This document shows positions 1 through 47,293 of a stretch of DNA of 47,293 bases, in pieces; within the stretch, counting starts at the first letter, position 1; every line of letters starts with the position of its first letter. Position numbers and translations under genes: made by a program. The stretch is from Candidatus Faecicola pullistercoris (lineage in GTDB: Bacteria; Bacillota; Clostridia; Christensenellales; CAG-917). The notes beneath the pieces are model-generated. The model saw only the letters and a program-made list of their open reading frames with translations, was not told where the DNA came from and ran no database searches. Location: positions 1 to 47,293 of the forward strand of contig DVNW01000013.1 of assembly GCA_018714105.1 (NCBI GenBank). The letters are read 5' to 3'.

Positions 1-1622
1 TGGCGGGTTTGAGGGAACATATCGAAGGGCGTTACCCTGTCGATATTATAAACCTCGCAAAGCGTTTTCAGGTCCCTCGCCAGCGTGGCGGGATTGCAGG
101 ATATGTAAAACACCTTGTCGGCCCCTGACTGAACGACGGCCTGCAAAACGGAGTCGTCGCAGCCTTTTCTGGGCGGGTCCAGCACGACCGCTATGCCGCT
201 TTCCGAAGGCAAATCCGCCCGTTCGATTTCAATGGCAAGCGCGCGGTATTTCTCCTGCTTTTCGGGAGGATAATACAAATCGGTAATTTTAACGGCCATG
301 TCCGCCGAAATCTGCTCGCCCGTTGTTTTCTCCGTCCCGAGAGACTCAAACAGCTGTCTGAAACCTGCAAACTCGGTTTTACCTTTCACCCGTACGGTGA
401 GCGCATTGCCGTCGTCGTCCTCGAAAAGAATATAATCTCCCGATTTGACTTTTGCTCGTTTTTCGTCAGCTAAGCGCAATTCATATGTTTTAGCGCCGCT
501 TTTTATCTTATTAAACGGTGCTTTTTGTAAATTCATCTTATGAACCGCGGGTTTTTCGGAAATGAGACCGGCAACCAGACGAGGCAGGACTTCGGCGCAG
601 TCTCCGCACAGATTAGTTACGTTTTTCAGGCCCTTTTCCCTTATTGCGGCGTCGGCGGCGGCTACTGCTTCCGGCACTATTTCTATACCGTACGCTTTTC
701 CCGCTTTTTCAGCCAATTCGGCCGTTAAAACGCCCGTTCCCGAAAAAGCGTCTATCACCGTATCCTCTCCGTCGAACGCATCTGAAAGCGCCTTGTAAAT
801 CTTACCCGTGACGTTGTCGTTTACCTGCATGAAGGCCAGAGGCGAAATTCTGCTTTCCGTGCCTTTTACGAAGCGCACGTTATCCATAACGACGTTGGTG
901 TTTCGCGTGTTTGACGAAAAATAAACCCCCACTTTCCCGAACTTTTCCGAAAGGGCGTCGTAAAGTTCGTCCAGATGTCTTCCCTTTTTTGCGTTAGCCA
1001 CTATTACAACGGATATGCCGTCGGGCGTCTTTCTCGCGACCAGATGTCTGAGCTCGCCTGTTCGGTCTGTTTCGTCGTATGCGGTAAACGAAAACTTTCT
1101 CGCCCAGTTTTTAACCGTGCGTATAAGTTCCGCGGCCCATTCGCCATGAAGCGGACAGCCGTCGAGCGGCACCACGCTGTGGCTCTCCTTTTTGTAAAAG
1201 CCCAAAACCACCCCGTCCTTTCCCGTGCCGAAAGGCAGTTGCAGTTTATTGCGATATTCCAACCGTAAATCCGAAGGCACTACGGGCGAAACGCCGGCTT
1301 TTACTCCCGCTTTTTTCAGGCAGTTAACGACAATTTCCCGTTTAAGAGCCAGCTGACTGTCGTAACTCATGTGTTGCAGATCGCAACCGCCGCATTTTTT
1401 GAACAAAGGGCATACCGGCCGCACTCTGTCCTCGGACATACGGATAATCTTTTTCGCCTTTGCAAAGGCAAAGTTCTTTTTTACGTGAGTAATTTCCGCT
1501 TCCGCCCTTTCTCCCTTTAAAAGGTAATCGGCAAACAGGGTAAAGCCGTCGAGTTTTGCTATACCCTCGCCGTTCATGCCCTGGTCTACGATATCTAAGG
1601 TAACAACGTCGCCTTTTTTCAT
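1..1622 (-). CDS. rlmD: 23S rRNA (uracil-C5)-methyltransferase, RlmD/RumA family, with inserted ASCH domain (3' end cut by window edge)
   Basis: SAM-dependent methyltransferase that makes 5-methyluridine in 23S rRNA. I translated it by hand because it runs off the left edge: 540 residues are visible, ending in DMFPQT, so only about ten should be missing. It has an N-terminal TRAM domain (about 1-60), Fe-S cysteines C71, C77, C80 and a later one near 154, a SAM motif (DAFSGTGVLTAEL), then DPPRKGC and the catalytic ISCNPATL. Between the SAM domain and DPPRKG lies an insert of about 105 residues (about 361-465) with features of an ASCH domain: FNKIKSGAKTYELRL, GDYILF, and YYPPEKQEKY near its end. 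RlmD proteins are usually about 450 residues, so the insert explains the extra length. The reading frame is open throughout. ATG at 1622 has only a weak GGA upstream. Family is firm; substrate position (U1939 or U747) is not resolved. Confidence 0.9.
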   Translation of the reverse strand, partial: MKKGDVVTLDIVDQGMNGEGIAKLDGFTLFADYLLKGERAEAEITHVKKNFAFAKAKKIIRMSEDRVRPVCPLFKKCGGCDLQHMSYDSQLALKREIVVNCLKKAGVKAGVSPVVPSDLRLEYRNKLQLPFGTGKDGVVLGFYKKESHSVVPLDGCPLHGEWAAELIRTVKNWARKFSFTAYDETDRTGELRHLVARKTPDGISVVIVANAKKGRHLDELYDALSEKFGKVGVYFSSNTRNTNVVMDNVRFVKGTESRISPLAFMQVNDNVTGKIYKALSDAFDGEDTVIDAFSGTGVLTAELAEKAGKAYGIEIVPEAVAAADAAIREKGLKNVTNLCGDCAEVLPRLVAGLISEKPAVHKMNLQKAPFNKIKSGAKTYELRLADEKRAKVKSGDYILFEDDDGNALTVRVKGKTEFAGFRQLFESLGTEKTTGEQISADMAVKITDLYYPPEKQEKYRALAIEIERADLPSESGIAVVLDPPRKGCDDSVLQAVVQSGADKVFYISCNPATLARDLKTLCEVYNIDRVTPFDMFPQTR

Positions 1623-1735
1623 AAAAATTCCGTCCGTCGGTTGAATATGAGATAATTATAATTGACAATACGGGCTTCGTCAAGCGCACGGCGCGCCCAA
1701 AACCGCAGGAAGGCAAGCCAATTCCGTTAAATGTT

Positions 1736-1765
1736 TTGACTTTTGCCCGTCGGGTAATTTATACT
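1736..1765 (+). promoter_or_regulatory. Sigma-A promoter of the esterase gene
   Basis: TTGACT at 1736-1741, an 18-base spacer, and TATACT at 1760-1765. Transcription should start near 1772, leaving a leader of about 25 bases with AGGAGG at 1786-1790 before the ATG at 1798. Confidence 0.7.
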
Positions 1766-1797
1766 GTTTATATACGTTTGACATAGGAGGTTGTTTT

Positions 1798-2778
1798 ATG
1801 CCTGTAACGGTAACTCTGTTCAAAATAATAGACAAGGTATTTTACAAGCCGTTCAACTCGCACGTACGCTATCCCGAAGTAAAACTCGCGGCGGAGGACG
1901 TGATTTACGACCAGAACGCGCCCGAAGCGTGCAAGCTGGACATATACAAAAAAGACGGTATTCAGGGCAAACTGCCCGTATTTTTCAACATACACGGAGG
2001 CGGGTTCACGGCGGGCGACAAGAAATACCGCGTAAGCTATTCCGAAATCATAGGCAACCGCGGCTGGGCCGTAGTACAGATAAACCACGGTTTATGCCCC
2101 GAATACGTATTCCCCTCTTTCGTGCAGCAGGCCGTAAAGGCGCTTAATTTCATAATCGACCGTGCGGACGAATACGGGCTGGATTCGGACAAAATCGTCG
2201 TCAGCGGCGATTCTGCCGGGGCGTATATGGCTTCCATGCTGCTGGCCATATGCTACGACGACAACCTGCGCGAAACGCTTGGCTGCGAAAAAATCAAAAA
2301 GGACATATTCGGCGGCGCGCTGTTCTGCGGGCCTTACGACGCCGGCGCGGCGCTCAGCGCGAAAATGCCTTTCAATTTCGGCTTCAGACTCGGACGGGAC
2401 ATAACGGGAGTAAATCCCTTCAATCTCAAAACCTTCAAGGATTACAAGTACTACAACGAGCTGTCCACGATAAACGCGGCAAACGCGAAATGGCCGGCCA
2501 TGTTCGTAGCCCACACTCACAACGACATTTTCTGCAACGGACAAGGCGACCTCATGGTCAAAAAGCTGAGGGACTTCGGCGTACCCGTACGCGAGGTAAT
2601 AGCTGACAAGGATATGCACGTATGGCATCTTGCGGCGCACAAGCCGCGCGCCAAAGCGTGTAACGAAGAGGCTTTCCGCTATCTTGACGACATGCTGGCG
2701 GGCAAAGTTACTGCGGATAGTCAGAGTACGCTGATTATCCCCAAACGCAAAGAGCCTTACTTCAAAAAACTCGGCTGA
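1798..2778 (+). CDS. Alpha/beta hydrolase, esterase/lipase of the hormone-sensitive-lipase type
   Basis: Probable cytoplasmic carboxylesterase of 326 residues. The oxyanion-hole motif HGGGF is at 66-70 and the nucleophile elbow GDSAG at 137-141 (Ser139), the two hallmarks of the HSL/esterase family. The catalytic Asp is probably in HTHNDIF (about 240) and the His in DMHVWHL (about 275), both in the expected order. No signal peptide is seen. The gene stands alone, transcribed against its neighbours, with its own promoter, a strong AGGAGG and a terminator directly after the stop. The substrate cannot be read from sequence. Confidence 0.85.
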   Translation: MPVTVTLFKIIDKVFYKPFNSHVRYPEVKLAAEDVIYDQNAPEACKLDIYKKDGIQGKLPVFFNIHGGGFTAGDKKYRVSYSEIIGNRGWAVVQINHGLCPEYVFPSFVQQAVKALNFIIDRADEYGLDSDKIVVSGDSAGAYMASMLLAICYDDNLRETLGCEKIKKDIFGGALFCGPYDAGAALSAKMPFNFGFRLGRDITGVNPFNLKTFKDYKYYNELSTINAANAKWPAMFVAHTHNDIFCNGQGDLMVKKLRDFGVPVREVIADKDMHVWHLAAHKPRAKACNEEAFRYLDDMLAGKVTADSQSTLIIPKRKEPYFKKLG

Positions 2779-2795
2779 TTCGGTTACCCGGAACG

Positions 2796-2822
2796 AAAAA
2801 ACCCGCCTGACGGCGGGTTTTT
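2796..2822. terminator. Bidirectional intrinsic terminator between the esterase and PPi-PFK genes
   Basis: ACCCGCC / GGCGGGT stem around a TGAC loop, with an A-run on the left and a T-run on the right. It can therefore terminate both the plus-strand esterase (stop 2778) and the minus-strand PFK operon (stop 2852). Confidence 0.85.
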
Positions 2823-2851
2823 GATTTAAAACAGAGTTCTTTTTTCTTGCC

Positions 2852-4096
2852 TTATTTTTTTGCAAGCACCTTTTTGAGCTTTGCAAATCTCGGAAGTCCG
2901 TCCTCGAGAGGAGCTTTCGCGTCGCCCTGAATGAGCGGCAGCGCGTATTTTACGAACTCGTCGGAAAGTCCCGTGCCGTTATTTACAATCCATTCGGTGG
3001 GAACGGTTTTTTCGGTATTCGCGGCAAGCTCAAGAGGCATGAGTTTATACTTGCATTCATAGCTGCCCGAGCTCATGTCTCTTTGGAAAACAACCATTTT
3101 GTCGGTCTCGCCGTTTACGGCCGCTTTTACGGCTTCCGCGCCCGCGTTGAAGGCTTCCTCGACGTCAACTTTGGAGGCAAGATGAGCGCCGCAACGCTGC
3201 ATCAGGCTCAGCTCGATGGCTCTTACTTTAATGCCCGTTTTTTCCTTGACGATGTTGCCGAGCATGGCCCCTACTCCGCCCAGCTGAGCATGGCCGAACA
3301 GGTCGGTGCTGGAAGCGGTGAATTCGCCTACGTATCTGCCGTCGGCAAGTTTGATACCCTCGGAAACTACGGCTATGCACTTATTGTTGTTCTTTTTGCA
3401 AACTTCTTTAACGTCCTCGACGAACTTATCGATATCGAAAGCCGTTTCGGGCAGGTAAATGAGGTCTGCGCCCAGGCCTTTATATCCGGCGAGAGCGGCC
3501 GAAGCCGTAAGCCAGCCGGCGTTTCTTCCCATGACTTCGATAATGCAGACCATACCGGTATCGTAAACCTTTGCGTCAAGGTTGATTTCCATAAGCGTAG
3601 TGGCTATATATTTTGCCGCAGAAGCGAATCCGGGGCAATGATCGGTGCCGTAAAGGTCGTTGTCTATGGTTTTGGGCACGCCTATGACGTTGCATTCCCA
3701 CCCGCTGCCGTTGATGAATTTGCTTATTTTGTTGCAGGTATCCATGCTGTCGTTGCCGCCGTTGTAGAAGAAGTAGCGGATATTGTATTTTTTAAACACT
3801 TCCAGCAGGCGTTTGTAATCGCTGTCGTCCTTTTCCACGGGTTTGAGTTTGTACCTTACCGAACCGAGAGCGGACGAAGGGGTGTATTTAAGCAGTTCTA
3901 TTTCCTTCGGGTCCTCTTTCGATATATCGTAGAAGACCTCGTCGAGCACGCCCTTGATACCGTGAGCTGCGCCGTAAACCTCGGTAATAAGCTCCTGACC
4001 GAGGGCCTCGGTGAAAACGCCGGCCGCGCTGGAATTGATAACTGATGTAGGACCGCCCGACTGAGCGAACATACAAGCGCCTTTTAAACCTTTCAT
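2852..4096 (-). CDS. pfp: Pyrophosphate-dependent 6-phosphofructokinase
   Basis: Catalyses fructose-6-phosphate + PPi to fructose-1,6-bisphosphate + Pi, a reversible glycolytic step. The 414-residue protein has the PFK N-terminal loop (FAQSGGPTSVIN), GGNDS at 113-117 and PKTIDND at 141-147. In this superfamily, Asp at the GGDxx position together with Lys in PKTIDND marks the PPi type; ATP enzymes have Gly at both, so the phosphoryl donor is called from these two residues. GGAGG lies just upstream of the ATG. It sits 17 bases downstream of an ATP-type PFK gene and is probably the last gene of that operon, ending at the 2796 terminator. Confidence 0.88.
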   Translation of the reverse strand: MKGLKGACMFAQSGGPTSVINSSAAGVFTEALGQELITEVYGAAHGIKGVLDEVFYDISKEDPKEIELLKYTPSSALGSVRYKLKPVEKDDSDYKRLLEVFKKYNIRYFFYNGGNDSMDTCNKISKFINGSGWECNVIGVPKTIDNDLYGTDHCPGFASAAKYIATTLMEINLDAKVYDTGMVCIIEVMGRNAGWLTASAALAGYKGLGADLIYLPETAFDIDKFVEDVKEVCKKNNNKCIAVVSEGIKLADGRYVGEFTASSTDLFGHAQLGGVGAMLGNIVKEKTGIKVRAIELSLMQRCGAHLASKVDVEEAFNAGAEAVKAAVNGETDKMVVFQRDMSSGSYECKYKLMPLELAANTEKTVPTEWIVNNGTGLSDEFVKYALPLIQGDAKAPLEDGLPRFAKLKKVLAKK

Positions 4097-4113
4097 ATTG
4101 TACCTCCGAAAAT

Positions 4114-5076
4114 TTATAAACTTAAAGTCAAAGCTATATCGTAAAGTTCCTTATCGAATTTTCTCGGCCTTGCGAGAGCTTCGGTAATGTCCTCGTCGAT
4201 AATCTGATTGTTTCTGATGCCCACTACTCTGCCCGACACGTCGTTTTTAAGTAAATCCACCGCTCTTACGGCCATACGCGCGGCCAGAATACGGTCGAAC
4301 ATATCAGGCGAACCTCCCCGCTGAATGTGTCCGAGCGTGGTAGTTTTGACCGTTCTTCCCGTGAGTTCTTTTATGACCGAGCAGATTTCGTCCTTGTCTC
4401 CCGCGCCTTCGGCCAGAATAATCATATTCGAAGTCTTACCTCTTTTCTGGCTCTGATTAATCGAGCGGGCGATGGCTTTAAGGTCGTATTTGACCTCGGG
4501 CACGATAACGTATTCCGCGCCGCCGGCTATTCCCGCATAAAGGGCTATGTCGCCGCAATGGCGGCCCATAACCTCGAGAAGGCTTACCCGGTCGTGCGAA
4601 CTCATGGTATCGCGCAGGCTGTTGATGGCCCATAGACACGTATTGACCGCGGTATCGAAACCCACCGTAAAGTCGGTATAGGCCAGGTCGTTGTCGATGG
4701 TACCCGGTATGCCCACGACGCTGATTCCGCAGTTGTCCGCCAGGTCTTTTGCCCCGCGGAAAGTACCGTCGCCGCCTATGCAGATAAGTCCTTCTATGCC
4801 GAAAGCATGAAGGGTATCGGCGGCCATCCGCTGCCCTTCGATATTTTTGAATTCAGGGCAGCGCGCGGTTTTCAGGAATGTGCCGCCCCTGTGAATTATA
4901 TCCGATACCGAACGGCTGCCCATGCGGTTGATTCTGCCGTCGATAAGGCCCTGATATCCGCGCTCGACGCCGTAAACGTCCATACCGTTGTTCAGAGCGT
5001 ATCTGGTAGCCGCCCTGATACAGGCATTCATGCCGGGCGCGTCGCCGCCGCTGGTTAAAATAGCAATCTTTTTCAT
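4114..5076 (-). CDS. pfkA: ATP-dependent 6-phosphofructokinase
   Basis: Commits fructose-6-phosphate to glycolysis using ATP. At 320 residues it is the standard length for bacterial PfkA. It carries LTSGGDAPGMN at the N-terminus, GGDGT at 101-105 and PGTIDND at 124-130: both donor-specificity positions are Gly, the ATP signature, in contrast to the neighbouring PPi enzyme. MGRHCGD is also present. An AGAGG ribosome site precedes the ATG. The gene follows dnaE, a common Clostridia order, and is followed closely by the PPi-PFK gene. Confidence 0.93.
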   Translation of the reverse strand: MKKIAILTSGGDAPGMNACIRAATRYALNNGMDVYGVERGYQGLIDGRINRMGSRSVSDIIHRGGTFLKTARCPEFKNIEGQRMAADTLHAFGIEGLICIGGDGTFRGAKDLADNCGISVVGIPGTIDNDLAYTDFTVGFDTAVNTCLWAINSLRDTMSSHDRVSLLEVMGRHCGDIALYAGIAGGAEYVIVPEVKYDLKAIARSINQSQKRGKTSNMIILAEGAGDKDEICSVIKELTGRTVKTTTLGHIQRGGSPDMFDRILAARMAVRAVDLLKNDVSGRVVGIRNNQIIDEDITEALARPRKFDKELYDIALTLSL

Positions 5077-5153
5077 ATAAACCTCTTCTGAGTATTATGC
5101 GCCTGCGCACATAGTAAATAGTTTAAATCATATTTAAATTAAAATCAAGCGTT

Positions 5154-8100
5154 TTAATCGGTATAAACCACCTTTACGAAAGCCTCGCCGACAATATCCG
5201 CCAAATCCATCACGAGGTCGTCGCTGACGCTGACCTTCTCGGAAAATTCGAGCAGTTTGCCGCCCGTCTGAACGCGAACGGGCATCTGTCCCTTATGCAG
5301 TTTCAGCACGCTCTGAATAGCGGCAATATCGTTCTGTTTATCCGTTTTCAGATAAACCACGGCGGATTTTTCGGTTTTTACCCCGTCCTGTTTTTTTGTC
5401 TCGCACTTTTCGAGTTCCTGAACCGAACTGACCATAATGGTAGCTTCGTTGTCGCTGATTCTGAGTCTTCCCGAAACCGCCACGAAGGAATTTTCTTTAA
5501 GCAGGGACTTGTACTTTTCCAAAGCGTCCGCAAATACCAGAATGGATACCGACCCGTATAAATCCTCCAACACGCCGCTTCCCACGTACTTACCGTTTTT
5601 CTTTGAGAGTTTTTTCTCGAAAGAGCTCAGCACGCCTCCCATTACGACCCTGCTGTCATTCAGGCCGACGTCATAAATCGGCCTTTCCTCGTCTATATCG
5701 CTTTCTTCGGCATCTTCGCCCGAATACAGTTTTGAAGTGTTGAAACTGTACCTTTTAAGTGTTTCTTTGTAACTGTTAAGCGGATGGCCCGTAGCGTACA
5801 TACCCAGCACCTGCTTTTCGAAAATGAGCTTGTCAACATCGTCGTATTCGCGGTAATCGGGGTATTTGAACGACGACAGCGCGGCCGGCTCGCTTTCGGC
5901 AAAGTCGTCGAACAGCGAAATCTGGCCTGTAGCCGAGTTCTTTTTATCGTGGCTGACTATGTCCATAAGCTGTTCGTACGAAGCGATAAGGCTGCTCCTC
6001 GTACGGCCGAAACAGTCGAAAGCGCCGCCTTTAATCATGTTTTCCACCATGCGTTTGTTGAGGTTGATTTCGTCGTTGCGGCGCAGCAGATTTTCAAGGT
6101 CCGTATAAGGGCCGTTCTTCTCGCGCTCGGAGATAATGGCGTTAACTACCTGCTCGCCCACGTTTTTTATTGCCATAAGCCCGAACCTGACGCACTTGCC
6201 TTCCGTTTTGAATTTGAGGCTGCTTTTGTTGATATCGGGCGGCAGAACCTTAATGTTGACCGAGTTGAGATAATTTACGTATTTGCTTATTTCCTTCGCG
6301 TCCGTTATGCGGTTGTTAAGCACGGCCGTCATGAACTGCGCGGGATAATACCGTTTGAGATACGCGGTCTGATAGGTAACCACGCTGTACGCCGCGGCAT
6401 GCGACTTGTTAAAGGCATAGGACGCAAAATCCAGAATTTTGTCGAACAGTTTACTTGCGACGTCTTCGGGAATACCCCTTTTGACGGCGCCGTCCACGGG
6501 CTTGCCGTCCTTGTCCGCTGTCAGTTTTCCGTGGATAAAAATCTCCTTGTTTTTAACCATAACGTCATGCTTTTTCTTACCCATCGCGCGGCGCAGAAGG
6601 TCGGCTCCACCCAAGGAGTATCCGGCAAGTTCGCGCGCTATCTGCATGACCTGTTCCTGATAAACTATGCAGCCGTAGGTAACGCCCAGAATACTTTTGA
6701 GTTTGTCGTGGTCGTAAACTACTTTGTCAGGGTTGTTTTTGCCGCTTATGTATTTGTCGATAAACTGCATGGGGCCGGGCCTGTAAAGCGACACTCCCGC
6801 GATGACTTCTTCAAGTTTCGTAGGTTTCAGCCTTGACATAAAGCTGCACATGCCTCCGCTTTCAAGCTGGAATATGGCCACGGTATCTCCGCTGCTGATT
6901 TCCTTATATACCTCGGGGTCGTCCACGCCCAGCTTGTCGAAATCGATATCCTTGCCGTAATCCTCTTTAACGTATCTGAGGGCAAGGTCGATATCGGTAA
7001 GAGTCCTGAGTCCCAGAAAGTCCATTTTCACCAGGCCCATATGCTCGACCTGATCCTTATCGAACTGGGTGGTAACCGACTCGTCCTTTTTCTGCATAGG
7101 CAGATAGCTTACGACGGGTTTCGGGCAAATAAGAACGCCCGCGGCGTGCATCGAGGTCTGCCTGGGCAAACCTTCAAGTTTGATTGCCATGTCTATGACG
7201 CTTTTGGCCATGGCGTCCGTTTCGTAAAAGGATATGAAATCGGGCGAGGCTCCGACTGCTTTGCCGTCTTTTTCGGTAACTCTGCCCAGCGCCTTTTCGA
7301 TAGAACTTTTACCCTGCTCCACGGGTATGGCTTTCGCCCACTTGTCGGCCTCTGCGTAAGGGACGTCGTAAGCCCTGGCGACGTCCTTGACGGCCGCCCT
7401 TGCCGACAGCGTGCCGAAAGCTATAATCTGAGTTACGTTTTCGGGGTGGTATTTGCGGGTGACGTAATTTATTACGTCGCCCCTGCCCTCTATGCAGAAG
7501 TCTATATCGAAGTCGGGCATGGATATACGCTCCTCGTTGAGGAAGCGTTCGAAGAGCAGGTCGTATTTAAGCGGATCGACGTTGGTTATGCCTATTGCGT
7601 AAGCCACTATGCTTCCAACGCCGCTGCCTCTGCCCGGCCCTACGGGAATATTGTGCTTTTTCGCGTAGTTGATAAAATCCCACACTATGAGATAATAACC
7701 CGCAAAGCCCATTTTGGTAATAACCTGCAATTCCTTTTCGGCGCGCTCGCGGATACCGGGCGTAATCCGGCCGTACTTTTTCAGCAGGCCTTTATAAGTC
7801 ATATCTTTGAGGTATTCCTCGTTGGAAACGTTCAGAGGCTTACCCTGTTCGTCCTCGGGCACGTATGCCGGAATTTCGTAATGTCCTTCGGGCGCCTCGA
7901 TAAGAACTTCGACGTTGCACTTTCGGGCTATCTCCACGGTATTGTCCAAAGCGTCCTTATACGCTGGCAGCATTTTAAGCATCTCGTCGTAAGTTTTAAG
8001 GTAATACTCCTGCGGCTCCATTTTAAGACGCGTCGGATCGTTCACCTTTCTCTGCATATTGATGCACATCATGACGTCCTGGCAGTCGGCGTCCTCTTTG

Positions 8101-8783
8101 TCGATATAATGGACGTCGTTCGTAGCCACTAGTTTAATGCCCGTTTCGTCGCTTATTTTTCTGAGCAGCGGATTTACTATATTCTGTTTTTCGCCTATTG
8201 ACATTTCCCTCAGCTCGCCCGACAGCGACTCCTTGGACGTGCCGTGGTACTGCACTTCAAGATAGAAATCGCCTTCGCCGAACATGCTTTTCAGTTTAAG
8301 CGCGTACCTCTTCGCGCCGTCGTAATCTCCGTTGAGCAAAAGTTCGGGAATTTTGCCCTGAATACAGCCCGACAGACATATCAGCCCTTCGCTGTGAGCG
8401 GCAATGAGGTCGAGGTCCACTCTGGGCTTGTAGTAAAAGCCGTTTATAAAGGACTCGCTAGACAGAAACATCAGGTTTTCGTAACCCTTCTGATTTTTTG
8501 CAATCAGTATGAGATGGTTTCTGACCTCGTCGGGGCGGAAAATTTTATAGTTGTCAACGACGTAAAACTCGCTGCCTATAATAGGCTTGATACCCGAATC
8601 CTTTAAGGATTCGACAAAAGGATAAACTCCGTACATGTTGCCGTGGTCGGTAATCGCGCATGCCGTCATACCTCTGTCGGTAAGCGCCTGTTTCAGGGGC
8701 GAGCTTTTGCCCTTTTTTATACGTGAAAAACCGTCCAGCAAGCTGTATTCGGTATGTAAATGAAGATGTACGAAATTACTCAT
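5154..8783 (-). CDS. dnaE: DNA polymerase III subunit alpha, DnaE
   Basis: Replicative-type DNA polymerase of 1209 residues. Domains in order: N-terminal PHP domain with HLH at 8-10, TDHGNMYG near 46-52 and TNDVHY near 221-226, so metal-binding residues look intact; the C-family polymerase core with GPGRGSGVGS at 382-391 and PDFDIDF at 423-429 (catalytic Asp426 and Asp428); the third catalytic Asp probably in KMDFLGLRTL; then helix-hairpin-helix and a C-terminal OB fold. It begins inside the last codons of whiA (8-base overlap), indicating translational coupling. In Bacillota DnaE often works beside PolC, which is not in this window. Confidence 0.95.
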   Translation of the reverse strand: MSNFVHLHLHTEYSLLDGFSRIKKGKSSPLKQALTDRGMTACAITDHGNMYGVYPFVESLKDSGIKPIIGSEFYVVDNYKIFRPDEVRNHLILIAKNQKGYENLMFLSSESFINGFYYKPRVDLDLIAAHSEGLICLSGCIQGKIPELLLNGDYDGAKRYALKLKSMFGEGDFYLEVQYHGTSKESLSGELREMSIGEKQNIVNPLLRKISDETGIKLVATNDVHYIDKEDADCQDVMMCINMQRKVNDPTRLKMEPQEYYLKTYDEMLKMLPAYKDALDNTVEIARKCNVEVLIEAPEGHYEIPAYVPEDEQGKPLNVSNEEYLKDMTYKGLLKKYGRITPGIRERAEKELQVITKMGFAGYYLIVWDFINYAKKHNIPVGPGRGSGVGSIVAYAIGITNVDPLKYDLLFERFLNEERISMPDFDIDFCIEGRGDVINYVTRKYHPENVTQIIAFGTLSARAAVKDVARAYDVPYAEADKWAKAIPVEQGKSSIEKALGRVTEKDGKAVGASPDFISFYETDAMAKSVIDMAIKLEGLPRQTSMHAAGVLICPKPVVSYLPMQKKDESVTTQFDKDQVEHMGLVKMDFLGLRTLTDIDLALRYVKEDYGKDIDFDKLGVDDPEVYKEISSGDTVAIFQLESGGMCSFMSRLKPTKLEEVIAGVSLYRPGPMQFIDKYISGKNNPDKVVYDHDKLKSILGVTYGCIVYQEQVMQIARELAGYSLGGADLLRRAMGKKKHDVMVKNKEIFIHGKLTADKDGKPVDGAVKRGIPEDVASKLFDKILDFASYAFNKSHAAAYSVVTYQTAYLKRYYPAQFMTAVLNNRITDAKEISKYVNYLNSVNIKVLPPDINKSSLKFKTEGKCVRFGLMAIKNVGEQVVNAIISEREKNGPYTDLENLLRRNDEINLNKRMVENMIKGGAFDCFGRTRSSLIASYEQLMDIVSHDKKNSATGQISLFDDFAESEPAALSSFKYPDYREYDDVDKLIFEKQVLGMYATGHPLNSYKETLKRYSFNTSKLYSGEDAEESDIDEERPIYDVGLNDSRVVMGGVLSSFEKKLSKKNGKYVGSGVLEDLYGSVSILVFADALEKYKSLLKENSFVAVSGRLRISDNEATIMVSSVQELEKCETKKQDGVKTEKSAVVYLKTDKQNDIAAIQSVLKLHKGQMPVRVQTGGKLLEFSEKVSVSDDLVMDLADIVGEAFVKVVYTD

Positions 8784-9780
8784 TTGTCAAATCTCCGTCC
8801 GCGCCTTCTTCCTGCGAGGCGATAGCCATTATTTTTCTGAACCTGTGATTAATGCCGCTTTTGCTTATTCCCAGCCTTTCGGTGAAGAAGTCAAGGCTGG
8901 CCATAGGATTCTGAAGACGCAGGCAGGCAAGTTCTTTAAGCTTGTCCGGCAGGCTGTCCAGGCCCTGACGCTCCTGAATTCTGTTTATGGCAACCACCTG
9001 ATTAGCCGCGGCGGTAACGATTTTGTCGGTATTTGCCGTTTTGCAGTTATTCTGACGGTTGAGGTTGTTGTTGAAAATTCTTTCCACGATAATTTCCTCT
9101 ATATACAAAACGGTTTCGGCGGCGTCCATCAGAGCGAAAGCCTTGCTGATGTTTTCGCTGTCTTTAAGATACACAACGAATTTCCCCGCCCTCTCGGACA
9201 TTCTTGCAGTAATGCCGAACGTGGCGAAAATATTAATGGTAAACGAGGCCAGAAGCTCGTCCGACAGCAGAAATTCCAGATAATATCCCGTGCCGCCCGA
9301 CTGAAGTTTTTCCTCGCTCCCCATTATTTTGGAAGGAACGTTTGCGTTTCCCGTCGCAAGAAAGAGCGATTTCAGAAAGTTTCTGCGGCAGCACTCGCCG
9401 CGTATGACCGAAGCGTCAACGGCCTCGTTTATGATATAGCCGTCTTCCGTGTTTTTGAAAACCGAGCAGTCTTCAAGAAGTCTTGAGGTAAGCCCCTTCT
9501 GAATTCTAAGAGTATAGCCGTACCCCTTTTTTATACCCTTGTTTTTTGCGGCGGCGATTTCCACGTCCGTTCTGTAAAAATACTTTACAACGTCCACGAC
9601 CATGCGCAGATAATTAAGGTCCTCGCTTTCGAAAACGAGGCAATAACCGCTTTTATCCACCTTAATGCTTGCCGTAGCCTTGACGGCGGCGGCCAGCCAG
9701 GCCTTGCGGCAGCAGTCCTTTTGCGGAAAGGCGGCGGCAATCTGTTGTTTGGCAAAAGCCGTAAATGACAGTTTAGCCAT
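8776..9780 (-). CDS. whiA: DNA-binding protein WhiA
   Basis: Conserved Gram-positive protein combining a LAGLIDADG-like N-terminal domain with a C-terminal helix-turn-helix. It activates sporulation genes in Streptomyces and influences division in Bacillus. Of the 334 residues, the C-terminal segment (NPMASLDFFTERLGISKSGI, then NHRFRKI) is the diagnostic WhiA HTH. A CCRK near residue 23 and RGECCRRNFL in the middle match the family pattern. Its start overlaps the end of the PHP gene by 8 bases and its end overlaps dnaE by 8. The usual Clostridia neighbours rapZ and yvcK are absent here. Confidence 0.92.
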   Translation of the reverse strand: MAKLSFTAFAKQQIAAAFPQKDCCRKAWLAAAVKATASIKVDKSGYCLVFESEDLNYLRMVVDVVKYFYRTDVEIAAAKNKGIKKGYGYTLRIQKGLTSRLLEDCSVFKNTEDGYIINEAVDASVIRGECCRRNFLKSLFLATGNANVPSKIMGSEEKLQSGGTGYYLEFLLSDELLASFTINIFATFGITARMSERAGKFVVYLKDSENISKAFALMDAAETVLYIEEIIVERIFNNNLNRQNNCKTANTDKIVTAAANQVVAINRIQERQGLDSLPDKLKELACLRLQNPMASLDFFTERLGISKSGINHRFRKIMAIASQEEGADGDLTNE

Positions 9781-10543
9781 TTTTTCTCCTTTTCCCGAAC
9801 TCGGGAGCCGCGCCGATATTGACTATGCGGTCAAGCGGCAGCGAATGTGCGGCGATAAACTCGTCTGCGGCCGAAAACGCGCCTATTTTGGACGGAGCGT
9901 GCGCGTCGCTGTTGACGATGAACAGGCATCCGCTGTCCTTAATTTCGTCGATAACTTCTTCTATCACGTCCAGATGCTTCATGTTGATTTCCACGTAAAT
10001 ACCCTTTTGCGCGCAGAAATCCGCTACTTCCCCGACGCGCACTCTGAAGTTGTGGTTGATATGCGCAAGCACGTCCACGGGATATTTTTCAAGGGCGGAC
10101 AGAAGGGCGTCGGTATTTTTTCTTATCAGTTTTTCGCTGCTTCCAAAACTTTTTGCCCAGAATCCGTTGTTGAACTCAAAAGTAAACTGTTCTTTGAAGC
10201 TTGCGGCCAGCGCAAAGCGGTGGAATCCCGCTATTACCAGGTCGAAAGCGTCAAACTCCTCTGCTTTCATATCCAGCGTTCCGTCAAAACCTATGATGTC
10301 GGCTTCTATACCCTGCAAAATTCTTACGTCGGGATATTTCGGCCGCAGAAGCTCTATTTCGGCGGCAAGTTTTTTGACTTTTTTTCTGTTAAGCCCCAGA
10401 AGTTTGTTGGCAAACCCGTGATCGGTAAGCGCGATTTCTTTAAGACCGGCAGCCTTAGCCGCCCTCACGGCCTCTTCGGGCGAGGTTACGGCATCGCTGT
10501 AAACGGTATGGGTATGGTAATCTCCGAAATACAAATTATTCAA
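9773..10543 (-). CDS. PHP-domain phosphatase (YcdX/histidinol-phosphatase-like)
   Basis: Probable metal-dependent phosphoesterase of 256 residues. It shows the PHP motifs in order: YHTHTVYSDA at the N-terminus, LTDHGF near 40, QGIEAD near 79, FHRF near 108, HINHN near 163 and NSDAHAP near 210, which together form the trinuclear metal site. Of the PHP group it most resembles the stand-alone YcdX-like proteins found next to murB and whiA in Clostridia. It overlaps murB and whiA by 8 bases each, so it is co-translated with both. The physiological substrate is unknown. Confidence 0.85.
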   Translation of the reverse strand: MNNLYFGDYHTHTVYSDAVTSPEEAVRAAKAAGLKEIALTDHGFANKLLGLNRKKVKKLAAEIELLRPKYPDVRILQGIEADIIGFDGTLDMKAEEFDAFDLVIAGFHRFALAASFKEQFTFEFNNGFWAKSFGSSEKLIRKNTDALLSALEKYPVDVLAHINHNFRVRVGEVADFCAQKGIYVEINMKHLDVIEEVIDEIKDSGCLFIVNSDAHAPSKIGAFSAADEFIAAHSLPLDRIVNIGAAPEFGKRRKNG

Positions 10544-11372
10544 TCAGTTCAAATTCCTTTTCCAGTGTTATTTTATATTTATCGTAAACTTTTTCGGCGG
10601 CAAGAGCCTGCAGACGCAGGAACTGTTCCGTGGTGGCGCCGCCTTCGTTGACGATGAAATTCGCATGTTTTAAGGATATGCGCGCGCCCCCGTCCGCCAG
10701 TCCTTTGAGGCCCGCTCCCTCTATGTAAAACCCCGCCGAAACGCCGCCCGCTCTTTTGAAAACGCTGCCGCAGGAAGGAAGCGAAGGCTGGGTCTGCCTG
10801 CGTTTTAGGGCGCATCTTGCCGTTTCGGCAATTATATCCTCGCGCTTTTTGCCTAGCGGCCGGAACAATGCCGCAATTACCGTCCTGCCTTTCAGTCCGC
10901 TGGTCCTGTACCCGAAACCCGCGTCGTTTTTAGACACGATTTGGACGCAATCGCCGTTTAACACGGCTATATGCGATATATAATCCGACGTTTGCGAATT
11001 AAACGCTCCCGCGTTCATTATTACCGCCCCGCCTACCGTGCCGGGTATGCCCGCAAGCCCTTCGCCTATCGTCAGGTCTCTTGCGGCAAGCTCGGCCGCC
11101 AGGGACGGAAGTCTTACGCCGCACTGCACCCAAACGCCATCCGAGGTATAAACCACTTTTTTGAGCTTGGCCGTGCCGATAAGCGGAAAGTCCGTCCCCC
11201 CGTCGGGAATCAGCACGTTTGTTCCGCCGCCTATGATACCGAACTTCGAGCCTTTAAGCTCGCGCGACAGTCCGATAAGTTCCCCGACGTCGGAAGGATA
11301 CAGCACCGTCACCTTTCCTCCGCTGCCGAACGAAGTAAGGGCTTTGCCCGAAGTCACAACCTTTTCGACCAT
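10536..11372 (-). CDS. murB: UDP-N-acetylenolpyruvoylglucosamine reductase MurB
   Basis: FAD-dependent reductase that completes UDP-N-acetylmuramate in peptidoglycan synthesis. The 278-residue protein has the FAD loop GGGTNVLI, the long GEGLAGIPGTVGGAVIMNAG segment, and PSCGSVFKR, whose Ser is the expected proton donor, with a C-terminal GGA..FL region. The absence of the extra loop of E. coli MurB indicates type II, as in other Bacillota. A GAGGTG ribosome site precedes the ATG. It lies 45 bases after hprK and overlaps the PHP gene. Confidence 0.94.
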   Translation of the reverse strand: MVEKVVTSGKALTSFGSGGKVTVLYPSDVGELIGLSRELKGSKFGIIGGGTNVLIPDGGTDFPLIGTAKLKKVVYTSDGVWVQCGVRLPSLAAELAARDLTIGEGLAGIPGTVGGAVIMNAGAFNSQTSDYISHIAVLNGDCVQIVSKNDAGFGYRTSGLKGRTVIAALFRPLGKKREDIIAETARCALKRRQTQPSLPSCGSVFKRAGGVSAGFYIEGAGLKGLADGGARISLKHANFIVNEGGATTEQFLRLQALAAEKVYDKYKITLEKEFELIE

Positions 11373-11389
11373 AAAACACCTCAGGGTAT

Positions 11390-11417
11390 AATATATGCCG
11401 AAAAAGCTCCGCGGTAA
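11390..11417 (-). promoter_or_regulatory. Possible internal promoter before murB
   Basis: On the minus strand TTACCG (11412-11417), 16 bases, then TATATT (11390-11395), about 18 bases before the murB ATG. It is only a moderate match, in a short gap inside an apparent operon. Confidence 0.35.
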
Positions 11418-12356
11418 CTAAAATACTCTTTTTTCCAGTTCTTTCAACGCATCGTAGCCCACTTCTTTCATACGCATGTTGCGCGCGGCGACCTCGACGA
11501 CTACGGCAATGTTTCTTCCCGGCATGACGGGCAGCAGCAGTTTGGGGACTTCCACGCCCAGTATGTTTTCGGAAAGCTGAAGGTCACCCAGGCGATCGTA
11601 GGCCTTTTTATCGTTCCACTTTTCAAGCTGAATGATTAAGTCTATGCCCGTTTCGGAAAGCACGCTTGCAACGCCGAACATGTTTCTGACGTTGATTATA
11701 CCCACTCCTCTGACTTCCATAAAGTCCCTGATGGCGGGAGCGGCGCTTCCTATAACCTTGTTCTTGATGCGTTTTACCTCTACCGAATCGTCCGCGACCA
11801 GACGGTGGCCTCTGTGAACCAGTTCCAGCGCGGTCTCGCTTTTACCGATACCGCTGTTGCCGGTTATCAGCACGCCCACGCCGTTAATCTCCACAAGTTC
11901 CCCGTGAAGGCTTTTTTTCGGAGCGAGCGTTTCGTTCAGATAATTAATGAGTTCGTTCACCAATTCCGAGGTAATCTTTTTGGAGCGGAACAGCGGGCAT
12001 CCGTTTTCGCGCGCCGTTTTAACCATGTTTTTGGTAGGCGAAAGGCCGCGGCTTATAATTATGCACGGAAGCCTGTTGGAAACCAAGGAGGCAAACGCTT
12101 TATCGCTGTCCTTTTCCTCCATTTTGTACAAGAAGTACATTTCGGCGTTACCCATAACCTGAACGCGGCTGCTGGCGAAGTAATCGTAAAACCCGGCGAG
12201 GGCAAGGCCCGGCCTGTTGACGCTCACCGACGAAAGAGTAATTTCCGCAGTCTCGTCGGCATAAAGAATTTCCAGTTCGCAGTCCTCGGCAAACCGCAAA
12301 GCGTTCACGGTAACGGGCTGCGTTTCTTCTATACCAAGGTTAATGTCAATCGTCAT
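11418..12356 (-). CDS. hprK: HPr kinase/phosphorylase HprK
   Basis: Phosphorylates and dephosphorylates HPr at Ser46, the switch for carbon-catabolite repression in Bacillota. I chose ATG 12356 (MTIDIN, 312 residues) over a longer frame because GGAGG stands just before it and the family starts there. Walker A GNSGIGKS is at 166-173, the HprK signature EVRGVGIINVRNMFG at about 214-228, with the HGELVEING strand before the P-loop. The start overlaps the end of the upstream HAD gene by 11 bases. Its linkage to both phosphofructokinases and dnaE in one gene run suggests coordinated growth control, which is inference. Confidence 0.95.
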   Translation of the reverse strand: MTIDINLGIEETQPVTVNALRFAEDCELEILYADETAEITLSSVSVNRPGLALAGFYDYFASSRVQVMGNAEMYFLYKMEEKDSDKAFASLVSNRLPCIIISRGLSPTKNMVKTARENGCPLFRSKKITSELVNELINYLNETLAPKKSLHGELVEINGVGVLITGNSGIGKSETALELVHRGHRLVADDSVEVKRIKNKVIGSAAPAIRDFMEVRGVGIINVRNMFGVASVLSETGIDLIIQLEKWNDKKAYDRLGDLQLSENILGVEVPKLLLPVMPGRNIAVVVEVAARNMRMKEVGYDALKELEKRVF

Positions 12357-13176
12357 ATTCTTCCTCCAGACAGAGTTTGAGAATGGTCTTTGCAACGCCG
12401 TCTTCCTCTGCGGAGGGACAAACGGCGTCGGCTTTGGATTTAAGCAGCTCCGAGCCGTTGGCAACGGCCACACCCGTACCGGCGTATTCCAGAAGCGTAA
12501 GGTCGTTAAGCTGGTCGCCGAAGGCGAGAATTTCCTCCCTGGCTATGCCGTATTTTTCCGCGATAAACGCCAGCGCTTTGCCCTTTGACGTGCTGCTTAC
12601 GACAGCCTCTACGTTGAATTCCGTGCTTTTGTTTATAAGAAGTCTGTCGCCGAATTTATTTTCCGCGGCCGTTCTCAGCGTCTCTGTAACCTCGGGCGAA
12701 ACGGCAACGTAAACCTTATGAATCCTCTTTTCGGGATGATTTTTTATAAACTCGGTCATATCGCCCGTTTCCACGGCCTCTATATCGCAGTAATTGCAAT
12801 AAAAATCGGTGTATTGGTTACGGCGTTCGATGTGAAGAACGTCGTCCATATAAACCTGAAGCGCCTTTACGGGATAGTCTTTGAGAAAGGCGATGTATTC
12901 GAGGGCGAGATCGTGAGGCATATTAAACGCCTTTACGGTTTTTCTGGACCTGATGTCGCTTATGAGCGCGCCCTGATAGGAAATAATATAGCCTTCCAGG
13001 CCGAGTTTATCCGCCTGTTTGATGATTGCGGCGAACATTCTGCCCGTCACGATAACGAAAATACCGCCCGCGGCTATAAACCTTTTAACCGTATTCAAGG
13101 TGAAATCGCTTACTTTTTTTAATTTTGCGGGGTAAAGCGTATCGTCGAAATCGCTGGCCACGAGTCTGTACTTCAT
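12346..13176 (-). CDS. Cof-type HAD-superfamily hydrolase
   Basis: Probable sugar-phosphate or small-molecule phosphatase of 276 residues. Motif I is SDFDDTL (residues 8-14, nucleophile Asp and acid Asp), motif II TGR near 45, and motif IV GDQLND near 222-227, with the large C2-type cap of the Cof/YcsE group between. GGAGCAG precedes the ATG. It is the first gene of the run leading into hprK, murB, whiA and dnaE, and its end overlaps hprK by 11 bases. Substrate unknown. Confidence 0.85.
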   Translation of the reverse strand: MKYRLVASDFDDTLYPAKLKKVSDFTLNTVKRFIAAGGIFVIVTGRMFAAIIKQADKLGLEGYIISYQGALISDIRSRKTVKAFNMPHDLALEYIAFLKDYPVKALQVYMDDVLHIERRNQYTDFYCNYCDIEAVETGDMTEFIKNHPEKRIHKVYVAVSPEVTETLRTAAENKFGDRLLINKSTEFNVEAVVSSTSKGKALAFIAEKYGIAREEILAFGDQLNDLTLLEYAGTGVAVANGSELLKSKADAVCPSAEEDGVAKTILKLCLEEEYDD

Positions 13177-13199
13177 AAACTGCTCCTTTCCGTTATTTT

Positions 13200-13243
13200 A
13201 TTATTATACAATACAAAGCCCTCAAATAAAAGTATTTGAGGGC
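13200..13243 (-). terminator. Intrinsic terminator of the uvrC/metallophosphatase unit
   Basis: Perfect 11-base stem GCCCTCAAATA / TATTTGAGGGC (13218-13228 and 13233-13243) with an AAAG loop. On the minus strand it is followed by a T-rich stretch. A TATAAT on the minus strand just beyond (about 13202-13207) may belong to the promoter of the next unit (HAD-hprK); I found no good -35 for it. Confidence 0.7.
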
Positions 13244-13268
13244 AGTTAATCGCAAAATATTTAAAGGG

Positions 13269-14330
13269 TTAAAAAGTTATGTAAACGTGCTCCGTCCTGA
13301 CCTCGCCGCGGGCGTTGAGCGTAAGCACCGTACCGCCGTTGAGGCTGTCGTCGTGATAGCATCTGTCGCCCGTTTTCAGGCCGTAAGTCAGTCTGACCCC
13401 CTCGTAAAGCACGGAGCTGTAATTGATATGGTCGTGCCCCACGACAACGTCGCGCGTGCTTCCCGCGGCCTTGATAACGTTGAAAAAGCCGTTATTTACA
13501 GGCGGACAGCATACCGGCTCGTTGTTTCTGCCGAATCCCGTGCTTTCGTCGAATCCGCCCTGTGCCCACTGTTCGTACGCGACGGCGTATTCGTACAGCG
13601 GTATATGCATAAACAGAGTTGACGTCACAGGCTCGCCGCCGTTAATCCCGGCAATACCGTCTATCACCCACTCGTACCACTTGATCTGGTCGGGATAGAC
13701 GTGGTCGTAACCCCATTCCCCCGTCTCCTCGTACGTTCTTGAAGAATGAGTATCCATCATGATAAGAGAGTGCACTATACGTCCGTCCTGCTCTATCGCC
13801 AGTACGTAATTGCCCACGCCCCCGATGTTTCCGGGGCCTTTTTCGAACAGACAGTTGTCGGCCTGTTCGAGAAGGTCTCCGAGCCTGTTGAGATCGGAAT
13901 TACCCTCTCCGTCGTGATTGCCGAAAACGGGCGCCCAGGGAATCCCCAGACCTTCCATAAACTCCACGAAGCGTTTGAACGAATGTCTTGAAAATCTGGT
14001 CCACACCATATCGCCCGTAACGGTTATAAGGTCGGGATTTGTCTTTTTGACAAGTTCGGAAACGGTATTTTCGGTAAAAGTTTTGTTCCACGGCCCGTCC
14101 AGAGTATCGCCGAACTGCACGTCGGTAATGTTGAGAATAACGAAATCCTTGTCGGCCTGCTTTGCGAGTCGGACAACGGCGGCCGCGTCGAATTCGTCCT
14201 CACTCGTCCAAACGGTATCCGAAGGCGTCCCTTTATAGATAACCAGTTCGGCAATAAGCCAGCTCAGACCCGAAACGAGTATGACGCCCAGCGTGGCTGC
14301 GGCTACGATTATCTTTTGTTTTTTGGTCAT
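13269..14330 (-). CDS. Membrane-anchored calcineurin-like metallophosphoesterase
   Basis: Probable extracytoplasmic phosphatase of 353 residues. A single N-terminal hydrophobic segment (about 7-28) follows a KK-rich start and would anchor or export it. The dimetal motifs are all present in order: ITDVQFGD, TGDMVW, FGNHDGE, FMHIPL and VGHDHIN. This pattern matches the purple-acid/Icc-like group of metallophosphoesterases. AGAGGTGGG precedes the ATG 11 bases after the uvrC stop, so the two genes are probably co-transcribed. Substrate unknown; a role at the cell surface is inferred from the membrane segment. Confidence 0.82.
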   Translation of the reverse strand: MTKKQKIIVAAATLGVILVSGLSWLIAELVIYKGTPSDTVWTSEDEFDAAAVVRLAKQADKDFVILNITDVQFGDTLDGPWNKTFTENTVSELVKKTNPDLITVTGDMVWTRFSRHSFKRFVEFMEGLGIPWAPVFGNHDGEGNSDLNRLGDLLEQADNCLFEKGPGNIGGVGNYVLAIEQDGRIVHSLIMMDTHSSRTYEETGEWGYDHVYPDQIKWYEWVIDGIAGINGGEPVTSTLFMHIPLYEYAVAYEQWAQGGFDESTGFGRNNEPVCCPPVNNGFFNVIKAAGSTRDVVVGHDHINYSSVLYEGVRLTYGLKTGDRCYHDDSLNGGTVLTLNARGEVRTEHVYITF

Positions 14331-14341
14331 TTTCCCACCTC

Positions 14342-16228
14342 TTAAGTATTGTTTTTTCCGTTAAAATAAGCGCGGATTTTTTTAGCGTCGGAAAGGCTTA
14401 TGCCTTTAACCTCGGCAAGTTCCTTTTCGGTAGCCTTCTTTACGGCTCCGATGTTTTTGAAATGTCTGTACAGCGCGTCCGTTTTCTTTGCTCCTATGCC
14501 CTCTATTTGTTTAAGTTCGGAAGCTGTCTGCCCTTTCGACCTGAGCGAGCGGTGATAGGTAACGGCAAATCTGTGTGCCTCGTCCCTGATGCGTTGAAGC
14601 ACTTGCAAATCGGCGCCGCTTTTATCTAGAATATAAGGTACGGGGCTGTCCGGTTTGAATACCTCTTCCTCCCGTTTAGCAAGGGAAATAACGGCCAAAT
14701 CCTCCATACCCAGGGCATGAAGCGCGTCCTCGGCATAGGCAAGCTGCCCCTTGCCTCCGTCCACCACGATAAGATCGGGCCTTTTGGAGAAACTCGGGTC
14801 CGCGTCGCCCTCTTTCAGCCTTGTAAGCCTGCGGATAAGCACTTCCCGCATGCAGGCGAAGTCGTTGTTTTTTTCCACCGTCCTGATTTTAAACCGTCTG
14901 TACATGGCCGAAGCGGGCTTTCCTCCCTCGAAAACCGCCATGGAAGCCACCATATCCGTACCGCTTATGTGCGAAATGTCGTAACATTCCATTCTGTAAG
15001 GCACGGAAGGAAGCCTTAGTTTTTCCGCAAGCAGTCTTATCGCGCCCAGCGTCATTTTTTCCCTGCGCGAGCTTTTGGCGATATAGTTATCCAGATAGTC
15101 TTTCGCGTTGTTTACCGCCATATCCGCAAGCTGCCCGCGTATTCCCTGAACAGGTTTAACTATATTGATTTTTCTGCCTGCGTTACCCGAAACAAGGTTT
15201 TCTAATGCGTTTTCTGAAGGTAAAGCCATGTTTACGACAATTTCGTCGGGATAAGTCGGGTTTTGAGAATAGAACTGAACAATAAACTGTTCAAGCATGT
15301 TGGAAAGCTGATTTGCCTGAAAGTCGTCGGCCGCGGCATCTGCCCGCCCCGCGCTCAGGCCGGCGTCCTCATCCGTAACAAGGGGGAAGTTATCTCCTCC
15401 TACGAGCTTGCCGCCTCGTACGACAAGCATGGAAACCGCCGAGAAGATACCGTTGCCGTATGCCGAAAACACGTCCAGATTGAAATCTTTTGGAAGCGCA
15501 GCAATCTGTCTGCGTATGAGCTTGTCCAGAATTCTGAGTTTGTCTCTGTAAAAAATAGCCGTCTCGAAGTCGCCCCTGTCCGCCGCCTCTTTCATTCTGT
15601 TTTCAATTATGCGCTGTACGGTTTTGTCGTTGCCTTTAAGAAAGTCGACAACGCCCTCTATCATCTTGTGATATTCGCCCGCGCTTATGCCTCCCGCGCA
15701 CGGCGCAAGGCATCTTCCGATATGGGCGTTAAGGCAGGGTCTGTGCGACGGCGGCAGATTTTTGAGATCGAGTTTGCAGTTTCTGAGCGGATACGCGCTG
15801 TGAATGAGGTCGTTTATATCCTTAACGGTAATACCCTGCATATAGGGCCCGAAGTATTTTGCGCCGTCGTTTTTGAGTTTTCTGACCGTTTCCACGCAGG
15901 GATAGTCCTGTTTGAGGTCGATTCTGATAAATGGATAGCTCTTGTCGTCTTTCAGCAGGATATTGTATTTCGGCGAGTACTTTTTGATTAAATTGTTTTC
16001 TAGTACGAGCGCCTCGACTTCGGTGGAAGTGATGATGTATCGGAAATCGACGATATGGTTAACGAGCGCGATAGTCTTAGCCGTTTTGTTGCCCGCGCGG
16101 AAATACTGACGCACCCTGTTTTTGAGCGAACGGGCCTTTCCGACGTAAATGACCTTACCGTCGGCGTCGAGCATGAGATAAACGCCGCTTTGCGCAGGCA
16201 GTTCCCGGAGTTTTCTTTCGATATCCAT
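14342..16228 (-). CDS. uvrC: Excinuclease ABC subunit C, UvrC
   Basis: Makes both incisions in nucleotide-excision repair with UvrB. From ATG 16228 it has 628 residues: GIY-YIG nuclease (SGVYLMLDADGKVIYVGKA), a cysteine cluster near 150-180 (CKLDL, CLNAHIGRCLAPC), UvrB-interaction region, RNase H-like nuclease (YDISHISG, IVVDGGKGQL) and a C-terminal helix-hairpin-helix (LKQIEGIGAKKTDALYRHF). A longer frame opens at a TTG at 16288, but MDIERKL is where the family begins. A TATAAT lies only 7 bases before this ATG and there is no ribosome site, so the message may be leaderless. Confidence 0.93.
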   Translation of the reverse strand: MDIERKLRELPAQSGVYLMLDADGKVIYVGKARSLKNRVRQYFRAGNKTAKTIALVNHIVDFRYIITSTEVEALVLENNLIKKYSPKYNILLKDDKSYPFIRIDLKQDYPCVETVRKLKNDGAKYFGPYMQGITVKDINDLIHSAYPLRNCKLDLKNLPPSHRPCLNAHIGRCLAPCAGGISAGEYHKMIEGVVDFLKGNDKTVQRIIENRMKEAADRGDFETAIFYRDKLRILDKLIRRQIAALPKDFNLDVFSAYGNGIFSAVSMLVVRGGKLVGGDNFPLVTDEDAGLSAGRADAAADDFQANQLSNMLEQFIVQFYSQNPTYPDEIVVNMALPSENALENLVSGNAGRKINIVKPVQGIRGQLADMAVNNAKDYLDNYIAKSSRREKMTLGAIRLLAEKLRLPSVPYRMECYDISHISGTDMVASMAVFEGGKPASAMYRRFKIRTVEKNNDFACMREVLIRRLTRLKEGDADPSFSKRPDLIVVDGGKGQLAYAEDALHALGMEDLAVISLAKREEEVFKPDSPVPYILDKSGADLQVLQRIRDEAHRFAVTYHRSLRSKGQTASELKQIEGIGAKKTDALYRHFKNIGAVKKATEKELAEVKGISLSDAKKIRAYFNGKNNT

Positions 16229-16235
16229 ATATCCG

Positions 16236-16264
16236 ATTATATCATATAAGAAACCCGAGGTAAA
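16236..16264 (-). promoter_or_regulatory. Candidate promoter for a leaderless uvrC transcript
   Basis: Minus strand TTTACC (16259-16264), 17 bases, TATAAT (16236-16241). Seven bases separate the -10 box from the ATG, so transcription would start at or next to the start codon. Confidence 0.5.
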
Positions 16265-16290
16265 CGCTTTGCGCAACAAATTTTTCAAGG

Positions 16291-16623
16291 CTAGTACCCC
16301 AGATACCGCACCCCGCTCAGCATCACGTCCTCCACCGCTCCCGTAGACAGATAATAGAAGATGATTTTGCCTTCCCTTCTGAAACCTACCACTCCCGCGC
16401 TTCTCAGAATTTTAAGCTGATGCGAAACCGTGGTCTGATTGATTTTCAGTATTTCGGACAGGTCGGTTACGCACATTTCGGTAATGCTGAGCGCGGACAG
16501 AATCTTAATTCTGGTACTGTCCGAAAAAACGCTGAAGAATTCGGCGAGATTGTTAAGCACGGAGTTGTCCGGCAGATAATATTCGACAAGGGACTGCGTG
16601 CGGTCGTCAAGCAACAGGTTCAT
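16291..16623 (-). CDS. ArsR-family winged-helix regulator
   Basis: Small transcription repressor of 110 residues from ATG 16623, chosen because GGAGG lies 6 bases upstream; a longer GTG frame from 16650 lacks this. The winged helix is typical of ArsR/SmtB: DSTRIKILSAL, then LSEILKINQTTVSHQLKILR as the recognition helix, and REGKIIFYYL as the wing. Helix alpha-3 reads ITEMCVTDL where metal-sensing members have ELCVCDL, so only one of the two cysteines is kept and metal sensing is uncertain. It stands divergently from a Cys-tailed membrane peptide gene and just before uvrC. Confidence 0.88.
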   Translation of the reverse strand: MNLLLDDRTQSLVEYYLPDNSVLNNLAEFFSVFSDSTRIKILSALSITEMCVTDLSEILKINQTTVSHQLKILRSAGVVGFRREGKIIFYYLSTGAVEDVMLSGVRYLGY

Positions 16624-16677
16624 ATGAGGCCTCCGTAAACACATTAACACGAAATAAAAGCCGAAAAATGTGTAACA

Positions 16678-16706
16678 TTGAGCAATCTGCCTGCATATTG
16701 TATTAT
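16678..16706 (+). promoter_or_regulatory. Promoter of the Cys-tailed membrane peptide, with a possible operator
   Basis: TTGAGC (16678-16683), 17 bases, TATTAT (16701-16706). The -35 box lies inside the near-palindrome ATTGAGCAAT (16677-16686), a plausible site for the divergent ArsR regulator; this last point is inference. Confidence 0.55.
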
Positions 16707-16725
16707 AGTGTCGAAGGAGGTCGGT

Positions 16726-16914
16726 ATGTTTGACGGAAACTGGATGTTGTTTATATTGATACTGTTGATAGTGTTCGGCGGAAACGGAGGCATAGCGGGC
16801 ACCGAACTTGCCGTGCTCATCGCCGCGGTAGGCGCGATAGTTCTGGCCGAGAACGGCGGGCTGGGCGGCTTTTGCGGATGTCAGACGGGCTGTAACAACT
16901 GCGGACAGAGCTAG
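16726..16914 (+). CDS. Small membrane protein with Gly-rich core and Cys tail, unknown function
   Basis: 62 residues from ATG 16726, chosen because AAGGAGG precedes it at optimal spacing; the frame can be extended upstream to 16678 but without a ribosome site. Residues 7-17 (MLFILILLIVF) and about 29-41 (AVLIAAVGAIVLA) are hydrophobic, separated by GGNGGIAG. The tail FCGCQTGCNNCGQS holds four cysteines (50, 52, 56, 59). I do not recognise the family; Gly-rich mini-membrane proteins of this kind occur in Clostridia. The divergent ArsR gene makes metal or redox control possible. Its stop overlaps the stop of the opposite gene. Confidence 0.7.
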   Translation: MFDGNWMLFILILLIVFGGNGGIAGTELAVLIAAVGAIVLAENGGLGGFCGCQTGCNNCGQS

Positions 16915-17429
16915 CGCTTCAGATAATATTTTTCCACCAGTGTTTTAAGATAGGAAAAGCATATTCTTACGGCCACGGTGTAAACCGCGCCGCCAAGACA
17001 TGCGATAAGGGTAATAAGCGCGTAATGCGCGTCCGCAAGGCGCGTCCCCGCGAAAAAAGCGTTGTAAAATGCAAAATAAAGTACCGCGGTAACGGCGTTA
17101 ATCCATACCGCCACGATAATCCAGAACAGAATTCTGTTGATATTTACCGAGCATGCAAATCCCAGAAAGGCCGAAAACCCGCCGAAGATAAATATAAAAG
17201 GCAGCGCGTTCACTATCCCCGTGATAACGCTTATCAGCGCGGCCGAGGCTGCAAAACACAGCCAGCCCGCCCTTTTAAACCCTGCTGCAAAGGGAAGAAT
17301 TGTGGCAAACACGCACAGTAAAGAAAAGGTCGCCGATAAAAAACCTATAAAAACCGCCGCCGAAAAAAAGGCGACGTTAAGCGCCGTGCTGACGGCGGCA
17401 ATGGCAATGGTTTTGGATTTGTTTTCCAT
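16911..17429 (-). CDS. Integral membrane protein, unknown function
   Basis: 172 residues with about five hydrophobic segments (approximately 8-30, 33-50, 56-80, 83-120 and 137-158), a basic C-terminus (EKYYLKR), and no motif I recognise. The overall shape, with a short N-terminal MENKSKTIAIAAVSTAL entering the first helix, is reminiscent of small ECF-type substrate-binding membrane proteins, but this is not strong enough for a call. The ATG follows the J-like gene stop by 3 bases without its own ribosome site, so it is probably translated by coupling. It converges on the small plus-strand gene and shares the CTAG stop tetramer with it. Confidence 0.7.
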   Translation of the reverse strand: MENKSKTIAIAAVSTALNVAFFSAAVFIGFLSATFSLLCVFATILPFAAGFKRAGWLCFAASAALISVITGIVNALPFIFIFGGFSAFLGFACSVNINRILFWIIVAVWINAVTAVLYFAFYNAFFAGTRLADAHYALITLIACLGGAVYTVAVRICFSYLKTLVEKYYLKR

Positions 17430-17432
17430 ATT

Positions 17433-18038
17433 CTAGCAACAGCAGTCCGCAGACGAACAACAGCAGTCCAGGCAAAGATAAATCTGGCACATCTTACAGC
17501 AGGTATCCGCGGTATCTCCGCTTCCCGACATGCCCCGGTAGCTTCTGCTGCCGCCCTGAGTCGCGTTGCCGAAAGCGAAATCGGCCTTGCTTTCCTCGAT
17601 AATCCTGTCGTAAGCACCTTTGTATCTCTGATTGTCAGGCTCCATTTCCAGGGCTATTTTAAGCTGTTTAACGGCTTCCGAAAACCACTTTTTATCGTAA
17701 AAGACTTTTGCCTGCAAATAGTGCCATTCGGCCGAGCGGACGGTATAGGCGTCAAGTAAATCCTGCGCCTTTTTGTAGTCCTTGTCGATAATGGCCTGAC
17801 GTATTTCCATAAGGCCGTCGGAGGAATCCGAAATACTGTCGCCCTGTTTTTTGAGGCGCATGATTTCCTCATAGGCATATTCGATTTCTCCGAGTTTTTT
17901 GGCGGCCTCGTAACCTGCCTCGCCTTCCAGAAAACGGTCGTTTTCGTATTTGGTTTTCAGCAAGCGGTAAGCGTCGGTGATTTCGGACTGCGTCGCGTCG
18001 CGGCCCACGCCTAAAATTATATACGGATCGTATTGCAT
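17433..18038 (-). CDS. J-domain-like protein without HPD, TPR-like middle and ten-cysteine tail
   Basis: 201 residues. Residues 4-60 follow the DnaJ J-domain pattern (DPYIILGVGRDATQSEITDAY), but the Hsp70-stimulating HPD loop reads END (32-34). The middle (about 75-145) looks like two TPR-type helical hairpins (KDYKKAQDLLDAY; KKWFSEAVKQLKIALEMEPDN). The tail 180-201 contains ten cysteines in 22 residues (CCKMC, LDCCC, ADCCC). AAGGAG precedes the ATG. It overlaps the DUF5685 gene by 22 bases. Similar pairs of a J-like Cys-tailed protein and DUF5685 occur in other Clostridia. Loss of HPD argues against a classical co-chaperone role; the tail may bind metal. Confidence 0.82.
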   Translation of the reverse strand: MQYDPYIILGVGRDATQSEITDAYRLLKTKYENDRFLEGEAGYEAAKKLGEIEYAYEEIMRLKKQGDSISDSSDGLMEIRQAIIDKDYKKAQDLLDAYTVRSAEWHYLQAKVFYDKKWFSEAVKQLKIALEMEPDNQRYKGAYDRIIEESKADFAFGNATQGGSRSYRGMSGSGDTADTCCKMCQIYLCLDCCCSSADCCC

Positions 18039-18886
18039 TTCTGTTCTCCTTCAAGAATACGTCTGGTTTGTTCTTTCATTCCCAAATAAACGATGTTGCT
18101 CAACACGCCTTCCGAAACGGTAACGCTCAGGGCGTCGTATGCCCTGACCGTGGCATTGTAAACGGAATACATTGTCAAAGCAAGCTCGTCTTTTCGCTGC
18201 GCAAGAAAAGACGCCTTATCTTTAACGTCGCCGTACGCGGCGATAAAGGGGTTGTAATTTTTGGTTTTAAGGTCCTTATCGACGTCGTCCAGGGCGTCTG
18301 CCAGATAAATCCACTTCCCCAGACCGTACGCGAACTCTTTAAGCTGCGGAGTAATTTCCTTTGCGAACAGGCAAACCAGTTCCTCGGTCATTCTGGCAAA
18401 AGGTTCGGCTGCCATGTCCACGCTTTTGCACCCGCTTTTTTCAAGCTCGGCCAGCTCTTTGTATCTGTTTGCGATAACGGCGTCGGCCTCGGGCATGAGT
18501 CTTGCCGCCTTTTTCGCGCTCAGGGCGACGGAATTTCTTACGCACGAGGCTTTCAGGCCTCCGCCGTCGGCCACGTCGTCTCCCGCCTTATAGTAAGCAA
18601 GCAGGACGGTAAGCGCCGCCGCTTTTTTCATTACGTCGCTTTTGGCGACCACGGCTTTTTTCTTAACGGGATTCAGTACGCAGCCCTGCATTTTTATTTC
18701 GGGCGCAACGCCTTCCAGATTATGAAAAAGCACGGTCAGGAAAGTGCAGTCGTAATTCGTAAGCAACCGTAAAAGGGCGGAATTATCCCTGCCGAGCGCT
18801 TTACACAGCCCGCAGTAATAAGCGCGGAACTCTGTAAAATCCTTCATCAGCATATTTGGTTTATCGGGTATTACGTATCCGAACAT
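18017..18886 (-). CDS. DUF5685 family protein
   Basis: 289 residues matching the DUF5685 pattern: MFGYVIPDKPNMLMKDFTEF at the start, then YYCGLCKALGRD, LLTNYDCTFLTVL, and a late LGKWIYLADALDDVDKDL. The early CxxC, D-rich helices and the YLADALDD motif recall the helical prenyltransferase-like or metal-binding folds, but the family has no established function known to me. It heads the three-gene unit with the J-like protein (22-base overlap) and the membrane protein. AAGGTGAG precedes the ATG. Confidence 0.8.
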   Translation of the reverse strand: MFGYVIPDKPNMLMKDFTEFRAYYCGLCKALGRDNSALLRLLTNYDCTFLTVLFHNLEGVAPEIKMQGCVLNPVKKKAVVAKSDVMKKAAALTVLLAYYKAGDDVADGGGLKASCVRNSVALSAKKAARLMPEADAVIANRYKELAELEKSGCKSVDMAAEPFARMTEELVCLFAKEITPQLKEFAYGLGKWIYLADALDDVDKDLKTKNYNPFIAAYGDVKDKASFLAQRKDELALTMYSVYNATVRAYDALSVTVSEGVLSNIVYLGMKEQTRRILEGEQKCNTIRI

Positions 18887-18951
18887 ATCTCACCTTTTCC
18901 GTCGCATATTGCGCAAAACAATATTTAAAAACTCAAATTTATTATTATAAA

Positions 18952-19944
18952 CTATTTATATTGCGCAAATCCGACTTTTCTGTATACTTTGGAAAGAGTC
19001 TTGGACGCAATATAGGACGCCTTTTCGGCCCCTTCTTTCATCACCTTGTTGAGGTAGGCCTTGTCGGCGATAAGTTCGTTGTATTTTTGCCGTACGGGAG
19101 CCAGTCTGTTCACGACGGCTTCGCCCACCTGCGTTTTGAATTCGGCATAGCTTACGCCTTCGAACTTCTTTTCGGTTTCGGCAACCGATATGCCCGAAAA
19201 CACAGAATATATCGTAATAAGGTTGGAAATACCGGGTTTGTCGGGGGCAACTATTATTCTGTTATCGCTGTCCGTAACGGCGCGCCTGAATTTCCGCATA
19301 ACGGTATCGGCGTCGTCCAGCAGAAATACCACGCCGTTCGCGTTATCGTCCGTTTTTCCCATTTTGGCCGTGGGATCCAGAAGATTCTGTATCTTCGCGC
19401 CTACTTTGTTGAATATGCCGTCGGGCACGGTAAACGTCGGAGAAAACCTGTTGTTGAACCTTTCGGCAACCGTTCTGGCAAGTTCGAGGTGCTGTTTCTG
19501 ATCTTTTCCGATGGGCACGTAATCGGCGTTGTAAAGCAGAATATCCGCCGCCATCAGCGTGGGATATGCGAACAGACCGAGGTTTACGTTTTCGGGATTC
19601 TTGTGAGATTTTTCCTTGAACTGCGTCATTCTTCGCGCCTCTCCGTACTGCGTGAAGCAATTCAGTACCCAGGCGAGTTCGGCGTGTTGCGGCACGTGCG
19701 ACTGTACGAACAGTATGCTCTTTTCGGGGTCCAGCCCTATCGCGAGAAACAGCGCCATAAAGTCGTACGTCCTTTTTCTGAGGTCGGCGGGCACGCAGTC
19801 CACGGTGATACTGTGCATGTCGGCAACCGTATATATACAGTTATAATCTTCCTGCAATTTTACCATATTGTTGAGCGCGCCTATATAATTGCCCAGTTGC
19901 AGGTCTCCGGTAGGTTTAAGCGCGCTGTAAACGGTTTTAGGCAT
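18952..19944 (-). CDS. trpS: Tryptophanyl-tRNA synthetase with atypical signature motifs
   Basis: Charges tRNA-Trp. The 330 residues follow the bacterial class Ic enzyme throughout: NYIGALNNMVKLQ, QFKEKSHKN, GLFAYPTLMAADILLYN, VPIGKDQKQHLELAR and KPGISNLITIYS. The two nucleotide-binding signatures are altered. The HIGH region reads DLQLGN (14-19, usually HxGN or TIGN), and the KMSKS loop reads KMGKT (194-198), keeping both lysines but changing both serines. The gene begins 2 bases after thrC ends. With everything else conserved it is probably active, but a divergent or secondary TrpRS is possible. Confidence 0.93.
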   Translation of the reverse strand: MPKTVYSALKPTGDLQLGNYIGALNNMVKLQEDYNCIYTVADMHSITVDCVPADLRKRTYDFMALFLAIGLDPEKSILFVQSHVPQHAELAWVLNCFTQYGEARRMTQFKEKSHKNPENVNLGLFAYPTLMAADILLYNADYVPIGKDQKQHLELARTVAERFNNRFSPTFTVPDGIFNKVGAKIQNLLDPTAKMGKTDDNANGVVFLLDDADTVMRKFRRAVTDSDNRIIVAPDKPGISNLITIYSVFSGISVAETEKKFEGVSYAEFKTQVGEAVVNRLAPVRQKYNELIADKAYLNKVMKEGAEKASYIASKTLSKVYRKVGFAQYK

Positions 19945-19946
19945 AA

Positions 19947-21422
19947 TTACTCCTTGGTTATAAACTTGATTACGGCATCGAAAATATCCTCTTTGCCGAC
20001 GACGTCCGGGTGCAGGACGGGACTGGTTTTGAGTTTTTCTATGGACTGAGGAAGTTCGAGCGCGGTGTATTCGAAAAGTTTTACCGCCGCTTTGAACGGA
20101 TCCTCCTCGTAATCGTCGGTAAGCGCGAAATATACGTCCTGCGGGAACTTATAGGGGCTTGCCGTGCTGACTATGACGCAAGGCGTTTCGTCGCCCGTCC
20201 CGGCCAGATAATCCGAATAAACGGCCGCCGCTACCGCGGTATGCGGGTCCAGAGCGTAATCGTTAAGCTCGAAAAAGTTGAACGTGGTTTCTCTTGTTTC
20301 GTCCTCGTCGGCAAATCCCGCCGCGAATCCGCACGCGTCCACCTTTTTCTTGTCTACGGAATACACCTTGTTTTCTTTGAGTTCGGCCATTTTCCGCGCG
20401 ACGAACTTTTCGTCTCGTCCCGACATCTCGAAAAGCAGCCTTTCGAGGTTGCTGGAAATCAGTATATCCATCGAAGGCGACTTGGTTTTGAAAAACTCTC
20501 TGTCGATATCGTATCTGCCCTCGTTGAAAAAGTCCGTAAGCACGTTGTTTACGTTGGAAGCGCAAATAAGTCTGCCCACGGGCAGTCCCATTTTCTTTGC
20601 GTAATAAGCGGCAAGGATATTACCGAAATTGCCGCTGGGTACGGTAAAGTTAACTTTGTCGCCGTACTCTATTTCGCCGCTTTCCACAAGGTCCGCGTAT
20701 GCCGAAATATAATAAACGATCTGCGGAGCCAGCCTGCCCCAGTTAATGGAGTTTGCCGAAGAAAGGCTGTATCCTTTTTCCTTGATGGCCTTTATGCAGT
20801 CGCTTCCCGTGAAAATTGCTTTGACCGCGCTCTGAGCGTCGTCGAAATTACCCTTTATGGCGGCAACGTGCACGTTGGAGCCGGTTTGGGTAACCATCTG
20901 AAGCCTCTGCATTTTGCTCACGCCCTGGTCGGGGAAGAAAACGATTATTTCGGTATCCTCCACGTCCTTGAACCCTTCGAGAGCGGCCTTTCCGGTATCG
21001 CCCGAAGTGGCAACCAGAATGAGCGTTTTGTCTTTCGCGCCCGTCTTTTTTCTGGCCGCGGTGATAAGATAAGGCAACAGAGTAAGCGCCATATCCTTGA
21101 AAGCGAGCGTGGGCCCGTGCCACAGTTCCAGCATAAAACTGCCGTCCTGCAGCTTGCATAAAGGCGCGGGCTCCCCGTCGAAGCGGGAATAAGCCTTGCG
21201 GGCGTATTCGGTAAGCTCCTCCACGGAGAAGTCGTCCATGAATTTATTTAAAACAAACGCCGCCCTGGCGGGATAATCCATAGCCGAAAACCTGTCGAAG
21301 TCCTCCTTAGTAAAGGTCGGAAAGGTTTCGGGCACGTACAGTCCCCCGTCGGCGGCTATGCCGTTGACAATAGCCTGCGCCGCGCTAACGGCGCATTTGC
21401 CTCTTGTGCTGGTATAAAGCAT
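19947..21422 (-). CDS. thrC: Threonine synthase
   Basis: PLP enzyme converting O-phosphohomoserine to threonine. The 491 residues match the longer, fungal/E. coli-like class: N-terminal MLYTSTRG, the PLP-lysine segment HGPTLAFKDMAL, ATSGDTGKAALEGF, FFPDQGVSKMQRLQM, SANSINWGRLAPQIVYY, and PSGNFGNILAAYYAKKMGLP. GGAG precedes the ATG. It is the middle gene of a unit with a small P-loop protein upstream and trpS downstream. No threonine-linked leader or T-box is seen upstream. Confidence 0.95.
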   Translation of the reverse strand: MLYTSTRGKCAVSAAQAIVNGIAADGGLYVPETFPTFTKEDFDRFSAMDYPARAAFVLNKFMDDFSVEELTEYARKAYSRFDGEPAPLCKLQDGSFMLELWHGPTLAFKDMALTLLPYLITAARKKTGAKDKTLILVATSGDTGKAALEGFKDVEDTEIIVFFPDQGVSKMQRLQMVTQTGSNVHVAAIKGNFDDAQSAVKAIFTGSDCIKAIKEKGYSLSSANSINWGRLAPQIVYYISAYADLVESGEIEYGDKVNFTVPSGNFGNILAAYYAKKMGLPVGRLICASNVNNVLTDFFNEGRYDIDREFFKTKSPSMDILISSNLERLLFEMSGRDEKFVARKMAELKENKVYSVDKKKVDACGFAAGFADEDETRETTFNFFELNDYALDPHTAVAAAVYSDYLAGTGDETPCVIVSTASPYKFPQDVYFALTDDYEEDPFKAAVKLFEYTALELPQSIEKLKTSPVLHPDVVGKEDIFDAVIKFITKE

Positions 21423-21440
21423 ATAAATCTCCGAAAATTA

Positions 21441-21851
21441 TTATTTAAGATATTTCAGAAGGAAGTCGGGAAGCTCCTTTTCGTCCTTGCTTACGGACAC
21501 CACGAACTGAACGTCCTGATTTTCGGCAACGAGTCCGAGTTCGTCGTAAAACGACTTCATGTCCTCCACGTTCTTTTTGGCGATGCGGTGCGCGCCGTCG
21601 ATGAAAATGTGTTTGATGTCGTGATTGCCGGCGATAAGCCCTTTTACGAAACCTATCAAGGCCTCCTCGTCATAGATATGGTGTTCGGTAACGTTGATGG
21701 CCCTGATCTGATATTTGATATCGTACATATACCTGTTGGTATCGGTAATAAACACGATATTGCCGTCAGTGGTATTGATGCAATCGTTGGCCATATCTAT
21801 AATTTTTTTGGTTTTGCCCGAGCCTTTTGCGCCGTAAATCAACTGAATCAT
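21441..21851 (-). CDS. Small P-loop NTPase-like protein
   Basis: 136 residues with Walker A GAKGSGKTK (8-16) and a Walker B-like strand HIFIDGAHR (about 83-91), then VQFVVSVS. It is compact, lacking the extra domains of known large NTPases. Homologues in Clostridia are often labelled as ATP-binding or PilT-like, which says little. It is the promoter-proximal gene before thrC and trpS, with GGAGG before the ATG. Function unknown; a link to threonine or tryptophan supply would be inference from position only. Confidence 0.75.
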   Translation of the reverse strand: MIQLIYGAKGSGKTKKIIDMANDCINTTDGNIVFITDTNRYMYDIKYQIRAINVTEHHIYDEEALIGFVKGLIAGNHDIKHIFIDGAHRIAKKNVEDMKSFYDELGLVAENQDVQFVVSVSKDEKELPDFLLKYLK

Positions 21852-21880
21852 TGCAAGCCTCCGTAAAGTTTGATAATTAT

Positions 21881-21909
21881 ATTATATCCGCGGCGGGAAG
21901 AATTTTCAA
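21881..21909 (-). promoter_or_regulatory. Promoter of the P-loop/thrC/trpS unit
   Basis: Minus strand TTGAAA (21904-21909), 17 bases, TATAAT (21881-21886), about 30 bases before the ATG. An inverted repeat TTTTCAA/TTGAAAA (21903-21922) covers the -35 box and could be an operator. Confidence 0.75.
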
Positions 21910-21984
21910 GGGTTTTTGAAAATTTCCGTCAACGTCGGTCCGTAAGAATACGATAACTCCGCCGCCTTTAAAAAAGGTTAAAAA

Positions 21985-23394
21985 TCAGATATTCATCGAT
22001 TCTTTTTTCTTCTGTTTAAGCGTTTTGTAAAGTTCGGGGTCGGCGGCTTTTATAAGCGCCTTCATTTCCTCGTCGGACATAGCGGGAATACGCCCCGCCT
22101 CGAACTGTTTGTCTATCTGTTCCTTGACATAAGCGATGGCGGGATGCTTTTTGTCGATTTTATCCTCGTCTTTAAGACCGAAGTAGCTGTTTATCCAGAA
22201 AGCGATGCCCGCGATGCCGCTGAGATTGTCCACGGCCACGAGGGGCGGACGGTTGAGAATTTTCTGAGTATCGAAGATATTGTATATTTCCTGATCTTTA
22301 AGCATGCCGTCGGCATGAATGCCCGCGCGCGTCACGTTGAAATTTTTGCCCACAAACGGCTGTCTTTCGGGTATATCCATACCGATTTCGTTCTGGAAAT
22401 ACTCGGCGATTTCGGTAATGGCTGTAAGATCCATACCGTCCGTCGTACCTCTGAGAGCGGCGTACTCGATGGCCATGGCTTCGAGAGGCGCGTTACCCGT
22501 GCGTTCGCCTATGCCCAGCAGAGTGCAGTTAACGGCCGAACAGCCGTAAAGCCATGCGGTTGCGGCGTTGGTAACCACTTTGTAAAAATCGTTATGGCCG
22601 TGCCATTCTATCTGTGCGTGAGGCACCTCGGCGTAATGGATAAGGCCGTATATAATACCCTGAACGCTTCTGGGCATGGAGGCTCCGGGATACGAAATAC
22701 CGTAGCCCATGGTATCGCAGGCTCTGATTTTTATGGGAATACCGCTTTCTTTTGAAAGTTTCATGAGTTCGATGGCAAAAGGCACAACGAAGCCGTAATA
22801 ATCGGCGCGGGTGATATCCTCGAAATGGCATCTCGGGACGATTCCTCTTTCCAGCGCCATTTTGACCACGGAAAGATATTTGTCCATCGCCGTGCGTCTG
22901 GTAAGATTCATCTTTTTGAAAATGTGATAGTCCGAACAGCTTACCAGAATGCCCGTTTCTTTGAGGCCGAGGTCCTTGACCATCTGAAAATCCTTTTCGT
23001 TTGCCCTTATCCAGCTTGTGATTTCGGGAAATTTGAGCCCGAGGTCGCGGCAGGCGTCAAGCGCCTTTCTGTCCGTTTCGCGGTAGAGGAAAAATTCGCT
23101 CTGTCTTACCAGCCCTTTTGGGCCGCCGAGCTTGGACATAAGGCGGTACAGGTCTACAACCTGTTTTACCGTAAAAGGAGTCGCGCCCTGCTGCCCGTCC
23201 CTGAAAGTGGTATCCGTCATCCAGATTTCTCTGGGCGTGTTCATGGGCACGTTGCGCATGTTGAAGGTTATTTTGGGTATGGAACCGTACTCGAAAAATT
23301 TCCTGAAAAGCTGCGGTTCGGCAACGTCCTGCAACGTGGGGTCGTAATTGTGTTCTTCCAGAAGATTTCTTTTTTTATTGAATTTGATTTCCAT
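21985..23394 (-). CDS. HMGL-family acyltransferase (isopropylmalate/homocitrate/Re-citrate synthase group)
   Basis: 469 residues of the DRE-TIM acyl-CoA aldol family: TDTTFRDGQQ with catalytic RDG at 65-67, metal-binding HGHND at 265-269, and GIGERTGNAPLEAMA. These enzymes condense acetyl-CoA with a 2-oxo acid. The N-terminal extension (MEIKFNKKRNLLEEHNYDPT), the RAGIHADGMLKD segment and the lack of the C-terminal LeuA regulatory domain separate it from ordinary LeuA. It resembles a conserved Clostridia clade that includes Re-citrate synthase candidates. No leu or aksA genes are nearby; it sits after prfA with its own AAGGAAA site. The keto-acid substrate is unresolved. Confidence 0.75.
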   Translation of the reverse strand: MEIKFNKKRNLLEEHNYDPTLQDVAEPQLFRKFFEYGSIPKITFNMRNVPMNTPREIWMTDTTFRDGQQGATPFTVKQVVDLYRLMSKLGGPKGLVRQSEFFLYRETDRKALDACRDLGLKFPEITSWIRANEKDFQMVKDLGLKETGILVSCSDYHIFKKMNLTRRTAMDKYLSVVKMALERGIVPRCHFEDITRADYYGFVVPFAIELMKLSKESGIPIKIRACDTMGYGISYPGASMPRSVQGIIYGLIHYAEVPHAQIEWHGHNDFYKVVTNAATAWLYGCSAVNCTLLGIGERTGNAPLEAMAIEYAALRGTTDGMDLTAITEIAEYFQNEIGMDIPERQPFVGKNFNVTRAGIHADGMLKDQEIYNIFDTQKILNRPPLVAVDNLSGIAGIAFWINSYFGLKDEDKIDKKHPAIAYVKEQIDKQFEAGRIPAMSDEEMKALIKAADPELYKTLKQKKKESMNI

Positions 23395-23437
23395 GATAAT
23401 TTCCTTGAAACCGTCGTTATTTTAACCGAAAACGGGT

Positions 23438-24505
23438 TTAATCGTTCATATTTGTAAGCTGAGCGTTTTGTGCTGCTATCTGCAAAGCCTCTATCATTTC
23501 TTCCAGGTCGCCGTCCAGAAACTGATCGAGAGCGTATAACGTAAGGCCTATTCTGTGATCGGTAACCCTGCCCTGCGGGTAATTGTAAGTGCGTATTCTC
23601 TCGCTGCGGTCACCCGTTCCGACCTGGGCTTTTCTGTTGTCGGCATACTTCTTGTCCGCCTGCGTCTGATAAAAGTCGTACAGTCGGGATTTAAGCACTT
23701 TCATGGCCTTGTCGCGGTTTTTAATCTGGCTGCGCTCGTCCTCGCAGGTAACTACCAACCCCGTGGGAAGGTGCGTGATTCTTATCGCGCTTTCGGTCTT
23801 GTTAACGTGCTGACCGCCCGCTCCGCCGCTTCTGTACGTATCTATTTTAAGGTCTTTTTCGTTGATTTCTATTTCGATGTCCTCGACTTCGGGCAGAACG
23901 GCCACGGTAGCGGTGGACGTGTGAACCCGGCCCTGCGACTCGGTTGCGGGCACTCTCTGCACGCGATGAACTCCGCTTTCGAATTTAAGTTTGCTGTACG
24001 CGCCCTTGCCGGTTATCATGAAGGTAACTTCCTTCACGCCTCCCAGATCGGTGATATTGTTGTTTATTTCCTCTATTCCCCAGCGGTTACGCTCGGCAAA
24101 GCGGTGATACATTCTGACAAGTTCCGCACCGAAAAGGCCGGCTTCCTCGCCTCCCGCTCCCGCGCGGACTTCGATAACGACGTTCTTTTCGTCGTTAGGG
24201 TCTTTGGGAAGAAGCAGTACTTTAAGCTCGTCGGTAAGAGACGCGATTGCGTTTTTCAGTTCTTCCGATTCGGCTTTGGCAAGTTCGCGCAGTTCGTCGT
24301 CGCCTTCTTCGAGAAGGGCCTTGCACTCTTCCATGTCCTTTTGCGCCTGTTTATACTCGGCGTACTTGTCGACGGTTTCCTGTAAGGACGAATGTTCCTT
24401 AACGAGTTTTTGCCACGTTTCGCGGTCGGCAATGATTTCGGGTTTGGAAATCTGCTCGGTAAGGTAATCGAACCGCTCTTTAATACTTTCGAGTTTTTCG
24501 AACAT
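23438..24505 (-). CDS. prfA: Peptide chain release factor 1
   Basis: Terminates translation at UAA and UAG. The 355-residue protein carries the PAT tripeptide (186-188), the RF1-type stop-codon reader, and GGQ (230-232) in [15 protein letters not shown], the peptidyl-tRNA hydrolysis motif. These separate it from RF2 (SPF). It starts 2 bases beyond the stop of the DUF1385-PrmC gene, whose product would methylate the GGQ glutamine, so substrate and modifier are co-expressed. Confidence 0.96.
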
Positions 24506-24507
24506 AA

Positions 24508-26289
24508 TTACTCCTTATTGTTTATGAGAACTGCCGCCGCCATTCTGGGAATGCCGCCGTAATCTTCAAAAAATTCGATCTGCCAGTTTTTGAAAATACG
24601 GGCTATCTCGTCTTTCTGCCCTATACCTATTTCCATAAAAAGCGTTCCGCCTTCGTTAAGGCGGGCGGGCGCGTCGTCTGCGAGCCTTCTGTAAAAGTCG
24701 AGTCCGTCCTCGCCGCCGTCAAGCGCGGCGCGGGGTTCGAAGTCTTTGACTTCGGGTTGCAGATTGTCTATATCGGCAGACGGGATATATGGCGGATTGC
24801 ACACGATCAGGTCGGCTTTCAGCTCGTCCTTTCCCAGCAAATCGGCCTCGAAAAATTCTATATCGGCACCGTTGTCACGGGCGTTTGCCCTTGCCGTTTC
24901 CAGCGCCTCGGGACTTATATCCGAAGCGTAAACGGCCGACGGAGCGCCTTTCAGCCTTACCGCCACGGCTATCGCGCCGCTGCCAGTGCACACGTCCCAC
25001 ACCGTTTTGCCGTCGCAAGCCGCAATAACCTTTTCGGCAAGCAGTTCGGTTTCCGGACGGGGTATCAGCACGTCGGGCGTAACGCTTATTCTGTACCCGT
25101 AAAATTCGGTATATCCCAGCACGTATTGCAAAGGCTTTCCCGCAGCCCTGTCGCCGGCAAGCGCAAGCGCCTTGTCGAAGACTTCCTGCGAGACGTATCG
25201 GGTTGAGGAAAGAAGACTGCGTTGTCTGCCCGTAGCTTCGCAGAGAATCCACTCTCTGTCCGAAGCGTCGAAACGGTCGGGAGGCAGAACCTTTTCCAGC
25301 CTTTCGACAAGCGTCTTATACGGCTTCTGCATAACGAATTTAGTTGTGGGCACGTCGGGGTCGGCGTCCATCTCGGCCACCTTGTTAAAGGCGGCTATGG
25401 CCACTTCCAGCATACTGTCGTCGGGCTCTTTGGTTGTAAGTTTCTGAAGCCACAGCCCGGGCGCGCTGATTATGCGGAAAAGTATATTGTCGTACTTTGC
25501 GAACAGTTTTAAAAACTCGTAACTTATCCCCGCGACAAGCGGCAGGAAAAGAATCTTATACCCTATTCGGGCAAAAAGATTGCCGTATCCCGGCAGGAAG
25601 GACAATGCCGAATTGACCAGAATACCCACAACCATAACAAGAAACAGAAAAGTTGTGCCGCATCTGCGGTGCACGGTAGTGTATTTCCGTACGTTTTCGA
25701 CGGTCAGTTCCTCGTCGTGCTCATAAGCGTTAATTGTTTTATGCTCTGCGCCGTGGTATCTGAAAAGCCTGTCGATTTCCTTCATTTTGGAACAGGCCGC
25801 GATGTACAGAATAAATATTACTATTCTGAAAATGCCTGTAACGAGATTTCTCACGCCTACCGAAGCGGGCGCCAAAGCCTCGATTTTGAAAATCAGGGTA
25901 ACAACCACCTCGGGCAGAACAATAAATAAAGCCACGGCAAAGGCTATGCCCAATACAAGGGCGACGGCCATGGCGGCTTTAAGCAAATCGATTTTGGTCT
26001 TTTTTGCAAGCCATTTCTCGAAGCGCGAGGGTTCGATATCCTCACCCATCACCTCGGCTGAGCGCATTAAAATACCCATGCCGAAGTACAGCATGCTGCA
26101 AAAATTGACTATTCCCCTTATAACGGGAAAACGCCAAACGAGCCCCCTTTTTGACGAAGGGGTGAATCTGCTGCTTTCGATGGTTATCTGCCCTTCCGGA
26201 CCGCGCACCGCGGTAGCCATGCTCGACTCGCCGCGCATCATAACGCCTTCCAGAACGGCCTGTCCTCCTATCTTGCTTGTTCTGGCCAA
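24508..26289 (-). CDS. prmC: Fusion of a DUF1385 (YqhQ-like) membrane domain with release-factor glutamine methyltransferase PrmC
   Basis: 593 residues in one open frame. Residues 1 to about 305 are DUF1385: [15 protein letters not shown] at the start, [15 protein letters not shown] near 177-191, [10 protein letters not shown], and several membrane segments (about 101-135, 145-167, 212-230, 240-262). From about 320 it is PrmC/HemK: KPLQYVLG (385-392), IPRPETE (409-415), [11 protein letters not shown] and catalytic NPPY (498-501). PrmC N5-methylates the GGQ glutamine of release factors. In many Clostridia the two are separate adjacent genes. The start is a TTG (26289) with an AGGT site; there is no in-frame ATG before the DUF1385 signature. 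Confidence 0.9.
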
Positions 26290-26311
26290 AATTTTACCTG
26301 TGTCCCGATTA

Positions 26312-26345
26312 CAAAAAATGCAGATAAGCGTGCGCCTTCTGCATT
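26312..26345 (-). terminator. Intrinsic terminator between rpmE and the DUF1385-prmC gene
   Basis: Stem AATGCAGA / TCTGCATT (26317-26324 and 26338-26345) with an inner GCG/CGC pairing, followed on the minus strand by a T-run. It lies only 23 bases before the TTG start of the fusion gene, so that gene depends on read-through or on a promoter I cannot see. Confidence 0.75.
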
Positions 26346-26354
26346 CTGTGACGA

Positions 26355-26561
26355 TTAATCAAGATTGTAACGCTTCTTGAATTTATCAACACGTCCGCCG
26401 GTATCGACGAGTTTCTGCTTGCCCGTAAAATAAGGATGGCACTGGTTGCAAATTTCTACCTTGATGGTATCGGTTTTTTTGGTGGTACCGGTGGTGAAGG
26501 TAGCACCGCAGGCGCAAACAACGGTTGCGTCGTGATAATCCGGATGGATTTTCTCTTTCAT
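26355..26561 (-). CDS. rpmE: 50S ribosomal protein L31, zinc-binding type
   Basis: 68 residues from ATG 26561 ([10 protein letters not shown]), preceded by GGAGG; a longer frame to 26585 is not supported. The cysteine set CACG and CNQC marks the C+ (zinc) form of L31, and [11 protein letters not shown] is the typical C-terminus. It has its own promoter and terminator. Paralogous zinc-free L31 genes are often Zur-regulated, but no such site is visible here. Confidence 0.96.
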
Positions 26562-26626
26562 ATTTACCTCCGCAATCCGCCGCATAAGGCGGAAAAAATA
26601 AACGTAATAAAGAATAATGCTTTACT

Positions 26627-26655
26627 ATTATATATTCAAAAAATAAAATAGTCAA
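26627..26655 (-). promoter_or_regulatory. rpmE promoter
   Basis: Minus strand TTGACT (26650-26655), 17 bases, TATAAT (26627-26632). It gives a leader of about 60 bases. Confidence 0.8.
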
Positions 26656-26720
26656 CAGTTTTAAAGCGGGTTTGTCGATTTTGAAATATTTTTATTTTCA
26701 ATGCTTGAAGCGGGATATTG

Positions 26721-26749
26721 TTTACAAAGCGTGGACGTTGTGGTATAAT
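26721..26749 (+). promoter_or_regulatory. Promoter and folded leader of the MDR-family gene
   Basis: TTTACA (26721-26726), 17 bases, TATAAT (26744-26749). The leader can form TCCGC/GCGGA (26766-26770, 26777-26781), closed further out by ACTAC (26752-26756) and GTAGT just before the ATG, which would partly cover the ribosome site AGAGG. Confidence 0.7.
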
Positions 26750-26801
26750 AAACTACGTTCCGATCTCCGCAAAAAAGCGGAAGACGTCAAAGAGGTAGTC
26801 A

Positions 26802-27809
26802 ATGAAGGCTTGGCAAATCGTAGGTAAAGAGCAGCTTCAGCTTATCGAACGGGCGCAAACCGTGCAACCGGGGCAGATTAAAGTGCGCATCAACAAAGGC
26901 GCCATTTCCTCAACCGACATAGCGATGTACAAGGGCAAATCGGGTAATCTGCCGCTTATTCCCGTAAAAAACGCCGTCGGTCAGGTAAGCGAGACAAACG
27001 AACTGTGCGGCCTCAAAAAGGGCGAACGCGTGGTAATCAACCCGTACGTTCTTGACGAAGACGCCGTACTCGACAAAAACAAGGAAATAGTGCCCGACGT
27101 AAAAATAATGGGCGTGGATACCGACGGGCTTCTTTGCGACTTTGCCGTAATTCCCAACGAAAAGGTATGCTACCTGCCCGAGGGCATCACGGACAACGAA
27201 GCCATTTTCGTCGAGCAGATAGCCCTGGGCATCAAAGTTCTCGAAGCGCTGAAAGTGGACAAGGGACAATACGTGGTAATACTCGGCGCGTCCACCTTCT
27301 GCAACATCATAGCCCAGCTTGCGATTTACTATCAGATAATCCCGATACTCGTCGACAACGATCCGTCCGGTCTTGAAAAGGCCGAAAACAACGGCATTTA
27401 TTACACGATAAATCCCACGCTGTGTTCGGTAACGGAGCGCGTCCTCGAAATTACGGGCGGTGAAATGGCCGAATACTGCGTGTACGACGCAAGAAACACC
27501 ATGCTCCCGTCCTACGCGACCGGCATAACCAAAGAGGGCGGCACCATCGTAATCGCGGGCAGCAACTATTTCGTCGAGGGAATGCAGCTTGACCTCGGGG
27601 ACGTTCTAAGAAAACAGCACACCGTAATAGGCATCAAAAACGGCTACGGCGAAATCTACTCGGCAATCAACCTGCTTGCCAACAAAGCGGTAAACACGCA
27701 AAACCTAATCGACGGCGAAATCTCTTTCGACGACGTACCCAAAAAACTCAAAGAAATAAGCGACGCGGGTGAAAATTCCCCCTATCAGAAATTCGTTATT
27801 AACTGCTGA
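26802..27809 (+). CDS. Zinc-less medium-chain dehydrogenase/reductase-like protein
   Basis: 335 residues with the MDR layout: an N-terminal GroES-like domain and a Rossmann-like domain (VVILGASTFCNIIAQLA) with VEQIALGIKVLEAL before it. The catalytic zinc ligands of alcohol dehydrogenases are missing: the GxCxxD Cys is Ser36 and the GHE motif reads VKN (55-57). The four-Cys structural zinc lobe is also absent, and the GxGxxG loop is degenerate. It may be a zinc-independent reductase of the quinone-oxidoreductase type or a non-catalytic relative. Single gene with its own promoter and terminator. Confidence 0.78.
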   Translation: MKAWQIVGKEQLQLIERAQTVQPGQIKVRINKGAISSTDIAMYKGKSGNLPLIPVKNAVGQVSETNELCGLKKGERVVINPYVLDEDAVLDKNKEIVPDVKIMGVDTDGLLCDFAVIPNEKVCYLPEGITDNEAIFVEQIALGIKVLEALKVDKGQYVVILGASTFCNIIAQLAIYYQIIPILVDNDPSGLEKAENNGIYYTINPTLCSVTERVLEITGGEMAEYCVYDARNTMLPSYATGITKEGGTIVIAGSNYFVEGMQLDLGDVLRKQHTVIGIKNGYGEIYSAINLLANKAVNTQNLIDGEISFDDVPKKLKEISDAGENSPYQKFVINC

Positions 27810-27821
27810 ATTTAAAAATGC

Positions 27822-27848
27822 AAGGCGTCCCTGCAGGACGCCTTTTTT
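27822..27848. terminator. Terminator between the MDR gene and murC
   Basis: AAGGCGTCC / GGACGCCTT stem (27822-27830, 27836-27844) and a T-run on the plus strand. It probably also serves murC (stop 27858), as the minus strand continues TGCATTTTTAAA. Confidence 0.85.
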
Positions 27849-27857
27849 ATATGCGTT

Positions 27858-29210
27858 TCAGATCAGATATCTTACCAGATCTATATCCCCCGCCCCCGTA
27901 AGTATAATAAAATCTCCTTCTCTTGCCGTAAGCGCGATATCTGAAGCAACCGCCATAAGACTTTTGACGTACCCGCATCTTTTTCGCAGCGACACTCTTC
28001 GGCTGAGTTCCAGCCCGTCCATGCCCTGATCGGGAGTTTCCCGCGCCGGATAGGTTTTGACGACGGTTACCTTGTCGGCTCCGGCAAGCGCGGCCGCAAA
28101 CCCGTCCGCGTATTTGAGCGTCCTTGAAAAAGTATGCGGCTGAAAATACAAAACGACTCTTTCGGCCCCCGCTTCCCTGGCCGCCGAAACGGTGGCGGCT
28201 ATCTCGTCGGGGTGGTGGGCATAGTCCGAAAACACTCTTGCTCCGTTTACCGTCTTGATTTCTTCAAAACGCCGTGAAACGCCCGAAAAGGTATTTAAAG
28301 TGCGAATAAGTACACTTTTATCTATGTGAAACTGCTCACTTATCAAAGCGAGGGCAAGTGCGTTCAGCACGTTGTGCCTGCCGTACATATTGCTGTCGAT
28401 ATGCGCATATTTTGAATTGTCCATATAAATATCAAACGAATATTTACCGCCTCTGACGCACATATCGGCAGGGTAGCAATCGTTAGTACTCCCGAATCCG
28501 AACGTTCGCATATTATCATATGAACACTTGTGCATTTTATAATACTCGCAATCCCCGTTTATAATTATTCGGCCGTTACGTCGGGCGCAATTGAGCAAAA
28601 AACCGTCAAAGGCCTCGTACAGCTCCCGCAGAGATTTATAGCAATCCGGATGATCCTGTTCGGCGTTAAGCACCACGGCGCAATCCGGGTTCAGGTGCAA
28701 AAAATTCTTACGGTATTCGCAAGCCTCGGTCACGAAATATTCTTTGCCCGTGCTGTAATAATTACCGTTCAGGTCATTGGCCAGGCCGCCGATATGCGCG
28801 GTAAAGTCCAGCCCGGCGTTTTTAAACAGCAGCGCCGTAAGCGCGGTTACCGTGGTTTTGCCGTGCGTCCCGGCCACCGCTACCGTTTTTCCGAATTCGG
28901 CCGCAGCAAGACCGAGAAATTCTCCGCGTTCGATTATGATTTTTCCTTCTTCTTCGGCAGCGCGAAGCTCCTCGTCGTCTTCGGGAACGGCGGCAGTATA
29001 CACGACCGCGTCCGCTCTTCGCACCACTTCGAGGTTATGACCGGCGTAACAGAAAACGTCTTCTTCCTGCAATTTTTCCAGCGTTTCGGAGTAGCTTGCG
29101 TCCGAGCCGCTTACCTTAAACCCGAGGGCTTTGCAAAGCCTTGAAAGCGCCGACATCGATATTCCTCCTATGCCTATAAAATGAATGTGCTTTACCTTTT
29201 CCGAAAACAT
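27858..29210 (-). CDS. murC: UDP-N-acetylmuramate--L-alanine ligase MurC
   Basis: Adds L-alanine to UDP-MurNAc in peptidoglycan synthesis. From ATG 29210 the protein has 450 residues, the normal MurC length: N-terminal HIHFIGIGGISMSALSRL, ATP loop AGTHGKTTVTAL, EACEYRKNFL, and SDYAHHPDEIAATV. A longer TTG frame from 29276 has no ribosome site and no family support. The chosen ATG also lacks a ribosome site and has TATAGT just 6 bases before it, so a leaderless transcript is possible. It is monocistronic, away from the main mur genes. Confidence 0.94.
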   Translation of the reverse strand: MFSEKVKHIHFIGIGGISMSALSRLCKALGFKVSGSDASYSETLEKLQEEDVFCYAGHNLEVVRRADAVVYTAAVPEDDEELRAAEEEGKIIIERGEFLGLAAAEFGKTVAVAGTHGKTTVTALTALLFKNAGLDFTAHIGGLANDLNGNYYSTGKEYFVTEACEYRKNFLHLNPDCAVVLNAEQDHPDCYKSLRELYEAFDGFLLNCARRNGRIIINGDCEYYKMHKCSYDNMRTFGFGSTNDCYPADMCVRGGKYSFDIYMDNSKYAHIDSNMYGRHNVLNALALALISEQFHIDKSVLIRTLNTFSGVSRRFEEIKTVNGARVFSDYAHHPDEIAATVSAAREAGAERVVLYFQPHTFSRTLKYADGFAAALAGADKVTVVKTYPARETPDQGMDGLELSRRVSLRKRCGYVKSLMAVASDIALTAREGDFIILTGAGDIDLVRYLI

Positions 29211-29216
29211 ATTTTT

Positions 29217-29246
29217 ACTATATGCGGAGGGGCGACGAAAGGTTAA
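29217..29246 (-). promoter_or_regulatory. Candidate promoter for a leaderless murC transcript
   Basis: Minus strand TTAACC (29241-29246), 18 bases, TATAGT (29217-29222). Six bases separate the -10 box from the ATG. Confidence 0.4.
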
Positions 29247-29280
29247 AAAATGCGCAATTTTATTTTTTTGGGCCAAGGTA

Positions 29281-29309
29281 TTGAAATAAACGCAAAAATA
29301 TATTATAAT
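29281..29309 (+). promoter_or_regulatory. spoVG promoter
   Basis: TTGAAA (29281-29286), 17 bases, TATAAT (29304-29309). The leader holds a small hairpin ACTTC/GAAGT (29331-29345) before GAGG and the ATG. It looks like a vegetative promoter, not the sigma-H type known for Bacillus spoVG. Confidence 0.8.
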
Positions 29310-29356
29310 GAAGTTAATTATATTGATATGACTTCGGTCTGAAGTGTGAGGTAATT

Positions 29357-29629
29357 ATGAAAATCTCGGATATCAGAGTGCGCATCATCAAAAAAGACGA
29401 CGCAAAACTAAAAGCGGTAGCGTCATTCATCATCGACGACTGTTTCGCCGTTCACGACATCAAAATTATCGAGAACGAAGGCGGCCTGTTCATAGCCATG
29501 CCCTCGCGCAAGACGGGCGACGGCTACAAGGACATAGCTCATCCGCTCAATTCCGAAACGCGCGAACTTCTGAAAGACCTTATCCTTAAAGCCTACGAGC
29601 AGGCTCTTGCCGAACAGCCCGAGGCCTGA
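29357..29629 (+). CDS. spoVG: Septation/sporulation regulator SpoVG
   Basis: 90 residues, the full SpoVG fold: MKISDIRVRIIKK, the central VASFIIDDCFAVHDIKIIE, and FIAMPSRKTGDGYKDIAHPL, followed by a helical tail. SpoVG proteins bind nucleic acids and affect division and capsule or sporulation genes in Bacillota; the family is also present in non-sporulating species. GAGG precedes the ATG. It is monocistronic, between its own promoter and terminator, divergent from murC. Confidence 0.95.
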   Translation: MKISDIRVRIIKKDDAKLKAVASFIIDDCFAVHDIKIIENEGGLFIAMPSRKTGDGYKDIAHPLNSETRELLKDLILKAYEQALAEQPEA

Positions 29630-29690
29630 AGTTTTACGGTTTCCATATCGAGGTTGTATTATTCTGTAATACTTGATTTTATTTTTGTGA

Positions 29691-29717
29691 AAACCCGCCC
29701 TGCCGGCGGGTTTTTTT
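29691..29717 (+). terminator. spoVG terminator
   Basis: AAACCCGCC / GGCGGGTTT stem (29691-29699, 29705-29713) with a long T-run on the plus strand. Confidence 0.88.
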
Positions 29718-29761
29718 GCTTTTAATTTACCGTAAGCGGTGTAAAAACCTTTTTTCAAAAT

Positions 29762-29790
29762 AAAAAACGCCCGCTCAGGCAGGCGTTTTT
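29762..29790 (-). terminator. Terminator of the GlpA-like/FGGY/flavoprotein operon
   Basis: AAAAACGCC / GGCGTTTTT stem (29763-29771, 29782-29790). On the minus strand it ends in a T-run, 9 bases beyond the stop of the flavoprotein gene. Confidence 0.82.
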
Positions 29791-29798
29791 GCCGTTTT

Positions 29799-31565
29799 TC
29801 AGATACCTCTGAACTTACCTTTTTCCCACTTTACGTCGATTGGAACAATCTGGTCGGCTTCGAGGTCCAGGCCTATGGTTCCGCCCGGATTCATGATATT
29901 GTCGGGGTCGAAATGCTTTTTAAGCGCGCGCAGGATATTCATTTCGTCCGAACCCAGCTGCCCTTCCAGCCATGGCGCGAACAGTTTGCCTATACCGTGA
30001 TGGTGACTCATGCATGCGCCCGATTTCTGAATGGCGTCGAGTATACCGCTGTGATAATCGCTGAATTCCTGAATATCGTCGGTATAAATAACGAAAATAA
30101 AATACAGGTTGGCACCCTGCGGATAGCAGTGCGAGATATGCGTCGTGCATATCGTTTTGGGACGCGACTTGCAATAGGCCCTTACCGACTTGTAAACGTC
30201 CTGCATTCTGTCCCAGTCCACGGCGCATTCGAGAGTATCGATTATGATGCCGAAGTCCTGCATGTTGTCGCGCATGTAAGGATCGTTGAACCTGCCGCCC
30301 TCCCATGCCTTTGTAACCGCGCCGGGCAAAGCCATTGCCCCGTGTTTTTTACAGATTTTAGCAAGCCGTTTTTTAATAAGTTTCTGAAGAGCGGGATCTC
30401 CGTCGTTAAATCCCAACATCAGACAGCGTTTACCCGGTGCGTATCCGAAGGTATTCAGCATTTTGCCTACGATATTGTCTTCGACGCTGTAAAGGTGAAG
30501 CATAAAGGAAGTTTCCTCTTCGTCGGAAAGCCTGAACGCGGACGGGAATCCGAACTCGCCCTGCATGACCTCGCGCATAGCTTCCTGCCCCTCTTCCCAG
30601 CTTTTGAAGATATAGCAGAATCTGACTCTGTCCTCGGGGTGGAATCTGAAAACTTTAAGCGTAACCTCGGTAAGCACGCCGAAAGCGCCCTCGCTGCCCA
30701 TCATGATCTGGTCTATGCTGGGACCGCACGCCTTACGCGGCACGGGGTCGGTTTTAATAATACCGCCGGCGGGGGTAACGTACTCCTGCGAGATAACTAT
30801 GTCTTCGATTTTTCCGTAATACGTACTGTTCTGTCCCGCGCCGCGGGTAACGGCCCAGCCGCCCACCGACGAATATTCGAAGGACTGCGGGAAATGTCCG
30901 CAGGTATATCTTCTCTTTGCGCCCAAAGTTTTGGGAGCGTCGTTAAGCAGTTTTTCCAGCGCGGGGCCGCTCATGCCGGGCTGAACGGTAATTGTCTGGT
31001 TTTTCTCGTTAAAGGAAATCACCTTGTTGAAATTCTTTCTGAGGTCAAGAGTAACGCTGCCTCTCTTTACCGCCTCGGGGCCTCTCGTAACGCTGGAACC
31101 GCCGCCGTAAACGTAAATATTGATTTTTTCCTTTTTGCAGAAATCGACTATTTTAACCACTTCTTCGGTCGTGGAGGGATAAATCACTATATCGGGCGCG
31201 TTTTCAATGATATTGTGCCTCAGACGCAGAATATCCAGCATGGTCTTGCCGTAGCATACCGACGCGCGTGAAATTTTGTCCTCGGCGACGTTCTCCTCGC
31301 CCACGATGTCCTTAAAAGTTTTAATCTGTTCGGCCGACAACGTGCAGGGAATGTCGAAATCGATTTTTTCAAGGCCGAGATAGCGGCGGTTTTTGAAATC
31401 CTCGTCAGTCAGTCCGAAAATCTTTTTGACTAGTTTGTAAAGTCCCTCTTTCGGAGGCTTGTTAAAAGCGGGATCACCCCATTTCATATAGTAGCGGTAG
31501 CTGTCCTTAGGCGCTACCTCGGTATACCAATCGGGCTCGAAATCTTTATAAGGTTTGTGTGACAT
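29799..31565 (-). CDS. FAD-binding oxidase, alkyldihydroxyacetonephosphate-synthase-like
   Basis: 588 residues of the PCMH/vanillyl-alcohol-oxidase family. The FAD domain shows PDIVIYPSTTEEVVKIV, VYGGGSSVTRG and VGGWAVTRGAGQNSTYYG, then GSEGAFGVLTEVTLKV. The C-terminal motif SHHHGIGKLFAPW is a His-rich loop that is catalytic in alkyl-DHAP synthase (ether-lipid synthesis) and shared by related bacterial oxidases. GGAG precedes the ATG. It is the last gene of a five-gene operon with a GlpA-like dehydrogenase and a FGGY kinase, so a three-carbon or polyol substrate is plausible, but ether-lipid formation is not proven. Confidence 0.82.
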   Translation of the reverse strand: MSHKPYKDFEPDWYTEVAPKDSYRYYMKWGDPAFNKPPKEGLYKLVKKIFGLTDEDFKNRRYLGLEKIDFDIPCTLSAEQIKTFKDIVGEENVAEDKISRASVCYGKTMLDILRLRHNIIENAPDIVIYPSTTEEVVKIVDFCKKEKINIYVYGGGSSVTRGPEAVKRGSVTLDLRKNFNKVISFNEKNQTITVQPGMSGPALEKLLNDAPKTLGAKRRYTCGHFPQSFEYSSVGGWAVTRGAGQNSTYYGKIEDIVISQEYVTPAGGIIKTDPVPRKACGPSIDQIMMGSEGAFGVLTEVTLKVFRFHPEDRVRFCYIFKSWEEGQEAMREVMQGEFGFPSAFRLSDEEETSFMLHLYSVEDNIVGKMLNTFGYAPGKRCLMLGFNDGDPALQKLIKKRLAKICKKHGAMALPGAVTKAWEGGRFNDPYMRDNMQDFGIIIDTLECAVDWDRMQDVYKSVRAYCKSRPKTICTTHISHCYPQGANLYFIFVIYTDDIQEFSDYHSGILDAIQKSGACMSHHHGIGKLFAPWLEGQLGSDEMNILRALKKHFDPDNIMNPGGTIGLDLEADQIVPIDVKWEKGKFRGI

Positions 31566-31577
31566 AATTCTGCTCCT

Positions 31578-33203
31578 TTATCCTAAAATGAAATTGTCTA
31601 TGCTTTCGCCGTCGTTTCCGCCATTATCCGAGGAGGAAAATCCGTACAAATCGTAGTCCTGCAAAACTTCTTTTATTTCTTTATAGAATTTTTTATTGCG
31701 CCTGTAGAGTTTTTTATAGACGTTCTCGTACAGTTTTTTATAAATTTCGTGATTGTTCTTGTCGGGGAAGTATTCTTTGGTTACCCTGCTCATGCGGCTT
31801 ACGGCTTGTTCGAGGTCGGCAAAATCGCCTATTCCCACGAAGGCGGCCATCGCGGCGCCCAGCGCGCTTGATTCGTAGGTCTGAATTTTCTGCACGGTCA
31901 AACCGGTAATATCGGCCGTCATCTGACATATAGCGTCGCTGTTGGAGCCGCCGCCCGACACGGTCAGTCTTTTGATATTGTACCCCGCGCGTTTTTCCAT
32001 GCGTTTAAGGCCGTCTAAAAGAGCGTACCCTATGCCTTCGATAATTGCGCGGTAGAGGTGAATGCGCGTATGTACGTCAGAAAAACCTATGATGGCGCCC
32101 TTTGCCGAAGGGGTTTTTATTCCGGGGGACCAATAAGGCTGCAGGACCAGCCCGTGGCTTCCTGGCGGAATTTCTTTAAGGCGCCTGTCCAGAAGTTCCT
32201 CGGCCGAAATCCCCATTTCCGCCGCCTGCTTGACCTCTTTTTCGGCAAACTCCTTCTTAAACCAGGTAATCATCCAGTATCCTCTGAAAATCAGGGTTTC
32301 GGGGTTATACTTATCGGCGAAAAGCGAAGGATAAGCTGGCATGAACAGCGCAGGCGCAACGTACCTGTCCGTTGTAATCTGTACCGACGCCGAAGTACCC
32401 AGGCTGAGCGAAGCGACTTCTCTGCCCACACAGCCCGTAGCAAGAGTTTCGCAGCCCTTGTCCGAACCGCTGGCAACCACGGGCAGCCCTTCCGGCAGCC
32501 CCGTCTGAGCCGCCGCTTCGGCGGTAACGTAGCCCATTACGCTGCCGGGCTTGACAAGCTCGACCATCTGTTCGTTGGTGCAATCGAATATGCATCTTTT
32601 GATGTCGCTTGCCTTCATCCAGCGTTTGTGCTTATAATCGAAAGGAAAATGCCCGATCTGCGAAGCGACCGAATCCACTATTTTACCTGTAAGTTTTAAT
32701 GATATAAAAGCCGAAAACTGCGCATATTTATAAGTTTTATTCCAGATTTCGGGTTCGTTCTGCTTAATCCAGTTGCAGAAGGTGGCCTCTCGTTGCATAA
32801 CCACCGTATCGTACATTTTAAAGGTTTTGAAAACGGCTTTCTGCAAAGGCGGTACCGAATCGCCCGCATTTTGCATCTTGCGCTGATCCAGCCATAAAAT
32901 CACGGGCCGCAAAGGTTTACCCTCTTTATCCAGGCAAATAACGGCGTCCCTGAAAGTAGTAACGCTCACGGCTTTTATTCCGCTCCAGATTTCCTCTCCT
33001 ACCTGCCTGCGTAAATCCGCGGACACGGCGCAGAGGTTATCCCAATAGAACTCGGGATACTGTTCCGCCCATCCTGCTTTAAGCGAAAAATAAGCGGGCT
33101 TGAATTCTCTTTTGACCTTGCCCAGCGTGTTTCCTTCCTTATCGAAGATAAGCGCGCGTACGCTTTGCGTGCCGTAATCGTAAGCGAGCACGTAATTTCC
33201 CAT
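31578..33203 (-). CDS. FGGY-family carbohydrate kinase
   Basis: ATP-dependent sugar or polyol kinase, 541 residues. N-terminal YDYGTQSVRALIFD and PVILWLDQRK fit the family; the central GSDKGCETLATGCVG and SLGTSASVQ form the phosphate loops; the C-terminal half has LTVSGGGSNSDAICQMTADITG and SSALGAAMAA. It is longer than glycerol kinase (about 500), with an extra charged C-terminal stretch (KLYRRNKKFYKEIKEVLQD). The substrate cannot be called as glycerol from motifs alone. It follows DUF1667 and precedes the flavoprotein gene by 12 bases. Confidence 0.85.
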   Translation of the reverse strand: MGNYVLAYDYGTQSVRALIFDKEGNTLGKVKREFKPAYFSLKAGWAEQYPEFYWDNLCAVSADLRRQVGEEIWSGIKAVSVTTFRDAVICLDKEGKPLRPVILWLDQRKMQNAGDSVPPLQKAVFKTFKMYDTVVMQREATFCNWIKQNEPEIWNKTYKYAQFSAFISLKLTGKIVDSVASQIGHFPFDYKHKRWMKASDIKRCIFDCTNEQMVELVKPGSVMGYVTAEAAAQTGLPEGLPVVASGSDKGCETLATGCVGREVASLSLGTSASVQITTDRYVAPALFMPAYPSLFADKYNPETLIFRGYWMITWFKKEFAEKEVKQAAEMGISAEELLDRRLKEIPPGSHGLVLQPYWSPGIKTPSAKGAIIGFSDVHTRIHLYRAIIEGIGYALLDGLKRMEKRAGYNIKRLTVSGGGSNSDAICQMTADITGLTVQKIQTYESSALGAAMAAFVGIGDFADLEQAVSRMSRVTKEYFPDKNNHEIYKKLYENVYKKLYRRNKKFYKEIKEVLQDYDLYGFSSSDNGGNDGESIDNFILG

Positions 33204-33233
33204 AATTTTTCCCTCTTAAAATATTTTATCCGC

Positions 33234-33572
33234 TTACTCTGACATATCGGCCGTACTTATAAGATCTACGCCCGTACCGAGCACGTTTTTCACTATAATT
33301 TCGCCTCTGCCGAGCCGCCTGTCCACCCTAAGCGTCTTAACCAGATCCATAAGTTCGAAAATTCTGTCTTTGGGTATATCGGCCGACGTTCTGCACGGCA
33401 GTACGGGCATATCGGCAAAGGAAGTCGCCACCGTGGTGCAGACCGTTCTTTTGGGGCAAGTCAGTTCGTCCTCGAAGAATTTTTTGCCTCTCGGACACTT
33501 AAACCCGGTGATGACTCCGCCGTCGTTGTTCATTTTACAGCTGTTGGGGCAAGCAATACATACGAGTTCCAT
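33234..33572 (-). CDS. DUF1667 protein
   Basis: 112 residues from ATG 33572, one base after the preceding stop and preceded by GAGGTG; a TTG frame four codons earlier is less likely. The cysteines CIACPNSC, FKCPRGKKF and LTCPKRTVC are typical of DUF1667, a small Cys-rich protein found in Firmicutes next to GlpA/GlpB-type oxidoreductases. It probably carries an Fe-S or metal site and acts as the third subunit or an electron carrier for the complex; that is inference from co-occurrence. Confidence 0.88.
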   Translation of the reverse strand: MELVCIACPNSCKMNNDGGVITGFKCPRGKKFFEDELTCPKRTVCTTVATSFADMPVLPCRTSADIPKDRIFELMDLVKTLRVDRRLGRGEIIVKNVLGTGVDLISTADMSE

Positions 33573-33573
33573 A

Positions 33574-34818
33574 TCACACCTCAATCGAAAATTCTATTTC
33601 CGACTTTTCGCCGGGCGCGTAAGCCGAAAAATCGATATTCAGTCTTTCCATCTCGGGCGGCCTCAGAAAAGGATATTTTTTGGTCAGCACTTCCCTGCCG
33701 TCGATTTTAAGTTTAAGCGTGGCGTTGTTCATATCGGCCGCCGCCCTGAAATACACTACGGTATCCGCGATGTTTTTGGACAGGTCGAGTCGGGACGGAA
33801 CCAAATACAAAAATTCTTTACCCGCTTTGATTATAACATTTTTTCTGTCCGTCTTACAATAGTTTGCGCTGTTTTTTCCGGTATAGACCGCACATTCGGT
33901 CACGTAATCGACAAGGTCGTTTACGTGCAGAGCGTTCCCTGTACAGAAAACGCCGTCTACGTCGGTCATGAAAGTCTGATCCACGGCGGGGCCTTTCGTC
34001 CTGCCGTCCATGCTGACGCCGAGCGTTTCGGCAAGCTCGTTTTCGGGGATAAGCCCGACCGACAGAATCAAAGCGTCGCACGGAATGTACCTTTCCGTAC
34101 CCTTAATGACTTTCATTTTGTCGTCCACTCTCGCAACCTCGACGCCCTCCAGTCTCCTTTCGCCGAAAAGCCTTGTAACCGTATGCGACAGGTGAAGCGG
34201 AATATTAAAATCGTTAAGGCACTGATGGATGTTTCTCGTCAGGCCGGACGGCGAGGATTTGACTTCGTATACGCCTTCTACTTCGGCTCCTTCCAGAGTG
34301 AGGCGGCGCGCCATTATAAGGCCGATATCGCCGCTGCCCAGAATAACGCACTTTCTGGTCGGCATCTGCCCCGACAGGTTTACGAAGTGCTGCGCCGTGC
34401 CCGCGGTAAATACGCCCGCAGGCCTCGTTCCCTGAATAAATATCTGTTTGGCCGTGCGCTCCCTGCAACCGGTTGCCAGCACTATGGTTTTGGAAAGCAC
34501 TTCGGAAACGCCGTCCCTGTTCACCAAAGATATCCTGAACAAGCCGTCGTCGCGTTTTTCTACCGAAGTGACGAATGTAAGCAAGGACACATGCACGTCT
34601 GTCTGTCTGAGCATATCAATAAATCTTCCCGAATACTCGGGCCCCGACAGCTTTTCCTTAAAAGTAATCAGTCCGAAGCCGTCGTGTATACACTGTTTAA
34701 GTATACCGCCGAGTTTTGCCTCGCGCTCAATAAGCAGTACTTTGGCCGTTTCGGAGGCCGAAACGGCAGCCGCCAGTCCTGCGGGACCTCCGCCGATAAC
34801 GGTAACGTCGTAAATCAT
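33574..34818 (-). CDS. FAD/NAD-dependent oxidoreductase (GlpB-like partner)
   Basis: 414 residues of the two-dinucleotide-domain flavoprotein group. VTVIGGGPAGLAAAVSA is the FAD loop, CVILGSGDIGLIMARRL the NAD loop, with LATGCRERTAK between and DVDGVFCTGNALHVNDLVD near the end. In Firmicutes this protein pairs with the GlpA-like dehydrogenase and DUF1667, where it would pass electrons from FADH2 to NAD or another carrier. It overlaps the GlpA-like gene by 4 bases (ATGA). The additional C-terminal domain of about 100 residues is beta-rich and of unknown role. Confidence 0.87.
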   Translation of the reverse strand: MIYDVTVIGGGPAGLAAAVSASETAKVLLIEREAKLGGILKQCIHDGFGLITFKEKLSGPEYSGRFIDMLRQTDVHVSLLTFVTSVEKRDDGLFRISLVNRDGVSEVLSKTIVLATGCRERTAKQIFIQGTRPAGVFTAGTAQHFVNLSGQMPTRKCVILGSGDIGLIMARRLTLEGAEVEGVYEVKSSPSGLTRNIHQCLNDFNIPLHLSHTVTRLFGERRLEGVEVARVDDKMKVIKGTERYIPCDALILSVGLIPENELAETLGVSMDGRTKGPAVDQTFMTDVDGVFCTGNALHVNDLVDYVTECAVYTGKNSANYCKTDRKNVIIKAGKEFLYLVPSRLDLSKNIADTVVYFRAAADMNNATLKLKIDGREVLTKKYPFLRPPEMERLNIDFSAYAPGEKSEIEFSIEV

Positions 34819-36596
34819 AATTCGCCTCCTTTGGTCTTGCCGAACAGAATATTGCTGCCCGTATCGCCTTTAAGGACGCGTTCGGGGCTGATATTGAGCT
34901 CATCGGCAATTATTTTAACCACAAGCGGGCTGCAGAAACCGCCCTGACATCTGCCCATACCCGGTCTGACGCGTCGTTTGACGGCGTCCACGGTAGTGGC
35001 GGGAACGGGCGAACGCACCGCGTCCAGAATCTCGCCTTTGCTGATTTCCTCGCAACGGCATACGATAACGCCGTAATCCGGATTTTTCTTTATCATTTCG
35101 TCTCTCGTTCGTGAATCAAGTTCGGCAAGGTGCGGTATAGGCTTTCTTACGGGGTTAAAAGACGGGTTTTTTTCCACCTTTCCGAAACGCGAAAGATATT
35201 CGGCCGCCCACAGTGCGACGTCCTGCGCTATGGCCGGCGCGGCGGTAAGTCCGGGCGACTGTATACCCGCCGCCTCGATTATGTTTTCGGTAAAAATCCC
35301 CTTTCTTACCACGAAATCTTCTTCGTAGGTAGCCGCCCTCGTCCCCGCAAAATAAGTAATCGCGTCGGACATTTTAAGCCTCTGCGCCGTCTGCTTCTGT
35401 TTGCGGTAAATGGCATTTAAACTGTCAATATCGGTAGTATAATCTTCCTTATCGGGCACTTCGATAGCGTTAGGCCCCACCAACAGATTGCCGTCAGCGG
35501 TATGAATGACTCCGCCGCCTTTGGTATGGCTTTTGCTGTTTACCATATCTTTAAAAGCCTTTATCTTGTTTATAAGCCCTTTGGGAGGCTCCACGCCGTC
35601 GTCGGGAACTATGGCAAAAGGCGACTTTGCAAGCGAGGTATTAGACAGCTTGCCCACCTTTTTGTCGAATATGAAGTTTATGCCCTTTCTGGGGTGAATG
35701 GTAAAAGTACGGTCGCCGGCAAGATCGGCTATGAAATCGCTGTAAACGCCCGCTGCGTTTATGACAAGTTTAGGATAAATTTTACCTCTGTTTGTAGTAA
35801 CCGAAACAATTTTGCCGTCCTGTACTTCCATATCGGTAACGGCCGTATCCAAAGCAAATCCGACGCCGTTTACCGCGGCGTTTTCGGCAAGAGCAACCGT
35901 AAGTTTGTAAGGCGAAACGATGCCTCCGCTTTTCATAAGCATCGCGCCTTTGGCCCAATCGGGTGCGTAAGGTTCGAGTTCTTTCAGTTTTTTCTCGTTG
36001 ATGTATTCTACGCCCTTTATTTTGTTGGCGCGCGCCACTGCCCTAAACGCGGGCGCGAGCAATCTTTCCCATTTTCTGTAAAACAGCAGGATGTGCCCTT
36101 TCCGTTCGAAAGGCACGCCAAGGTCGGCGCAAAGCGCGGTATACATCTCGTTGCCCCTGCCGTTGTATTTGAGTTTAACCTGCCCGGGTTTAAGATCTAT
36201 GCCCACGTGCACGCAACCGTCGTTGCGGCTGCTGGCTCCGGTGGCCACGTCGCTGCTCTTTTCCGCCAGCACGGTATTAAGGCTGAGAGCCGACAGTTCC
36301 CTCGCGATTGCGCAACCCACAACTCCGCCGCCTATAATAAGCACGTCGGGCGCAATACCGTCGTAGGCGTCGTCATAAAAGCCGGGCATACGCATTCGGG
36401 GCTCGAAACCTTTGAGTTTAATATTGTTTATTACGCCCAGATACCGTTTTTTATCTACGGCCGCCTGCCCCGCCGCGACAACGTCCTCCCATTTGTCCAG
36501 TTCGCCTTCCAGAATTATAAGTCCTCTGTCCTCGCGGACCCTGATATCGGGTGAGATTTTTGCGATATTCTTGCAAACAGTTTTGAAATCCGCCAT
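34815..36596 (-). CDS. GlpA-like FAD-dependent glycerol-3-phosphate-type dehydrogenase with BON-like start and BFD-like [2Fe-2S] end
   Basis: 593 residues. A BON-like domain occupies about 1-65. The DAO flavin domain begins at DVLIIGGGVVGCAIAREL (FAD loop 89-94) and continues with SSRNDGCVHVGI and the KGGGVIHTADGNLLVGPNA region. At the C-terminus a BFD-like domain has C513, C515, C550 and C555 (VCRCEEIS; MGRCQGGFC), ligands for a [2Fe-2S] cluster. This architecture is that of Firmicutes anaerobic G3P dehydrogenase-like proteins; L-2-hydroxyglutarate or other hydroxy acids are alternatives. First gene of the operon, with AGAGGG before its ATG. Confidence 0.88.
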   Translation of the reverse strand: MADFKTVCKNIAKISPDIRVREDRGLIILEGELDKWEDVVAAGQAAVDKKRYLGVINNIKLKGFEPRMRMPGFYDDAYDGIAPDVLIIGGGVVGCAIARELSALSLNTVLAEKSSDVATGASSRNDGCVHVGIDLKPGQVKLKYNGRGNEMYTALCADLGVPFERKGHILLFYRKWERLLAPAFRAVARANKIKGVEYINEKKLKELEPYAPDWAKGAMLMKSGGIVSPYKLTVALAENAAVNGVGFALDTAVTDMEVQDGKIVSVTTNRGKIYPKLVINAAGVYSDFIADLAGDRTFTIHPRKGINFIFDKKVGKLSNTSLAKSPFAIVPDDGVEPPKGLINKIKAFKDMVNSKSHTKGGGVIHTADGNLLVGPNAIEVPDKEDYTTDIDSLNAIYRKQKQTAQRLKMSDAITYFAGTRAATYEEDFVVRKGIFTENIIEAAGIQSPGLTAAPAIAQDVALWAAEYLSRFGKVEKNPSFNPVRKPIPHLAELDSRTRDEMIKKNPDYGVIVCRCEEISKGEILDAVRSPVPATTVDAVKRRVRPGMGRCQGGFCSPLVVKIIADELNISPERVLKGDTGSNILFGKTKGGEL

Positions 36597-36643
36597 TATT
36601 TTCCCTCTCGTTTAGTTCAGTCATACAATCGGCTGACAGCTTA

Positions 36644-36673
36644 ATTATAATACCTCGGAAAAGGGACTGTCAA
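36644..36673 (-). promoter_or_regulatory. Strong promoter of the GlpA-like operon
   Basis: Minus strand TTGACA (36668-36673), 18 bases, TATAAT (36644-36649): both hexamers are perfect consensus. A near-palindrome GCTGACAGC (36632-36640) directly downstream is a possible operator, suggesting repression of a strong promoter. Confidence 0.85.
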
Positions 36674-36790
36674 GGTTAAAATACAAAAAAGCGCGCGCAA
36701 GTATCGTTTATGTTTTAACAAAAGCAAAACAACTGCCGACGGTATACCGCCTTTAAAGGTTACGCCCGCTTTATCCGTTTATGTTGAAAA

Positions 36791-36843
36791 GCGCACCCGT
36801 ACAGGTGCGCATATATACGATAAAAGGAAGGCAGTGCCTTCCT
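36791..36843 (-). terminator. Tandem terminators after the SpoIIQ-like gene
   Basis: First hairpin AGGAAGG/CCTTCCT (36825-36843) followed by TTTTAT on the minus strand, then GCGCACC/GGTGCGC (36791-36810) followed by TTTTC. The gap 36597-36857 holds these, the operon promoter above and nothing else recognisable. Confidence 0.75.
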
Positions 36844-36857
36844 CATTACCGTTTTAA

Positions 36858-37544
36858 TTATTTTTCGCTTACGGTAAGATACTCGTAGGGGTCGGTAATC
36901 TCGCCGTTGAGGTTGACCTCGAAGTGCAGATGACTGCCGTCGGCCGACTCCGCCAGGCAGGAGTCCGAAACCGTACCTATCTGCTGTCCCTGCGTAAGCG
37001 TCTGTCCTACTTCGACTTTGCTTTCGCCAAGCGAACCGTATATGGTTTTCAGGCCGTTTCCGTGGTTTACGGTTACGGTAAGACCGTTTAAAGTGTCGTT
37101 TGTTACGCTTTCAACGGTTCCGCCGTATACAGCCACAACCGCCGTTCCCTCCTCGGCCATAAAGTCCACGCCGCTGTGAGTCATATACTGTTTGAGAGTG
37201 GAGGACCACACGAGCGCGTCCATACTGAATTCCTTACCGACCACTGCGTCCTCGACGGGATTGATAAAGGTAATCTTCTGAGGAGGAGTCTGTTCGTCGT
37301 TGTCGTTATCGTTATTGTCGTTGTCGTCGTTGTCGTTATTGCCGTCCTGATTCTGATTGTCGTCGTTATTATCGTCCAGATCGGGTTTCTGGTTTATAAC
37401 GGGCGTTTCGTCCCTGTTTTGCTGAACCATAGCCACGGTAAACATGGTAGCTATCGCCGCAACACAGCAGAAAATCAATACGTAATAAATGTTTTTTCTT
37501 AAAAACTGACCTACTTTTTTTGCACCTGATTTAATCTTGTTCAT
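36858..37544 (-). CDS. spoIIQ: M23/LytM-family peptidase, SpoIIQ-like
   Basis: 228 residues. A single membrane segment (about 20-40) follows a basic start, then an Asn/Asp-rich linker (56-85) and a LytM domain with zinc ligands H123 and D127 (THSGVDF) and H205/H207 (SHLHFEV). Size and layout fit SpoIIQ of Clostridioides, the forespore protein of the engulfment channel, which unlike the Bacillus one keeps an intact zinc site. A sigma-F-like promoter sits upstream, as known for spoIIQ. A vegetative M23 endopeptidase is the alternative. GGAGG precedes the ATG. Confidence 0.7.
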   Translation of the reverse strand: MNKIKSGAKKVGQFLRKNIYYVLIFCCVAAIATMFTVAMVQQNRDETPVINQKPDLDDNNDDNQNQDGNNDNDDNDNNDNDNDEQTPPQKITFINPVEDAVVGKEFSMDALVWSSTLKQYMTHSGVDFMAEEGTAVVAVYGGTVESVTNDTLNGLTVTVNHGNGLKTIYGSLGESKVEVGQTLTQGQQIGTVSDSCLAESADGSHLHFEVNLNGEITDPYEYLTVSEK

Positions 37545-37569
37545 ACGTTACCTCCGTGTTTATGGTTGA

Positions 37570-37599
37570 CATTATTGCCGCGTCGCTAATCTTTTATAC
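37570..37599 (-). promoter_or_regulatory. Sigma-F-like promoter of the SpoIIQ-like gene
   Basis: Minus strand GTATA (37595-37599), 15 bases, GGCAATAATG (37570-37579). This fits GYWTA-N15-GGNRANANTW of B. subtilis sigma-F in all but the last base. No sigma-A pair of comparable quality was found in this gap. Confidence 0.5.
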
Positions 37600-37604
37600 C
37601 CGAT

Positions 37605-38021
37605 TTAAAAACTTGCCTGATAAATTGCGTTGCAAACAATATAATTGTTTGAATTTTCTATGATTTGCAAATTAACCGGCATCTTTCCTATAAAGTTAAA
37701 TCTTCCCAGCTTCGGAGTAGCGCAATAATAAACGTCGCGGCCGTCGATATTCTGTCTGGAAAGCACTACGGCCCCGAACCGGAAAAGGATGGCGTTTAAA
37801 TTAAGGTCTTTTTTGGAAAATACAGCAAATTCGGCCGTAGCCGAAGGCACATAGCTGTCGCTGACGTAAATGCTCTCGCCCTGAACGGTATAGACGAGTT
37901 CGCCCTGCTGAGTATTGAAACAGCCGTAATCGCCGCCCGAAGCCAGCGACGAAAAATCGGTACGCGATAAAAAGCACACCGCGACAAAACAGAATAAAAT
38001 AAAAATCAGCAGTTTTTTCAT
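37605..38021 (-). CDS. Small exported protein, unknown function
   Basis: 138 residues from ATG 38021; a longer TTG frame starts at 38042. The N-terminus (KKLLIFILFCFVAVCFLSR) is a signal peptide or anchor, possibly cut after SSLASG. The rest is beta-rich without recognisable motif: GELVYTVQGESIYVSDSYVP, DLNLNAILFRFGAV, YYCATPKLGRF. It lies directly upstream of the SpoIIQ-like gene on the same strand and has a nearly identical sigma-F-like promoter, which suggests a forespore protein. No ribosome site is seen before the ATG. Confidence 0.65.
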   Translation of the reverse strand: MKKLLIFILFCFVAVCFLSRTDFSSLASGGDYGCFNTQQGELVYTVQGESIYVSDSYVPSATAEFAVFSKKDLNLNAILFRFGAVVLSRQNIDGRDVYYCATPKLGRFNFIGKMPVNLQIIENSNNYIVCNAIYQASF

Positions 38022-38027
38022 ACCGCT

Positions 38028-38057
38028 GATTATTGCCAACAAACATTAATAATAAAC
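38028..38057 (-). promoter_or_regulatory. Sigma-F-like promoter of the small exported protein
   Basis: Minus strand GTTTA (38053-38057), 15 bases, GGCAATAATC (38028-38037). The -10 element shares nine bases with that of the SpoIIQ-like gene and has the same spacer. It ends 6 bases before the ATG. Confidence 0.45.
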
Positions 38058-38070
38058 GCCGTAAGCGGCG
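38048..38070 (-). terminator. Terminator of the AraM/AraL-like pair
   Basis: CGCCG/CGGCG stem (38057-38061, 38066-38070) with CTTA loop, followed by TTTATTATT on the minus strand. The T-tract overlaps the -35 element of the next gene. Confidence 0.65.
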
Positions 38071-38074
38071 CGAT

Positions 38075-38869
38075 CTATCTTCCGCTTTTAACCGCTTCGG
38101 GGATATCCCTGACCGAGCCCAGAATATAATCCGCTTTAACGGGGCTCTTTTCCGCCATGTCTGCGTCGGTATCGCCCGTAAGCACGAGTACGGACACCAT
38201 TCCGTTATCCACGCCGAACAGAATATCCGTATAAAGCCTGTCCCCCACCATGGCTATTTTATCCGCCGGCAAGGAAAACCTTTTTTTTATGCCCTCTGCC
38301 GAGGGTTTGAACGGCTTACCCATAATGCTTACGGGTTTTGCGTCGGTAGACGCTTCTATCATTTTAAGGATTGCGCCCACGTCGGGGAGAGGCGCGGGAT
38401 AAGAGGGGCACGTTATATCCGGGTGAGTGGCGATATACGGCACTCCTGCATGAACGAAACAGCAGAACTTATACAGATTACCGTAAGTCAGCGAAGTATC
38501 GAATCCGACCACCAGCAGATCGGGATTCCGGTCGTCCAGCGTAATGCCGTAATCGTGGAAAAACTGTTTCAGATTGTCGTTTCCGAGCACGAACACCCTT
38601 GCGTTTTTATAATTATCCTTAATATACTCGCACGTAACCATGGAAGAAGTATAAATATCCTCTTCTTCGGCGTCATAACCCATACTGCGCAGTTTGTCGG
38701 CGCACTCGAGCAGCGATTTTGAGGAATTGTTTGTGAAAAAAGCCACTTTTTTACCCATGCGTTTAAGCTCGTTGAGAGCTTCGAATGCGCCGGGCAAAGG
38801 CGTATCGGCGATATAAACGGTACCGTCCATATCGAATAAAAACAGTTCGACGTCGCTGAGTTTTTTCAT
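38075..38869 (-). CDS. HAD-IIA family phosphatase (NagD/AraL-like)
   Basis: 264 residues from ATG 38869 (MKKLSDVELFLFDMDGT); a longer frame to 38944 overlaps the upstream gene and lacks family support. Motif I is FDMDGT, motif II FTNNSS, and motif IV GDRLYTDI; the C2 cap contains FDTSLTYGNLYKF. These are the hallmarks of the NagD/AraL/phosphoglycolate-phosphatase group. The AAGG ribosome site is weak, and it starts 14 bases after the AraM-like stop, so it is probably coupled. In B. subtilis araL and araM are adjacent in the same way. Confidence 0.87.
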   Translation of the reverse strand: MKKLSDVELFLFDMDGTVYIADTPLPGAFEALNELKRMGKKVAFFTNNSSKSLLECADKLRSMGYDAEEEDIYTSSMVTCEYIKDNYKNARVFVLGNDNLKQFFHDYGITLDDRNPDLLVVGFDTSLTYGNLYKFCCFVHAGVPYIATHPDITCPSYPAPLPDVGAILKMIEASTDAKPVSIMGKPFKPSAEGIKKRFSLPADKIAMVGDRLYTDILFGVDNGMVSVLVLTGDTDADMAEKSPVKADYILGSVRDIPEAVKSGR

Positions 38870-38883
38870 ATGTAACAACCTTT

Positions 38884-40071
38884 TCAGATAAAATTTTCCA
38901 AACAACCTCTCAGTTTGATGTCGTGGACGAAGCCGCAATCGCACTCTGCGGCGATGGACATAAGCCTTAAAAGTTTGGCCGAGCCGATATAGTCCTTAAT
39001 CCAGTACCCTGCGTCGGGATACAGCCTGCGCCAGGTCCTGACGTAATCCTGAAAGTGCATATTCTCTATTAAATTATACATATCGGCGCGATACTCGTCA
39101 AGTATGTGGGCCGACTTGAAATAATCGGAAACGATTGACGGTTCCTCGTCTTTAAGCGCGAGTTCGGAGAAGTATTTACGCAAGAGTTTACGACTCTTGG
39201 TGCGGTCGGGAGGAAGCAGACAATCCACCGCGGGATGCTCCAGAATGCAACTGTAAAGGTTCAGTTTTACGTAAGCTGCAAGAGGGCCGTTCTGCCCTTG
39301 CAGCGACGTGCCCTGACTTACGGAAATAAGATTGTCGAGAGTATCCCATTCGGGCGGCAATGCGTTAAAGCAGACGGCGGCCTTCTGCAGCGCGCGCGAC
39401 AGATCGGTAAGAAAATCCGGGCCTTTGGTATCGCTCATGAAAAAGGCGTTCATTTCGCGCAGAAGCGCGTCCGTAAAAGGAGGCAGATACTTTCCGTTTA
39501 TCAGTGCGTCGTATTTACATTCGAACAAGCGTTCATATAAGCTCAGCAATCGGCCGTAACCGGCCGCCGTAAAGCGGCGATCGTTAAGTGCCAATATGTT
39601 CATATCCGCAAATACGAAATCGGCGAGTTTGGATCTGACCGTTCTGTTTTCCAGCACGAACTGACTTGTATCGGTGTAGTAAGCCTCGGTCGAAAGCGTC
39701 GTGGGAAAGAGCGCGACCTGCCCTTCCCGCCTTGCGGCTACCAGTTTAACCGCGTCGCACAGCGTTCCTCCGCCAAGCGCGGCAAACACAGAGTAATCTG
39801 CGCACGTTTTGTCGATTTCTTGAGCGGAAGAAATTCTGCTGCAAACCGAGGCGTTCACCCGTTTTACGGCAAATTTCTCCTTTTCCAGAAGCAGCTGCAA
39901 TTCGTCGCCCGTATCGGCAAAAATTTTGTCGCAAATGAGCGCAATTCTTCTTACGGGCGTGGCCGATGCCAGAACTTTTGGCGAATTTTGTAAAACGCCC
40001 TCGCCCTCGACGATTTCGGGGCACTCGAAAAACAGATTATTATCGGCTAAAAATTCCTTTAAACTCTTCAT
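38884..40071 (-). CDS. AraM/EgsA-like (glycerol-1-phosphate dehydrogenase fold) protein lacking metal ligands
   Basis: 395 residues from ATG 40071, preceded by AGGTG. The N-terminal Rossmann-like half has ALGGGTLCDAVKLVA, the NAD loop of AraM/EgsA, then FPTTLSTEAYYTD. The metal site looks destroyed: the GFGD Asp motif is GYGRLL (171-176), the EHxxSH region reads SQGTSLQGQNGPL (252-264), and the later HG is absent. AraM makes sn-glycerol-1-phosphate with Ni or Zn, so this paralogue may be inactive or have another substrate or metal-free chemistry. It is paired with an AraL-like phosphatase. Confidence 0.78.
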   Translation of the reverse strand: MKSLKEFLADNNLFFECPEIVEGEGVLQNSPKVLASATPVRRIALICDKIFADTGDELQLLLEKEKFAVKRVNASVCSRISSAQEIDKTCADYSVFAALGGGTLCDAVKLVAARREGQVALFPTTLSTEAYYTDTSQFVLENRTVRSKLADFVFADMNILALNDRRFTAAGYGRLLSLYERLFECKYDALINGKYLPPFTDALLREMNAFFMSDTKGPDFLTDLSRALQKAAVCFNALPPEWDTLDNLISVSQGTSLQGQNGPLAAYVKLNLYSCILEHPAVDCLLPPDRTKSRKLLRKYFSELALKDEEPSIVSDYFKSAHILDEYRADMYNLIENMHFQDYVRTWRRLYPDAGYWIKDYIGSAKLLRLMSIAAECDCGFVHDIKLRGCLENFI

Positions 40072-40085
40072 AAAACACCTCGCAT

Positions 40086-40114
40086 ACAATAATAACCCGT
40101 TTTTCCTGTCGCAA
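40086..40114 (-). promoter_or_regulatory. Promoter of the AraM/AraL-like pair
   Basis: Minus strand TTGCGA (40109-40114), 17 bases, TATTGT (40086-40091), about 15 bases before the ATG. Moderate match. Confidence 0.45.
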
Positions 40115-40128
40115 TAAAACCTAAAATG

Positions 40129-40150
40129 AAAAAAGTCCCCGAAAGGGGAC
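40129..40150 (-). terminator. Terminator of the rplI/methyltransferase/rsmI operon
   Basis: GTCCCC/GGGGAC stem (40135-40140, 40145-40150) with a four-base loop, followed on the minus strand by TTTTTTC. Confidence 0.9.
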
Positions 40151-40169
40151 GTGTTCTGTCGAAACCTTT

Positions 40170-40979
40170 TTACAGTCCGAGCACTTCCATGTAAATTTCG
40201 TTTTTAGGCCTGCCCCTTTCGGCGGCAACTTTCTTGACCGCGTCTTTTTTGGCAAGGCCCGCCGCCATATAATGCCTGACGTGTTCGGCCACGGAAAGGT
40301 CGCAAAGCCCGTTTTTAAGTGTACCGGGCATTACTATAAGCACGTATTCCCCTTTGGGCTCGTCTATCTGAAATCCGTTCAGCCTCAAAGGCGTAACGCT
40401 CTCGAATATTTTGGTTATTTCCTTGACGGCAAAAACATCTCTGTCTCCTAAAACCGAAAGCAGAAAAGCGGCGTCGGCGTTTATATTGTGAGGCGAGCAG
40501 TAAAAAACAAGCGGCAAAGGACTGTCGATAAATTTTTCCAAAAAACGCAGTTTATCCTTGCTTTTTTCAGGCATAAACCCTAAAAATGTAAACCCTGAGC
40601 ATTCGATTCCGCTTAAAGCGACAGCTGTGGCAAAAGCTGTCGGACCGGGCGCAACCGTTACTTCCGCGCCCGTTTCACGCACGGCTTTTACGACTATGGC
40701 TCCGGGATCGCTGACCGACGGCATACCCGCGTCCGTAATCAACGCTACGGTTTTTCCTTCTCCGATCAGTGCGGCGATTTTCGCCGCGCTTTCCTTTTCC
40801 TTGTGTTTGTAGCAGCTGATAAGCGGCTTGCTTATTCCGTAAGCCGCAAGCAGTACTCTTGAATGGCGCGTATCCTCGCATGCGATAACGTCGGCCTCTT
40901 TCAGCACTTCGAGAGCCCTCAGCGTTATGTCTTTCAGATTTCCTATGGGCGTGCCTACAAGCACGAGTTTACCGCTCAT
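40170..40979 (-). CDS. rsmI: 16S rRNA (cytidine-2'-O)-methyltransferase RsmI
   Basis: Methylates the ribose of C1402 in the 16S decoding site. The 269 residues match the SAM-dependent tetrapyrrole-methylase fold of RsmI: LVGTPIGNLKDITLRALEVL, ACEDTRHSRVLL, ALITDAGMPSVSDPG and APGPTAFATAVALSG, and the tail KKDAVKKVAAERGRPKNEIY. It overlaps the start of the upstream methyltransferase stop by 4 bases and ends before a terminator. The operon rplI-methyltransferase-rsmI thus groups ribosome and tRNA maturation. Confidence 0.95.
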   Translation of the reverse strand: MSGKLVLVGTPIGNLKDITLRALEVLKEADVIACEDTRHSRVLLAAYGISKPLISCYKHKEKESAAKIAALIGEGKTVALITDAGMPSVSDPGAIVVKAVRETGAEVTVAPGPTAFATAVALSGIECSGFTFLGFMPEKSKDKLRFLEKFIDSPLPLVFYCSPHNINADAAFLLSVLGDRDVFAVKEITKIFESVTPLRLNGFQIDEPKGEYVLIVMPGTLKNGLCDLSVAEHVRHYMAAGLAKKDAVKKVAAERGRPKNEIYMEVLGL

Positions 40980-41716
40980 TTGCTCTCCTTTGCGCCGTAC
41001 ATCTGTTTTACGCGCTCGGTATAGTTTCCGCTTTCGTCGTAAACGGTAATTACCGAAGTTTTAAGGCCGACCTTTCCGCCTTTTACAGCCTCGAATATAA
41101 CGGTGTCGGGTTCTTTACCCGCTTTGGGCACTATAAGCGTCATTTTTTTGGGTTCGAGGCCCGCCGCACTTAGCTCGTAAGCTGTTTCGGCCAGCCTGTC
41201 GGCCCTGTGGATAAGGTAGAATCTGCCGCCGTATTTCAGAAGTTCGGCCGCCGCGGCCACCGTTTCTTTCAGCGTAAGCGCTATTTCGGTGGTGGCAAGT
41301 CTTATATGCTCGGGGCGTTCGTCCGGGCCGCTGCCCTCTTTTTTGTAAGGCGGATTGCAGACCGCCGTATCGTAGGCGGCTTTTCCCAGTATTTCGGGTG
41401 CACGCTGAACGGACACGTTGTGAACTTTTACTCTGTCGGACAACCCGTTCAGCTCGACCGAGCGTTCGGCCATATCGCACATTGACGGCTGAAGTTCGAC
41501 AAGATCCACCCTGCCCGCGTTAAGTTTCCCCGCGAGCAGAATTCCCACTATGCCCGAACCGCTGCATAAATCCACCGCCTTTGTTCGCGGGCTAGCTTTT
41601 ACCGAATTTGCAAGCAGGACGGAATCGGACGTAAACGTATACAAACGGGCATTCTGAATTATTTTCAGCCCGTTTATCTGCAAGTCGTCCAGTCTTTCGC
41701 CCTCTTTCAGCATCAT
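40976..41716 (-). CDS. tRNA1(Val) A37 N6-methyltransferase-like protein (TrmN6/YabB family)
   Basis: 246 residues. It opens with RLDDLQINGLKIIQNARLYT and FTSDSVLLA, a pattern diagnostic of the TrmN6/YabB group, followed by SAM motif I (VDLCSGSGIVGILLA) and the amino-methyltransferase motif NPPYKKEGSG. In Firmicutes this gene often adjoins rsmI, as here (4-base overlap). It follows rplI with no gap. The tRNA target is inferred from the E. coli family member and may differ. Confidence 0.88.
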   Translation of the reverse strand: MMLKEGERLDDLQINGLKIIQNARLYTFTSDSVLLANSVKASPRTKAVDLCSGSGIVGILLAGKLNAGRVDLVELQPSMCDMAERSVELNGLSDRVKVHNVSVQRAPEILGKAAYDTAVCNPPYKKEGSGPDERPEHIRLATTEIALTLKETVAAAAELLKYGGRFYLIHRADRLAETAYELSAAGLEPKKMTLIVPKAGKEPDTVIFEAVKGGKVGLKTSVITVYDESGNYTERVKQMYGAKESK

Positions 41717-42157
41717 TTACGCCTTTATGACCTCGATTTTTATTTTCTGACTGATTCCGCTGTAAAGTTTTACCTCAACCTCGAAAATTCCCAATTCTCT
41801 GATTGCGGCGTCAAGCACGATTTTCTTTTTATCTACATCGTAACCTGCCGCGGCAAGCGCGTCCGCGATATTTTGCGAAGTAATACTGCCGTACATTTTA
41901 CCTTCGCCGCACCTTGCGCCTACCTTAAAAGTTTTGCCTTTGAGTTCTTCGGCAATGGCGCGCGCGTTTGCCTGCTCTGCCGCGATGCGTCTTTCCTCGG
42001 CCGCTCTTTTTTGGTTAACTTCGTTAATCGTACCCGCGGTAGCCGCCTGAGCAAACCCCTTTTTAATAAGGAAATTTCTTGCATAACCTTCGTTTACTTC
42101 TATTATTTCGCCTTTTTTCCCGTGCGATTTAACGTCTGCCAAAAGTAAAACTTTCAT
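41717..42157 (-). CDS. rplI: 50S ribosomal protein L9
   Basis: Binds 23S rRNA at the base of the L1 stalk. The 146-residue protein begins MKVLLLADVKSHGKKGEIIEVNEGYARNFLI (the N-terminal rRNA-binding lobe), has the long central helix (EVNQKRAAEERRIAAEQANA) and the C-terminal lobe GKMYGSITSQNIADAL. GGAGG precedes the ATG. It is the first gene of the operon with the methyltransferase and rsmI. Confidence 0.97.
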   Translation of the reverse strand: MKVLLLADVKSHGKKGEIIEVNEGYARNFLIKKGFAQAATAGTINEVNQKRAAEERRIAAEQANARAIAEELKGKTFKVGARCGEGKMYGSITSQNIADALAAAGYDVDKKKIVLDAAIRELGIFEVEVKLYSGISQKIKIEVIKA

Positions 42158-42181
42158 AAACTGCCTCCTGTAATTTTATAT

Positions 42182-42210
42182 ATTTTACCACAAAAAAAGC
42201 GGCTGTACAA
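42182..42210 (-). promoter_or_regulatory. rplI operon promoter
   Basis: Minus strand TTGTAC (42205-42210), 17 bases, TAAAAT (42182-42187), about 25 bases before the ATG. The gap 42158-42277 also holds a possible plus-strand TATAAA at 42229, but no good -35 for it. Confidence 0.6.
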
Positions 42211-42277
42211 GTATGCGCGCACGGTTAGTATAAAAATAAGCTTAAATGAAGATAATTTTAAAAAAAAGGAGGCAACT

Positions 42278-42592
42278 ATGGAAAATCTGATATGCCATAC
42301 GGCAAATTGCGAGCACAACGTAAAATCCCGATGTCTTGCGGGTATAATATCGGTAAGCGGTAAAGGCGAATGTTTAAGCAAGGTAAAGCGCGACGGCGGC
42401 ATACTTGCCCAGACTTTTGCCGATATAGAAGCCGGCGAAGATTTTGCCGTACTGGACAGTTACGACACGTCGGTGCATTGCGACAGCACGAAATGCATGT
42501 ATAACGACAAGGGCATGTGTTCTGCCGAACACATAGTGGTAGACGACGGTATTCTTAAAACCAAATGCCGCACCAAAACAAAGAAAAGCTGA
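42278..42592 (+). CDS. DUF1540 protein with two Cys-rich repeats
   Basis: 104 residues with two copies of the DUF1540 motif: ICHTANCEHNVKSRCLAGII near 5-24 and VHCDSTKCMYNDKGMCSAEH further on, each with three closely spaced cysteines plus a later one (GECLSK; KTKCRTK). DUF1540 proteins are small Clostridia/Bacilli proteins of unknown function, presumed metal-binding. AAAGGAGG precedes the ATG. It lies alone on the plus strand between rplI and rplL; the 172 bases after it hold only the rplL terminator and a weak AAGTC/GACTT repeat. Confidence 0.87.
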   Translation: MENLICHTANCEHNVKSRCLAGIISVSGKGECLSKVKRDGGILAQTFADIEAGEDFAVLDSYDTSVHCDSTKCMYNDKGMCSAEHIVVDDGILKTKCRTKTKKS

Positions 42593-42716
42593 CTAAGTCA
42601 AAATAGACTTCTTAAAAGGTAATATGACAGTCTTATATGTCGCAATTGCTGACTTTGTTTTAAAGTTAAAAGTTGCATCGTTTACGTCCGTTTAAACGCC
42701 CGCACCGGGACAAAAA

Positions 42717-42747
42717 GAAAAACCGCCGCAAGAAGCGACGGTTTTTT
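42717..42747 (-). terminator. Terminator of the rplJL unit
   Basis: AACCGTCGC/GCGGCGGTT stem with one G-T pair, between 42718-42729 and 42735-42747, followed on the minus strand by TTTTTCTTTTTG. Confidence 0.82.
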
Positions 42748-42764
42748 CCGTTTTCCGATTGAAA

Positions 42765-43139
42765 TTACTTGATTTCGCAAGTAGCGCCGGCTGCCTTGAA
42801 TTTTTCAACGATACCTTCGGCAACGTCTTTGGCAACGCCTTCTTTAACGGCTTTGGGAGCGCTTTCGACAACGGCTTTGGATTCGGCAAGGCCGAGACCG
42901 GTAACTTCACGTACAACCTTGATAACGCCGATTTTGTTGGCGCCTACTTCCTTAAGGATTACGTCAAACTCGGTCTTTTCTTCAACGGGAGCGGCTTCTG
43001 CTGCTCCGGCAACCGCGCCGGCAGCTACGGGAGCTGCTGCGGAAACTCCGAATTCTTCTTCCAATGCCTTTACGAAATTGGATAACTCTATAACTGTCAT
43101 GCTTTTAATTTCTTCCATCAATTTAGCGATGTCTGCCAT
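42765..43139 (-). CDS. rplL: 50S ribosomal protein L7/L12
   Basis: Stalk protein recruiting translation factors. The 124-residue sequence has the N-terminal dimer region ([20 protein letters not shown]), an Ala/Pro-rich hinge ([21 protein letters not shown]) and the conserved C-terminal domain ([20 protein letters not shown] through [20 protein letters not shown]). GGAG precedes the ATG. It follows rplJ by 28 bases, the universal order. Confidence 0.97.
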
Positions 43140-43167
43140 TTTTATTTCCTCCGATTTATTATTTTAA

Positions 43168-43680
43168 TTATTCTGCAACCGCGGTTGCGCCTTTTTGTTC
43201 TTTGATAGCGTCAAGAACGTACGCCAGCTTGCTGATAGGAGCAAGCATACTGCCAAGCATTTTCGCAAGCAATACTTCTCTCGAGGGAAGCTGAGCAAGC
43301 GATTTAACGCCGGCTTCGTCCAGATATTCGCCCTCCAGAAGCCCGCATTTTGCGGTCATTTTGTTATAGGCCTTTATGCTGTCCATAACGACTCTTGCGG
43401 GAGCGGCTATGTCGCTTGAACCGAAAGCAATCGCGGAAGGCCCTTCGAGCGCGCTGTCGAACTGAGTGTAACCCAATTCGTTAAAAGCTATTTTAACAAG
43501 TCTGTTTTTCAGAACTTTGTAGTCAACGCCGCTGTCACGGAATTTCTGACGAAGTTCGGTATCCTGCTTAACGGTAAGGCCTTTGTAATCGACTATAACG
43601 ATGGAAGAAGCGGCCTGTATTTTAGCTTTGATATCTTCTACGACCTGTTTCTTTTGCTCTAATATAACTTGTGAAGCCAA
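43168..43680 (-). CDS. rplJ: 50S ribosomal protein L10, TTG start
   Basis: Base of the L7/L12 stalk. The 170 residues show KQVVEDIKAKIQAASSIVIV, DYKGLTV, RQKFRDSGVDYKVLKNRLVK and GPSAIAF. The start codon is TTG at 43680, with GGAGG 8 bases upstream and the family start MASQVILEQKKQVV directly after; no ATG is available in frame. A weak start on the L10 gene directly below an L10 leader fits control at the level of translation as well as transcription. Confidence 0.96.
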   Translation of the reverse strand: MASQVILEQKKQVVEDIKAKIQAASSIVIVDYKGLTVKQDTELRQKFRDSGVDYKVLKNRLVKIAFNELGYTQFDSALEGPSAIAFGSSDIAAPARVVMDSIKAYNKMTAKCGLLEGEYLDEAGVKSLAQLPSREVLLAKMLGSMLAPISKLAYVLDAIKEQKGATAVAE

Positions 43681-43717
43681 AGTATATACCTCCTTATAGA
43701 ATTATTCATAAATTAAA

Positions 43718-43822
43718 GCCCTTTCCAAAGAGGAAAGGGCAAAATAACCGTAAAGTCAGAGCCATTTCCTCGGTAAGCTGGAATATTATGTGCCGTGCAC
43801 GCTTACTGTCTTTGGATTAGCT
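43718..43822 (-). promoter_or_regulatory. L10 leader of the rplJL mRNA
   Basis: The transcript from the promoter at 43828-43856 contains CCAAAGACAGTAAGCGTG and later CTTACCGAGGAAATGG, the conserved core of the Firmicutes ribosomal protein L10 leader that binds L10-(L12)4. It ends in a strong hairpin GCCCTTTCC/GGAAAGGGC (43718-43726, 43732-43740) followed by a T-rich stretch, a probable attenuator before rplJ. Confidence 0.85.
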
Positions 43823-43827
43823 ATTAA

Positions 43828-43856
43828 AATATACCAGAAAAATCCGGTTTAGTCAA
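43828..43856 (-). promoter_or_regulatory. rplJL promoter
   Basis: Minus strand TTGACT (43851-43856), 17 bases, TATATT (43828-43833). It lies directly between the rplA stop and the L10 leader, so rplJL have their own promoter. Confidence 0.8.
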
Positions 43857-43866
43857 CTGAAATCCG

Positions 43867-44553
43867 TTAGATTTTATAATTGACTTTAATGCCGGGGCCC
43901 ATAGTGGAAGCTACGTAAACGCTTCTGAGGTACTGGCCTTTGGCCGCGGCGGGTTTAGCCTTAATGATTGCGTCCATAACGGTGTTGAGGTTTTCGAGCA
44001 GTTTTTCGCTGCCGAAGGATTTTTTGCCGATGGGAACGTGGCAGATAGAGGTTTTGTCAACTCTGTACTCAACCTTACCGGCCTTAATATCTTTAAGGGC
44101 TTTTTCGATATCCATGGTAACGGTACCGGATTTGGGGTTAGGCATAAGTCCTTTAGGACCGAGCACCTTACCGAGACGGCCAACCAGTCCCATCATGTCG
44201 GGAGTGGTTACGCAAACGTCGAATCCGAACCAGTTTTCGTTCTGGATTTTTGCGATCATGTCTTCCGCACCTACGAAATCCGCGCCGGCGCGAGCGGCTA
44301 TATCGGCCTTGTCGCCTTTGGCGATTACAAGTACCTTAACCGTTTTACCGGTGCCGTTGGGCAGAACGCAGACGCCGCGGACCTGCTGATCGGCGTGTCT
44401 GGGGTCAACGCCCAGTTTTACGTGCAGTTCGATGGTTTCGTCGAATTTTGCGGTAGCGGTATCAACCACCAGTTTCATAGCTTCTTCGGTATCGTAGCTC
44501 TTGGTGGAATCGATAAGTTTGGTTGCTTCGATATATTTCTTACCTTTTGCCAT
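43867..44553 (-). CDS. rplA: 50S ribosomal protein L1
   Basis: L1-stalk protein and translational repressor of its own operon in many bacteria. The 228 residues carry the family core: [20 protein letters not shown] near 40, [17 protein letters not shown], and [12 protein letters not shown] with the following [12 protein letters not shown]. It starts 2 bases after rplK ends, so the two are coupled. Confidence 0.97.
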
Positions 44554-44555
44554 AA

Positions 44556-44981
44556 TTAGTCCTCCACAAGAACGCCCATGCTGCGGGCGGTACCGGCTAT
44601 CATAGACATAGCGGTTTCTATTGTAGCAGCGTTAAGGTCGGGCTTTTTGAGCTCGGCTATTTCTTTAAGCTGCGCTTTGGTTATTTTTGCTACTTTATCC
44701 TTATTGGGACGAGCCGAACCGCTTTCGATGCCGCAGGCTTTTTTGATAAGCACGGGCGCGGGGGGCGTTTTAAGAATAAAGCTGAACGAACGGTCGGCGT
44801 AAATAGTGATAACTACAGGGATGATAAGGCCGGCCTGTTTAGCTGTCTTCTCGTTAAATTCCTTGGTAAACCCGGGTATATTGATACCGTGAGGACCGAG
44901 CGTGGAACCTACGGGGGGTCCGGGAGTTGCTTTACCAGCGGGTAATTGCAGTTTAACGACAGCCGTAATTTTCTTAGCCAT
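44556..44981 (-). CDS. rplK: 50S ribosomal protein L11
   Basis: Binds the GTPase-associated region of 23S rRNA. The 141 residues begin [20 protein letters not shown] (with [15 protein letters not shown], the thiostrepton-site lobe) and end with [13 protein letters not shown], exactly the usual size. GGAGG precedes the ATG. It heads the rplKA pair after a folded leader. Confidence 0.97.
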
Positions 44982-44998
44982 AGTAAAATACCTCCAAA

Positions 44999-45044
44999 GT
45001 GGTCAAACAAACCGTAACTGAAAGATTTTTACGGTTCTCCCACC
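44999..45044 (-). promoter_or_regulatory. Folded leader of rplKA, candidate L1-binding site
   Basis: Minus strand GTGGGAG (45037-45043) and GACCAC (44999-45004) close an inner hairpin ACCGTAA/TTACGGT. L1 is known to control rplKA by binding a GGGAG-type mimic of its rRNA site in leaders of this kind; assignment here is from pattern and position. Confidence 0.55.
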
Positions 45045-45075
45045 GATATATAAAGGGCATAAAAGCCGCTTAATA

Positions 45076-45609
45076 TCAGACTTGCAGTTTTTCGACCTGC
45101 GAGAAATCCAGTTCGACGGGGGTCTGCCTGCCGAACATCGAAACGACAACCTTGACTTTCTGATGTTCCGCGCTGATAGATTCCACTTCGCCTATGAAGC
45201 CTTCGAGAGGCCCCGAAACTACGCGGATATTATCGCCCGAACGGATATCGAAGTCTTCGATTTCGATTTTCTCCAAGCCGTTTCTTTTAACTTCCTCGGG
45301 AGTAAGCGGAAGCGGACGGCCCTGAGGACCGACGAATCCCGTAACGCCGCGAGTGCTCGTTACCATATACCAGATATGGTTCGTGTAAATCATCTTCAAG
45401 AAAACGTAGCTGGGGAATTTTTTCCTTTCAACCACCTTTTTCTTGCCGTTTTTCTCGACGATGTCGTCTTCCACGGGCACTACGATATCGAAGATATAAT
45501 CCTGCAGACCGTTATTCTCGATCATCTTGTGCAGGTTATCCTCAACCATTTTTTCGTAACCCGAATAGACATGGATAACGTACCATTTAGCTTGGTCTTT
45601 ATTTTCCAT
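45076..45609 (-). CDS. nusG: Transcription termination/antitermination protein NusG
   Basis: 177 residues: N-terminal NGN domain (KWYVIHVYSGYEKMVEDNL, FPSYVFLKM, TRGVTGFVG) and C-terminal KOW domain (GDNIRVVSGPLEGFIGEVES). It binds RNA polymerase and couples it to ribosomes or Rho. It follows secE by 17 bases in the universal secE-nusG order. Confidence 0.97.
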   Translation of the reverse strand: MENKDQAKWYVIHVYSGYEKMVEDNLHKMIENNGLQDYIFDIVVPVEDDIVEKNGKKKVVERKKFPSYVFLKMIYTNHIWYMVTSTRGVTGFVGPQGRPLPLTPEEVKRNGLEKIEIEDFDIRSGDNIRVVSGPLEGFIGEVESISAEHQKVKVVVSMFGRQTPVELDFSQVEKLQV

Positions 45610-45626
45610 AGCGACACATCCTTAAA

Positions 45627-45944
45627 TCAATAACCCAACAACAGGCCCAACAGCCAGTTCAGGAGGGAGTCCATACCTAAAAGCACCACAAAAAAGCACA
45701 ATACGACGGCAACTACTATGCCCGTCTGGGACATAACGGTTTTACCGCCGGGCCAGCTCACCTTTTTCAGCTCGGAAAAAACCTCTTTGCAAAGTTTACC
45801 GAAGCGCTTGAAAATATTGGGCTTTTTGGGGCCCTGAGCCGGTTTGCCTTTTTTGTCGGCATTTTTGGAAGAAGACTTATCGTTGACCGCAAGATTTTTA
45901 TCGGTCGTATTTTCTTCTGCGGTTTTCGGCAATTTTTTAGCCAT
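45627..45944 (-). CDS. secE: Protein translocase subunit SecE
   Basis: 105 residues. A long, charged N-terminal region (about 1-43, Lys/Asn/Ser-rich) precedes the conserved FSELKKVSWPGGKTVMSQT and a single C-terminal membrane segment (about 74-100). Single-span SecE is typical of Bacillota, where the protein is usually about 60-70 residues, so the N-terminal extension is long. AGG precedes the ATG; rpmG lies just upstream. Confidence 0.95.
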   Translation of the reverse strand: MAKKLPKTAEENTTDKNLAVNDKSSSKNADKKGKPAQGPKKPNIFKRFGKLCKEVFSELKKVSWPGGKTVMSQTGIVVAVVLCFFVVLLGMDSLLNWLLGLLLGY

Positions 45945-45958
45945 AATACCTCCGATAA

Positions 45959-46123
45959 TTACTTGGTTTCTTTATGCAGAGTAGTCTTCTGACAGAACTT
46001 GCAATATTTATTGAGTTCAAGACGGTCAGTAGTGTTTTTCTTATTTTTATAAGTATTATAGTTACGTTGTTTACATTCGGTGCACGCAAGAGTAATTCTT
46101 GTTCTGTCGTTCTTGGCAGCCAT
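45959..46123 (-). CDS. rpmG: 50S ribosomal protein L33, zinc type
   Basis: 54 residues, read by hand because it is short: [20 protein letters not shown], then [20 protein letters not shown] and [14 protein letters not shown]. The CxxC pairs (14/17 and 41/44) make it the zinc-binding form. GGAGG precedes the ATG and a strong promoter lies further upstream. It is the first gene of rpmG-secE-nusG. Confidence 0.96.
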
Positions 46124-46170
46124 AGCAAACACCTCCAAAAAAATTACACCCCTGAAAAGAGTGCTTTAAT

Positions 46171-46199
46171 AATATAGCATAGAATAGGCTTTGTGTCAA
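46171..46199 (-). promoter_or_regulatory. rpmG-secE-nusG promoter
   Basis: Minus strand TTGACA (46194-46199), 17 bases, TATATT (46171-46176), giving a leader of about 45 bases. Confidence 0.85.
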
Positions 46200-46268
46200 A
46201 CGAATTACGCTAAAAGCCTGCGCTATGCCGAAAAGGCACTTTATACTCAAACCGCAAGATCTCCTTCC

Positions 46269-46293
46269 GCGCCCCCGCCCTCAGCGGGGGCGC
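46269..46293 (-). other. Very GC-rich hairpin between tuf and rpmG
   Basis: Perfect 10-base stem GCGCCCCCGC/GCGGGGGCGC (46269-46278, 46284-46293) with a five-base loop and no T-run on either side. It may protect the tuf mRNA end or terminate with Rho; the rest of 46200-46343 shows nothing clear. Confidence 0.6.
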
Positions 46294-46343
46294 ATGGGAA
46301 TATCAAACGAATTTGTTAGGATTTTTATTAATAAATACCGTTA

Positions 46344-47293
46344 TTACTCGATTATCTTGGCAACAACGCCCGAGCCTACGGTCCTGCCGCCTTCACGGAT
46401 AGCGAAGCGCAGACCTTCTTCGATAGCGATAGGAGTAATAAGGGTTATTTCCATATCGATGTGGTCGCCGGGCATAACCATTTCAACGCCTGCGGGCAGT
46501 TTGATGGAACCGGTAACGTCGGTGGTACGGAAATAGAACTGAGGACGGTAACCGTCGAAGAAAGGAGTATGACGTCCGCCTTCATCCTTGGTCAGAACGT
46601 AAACCTGAGAAGTGAAGTGGGTGTGAGGATGAATGGTTCCGGGTTTGGCAAGAACCTGACCTCTTTCGATATCCGTTCTCTGAATACCGCGGAGCAGAGC
46701 GCCGATGTTGTCGCCGGCGAAAGCTTCGTCGAGGAGTTTTCTGAACATTTCGATACCGGTAACGACGGTCTTTCTGATTTCGTCGTTAAGGCCTACTATT
46801 TCAACGTTGTCCTGAAGTTTCAGAGTACCGCGTTCAACTCTGCCGGTAGCAACGGTACCGCGGCCGGTAATGGTGAAAACGTCTTCAACAGGCATAAGGA
46901 AGGGTTTGTCGGTATCTCTTTCGGGAGCGGGAATGTAGCTGTCAACGGCGTCGAGAAGAGCTCTGATGCAGTCGAATTCGGGGCCCGAGAAGTTTCCGGC
47001 GAGACCGGCTTCCATAGCTTTAAGAGCAGAACCTCTGATGATGGGGGTCTCTTCTCCGGGGAAATCGTAAGCGGAAAGGAGTTCTCTTACTTCCATTTCT
47101 ACGAGTTCGAGTAATTCTTCGTCGTCAACCTGGTCGCACTTGTTAAGGAAAACAACGATATAAGGAACACCTACCTGACGGGCGAGCAGGATGTGCTCAC
47201 GGGTCTGGGGCATAGGACCGTCGGAAGCAGCGACAACAAGGATTGCACCGTCCATCTGAGCGGCACCGGTGATCATGTTCTTAACGTAGTCGG
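46344..47293 (-). CDS. tuf: Elongation factor Tu (5' end cut by window edge)
   Basis: Delivers aminoacyl-tRNA to the ribosome. The visible 316 residues run in one frame to the right edge, from [20 protein letters not shown] to [15 protein letters not shown] (guanine recognition) and SALKAMEAG are present in the G domain, followed by domain 2 ([20 protein letters not shown]) and domain 3 ([14 protein letters not shown]). The P-loop and switch regions lie beyond the edge. Confidence 0.97.

Follow-up and report, generated by a model that had tools for sequence, protein, structure and literature searches.

An ASCH domain inserted into the catalytic domain of a predicted RlmD/RlmCD-type 23S rRNA (uracil-C5)-methyltransferase from a Christensenellales genome

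Introduction

ASCH domains form a widespread superfamily of which few members have an assigned function. A conserved rRNA methyltransferase is less often interrupted in its core by another domain than fused to one end to end. The stretch of DNA analysed here (47,293 nucleotides, contig DVNW01000013.1 of Candidatus Faecicola pullistercoris; hereafter the window) begins with a methyltransferase gene of the RlmD type in which an ASCH (PUA-like) domain appears to interrupt the catalytic domain. Is this arrangement real, how did it come about, and what might an ASCH domain do in such a place? Both domains, and RNA-binding domains joined to rRNA methyltransferases, are already known. RlmI/RlmO-type rRNA m5C methyltransferases, for instance, carry a PUA domain. 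They resemble the window protein, by description and not by sequence, in combining an rRNA methyltransferase with a PUA-like domain; however, their PUA domain is N-terminal and their chemistry different, whereas the PUA-like domain of the window protein is internal (aa 360-467). In the open-access literature, to which our search was confined, we found no description of an RlmD interrupted by ASCH.

Results

The Methyltransferase and Its Active Site

Positions 3-1622 of the minus strand, the strand of all features of this gene, form an open reading frame of 540 aa that runs off the contig end; the frame is intact, as an earlier note made from the sequence alone had held. Its product is a predicted RlmD/RlmCD-type 23S rRNA (uracil-C5)-methyltransferase with an internal ASCH domain, an assignment that draws on sequence, profile and structure matches. 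In a profile search it matched TIGR00479 with an E-value of 1.2e-91 and 307.8 bits, the curated cut-off being 183.55. A TRAM (OB-fold RNA-binding) domain occupies aa 3-56 (1455-1616; PF01938, 2.1e-9), and the Pfam family tRNA_U5-meth_tr matches aa 477-539. Cysteines C71, C77 and C80 (1383-1412) and a fourth, C156 (1155-1157), are invariant in the fused RlmDs, and from what is known of the family we take them to be the Fe-S cluster cysteines. The SAM-binding motif I reads DAFSGTG (aa 291-297; 732-752), and the alignment places Cys509, presumably the nucleophile, in the sequence SCNPAT (84-101).

The active-site residues of Streptococcus pneumoniae RlmCD include F281, Q283, D381 and E443 (PMC6235398). 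In the alignment, F281, Q283, D381 and the cysteine nucleophile of the family fall on F264, Q266, D482 and C509 of the window protein, D482 being the first residue of motif IV, DPPRKG (aa 482-487; 162-179). The catalytic Glu (RlmCD E443) is part of the sequence HVETLV, which is encoded on contig C18 of the same genome, a single draft of 28 contigs. The 3' end of rlmD starts contig C18, which overlaps contig C9 by about 127-129 nt; the C18 part ends the protein with ...PQTRHVETLVCLGRHIVRREI* and thereby adds the general-base Glu and the stop. Counting contig C18, all RlmCD catalytic residues are thus present. No second full RlmD was found in the 28 contigs.

An AlphaFold2 model gave a pLDDT mostly above 90 for the methyltransferase on both sides of the insert, and its best solved match was S. 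pneumoniae RlmCD (5xj1; E 4.1e-39, TM 0.85 on the target). RlmCD (5xj1/5zq0) and Escherichia coli RumA/RlmD (1uwv/2bh2) have TRAM, central and catalytic domains as the window protein does, and share with it the active-site F, Q, D and Cys and, counting contig C18, the Glu. In contrast to the window protein, they have no ASCH domain and only a short loop between alpha-C and beta-4.

The Inserted ASCH Domain

The segment that interrupts the catalytic domain is preceded by the helix that follows motif III (aa 342-356); behind it come strand beta-4 (aa 477-481) and, immediately, DPPRKG. The earlier note had read this segment, located between the SAM motif and DPPRKG, as a genuine ASCH insertion and had placed it at 231-545; that reading stands, and the exact bounds are 222-545 (aa 360-467), as delimited by Pfam, a PDB match, the alignment and the model. 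On its N-side a linker ends the motif III helix (aa 350-359; 546-575), and on its C-side another leads to strand beta-4 (aa 468-476; 195-221), both delimited from alignment and model. A profile search, as the note had proposed, gave ASCH (PF04266) at aa 364-467 with an E-value of 9.7e-8 and 33.1 bits (curated cut-off 21.2), and a sequence search with the insert matched PDB entry 2z0t (E 2.2e-15). The insert carries the octapeptide GAKTYELR (aa 376-383; 474-497), a G-x-K-x-x-E-x-R sequence that conforms to the ASCH signature G-x-K-x-x-[ETS]-x-R (PMC9599836).

A model of the isolated insert, built with two relatives from viral contigs (pLDDT 71), superimposed on 2z0t with a Z of 13.2 and an rmsd of 2.0 over 99 residues. 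Further matches were the ASCH proteins 1xne and 1s04 (Z 9.5), E. coli YqfB (Z 9.1) and ZmASCH. With the stand-alone ASCH proteins PH0355 (2z0t) and PF0455 (1s04) the insert shares both fold and sequence (37-39% identity), but these are separate small proteins, whereas the ASCH domain of the window protein is internal to an enzyme. ZmASCH-type ribonucleases have the cleft residues Tyr47, Lys53 and Ser128. YqfB, an ac4C amidohydrolase, has the ASCH fold and the frame G-x-K-x-x-x-x-R in common with the insert; its catalytic residues are Lys21, Thr24 and Glu74 (PMC9599836). At the Thr24 position, however, the alignment shows Glu in all six inserts that we recovered (see below), and ac4C hydrolysis by the inserted domain is therefore unlikely. 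Five of the six inserts carry a net charge of -4 to -5, which speaks against unspecific RNA binding.

The Same Architecture in Other Genomes

A search for further RlmDs of this kind found ASCH at the identical site in five more genomes of the order (G057, G123, G180, G155 and G292), all belonging to genus g25 of family f16, which is not the family of the window genome; Pfam confirmed the ASCH domain in four of them. Four of these proteins are 43-47% identical to the window protein over the full length. The ASCH signature is kept in the inserts of five genomes, and its R is changed to K in G292. The G292 gene (L079, around 1108) is also split into two frames upstream of the insert, which reflects either a pseudogene or a sequencing error. 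An empty site with a short, normal loop is found in G140, which belongs to genus g25 and in which galE adjoins rlmD as in G057, and in a sister genome, G301. The RlmD of G301 (L114) has a mostly low-complexity insert at a later loop.

In a 45-row RlmD alignment none of the other 44 rows has residues at the position of the insert, which rules out that it is an ordinary RlmD loop. Among the other RlmDs read from the window genome's own family (f1), none contains ASCH. Two of them, from G009 (L006:916-2739) and G006 (L035:1110-2819), carry unrelated inserts in the same loop, about 140 and 95 residues long, respectively, and mostly of low complexity, so that this loop evidently tolerates additions; longer versions of it occur in some other RlmDs. 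A plasmid search returned ordinary RlmDs only. The genomes were sampled, and frequencies are accordingly rough.

These data also dispose of the suspicion that the fused gene is a chimeric contig or a misassembly. In its favor one could cite that the source is one fragmented draft and that the GC content of the insert (0.45) differs from that of its flanks (0.51 and 0.57); the same build in five independent genomes rules it out, and with the empty site in two close kin it bears out the view of the earlier note that no join error is involved.

History of the Insertion

Among 53 ASCH domains placed in a tree, the window insert groups with those of G123, G057 and G180 (96/94). G155 and G292 have inserts that branch outside this group, with weak support; a single clade of all six inserts is not rejected (p-AU 0.30). 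In the methyltransferase tree a clade of the fused rows is rejected (p 6e-53), a grouping of the window row with f16 and f24 is weakly rejected (p 0.03), and the best tree places the window row nearest its own family f1 (76/92, not starred). Given this placement of the methyltransferase part, a transfer of the whole gene from genus g25 is not favored. Identity between the window protein and the other fused proteins is 42-49% for the insert and 42-47% for the methyltransferase; over a range of 42-61% methyltransferase identity the inserted ASCH has changed at most slightly faster than the catalytic parts. Inspection of the insertion edges by eye showed no direct-repeat scar. The simplest reading of the trees would be one old, maintained insertion of a stand-alone ASCH frame, followed by retention and several losses; alternatively, the ASCH segment may have moved between species.

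ASCH Fusions Elsewhere and a Second Route to RlmD-ASCH

Searching with the window ASCH gave matches in 94 of 396 genomes of the order, many of them in longer frames. Partner domains assigned by Pfam include peptidase U32, an RluA-type pseudouridine synthase, thymidylate kinase, GtrA, GNAT, macro, MsrA, metallophosphoesterase, RNase T/DnaQ, Nudix, an EF-G-like protein with a YacP NYN domain and SDR; in other orders KptA and ArgJ were found. In the RluA, EF-G, ArgJ and some other fusions the ASCH domain itself was assigned by a purpose-built profile or a search hit and not by Pfam. Across Clostridia about fifteen unrelated enzyme families are fused to ASCH (L051, L054, L055, L069, L075, L082, L097, L100, L104, L227, L232, L253 and others), and as far as these sequences allow us to judge, ASCH is a remarkably promiscuous domain in this class. 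The fusions are mostly C-terminal; among those seen, RlmD alone is interrupted inside its catalytic fold.

RlmD also occurs with a C-terminal ASCH, namely in G698 and G780 (family f46 of another order). These proteins unite the same two domains as the window protein, but their ASCH follows the segment with the catalytic Glu, whereas that of the window protein interrupts the Rossmann fold; as it belongs to another order of bacteria, the C-terminal fusion is probably an independent event. An ASCH also follows rlmD at a distance of about 2 kb in G778 and of about 4 kb in G251, where it stands behind an RlmD-like end (HVEPVALLRR). The G251 ASCH (L060) and an ASCH from a viral contig (L201) form a branch apart from the inserted ASCHs; the f46 sequences, which were left out of the 53-domain tree, resemble these two. 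The C-terminal f46 fusions and the separate branch suggest that RlmD and ASCH were probably joined at least twice. The 3' end of rlmD has the look of a hotspot for integration, which may account in part for the C-terminal cases.

Taken across Clostridia, it is conceivable, if rather doubtful, that one ASCH branch serves as a portable plug-in for enzymes of rRNA and the ribosome (RlmD twice, U32, RluA-type, EF-G-like with NYN), tethering them to a modified-rRNA or nucleotide mark that they have in common; in RlmD it would have been placed inside the catalytic domain. The two routes to RlmD-ASCH and the many fusions in the order offer a handle on the ASCH superfamily.

What the Inserted Domain May Do

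The inserted ASCH is whole, its signature is kept and it occupies the same site in six genomes, and the sequence motifs of the methyltransferase are kept as well. Its recurrence in six genomes shows that the architecture is real, and the domain is probably useful. In class I methyltransferases, the loops ahead of beta-strands are found at the sheet edge opposite SAM and substrate. A loop ahead of beta-4 is of this kind, and by this analogy the ASCH domain should sit on that edge and should not line the active site. RlmCD/RumA hold their substrate RNA in the TRAM cleft and in a groove flanked by the central and catalytic domains (PMC6235398). Neither its position nor the acidic charge of most inserts supports the idea that the insert changes target choice, and the proximity to the TRAM domain once claimed for it does not exist in the sequence. 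Likewise, an extra domain is not needed for a second modification site, as had been suggested, because the Gram-positive RlmCD modifies both U747 and U1939 without ASCH (PMC6235398).

We tentatively favor, at a probability of about 0.42, a working m5U methyltransferase of the RlmD/RlmCD type whose surface loop from alpha-C to beta-4 holds a complete ASCH domain, the product of an old insertion with an accessory reader role. The fused enzyme would still methylate its usual uracils using SAM; the ASCH domain at the sheet edge could read either RNA, in the form of an rRNA segment that is nearby or modified, or a nucleotide, and it might raise the affinity for, or time the action on, a ribosomal precursor, with no second catalytic site. 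In keeping with such a reader, several of the enzymes joined to ASCH have RNA or the ribosome as their target (U32, the RluA-type pseudouridine synthase, EF-G-like with NYN, KptA). Others have no link to RNA (thymidylate kinase, MsrA, GtrA, SDR), so that the partner list is no proof of an RNA role; the YqfB-type ASCH proteins that have been characterized did not bind nucleic acid (PMC9599836), the loop simply tolerates additions, and the patchy occurrence is what one expects of a dispensable trait.

These last points lead to the main rival, which we regard as possible: a stand-alone ASCH frame came to lie in a permissive surface loop, where it folds and adds nothing to RlmD. The unrelated inserts of G009 and G006 and the longer loops elsewhere fit this passenger, as do the broad range of enzyme types joined to ASCH and its clean absence in close kin. 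A useless domain of 108 aa, however, should decay or be deleted, and the inserted ASCH has kept its signature and has diverged at most slightly faster than the catalytic parts. An unlikely alternative would have the ASCH pocket bind a free (modified) nucleoside or nucleotide and tune the methyltransferase by moving the strand of beta-4 and motif IV. ASCH relatives do bind or hydrolyze nucleosides (YqfB with ac4C, PMC6972931; its structure is among the matches to the insert), the fusions to metabolic enzymes suggest a small ligand, and the insert is wired directly into the motif IV strand, which begins about 10 residues past the domain end; linkers of about nine residues could, however, uncouple the domains. 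A two-function protein, whose ASCH is an ac4C amidohydrolase or a single-stranded RNA ribonuclease, strikes us as very improbable: known ASCH proteins have these activities (PMC6972931, PMC5615036) and the Lys and Arg of the signature are kept, but the position of the YqfB nucleophile is occupied by Glu throughout. Close relatives with and without the insert, whose empty site is exactly defined, provide a natural before-and-after pair.

Further Observations

About 100 bp of the rlmD 3' end are doubled in L033 (contig C18 of the window genome, G000), at about 47-146 and 5575-5674; the downstream copy, some 5.4 kb away, reads into a longer tail in a 187-aa frame. This repeat suggests an element or a rearrangement at the hotspot by the rlmD 3' end, and it could be the reason for the contig break. 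On the IMG/VR contig L201 (1306-3378) a large serine recombinase whose C-terminus, VETVALLSRQ, is like the end of RlmD reads into ASCH, plausibly the junction left by an element that integrated into a C-terminal RlmD-ASCH gene. A 756-aa frame of G542 (L247:211-2478) combines an ASCH domain and a full ArgJ with an N-terminal domain for which Pfam gave no match. Elsewhere in the window, positions 43703-43833 of the minus strand hold an ordinary ribosomal protein L10 leader (Rfam RF00557, 69 bits).
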